Positions 1 to 10,664 of a stretch of DNA of 10,664 bases are shown one piece after another. Source of the DNA: Ferruginibacter sp. (GTDB taxonomy: Bacteria > Bacteroidota > Bacteroidia > Chitinophagales > Chitinophagaceae); NCBI GenBank assembly GCA_025362765.1, contig JANYFI010000620.1, positions 1 to 10,664 on the forward strand, given 5' to 3'. How positions within the stretch are numbered: position 1 is the first letter of the stretch; every line of letters begins with the position of its first letter. A program made the position numbers and the translations under genes. The notes beneath the pieces are model-generated. The model was not told where the DNA came from. It did not search any database and was given only the letters and a program-made list of their open reading frames with translations.

Positions 1-97
1 CTTGCCTTGATGATAAAATGAGTAAATGTTTGGTGCATGTCACGCATTCTAACGTTTTTAATAAGAATTTCAACGCGCCTGCCGTTTCCCTCAAAAA

Positions 98-287
98 ATG
101 ACCAAAGCACTCATATTAGTTGGAGGTATTTTATTGCTAAACCAAGGATTTGGAACTCGTTTGAGACCACTCACTTTATCTGTTCCTAAACCACTAGTGG
201 AATTTGCAAACAAACCAATGATTTTGCACCAAATCCAAGCACCAATTGCACGTTGTTATTGGTAAGCGAATCATTTTGGTCACTGTA
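98..287 (+). pseudogene. Eukaryote-type mannose-1-phosphate guanylyltransferase (GMPPB), N-terminal fragment
   Basis: The enzyme family makes GDP-mannose from mannose-1-phosphate and GTP. From ATG 98 the reading begins MTKALILVG and continues [20 protein letters not shown] and then [10 protein letters not shown]. This is the classic nucleotidyltransferase signature loop ([11 protein letters not shown]), followed by the SVPKPLVEF and KPMILHQI segments, which in my recollection mark the eukaryotic GMPPB type rather than bacterial RmlA/ManC types. Six extra residues (ILLLNQ, codons 11-16) sit inside the loop and correspond to a 21-nt GT...AG insert. The ATG frame ends at TAA 263-265 after 55 codons. 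Homology seems to move to another frame at about 242-246, where 246-287 reads [14 protein letters not shown], similar to the family's (A)LxxVGVKRIILAV segment. Only about 65 of some 360 residues are represented. It is on the opposite strand to every bacterial gene here. Seen: motifs, insert and frame break. Inferred: eukaryotic origin, by chimeric assembly or transfer. Confidence 0.75.
126..146 (+). other. Candidate 21-nt GT-AG mini-intron
   Basis: The insert starts GT at 126-127, ends AG at 145-146 and contains a branch-point-like GCTAAAC at 136-142. Deleting exactly these bases joins GTTGGAG to GATTTGGAACT and restores VGGFGTR, the invariant loop of the GMPPB family. The length is a multiple of three with no stop codon, so it would also be translated if not removed. 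Introns this short are known only from a few eukaryotic lineages, such as chlorarachniophyte nucleomorphs and some ciliates. Which lineage applies cannot be decided here. Confidence 0.55.
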
Positions 288-392
288 GGTATACTGTTGA
301 TTGCTATATGAACTTATTGATACTTTCATTAATGGTTTTATTTTATTTATGGTTTTGTATGATTACCACTGAAAAAAATATTTGAAAAAAGT
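288..392. other. A/T-rich junction between eukaryote-like and bacterial sequence
   Basis: No supportable gene was found between the last recognisable GMPPB codon and the stop codon of the first bacterial gene at 393. The stretch is strongly A/T rich with T and A runs. Further GMPPB homology could not be picked up in any forward frame. If the left end is a chimeric join, the breakpoint should lie here. If the GMPPB gene has a second intron, it could start near the GTAGGT at 285-290. Confidence 0.5.
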
Positions 393-1739
393 TTATTCAG
401 GATACTTGTTTTCCAAATCCGCTGCTACCAGGTGAATGGTATTTTTAATACGGCTGATAACTTCTTTCAGACTAATATCGCTTACTTCTTCTTTTCCTTT
501 CTTTTCAACTTCCCTTATCAATTCCTTTAAAGACTGTATGGACATATTATCTATCACCGGCTTTATGCTATGAGCCATTGAACCCATACTTTTATAATCT
601 GCCAGCAAATATTTTTCTTCCATTGTTATTACCTGTGCCGGCATTTGATCAATAAACATCCGCGCCATTTTTTCTACAAAAACTTCATCCCCCCCGCTTA
701 GCGAACGTATAACAGACAGACTATATAGGCCGCCGGCATCAACAGCTGGCGTGATTATTTCCGTTTCCGCTTCGCTGCTTTTGTTAAGCCAGAAGGCAGT
801 TATTTCTACAAGATCCTCTTCTTTAAATGGTTTTGATAAATAAGCATTTATACCAGCAGCAGCATATTTTTCATTACCTGTTGTGCTTTGATTGGCCGTT
901 AGGGCAATTATCGGTACCTGTCTGCTGATATTTTGTCTTATAATTTCAGCTGCTTCCATACCATCTACTACAGGCATCTGAACATCCATTAGTACCAGTT
1001 CAATATTTGTTTGGGTTAAAACATTGATAGCATCCTGCCCACTTACGGCTTCTGTTACCACTGCACCGTAATTTTTTAAAATCGTAGCTGCCAGCAGCCG
1101 GTTAATGCCGTTGTTGTCTGCCACCAATATTTTTTTGCCCCACAACATGCCTGCATTCATTTCCCGCAAACGGGGTGGATTTTCTGAAACTATATTGGAA
1201 GTTATTTTTTGACTTGCGGCAAGAAGCGTTTCTGCTCTTTTTAATGCGGCCGTTTTTTCATCCAGGGATAACAGGCATTGTACCTGCCTTGCCAGTGCTT
1301 GCAACGCAAATACCTGGTCGCTCGTTAGTATACGGGGAATATGATCCATTACGGAAAGTATGCCCAGTGGAACACCTGTTTCCGACAACATAGGCATACC
1401 GGCATAAAACCTGATGCAGGCGTTTTTAATAAAGGCAATATGGGCAAATCGTTTATCCTGCAATGTATCCGCCACAAGGAGAATGCCATTGCCGTTGATG
1501 GTGTAAAATTCAACAGATTCCTGTGTCGAAATTTGGGCATCCATTGTTCCATAAGTTGTTTTGAACCATTGGCGATCGGCCTGTCTCAGGCCAATTAATG
1601 CAATAGGGGAATGGCATATGTCAGCTGCAACACGTGCAATGTCGTTGTATGCATTTTGCTGTGCAGTAGTTACCGGGTGCAGCAATTGTGTGGCTATCAA
1701 TTGTTCGTGTTCATTTTTTGGATACTGACCTGTAGGCAT
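393..1739 (-). CDS. GAF - receiver - Hpt phosphorelay protein without kinase domain
   Basis: This is a soluble 448-aa signalling protein. Residues about 25-158 form a GAF sensor domain (ICHSPIALIGL, YAGMPMLSETGVPLGILSVMD). A short helical linker follows at 160-180. Residues 202-320 are a response-regulator receiver with phospho-acceptor Asp252 (VLMDVQMPVVDG), the switch Thr281 and Lys303 (SKPF). Residues 340-440 are an Hpt domain with MAHSIK, phospho-His390 and the usual Lys at +3. There is no HisKA or HATPase domain, so it must receive phosphate from a partner, most simply the hybrid kinase upstream in the same block. The receiver's acidic pair is odd: the expected Asp/Glu-Asp reads Asp208-Asn209, replacing the residue that normally coordinates Mg2+ directly. 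Phosphorylation of this receiver may be weak. The gene lies 74 nt after the sigma-54 regulator and is the last bacterial gene before the anomalous left end. The ATG at 1739 has no strong Shine-Dalgarno, as is usual for Bacteroidota. Confidence 0.88.
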   Translation of the reverse strand: MPTGQYPKNEHEQLIATQLLHPVTTAQQNAYNDIARVAADICHSPIALIGLRQADRQWFKTTYGTMDAQISTQESVEFYTINGNGILLVADTLQDKRFAHIAFIKNACIRFYAGMPMLSETGVPLGILSVMDHIPRILTSDQVFALQALARQVQCLLSLDEKTAALKRAETLLAASQKITSNIVSENPPRLREMNAGMLWGKKILVADNNGINRLLAATILKNYGAVVTEAVSGQDAINVLTQTNIELVLMDVQMPVVDGMEAAEIIRQNISRQVPIIALTANQSTTGNEKYAAAGINAYLSKPFKEEDLVEITAFWLNKSSEAETEIITPAVDAGGLYSLSVIRSLSGGDEVFVEKMARMFIDQMPAQVITMEEKYLLADYKSMGSMAHSIKPVIDNMSIQSLKELIREVEKKGKEEVSDISLKEVISRIKNTIHLVAADLENKYPE

Positions 1740-1813
1740 AGTAAGGTAAAAAGTAAAGAGTTATAAATAGAAATAGGTTAGCCATTTTGGGCACTGCTAT
1801 ATTTTCGTGTTTT

Positions 1814-3163
1814 TTATATAACTACCTCTTTTAGCTGGATCATTTTATAAATAGTTGATTTACCAATATCTAATTTGTCTGCCACCAGCAGCACATCGTT
1901 ATCATATTTTTTTAGGAAATATTTTATTATGTGACAGGTGTATTGCCGCAAAGTTTTTTCTTCATTTATAAAATCTTCATCGTTACCGGCAGAACCGTAT
2001 GAAATATCATCCGCTATTATTTCCTGGCCGTTACTCATTACTACCGCAAGGTCAATGATGGCTTTTAATTCCCTCACATTTCCAGGATAATTATAGCGCA
2101 TCAGCTTTTCTTTTGCATCGCCCGCAATGTTAATGATAGTCAGTTTGTTTTCTTTGCAAAACTCATCTATAAAATGTTTAGCCAATATCAGCACATCGCT
2201 TCCCCTATCTCTTAAAGGCGGCAATTCAATTGGTAGCCCTATTACCCGGTAATATAAATCTTCTCTGAAATTTCCTTTTTTAACTTCTTCTGCCAGGTTT
2301 TTATGGGTGGCGATAATCAGCCGCACATCGAGCTTAACTTTTTCATTTCCGCCCACCCGGATAATTTCCCTTTCCTGTAATACACGCAATATTTTGCTTT
2401 GCAGGCTCAGGTCGAGTTCAGCTATTTCATCCAAAAAAACAGTGCCGCCATTTGCTTCTTCAAACTTACCCAGCTTGCGGGAAACAGCTCCGGTAAAGGC
2501 GCCTTTTTCATGACCAAATAATTCACTTTCAATCAAATCTTTTGGTATAGCCGCCATGTTTACTCCAACAAAAGGCTTACGCTTTCTTTCGCTGTTGTAA
2601 TGAATGGCTTTGGCTACCACTTCTTTACCTGTGCCAGTTTCGCCTGTTACCGACACATTGATATTTGTTTTAGAAGCTTTCTCCATCAATACAAATATTT
2701 TATTTAAGGCCGGACTTTGACCCTTAATGCTTTTATCGAAAGAAAATTTCTGTGCAAGTTCTTCGCGTAAAACGGCTACTTCTTTTTTTAGCTTACTGGT
2801 TTCTCTTACCTTAATCACCGCATTCCACAAAATCTCCTTGGTATTTTCATCTTTCACCAGGTAATCCGTTACACCCAACTTCAACATTTTCACCGCTACA
2901 ACAATATCCTCCTGCCCGCTGATCATTATCACCGGCACGATATCGTTGACCTGTCGTATTTTTTCAAACAATACATCGCCTGAATAATCCGGTAAAGAAA
3001 AATCAATAGTAATAAGATCGGGTTGTTTATGCATATTGGCCATGCATTCCCTGCCTGTGGTAAACCGGCTGATTTCATAGTCAGGATTTAGCGCCAACTG
3101 ATATTCCAGAATTTCTCCGTACCAGGGATCATCTTCAACAATAAAAATTTTATACGCAGCCAT
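1814..3163 (-). CDS. Sigma-54-dependent response regulator (NtrC/AtoC type)
   Basis: This is a transcription activator of 449 aa, the normal length for the NtrC family. Residues 3-120 are a receiver with acidic pair Glu10-Asp11-Asp12, phospho-acceptor Asp54 and Lys104. Residues about 145-385 are the AAA+ sigma-54 interaction domain: Walker A GETGTGK (174-180), the sigma-54-contacting GAFTGA loop (221-226), Walker B VFLDEI (242-247) and the FREDLYYR and YPGNVREL segments (299-306 and 359-366). Residues 405-445 form a Fis-type helix-turn-helix (LLVADKLDIGKSTIYK). All key residues are intact, so it should hydrolyse ATP and open sigma-54 promoters when phosphorylated. The gene follows the Hpt gene after a 359-nt spacer and is the obvious DNA-binding output of the relay. 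Its targets are not visible: I found no good GG-N10-GC sigma-54 promoter in the spacers I inspected. Regulation of the adjacent polysaccharide genes is inference. Confidence 0.96.
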   Translation of the reverse strand: MAAYKIFIVEDDPWYGEILEYQLALNPDYEISRFTTGRECMANMHKQPDLITIDFSLPDYSGDVLFEKIRQVNDIVPVIMISGQEDIVVAVKMLKLGVTDYLVKDENTKEILWNAVIKVRETSKLKKEVAVLREELAQKFSFDKSIKGQSPALNKIFVLMEKASKTNINVSVTGETGTGKEVVAKAIHYNSERKRKPFVGVNMAAIPKDLIESELFGHEKGAFTGAVSRKLGKFEEANGGTVFLDEIAELDLSLQSKILRVLQEREIIRVGGNEKVKLDVRLIIATHKNLAEEVKKGNFREDLYYRVIGLPIELPPLRDRGSDVLILAKHFIDEFCKENKLTIINIAGDAKEKLMRYNYPGNVRELKAIIDLAVVMSNGQEIIADDISYGSAGNDEDFINEEKTLRQYTCHIIKYFLKKYDNDVLLVADKLDIGKSTIYKMIQLKEVVI

Positions 3164-3241
3164 AGTATTCCGGGATTATACAGTACACTTTTACTGCATC
3201 AATTAAACGTTTTTCCTAATTTAAAATTGCTTTGCCTTTTT

Positions 3242-3254
3242 TGGAAAGATTCCA
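3242..3254. promoter_or_regulatory. Possible operator: 13-bp palindrome upstream of the sigma-54 regulator
   Basis: TGGAA-AGA-TTCCA is a perfect inverted repeat with 5-bp arms and a 3-bp centre. It sits about 80-90 nt upstream of the sigma-54 regulator start, in A/T-rich flanks. Its position would suit binding by a dimeric regulator, including autoregulation, but a repeat this short can arise by chance and no second copy was noticed. Confidence 0.2.
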
Positions 3255-3479
3255 TTTTTGAGCAGTTAACGTATGCGATCATCATATTACTACAGCAGGT
3301 CGCCGCATTTAACTAACAGCTGTTTTCAATACGAGTAATATCCGGAAACTTATAAAACCATACAACGGAAGGGCCTTATGAGGAGAGAGAAAGGCGGAAG
3401 GGTGAGATATAAAAATGACACTATATAATACCTGTAACAATGCAACTATTTTAAAAAATACCGCATACGCAAACGCAAC

Positions 3480-3495
3480 CCGATTACATAATCGG
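3480..3495 (-). terminator. Weak hairpin after the Hpt gene
   Basis: CCGATTA-CA-TAATCGG is a perfect inverted repeat beginning 28 nt beyond the Hpt stop codon. With an open innermost pair it gives a 6-bp stem and 4-nt loop. In the transcribed direction a T run occurs only about 20 nt further on (near 3451-3457), so it is not a standard intrinsic terminator. It may attenuate or protect the 3' end of the kinase-Hpt transcript. Confidence 0.25.
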
Positions 3496-3522
3496 TTTGC
3501 AGGCACAAATAAACCGGTTATT

Positions 3523-3879
3523 TTAATTGGCTTCAATTACCTTATTCAAAGCTGACTGGGCATCGGGCCAGCCGCTGATAATGTTTTGCGCCAGCATTTC
3601 CAGTTCTGGATGAAACTCGCCGTCGGCAAAAGCCTGGTCGAGCATTCGGCTCCAGCTTTCTACTTCGGGCATGCCCGCAATGGCCGACAAAGAAACAAGC
3701 GAATGGGCATTTTTCCTTATGCCTTCGGCATCGCGTTTTTGCCAGGAATCTCTTAGTGATGTTACTTTGATGTTTACATCTTCTACGGTCCCTATCAGTA
3801 ATATTTGCTCAAAAGATTTATCACCACCTGTTAAGGAATAAAGATAACTAAGATCAATGGTAATGGGCGTTTGTGTCAT
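3523..3879 (-). CDS. Stand-alone histidine phosphotransfer (Hpt) protein
   Basis: This small cytoplasmic protein (118 aa) matches the size of a single four-helix Hpt domain. The active-site helix reads KNAHSLVSLSAIAGM (residues 57-70), with His59 in the canonical AHSL context and small residues (Ser, Ala, Gly) following as the family requires. Hpt proteins shuttle phosphate between the receiver of a hybrid kinase and the receiver of a response regulator. Here the hybrid kinase gene ends only 40 nt upstream and itself lacks an Hpt domain, so this is very likely its partner. The sigma-54 regulator encoded next is the probable acceptor. The Lys normally found three residues after the His (HSLK) is Val62 (HSLV), which is unusual and could alter transfer rate or partner choice. 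The second Hpt encoded in this window, in the GAF protein, keeps that Lys. Confidence 0.88.
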   Translation of the reverse strand: MTQTPITIDLSYLYSLTGGDKSFEQILLIGTVEDVNIKVTSLRDSWQKRDAEGIRKNAHSLVSLSAIAGMPEVESWSRMLDQAFADGEFHPELEMLAQNIISGWPDAQSALNKVIEAN

Positions 3880-3919
3880 AATCTGGGTTTTTACAGGTAA
3901 GGCGTTTGAGTTATTGTGG

Positions 3920-6900
3920 TCACTTTATGTTAAGTTTAGTCAGTATATCCTTATGGATGATATCATCTTTCTTTACAGATTCCATGATACAGGTAAACAA
4001 ATCGTGGGGTTTAAAAGGTTTTGCAACATACCCATTCATGCCTGCCTTATAACAGTTTTCCATTTCGCCATTTAGTGAATGGGCTGTCATTGCAATAATT
4101 GGTATTGTGCCGATGCTACCTGGTAGCGCCCGAATGTGCCCGGCAGCGCTAATACCGTTCATTACCGGCATCTGAATATCCATCAGTACTATATCAAAAT
4201 ATTCACGCCGCAAGGTTTCAACAGCCTGCAATCCGTTGATGACATGAACAACAGTAAACCCCTTCATCGTTAGTACTTTTGTTGCGAGTAAAGCATTCAC
4301 CATATTATCTTCCGCAAGCAATATATGAATGGGCCTGTTGGTATTAACCGATAAAACATTGTCCATTTCCGACGGTTTTACCAGGACCTGATGTTCCGCT
4401 GCATATTTTTTAAAGGGCAAAATAAAATTAAAGGTGGTTCCTTTTCCAGGTTCACTTTTCATACTAAGATTGCCGCCATACAAATCTACCAGGCTACGGG
4501 TTATATTCAACCCAAGGCCGGTACCTCCGTACAATCTTTGTGTATCATTATTGGCCGGCGTAAATCTTTCAAAAATACCGGCTTGTTTATCTTTAGCCAC
4601 TCCTATTCCTGTATCCTTAATAGAAAATAACACGTACTCTTTTCTTCTATCGTTTCCAGGTACCGACTTGCAGGTGATTTCAATCGTTCCTGCATCGGTA
4701 AACTTTACCGCGTTGCCCAGCAGGTTCACCATAATCTGGGTTAACCTCAATTCATCGCCCTTAACGGTTACAGGAAGCTTCCCGTCAATGTGAGTGTGTA
4801 CTTTTATTCCTTTTGCAATTGCTTTAGGACCGAGTATTTTTATAACGTCGTTTACAATTTTTCTAATTTCAATCGGCTGGCTTTCGAGCGACAGGTTTTT
4901 TGATTCAAGTTTAGACAAGTCGAGTACGTTGTTAATGAGTGCCAGCAAATTACCCGAAGCGGTTTTAATTATATCTACATACTCTGCCTGTTCTTCATTT
5001 AACAAAGTGTCTGACAACAAATCATTAAAACCAATAACAGCGTTCAGCGGCGTACGTATTTCATGGCTCATATTGCTGATAAACTGTTCTTTTACCTTCA
5101 ATGATCTTTCCACCATTTCATTGGCCGCCAGCAGGTCAGATTCTACCTGGTGCCTTCCCGTTACATCCATACCAAAGCCAAGAATATATTTTTTGCCATT
5201 TTTTTCTGTGAAACATTTATTGATAATATTAAACCATGACAAGGCTTTTGTTTCCGGGTTTTTCAGACTTCCTTCTACGCGTATCATTTGTCCTTCGTCC
5301 ATTTCAAACAATTTATCCATATCACCTAAAAAGATATCCGCCGGTCCTGTTGACAAGGTTTCTGCATCTGGAACCTCCAGTTCCTTATAGGGATAGAATT
5401 TTGCAAAAGTTTGATTGGCGAGCATTATTTTCCGCTGCTCATTCACCATAAATATTACATTCGTGCTGTTATCAATAATCTGCCTGATAAACTCCTGCTG
5501 CCTCGCTACTTCCTTTTGTGCCTGTACCGATTCAGTGATATCAATGGCGCTGGCAATTACATACGGTGTATTGCCATGGTTTGCGTATACCGTATTCTGA
5601 TACAGCCAGGTTCTCTTTCGACCATCTTTAGTTTCAATCTCTAAAGTGCCACTGGCGGTTTTATTGTTGTTGATGATAATGATGTATTCATCAAACTCAT
5701 TTTCAAATTCAGCAGCAAAAATCAATTTCAGGTTTACACCAATCACTTCTTTTTTAGTATAGCCGGTCATTTTTTCAGCGGTGGCATTTATGTCAAGCAA
5801 ATTGCCGTTCATATCGTGCAGGCAAATAATCGCCTGGGTATTATTGAGCACCACCGCTTTTTCTTCTTCACTTTTTTTAAGGGCAATGGCTGATAACTTT
5901 GTTGCTGTTATATCCTGTACTGTACCAAAACTGCCGTTGAATGCTCCATTGCTATTAATAAAAGGGCTGATATTCGAAAGCATATAATGTTCCATGTTAT
6001 CCAGCAGCATACAAAATTCCACCTCTACTTTTTGTAATGTTACACAACATTTGGTTAAGCCGGCATTGATAATTTCAATGCTTTCTGTTGGCATTTTACA
6101 AAAGATATCTTCCATACCTACGGCTCCATCCATTGGCAATTGATACAATAGCCTCAGCTCTCTTGATACTGTAAGTGAACCATTCACGGAAATCTCCCAG
6201 CTGCCCATTTGCGCAATCTGCATGGCTTGCTGTAATTTATTTTTATTACTGATAAGCTGAACCTCTAATCGCTTACGCTCCGTAATATCCTGCTGTATGG
6301 CGAGAAATTTGTGGGGCTTTCCGTTGGCATCCATCAGCGGTACAATGGTTGTATCAACACAATACGACTTACCGTTGCTGTTTCGGTTTACCAGTTCACC
6401 CTTCCAGGTTTTTCCTTCCAACAATTTGGCTAAGATGTGCCTTACCACCACTTTATTACGCATACTTAAGCTGATGGTACGATAATCATTTCCCAGCAAT
6501 TCTCCTTCCGCCATTTCATTTAATTCGCAGAACTTTCTATTTACATGAACAATTTTACCCTTGCTGTTAAACACGATTACAATAGCTGCCTGATCCAGGG
6601 CAACTTTATATTCAGACACCTCCTTATATAATGCATCAATAGCAATTTCCCTTTCCTTTCGACCCGTAATATTTTTATGAATAGAAATATAATTCAGTAT
6701 TTCACCGGTATCATCACAAATGGGTTTAACACTTAAGGACAGCCAGATAGGTTTTCCGTTTTTATGATACACCAGTAATTCTTCGGCAACAGCATCACCC
6801 CTTAATAATTTTTCAACCATTCGCTTTGCTGTCAATTTATCTGTTTCTGCACCATATAAAACACTGTTTAAATCCCTGCCATTTATTTCGTCCAAGGTAT

Positions 6901-7303
6901 AGCCACAATTTCTTGTAAAGCCGTCATTTACCCATTCTACCAATCCCAGTCCGTTTGAAATAACAATTGATTCATTTACCTGGGCCACTACCTTCGCCAG
7001 CATTTTCAATTGCGTATCCGTAGAAGAGCTGATCATTTGTTCCTGCGAAAGGCTTTGTTTTATTTCTTGGTTAAACAGCACCAGTTGTTCTTTCTTAAAA
7101 CCTAAAAAATAAAAAGCAAAACTTAAAAAGATGGGAGAGAAAACGATGATTACAAAATCAGGAGCAAATTCAAATATATGAAACCAGGGACCTTTAAACC
7201 CGTTTACATAATTCAATACCACCGCTATGATGATCAATATAACACCCAGCAGAAACCCTGCAGCTGTATATTTTACGACACCATAAAATGGCCTTTGCTT
7301 CAT
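3920..7303 (-). CDS. Membrane hybrid histidine kinase with about five PAS domains and C-terminal receiver
   Basis: This is a 1127-aa inner-membrane sensor kinase. Two membrane helices (about 13-31 and 48-68) are joined by a ~16-residue loop, so there is no real periplasmic sensor. Sensing is probably cytoplasmic, through PAS domains at about 100-215, 230-345, 355-470, 478-592 and 602-718. The first four end in DIT- or NIT-type motifs and the fifth in DVTGR. The third PAS is the most divergent. HisKA follows with FISNMSHEIRTPLN and phospho-His747. HATPase_c shows the N box (LLGNAVKF, 861-868), G1 DTGIG (897-901) and G2 GGTGLGL (926-932). The receiver (992-1110) has Glu998-Asp999, phospho-acceptor Asp1042 (VLMDIQMPVMNG), Thr1073 and Lys1095, all intact. 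No Hpt domain is present; the next gene, 40 nt away, supplies one. Upstream, 65 nt separate it from the glycosyltransferase stop, and a promoter-like element lies in that gap. The ligand is unknown. Confidence 0.95.
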   Translation of the reverse strand: MKQRPFYGVVKYTAAGFLLGVILIIIAVVLNYVNGFKGPWFHIFEFAPDFVIIVFSPIFLSFAFYFLGFKKEQLVLFNQEIKQSLSQEQMISSSTDTQLKMLAKVVAQVNESIVISNGLGLVEWVNDGFTRNCGYTLDEINGRDLNSVLYGAETDKLTAKRMVEKLLRGDAVAEELLVYHKNGKPIWLSLSVKPICDDTGEILNYISIHKNITGRKEREIAIDALYKEVSEYKVALDQAAIVIVFNSKGKIVHVNRKFCELNEMAEGELLGNDYRTISLSMRNKVVVRHILAKLLEGKTWKGELVNRNSNGKSYCVDTTIVPLMDANGKPHKFLAIQQDITERKRLEVQLISNKNKLQQAMQIAQMGSWEISVNGSLTVSRELRLLYQLPMDGAVGMEDIFCKMPTESIEIINAGLTKCCVTLQKVEVEFCMLLDNMEHYMLSNISPFINSNGAFNGSFGTVQDITATKLSAIALKKSEEEKAVVLNNTQAIICLHDMNGNLLDINATAEKMTGYTKKEVIGVNLKLIFAAEFENEFDEYIIIINNNKTASGTLEIETKDGRKRTWLYQNTVYANHGNTPYVIASAIDITESVQAQKEVARQQEFIRQIIDNSTNVIFMVNEQRKIMLANQTFAKFYPYKELEVPDAETLSTGPADIFLGDMDKLFEMDEGQMIRVEGSLKNPETKALSWFNIINKCFTEKNGKKYILGFGMDVTGRHQVESDLLAANEMVERSLKVKEQFISNMSHEIRTPLNAVIGFNDLLSDTLLNEEQAEYVDIIKTASGNLLALINNVLDLSKLESKNLSLESQPIEIRKIVNDVIKILGPKAIAKGIKVHTHIDGKLPVTVKGDELRLTQIMVNLLGNAVKFTDAGTIEITCKSVPGNDRRKEYVLFSIKDTGIGVAKDKQAGIFERFTPANNDTQRLYGGTGLGLNITRSLVDLYGGNLSMKSEPGKGTTFNFILPFKKYAAEHQVLVKPSEMDNVLSVNTNRPIHILLAEDNMVNALLATKVLTMKGFTVVHVINGLQAVETLRREYFDIVLMDIQMPVMNGISAAGHIRALPGSIGTIPIIAMTAHSLNGEMENCYKAGMNGYVAKPFKPHDLFTCIMESVKKDDIIHKDILTKLNIK

Positions 7304-7325
7304 AATGAATTAATATCGGTTTTAA

Positions 7326-7357
7326 TAAAAGTATAAAGCCGCTGTTGGCTTACCAAT
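7326..7357 (-). promoter_or_regulatory. Candidate Bacteroidota-type promoter for the hybrid kinase
   Basis: On the minus strand ATTG (7357-7354) is followed after 20 nt by TACTTTTA (7333-7326). This resembles the Bacteroidota sigma-A consensus (TTTG at -33, TAnnTTTG at -7) with the last base off. Transcription would start roughly 15 nt before the kinase ATG at 7303. An overlapping TTGG-CTTA-CCAA inverted repeat (7345-7356) covers the -33 element and could be an operator. If real, it separates the phosphorelay block from the polysaccharide genes. A short pattern match only. Confidence 0.35.
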
Positions 7358-7368
7358 GAGTTATTTTT

Positions 7369-8553
7369 TTAATTAAGGGTAATGGCTTTTCGCTGTGCCT
7401 TGTCCCAGGTAGCTTTTTGCTGGCCTGATAAGTACCTGTGTAACCCTGCAAGCACTGCATAGTTCATCACGCAGAAATAATATGGTACAAATACCGGCTT
7501 AAATTTTACCCGCCTGCTTTCCAGCATATAGCCAGTTATTGCAGCGCTATAAAACAATACCTGTGCAAGCATAACCGTCATGTAAAACTGACTACCACTT
7601 TTTATCAGCGACATGTTTAATACAAAAATAGCTATCAACAAAAAAGGCGTAATGGTCCATCGTAACACCCTGTGCGACATGTATTGAAAATATAATAAGG
7701 GTGTTTTACGCACGGTTAATTGGCCTGCTAACCTGCTGATAGATTGCCAGCCTCCGGCGCAAATACGTACTTTCCTTTTTAATTCTTCTGCTACGTTGGC
7801 AGAAGCCGTTTCTACGGCATATGCTTCGGATTCGTACACAATTTTAAAACCTGCCGCCGCCATTTGCATCGATTGCATAAAATCATCCAGCAATGTATCT
7901 TCCCGTAAATCCCGGTATAGTGAGGTTCTGAAAGCTACCAGTTCGCCGGCGGCCCCGCATGCGGTGTTTAACTCAGAATCGAGCTTCTTTAACAGTGACT
8001 CATATTTCCAGTAAATCCCTTCCCCTGCTGCACTTGCGCTGTCTTCTGCATCGCTGATTATTCTTTTTTCGCCCGACACGCATCCTACCATATCATCTTT
8101 AAAATGCCGTACAATATTTTTTACAGCAGCGCTGTTCAGCATCGTGTTGGCATCAGAAAAAATTACAAACGGGGTATGTACATATTTCATGGCCCTGTTT
8201 TCTGCAGCCGTTTTTCCGGCCCTTCGGTTTTCATGCAATACAGTTACATCAGGCCAGGCAATTAAATAACTATCACTGCCATCGGTAGAGCCATCGGTTA
8301 TAAAAACAAGCTTTATTTTACCTGAAGGATAATCGAGTTGCTGGCTGTTGGCAATTTTATCAGCGATGATGTCTACCTCATTGTAACAGGGAATAACCAG
8401 TGTAACCATAGGCTCAAAATCAGTTGCAACAGGATTGTTTTTTTTTACAACACGTTTAATTAATACCATGGCGTACAGTACAATACCATACCCCAAAAAT
8501 GCATAGAACACTATACCCAGGCACATCCAAAAACTTATTTCAATCCAGTTCAT
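7369..8553 (-). CDS. Membrane glycosyltransferase, family 2
   Basis: This 394-aa protein probably adds sugars from a nucleotide-sugar donor during exopolysaccharide assembly at the inner membrane. One N-terminal membrane helix (about 8-33) leads into a GT-A fold: TLVIPCYNE (51-59), ITDGSTDGS with Asp87, the DxD-like SDAN (133-136) and LLDDF with the catalytic-base Asp pair (223-224). The (Q/R)xxRW region appears as RKVRICAGGWQ (260-270), so the classical Trp motif is displaced but a Gly-Gly-Trp-Gln is kept. Three or so C-terminal membrane helices follow (about 300-318, 322-343 and 353-371). This layout resembles polysaccharide-synthase-like GT2 proteins. There is no PilZ domain. The acceptor and donor sugars cannot be read from sequence. 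It sits between the Wzz fusion gene (404 nt upstream) and the hybrid kinase (65 nt downstream). An AAAGAAAG stretch about 7 nt before ATG 8553 may serve as a weak ribosome binding site. Confidence 0.92.
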   Translation of the reverse strand: MNWIEISFWMCLGIVFYAFLGYGIVLYAMVLIKRVVKKNNPVATDFEPMVTLVIPCYNEVDIIADKIANSQQLDYPSGKIKLVFITDGSTDGSDSYLIAWPDVTVLHENRRAGKTAAENRAMKYVHTPFVIFSDANTMLNSAAVKNIVRHFKDDMVGCVSGEKRIISDAEDSASAAGEGIYWKYESLLKKLDSELNTACGAAGELVAFRTSLYRDLREDTLLDDFMQSMQMAAAGFKIVYESEAYAVETASANVAEELKRKVRICAGGWQSISRLAGQLTVRKTPLLYFQYMSHRVLRWTITPFLLIAIFVLNMSLIKSGSQFYMTVMLAQVLFYSAAITGYMLESRRVKFKPVFVPYYFCVMNYAVLAGLHRYLSGQQKATWDKAQRKAITLN

Positions 8554-8957
8554 ATATAACTTTCTTTATAGGGTAGCTGAAGCAACAGCTGTCAGCTTTC
8601 ATTTTTATTAGGGACATCAATTACAATATTCCATAATAAAAAATAACGTAATAACTTCTAATAAATTGCACATTGCACACGGTACGGTTAAAAATAAATA
8701 GTTTAAATAGAGGCTTTCCGCGGGCATTTAACCGGAAGAAAAAGGGAAAACCTGTAATTGCAGCGGAGTTTTCAGTATGGTATATTTTTAATTTGGTTTG
8801 TAACTGCCGGTTATATTTTTTAAGCTATCGGCACATACCTTCCTTTTTAATAATTTACCGGCGCACCCACTTTAAATCAAAAAAATGATTTTTAAACTTT
8901 TTTGTATCTAGTTGTTATAGATATTCTACACCTATGTTGATGAAAGAAAAATATAGA
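8554..8957. other. 404-nt non-coding spacer before the glycosyltransferase
   Basis: No convincing gene was found on either strand. A plus-strand open frame at 8673-8888 is basic, A/T biased and has no recognisable domain. The stretch is A/T rich and unusually long compared with the tight spacing on its right (4-nt overlap). The end nearest the glycosyltransferase start contains overlapping small inverted repeats (8575-8597). It may hold a promoter and leader for the glycosyltransferase, or be the scar of lost genes. Confidence 0.5.
8575..8597 (-). repeat. Overlapping AGCTG/CAGCT inverted repeats in the glycosyltransferase leader
   Basis: AGCTG at 8575-8579 can pair with CAGCT at 8586-8590 (6-nt loop), and AGCTG at 8587-8591 with CAGCT at 8593-8597 (1-nt centre). 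The two pairings share bases and exclude one another. They lie about 20-45 nt upstream of the glycosyltransferase ATG. Possible operator or leader structure; the arms are only 5 bp. Confidence 0.25.
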
Positions 8958-10148
8958 TCAATTGTCGTTGATAGAAATTTTGGTGTCATGAGGCTTTTCC
9001 TTTGACAGCATTTTGTAAGAGCGTTTTATTTCTCTTACTACCCTGTTGGTAATGGCCTGTACAAAGCTACCATCCCTGTCAAGCGTTCGAGGACCAGTCC
9101 ACGGGCTGGCGCCTGGCGATTTTACAGCAGCAATTTTTCCATACTGCATCATGTCAAAGGCAAGACGACCATCATCGCCCCTTACATTTTTGGTGATATA
9201 ACCCGCCCTTAAACCAAACTCTTTTACATAGCCCATACTAATGCCCAGGCAATTGAGATAAGGCCGCTTTAAATGCCGGTAAGCTGCAATAACATTCCGC
9301 ATTTTTTCCAGCATAAAAAGCTGCCACCTGGGATAACGCGGTTCCGGTATAAACGAATATCGCCCGTACACGCAGGCTGTGCCAGGCTTTTGCAACACTT
9401 TCATTATTTCATTTTGTTTGTTAAACTGCATGAAATTTTGTTCCGCATCGTTCAACCGTATAAAAGCAGCATGCGTTTCTTTTTCAAAATAATCTATCAC
9501 CGATTCTGACTGGCCTTCTTTTAGCATACGGTGTTTTCGCATAAAAGATTGTTCCAGTAATTCCAGCGTTTGTTTACAAATTACGGCATCATTGCACTGG
9601 TAGGCAATCTTAATCAGGTCGCTGCTGTTGATGCGGTTTGCCTTTATATTGTCCAGTGTATTGATAGAATAAAACGGGTTGTCTGAATTGATAATATTGA
9701 AAATTGTATTGTTTTCTCTACTTGCCATATAGTCATGCAAGGCCGTTACCGTTTCTTCTTCTGTAGATTTTACTACTATTTGCCGCACACTGTCTGGCAC
9801 CAGCTTTTTTAATTCCTTAAATGATGCCGCAGACATCAGTGAAGGATCAAAGTTTTTAATCTGCAGGTGATTGGCCAATAATGCAATGGCCACTTCCTGC
9901 TTGGTATCTCTTGAATTAATCAGCGAAAGCAGGTTATCAAACGCATTACTGGTAGCAAAATAATCGGCTTTATTACTACCACTTAAACTATACCCGGAAG
10001 CAATACCCGTATAGATAACGGATTCAGAAGAATAAACTTTTACTTCGTTTTTAGTAAAATGAAAAATGGTGCCAGCCATTACAACCGGAACCATAATAAG
10101 CCAAAGAAGGTTTCTCAACAATAATTTTATGAAGTGTACAAAACTCAT
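8958..10148 (-). CDS. Chimeric protein: Wzz/GumC-like N-terminus joined to C-terminal half of a family-2 glycosyltransferase
   Basis: Residues 1 to about 246 look like a polysaccharide chain-length/export protein of the Wzz/GumC type: a cytoplasmic start, one membrane helix (about 13-31), YSSESVIYTGIASGYS after it, then helical periplasmic sequence with SSDLIKIAY (175-183). Such proteins normally continue through a coiled coil to a second membrane helix near the C-terminus. Here that part is absent. From about residue 248 the sequence changes to VLQKPGTACVYGRYSFIPEP, NCLGISMGYVKEFG (299-312), RGDDGRLAFDM (323-333) and WTGPRTLDRDGS (350-361). These resemble the acceptor-binding half of a soluble GT2 enzyme, including the Asp-Asp base motif. 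The GT2 nucleotide-binding half is missing. So both halves lack essential parts and the GT module would lie on the wrong side of the membrane. The ATG shares ATGA with the TolC stop, implying translational coupling. A deletion fusing two adjacent genes, or an assembly collapse, is more likely than a working fusion. Confidence 0.75.
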   Translation of the reverse strand: MSFVHFIKLLLRNLLWLIMVPVVMAGTIFHFTKNEVKVYSSESVIYTGIASGYSLSGSNKADYFATSNAFDNLLSLINSRDTKQEVAIALLANHLQIKNFDPSLMSAASFKELKKLVPDSVRQIVVKSTEEETVTALHDYMASRENNTIFNIINSDNPFYSINTLDNIKANRINSSDLIKIAYQCNDAVICKQTLELLEQSFMRKHRMLKEGQSESVIDYFEKETHAAFIRLNDAEQNFMQFNKQNEIMKVLQKPGTACVYGRYSFIPEPRYPRWQLFMLEKMRNVIAAYRHLKRPYLNCLGISMGYVKEFGLRAGYITKNVRGDDGRLAFDMMQYGKIAAVKSPGASPWTGPRTLDRDGSFVQAITNRVVREIKRSYKMLSKEKPHDTKISINDN

Positions 10149-10633
10149 TGAAGCTTCCTGATTAGTTTGGATAAATTTGTACCGGTATACGCTTCCAGCA
10201 GCAGCAGACTTGTTTGAAATTTGATAACATTTGTTTCAAAATCAATCACTGATTTATTATATTTTTCCATTACACCTGATTGCTGATCAACCGTTATCCG
10301 TGCATTTAAAAAATCTTTTTGCGCTATGGTATTGTTCACTTCCGCCGCCTGTTTATTTCTACTGCTGATGATTAATAATTTTTGAGATAACTTAAAATCC
10401 TGGTATAAATTAATTACGTCCTGCCGCACGATTAATTCTGAATTGTCTTTTTGGGCTGTAGCCGTTTCTATCAGGGAATTCTGCATTTTTAACATGTTCT
10501 TCCGGTTTAGTAACATACTAAGCGGAACCTGTATGCCAATGCCTACATTGTAAAAAGCAGACTGGGAAGTAGTGAGGTTATTACCCACCACGGCTGATTG
10601 GTTGTGGGTGCATTTAAAATTGTCGCCATCCCG
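10145..10633 (-). CDS. TolC/OEP-family outer membrane efflux protein, C-terminal part only
   Basis: Outer-membrane channel proteins of this family form trimeric barrels with long periplasmic helices. In polysaccharide loci they act as the exit port. The visible ~163 codons match the second half of such a protein: a beta-strand-like stretch (SAFYNVGIGIQVPL) followed by a long alpha-hairpin rich in Gln, Asn, Lys and Glu (SELIVRQDVINLYQDF, then IAQKDFLNARITVDQQSG), ending LEAYTGTNLSKLIRKLQ. A GTG at 10591 opens the frame formally, but homology-like sequence (THNQSAVVGNN) extends upstream to the in-frame TAA at 10634-10636, so GTG is not a true start. Family members are about 400-480 aa, so at least half is missing. 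The last 28 bases of the window do not continue it in this frame. It overlaps the Wzz fusion gene by 4 nt, supporting one operon. Confidence 0.75.
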   Translation of the reverse strand, partial: RDGDNFKCTHNQSAVVGNNLTTSQSAFYNVGIGIQVPLSMLLNRKNMLKMQNSLIETATAQKDNSELIVRQDVINLYQDFKLSQKLLIISSRNKQAAEVNNTIAQKDFLNARITVDQQSGVMEKYNKSVIDFETNVIKFQTSLLLLEAYTGTNLSKLIRKLQ

Positions 10634-10664
10634 TTAAGCAGCTCTTTTAATTAACTGCACCACT
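10634..10664. other. Frame-broken right edge
   Basis: On the minus strand these bases should carry the upstream part of the TolC-type gene, but a TAA (10636-10634) closes its frame. A different frame gives the plausible residues SGAVN before its own stop. This points to an indel, either real or a sequence error at a contig end. Too short for a firm statement. Confidence 0.4.

Follow-up and report, generated by a model that had tools for sequence, protein, structure and literature searches.

How did the opening codons of a GDP-mannose pyrophosphorylase gene of eukaryotic type come to lie at the very end of a Ferruginibacter contig? The stretch of DNA analysed (the window) is the whole of contig C843, complete at 10,664 bases, and belongs to a genome of 4.06 Mb in 852 contigs that is 69.5% complete. 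GMPPB, the eukaryotic mannose-1-phosphate guanylyltransferase beta (VTC1 in plants, Mpg1 in fungi), makes GDP-mannose in its own cell. A previous sequence-only reading had placed a GMPPB fragment at 98-287 and described everything else as Bacteroidota-like and on the other strand. The seven main ORFs of the window are indeed all on the minus strand, and the contig beyond its foreign end is Ferruginibacter-like, with the bacterial part also taking in 242-287. Composition does not part the two portions (GC 0.376 for 1-221 and 0.393 for the rest). The main comparison genome was G016, of the same genus, this being the one genome with which the locus at the FIST gene was compared in detail, and the search of prokaryotes covered 84,980 species by a single genome each. 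The features concerned are as follows.

1-221, no strand assigned: foreign (eukaryotic) end of the contig, 98-221 by homology and 1-97 presumably as the upstream flank of the GMPPB start
98-235, plus strand: N-terminal codons of a eukaryote-type GMPPB (structure, Pfam and protein homology)
126-146, plus strand: in-frame insert with GT and AG ends, a probable tiny spliceosomal intron, whose removal restores LVGGFGTRL
222-241, no strand assigned: changeover zone that fits both parents (FIST DNA match, and GMPPB reading on the plus strand)
222-329, minus strand: first 36 codons of a bacterial FIST-domain gene (64% identity to residues 1-39 of the G016 FIST protein, E 1.2e-8)
393-1739, minus strand: gene with GAF, response regulator and (weak) Hpt domains, next to the FIST start
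8958-10148, minus strand: fusion ORF (P0234), recognised by the homology of each part
9402-9418, no strand assigned: second join, bringing together two positions that lie 10.4 kb apart in G016

Affinity of the GMPPB fragment

The plus-strand frame from position 98 reads as the start of a GMPPB, both protein strings quoted in the sequence-only reading being present, and it matched the Pfam NTP_transferase family (E 1.5e-9). Among solved structures the best relatives were 7x8j (57 bits), 8yre_D (56.8 bits), 7whr (52 bits) and the GMPPB chain 7d72_K (51.4 bits), all four of them mannose-1-phosphate guanylyltransferase-type chains that we take to be eukaryotic. The next structures scored far lower, namely a GMPP alpha (29.1 bits) and the CTP:phosphocholine cytidylyltransferase 1jyk (28.7 bits), the latter presumably bacterial. 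With the insert removed, the fragment was matched by 3643 of 3804 candidate proteins. The best 120 of these 3643 showed 88-97% identity, and every entry among them that names an organism was from a plant, fungus or green alga. At least 563 prokaryotic loci were confirmed as relatives, the best 80 of which showed 43-68% identity in their best segment. The nearest protein found, P0001, is identical at 38 of 39 residues once the insert is removed, with 37 of 39 reached by 38 proteins. This difference between eukaryotic and prokaryotic relatives supports a eukaryotic origin for the fragment, and the earlier claim that it matches eukaryotic GMPPB better than bacterial enzymes was borne out by protein and structure searches alike.

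That the sequence is instead the native start of a bacterial sugar-nucleotidyltransferase is extremely improbable. Such proteins belong to the same domain family and the short best segments of prokaryotic relatives are up to 59-68% identical, but eukaryotic proteins match far better, and a search of the own genome with P0001 recovered the fragment itself at 91% and other family members at only 28-32%. The sequence-only reading had named best matches to bacterial nucleotidyltransferases at the same locus in related genomes as evidence against a eukaryotic origin; G016 carries an intact FIST gene there, and no bacterial nucleotidyltransferase was the best match. A viral source was considered and rejected, as the 39 relatives on viral contigs showed 40-57% identity and an exact search of viral contigs with the insert region gave no matches.

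The fragment resembles P0001 in the nucleotide-binding motif GTRLRPLT and the 20 residues that follow. It differs in being a gene start only, lacking the GMPPB_C domain present in P0001, and in possessing the 21-base insert. Neither a complete nucleotidyltransferase domain nor the C-terminal GMPPB_C domain is encoded, the frame leaving GMPPB at 235-241, and the remainder of the gene was not found elsewhere in the own assembly using P0001 as the query. Judged on these features, the sequence from 98 onwards represents part of a GMPPB gene and not a working member of the family; with approximately 39 GMPPB residues left, nothing should function.

The 21-base insert and the source of the fragment

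The codons for LVGG and FGTR are separated by 21 additional bases, GTATTTTATTGCTAAACCAAG, which keep the frame and contain no stop codon. As the insert has GT and AG ends and its removal restores the conserved protein, it is probably a tiny spliceosomal intron. An insert at the same residue was found in one of 230 motif-bearing homologues (233 fetched), that of Globomyces pollinis-pini (P0121), where it is nine residues long and known from the protein alone; this suggests both a chytrid source and a tiny intron. The start MTKA of the window was shared by only three of the 233 homologues, namely P0121, P0001 and P0042, and a search with full-length P0001 returned P0042 next, followed by the chytrids Globomyces, Batrachochytrium and Polyrhizophydium. 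Globomyces belongs to the Rhizophydiales, as presumably do the other two genera. Against a chytrid source, the fragment is matched nearly as closely by many proteins of plants, and in the motif LTLS the window has S, in contrast to the T of P0001, P0042 and P0121 (in the fetched set, S occurs 116 times and T 111 times). A chytrid fungus thus has moderate support as the source, which likely lies within the Rhizophydiales. The earlier proposal of a protist fragment joined to the contig therefore holds as regards the joining, with a chytrid apparently taking the place of the protist.

The nine-residue insert of P0121 resembles the read-through of an in-frame 27-base intron, and P0042 has a six-residue insert further along GMPPB that may be the read-through of an in-frame 18-base intron. 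As a by-product, there is a hint of very short introns in chytrid GMPPB (21 bases, and perhaps 27 in Globomyces) that are read through by gene callers. A second tiny intron within 250-310 was also considered, with a GMPPB continuation sought by eye in the other frames, and was rejected because the match to G016 explains this stretch.

Two joins within the contig

With BLASTN, 222-347 of the window (plus strand) matched contig 59 of G016 at 1425-1301 (minus strand), with 72% identity over 129 bases, collinear with the preceding match to the response-regulator gene. The counterpart in G016 is an intact FIST gene (C59, 1318-2463) with domains PF08495 and PF10442, and no eukaryotic gene is present at this locus. 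The gap from the response-regulator gene to FIST is 70 bases in G016 and 63 in the window, where the FIST start codon is at 329. The window gene thus resembles the G016 gene in its first 36 codons and in its place after the response-regulator/Hpt gene, and differs in being cut at codon 36 by the join, where the minus-strand protein departs from G016 FIST. A match to FIST was found in 52 of 93 genomes of the genus, the own genome included; no match to FIST beyond residue 39 was found elsewhere in the own assembly at E values up to 1.

At the join itself, 222-233 equals the FIST DNA of G016 at 12 of 12 bases and 222-251 at 28 of 30, while the plus strand reads LHQI(QA), which is compatible with GMPPB. 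The latter can be traced to I46 (233-235), or to A48 (239-241) if the source has Q. After the HQI/HRI motif, E was found in 202 of 210 homologues (233 fetched) and Q, as in the window, in five of the 210, among them P0073 and P0149, which we take to be chytrids from their genus names. Hence the fragment starts at 98 as proposed and ends at 235-241 rather than 287, since 222-329 is the 5' end of the FIST gene on the minus strand. As the gene at the join is FIST, the suggested link to exopolysaccharide genes looks like coincidence.

The earlier reading had also proposed that a eukaryotic GMPPB gene entered the bacterium and decayed, a possibility that we regard as hardly credible. The open frame does break after HQI and ends at a stop, but what appears decayed after residue 46 is the FIST gene read on the wrong strand, and the part that precedes it keeps the near identity to living GMPPBs described above. 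The probable intact intron also argues against an old resident gene.

The foreign piece lies at the very end of the contig, with bacterial sequence on one side only. No other copy of 1-420 was found in the own assembly, and 1-97 holds no ORF of 80 or more amino acids, has no match elsewhere in the genome and is not FIST.

On the other side of the FIST start, the protein of 393-1739 lacks the PAS and kinase domains by which its GAF, response regulator and Hpt domains are separated in the G016 counterpart (split over two contigs), shows only 42-54% identity to G016, where neighbouring genes show approximately 80-92%, and has VADNN in its receiver where G016 has VVDDN. This is possibly a third join, or a genuine short gene.

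The second join lies close to the other end of the window. Positions 10605-9418 match L156 of G016 at 4276-5463 and positions 9412-8958 match it at 15852-16306, such that the window lacks 10.4 kb of exopolysaccharide genes that G016 has. By eye, the missing sequence holds the rest of an export protein, a flippase-like and a polymerase-like gene, and several glycosyltransferase- or acyltransferase-like genes; save for one 35-base match, it was not found elsewhere in the own genome. The resulting fusion ORF begins, to the right of the join, as the N-terminal third of a GumC/Wzc-like export protein and continues in the same frame, to the left of it, as the C-terminal half of a family-2 glycosyltransferase. 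Among the 119 matches listed for it besides itself, 67 cover only the left part and 48 only the right; the remaining four fall under the rule for covering both, yet are ordinary glycosyltransferases of 284-286 amino acids, such that the fusion occurs in none of the 119. P0287, with 93% identity over 151 residues, is a complete glycosyltransferase that reads VDEIMKVLQ where the window reads NEIMKVLQ, and the left parent reads NDII in G016. About 10 bases suit both parents here, the overlap lengths at both joins being upper limits.

Origin of the joined sequence

It is very probable that the contig is a chimera of two genes, a eukaryotic GMPPB gene of probable chytrid origin, represented by its 5' end, and a Ferruginibacter FIST gene, represented by its start. 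Both parents and the position of the first join can be read from the comparisons above, and we infer that the joining took place in the tube or during assembly rather than in a living cell. This is argued for by the eukaryotic affinity of the fragment together with its sharp switch to an opposite-strand FIST gene collinear with G016, by the position of the foreign piece at the contig end with no other copy of 1-420 and no remainder of FIST or GMPPB elsewhere in the assembly, and by the second short-overlap join, which cuts two genes with 10.4 kb missing relative to G016. At both 222-241 and approximately 9402-9418, unrelated parents meet at a short stretch compatible with either. The second join is possibly a real deletion in the present strain; two gene-breaking, short-overlap joins within 10.7 kb are more readily accounted for by artefacts.

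The rival account closest to the assembled data is a real insertion, in which DNA from a chytrid entered this strain and became part of its FIST gene, to remain there as a dead fragment. The joined DNA does stand in the contig as assembled and sequence alone forbids nothing of the kind, but an insertion is quite unlikely given that bacterial sequence is present on one side only, that FIST is intact in G016 and matched in more than half of the genomes of the genus, and that the piece, which ends at a short overlap, still has its apparent intron. In its most specific form, a freshly captured, intron-bearing piece of a chytrid gene within a Ferruginibacter FIST gene, it is very unlikely; if true, fungus-to-bacterium DNA uptake would have been caught ahead of decay. 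Lateral transfer finds no support, the contig ending inside the foreign piece with no bacterial flank on its far side.

For the chimera, the 5' end of GMPPB would have come from a chytrid in the same sample and been joined to the opposite-strand FIST start within 222-241, via a short stretch that either parent could supply. A strand end may have annealed to another molecule over a short matching stretch and been extended, the event being template switching during amplification or library making, or else one of assembly. Short shared stretches at the joins are typical of amplification chimeras according to the part of PMC1855051 drawn on here, a single-cell study in which 76.8% of 475 joins were primed on at least two complementary bases, up to 21. 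The multiple displacement amplification chimeras described there are alike in that unrelated segments meet at a short shared stretch, and direct joins over more than 10 kb occur too. They differ in that the study did not deal with joins between organisms, and amplification of the present sample is an assumption. For segments lying over 10 kb from each other, just 34.8% and 27.6% of the joins in that study showed complementarity, which counts against the comparison as this class comes closest to joins of two separate genomes. A library chimera or an assembly error would give the same picture here; the portion of PMC8201837 drawn on describes misassembly as relatively rare next to mis-binning, which argues somewhat against an assembly error.

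As the chimeric reading would have it, a contig end can mimic eukaryote-to-bacterium transfer, the telltale sign being a second gene on the opposite strand whose start or end coincides exactly with the point at which the first breaks off. Should the contig be public, 1-241 ought to be cut away, and annotation of the fusion ORF as a new polysaccharide protein ought to be avoided.

Wider eukaryotic contamination of the bin was looked for with the actin and histone families, which gave no matches, a result that counts against the chimera. Both are weak controls, as most eukaryotic contigs may lack such genes and the 14 control genomes giving a signal were prokaryotes. Twelve further contigs of the genome were 83-100% covered by stop-free stretches of at least 80 amino acids, two of them with one end poorly covered. 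Near-palindromic self-matches of 48, 51 and 234 bases, with 83-86% identity, were found in three of the twelve. Contig C2 (L213, 1-229) opens with such a near-palindrome, 85% self-complementary over approximately 234 aligned bases.
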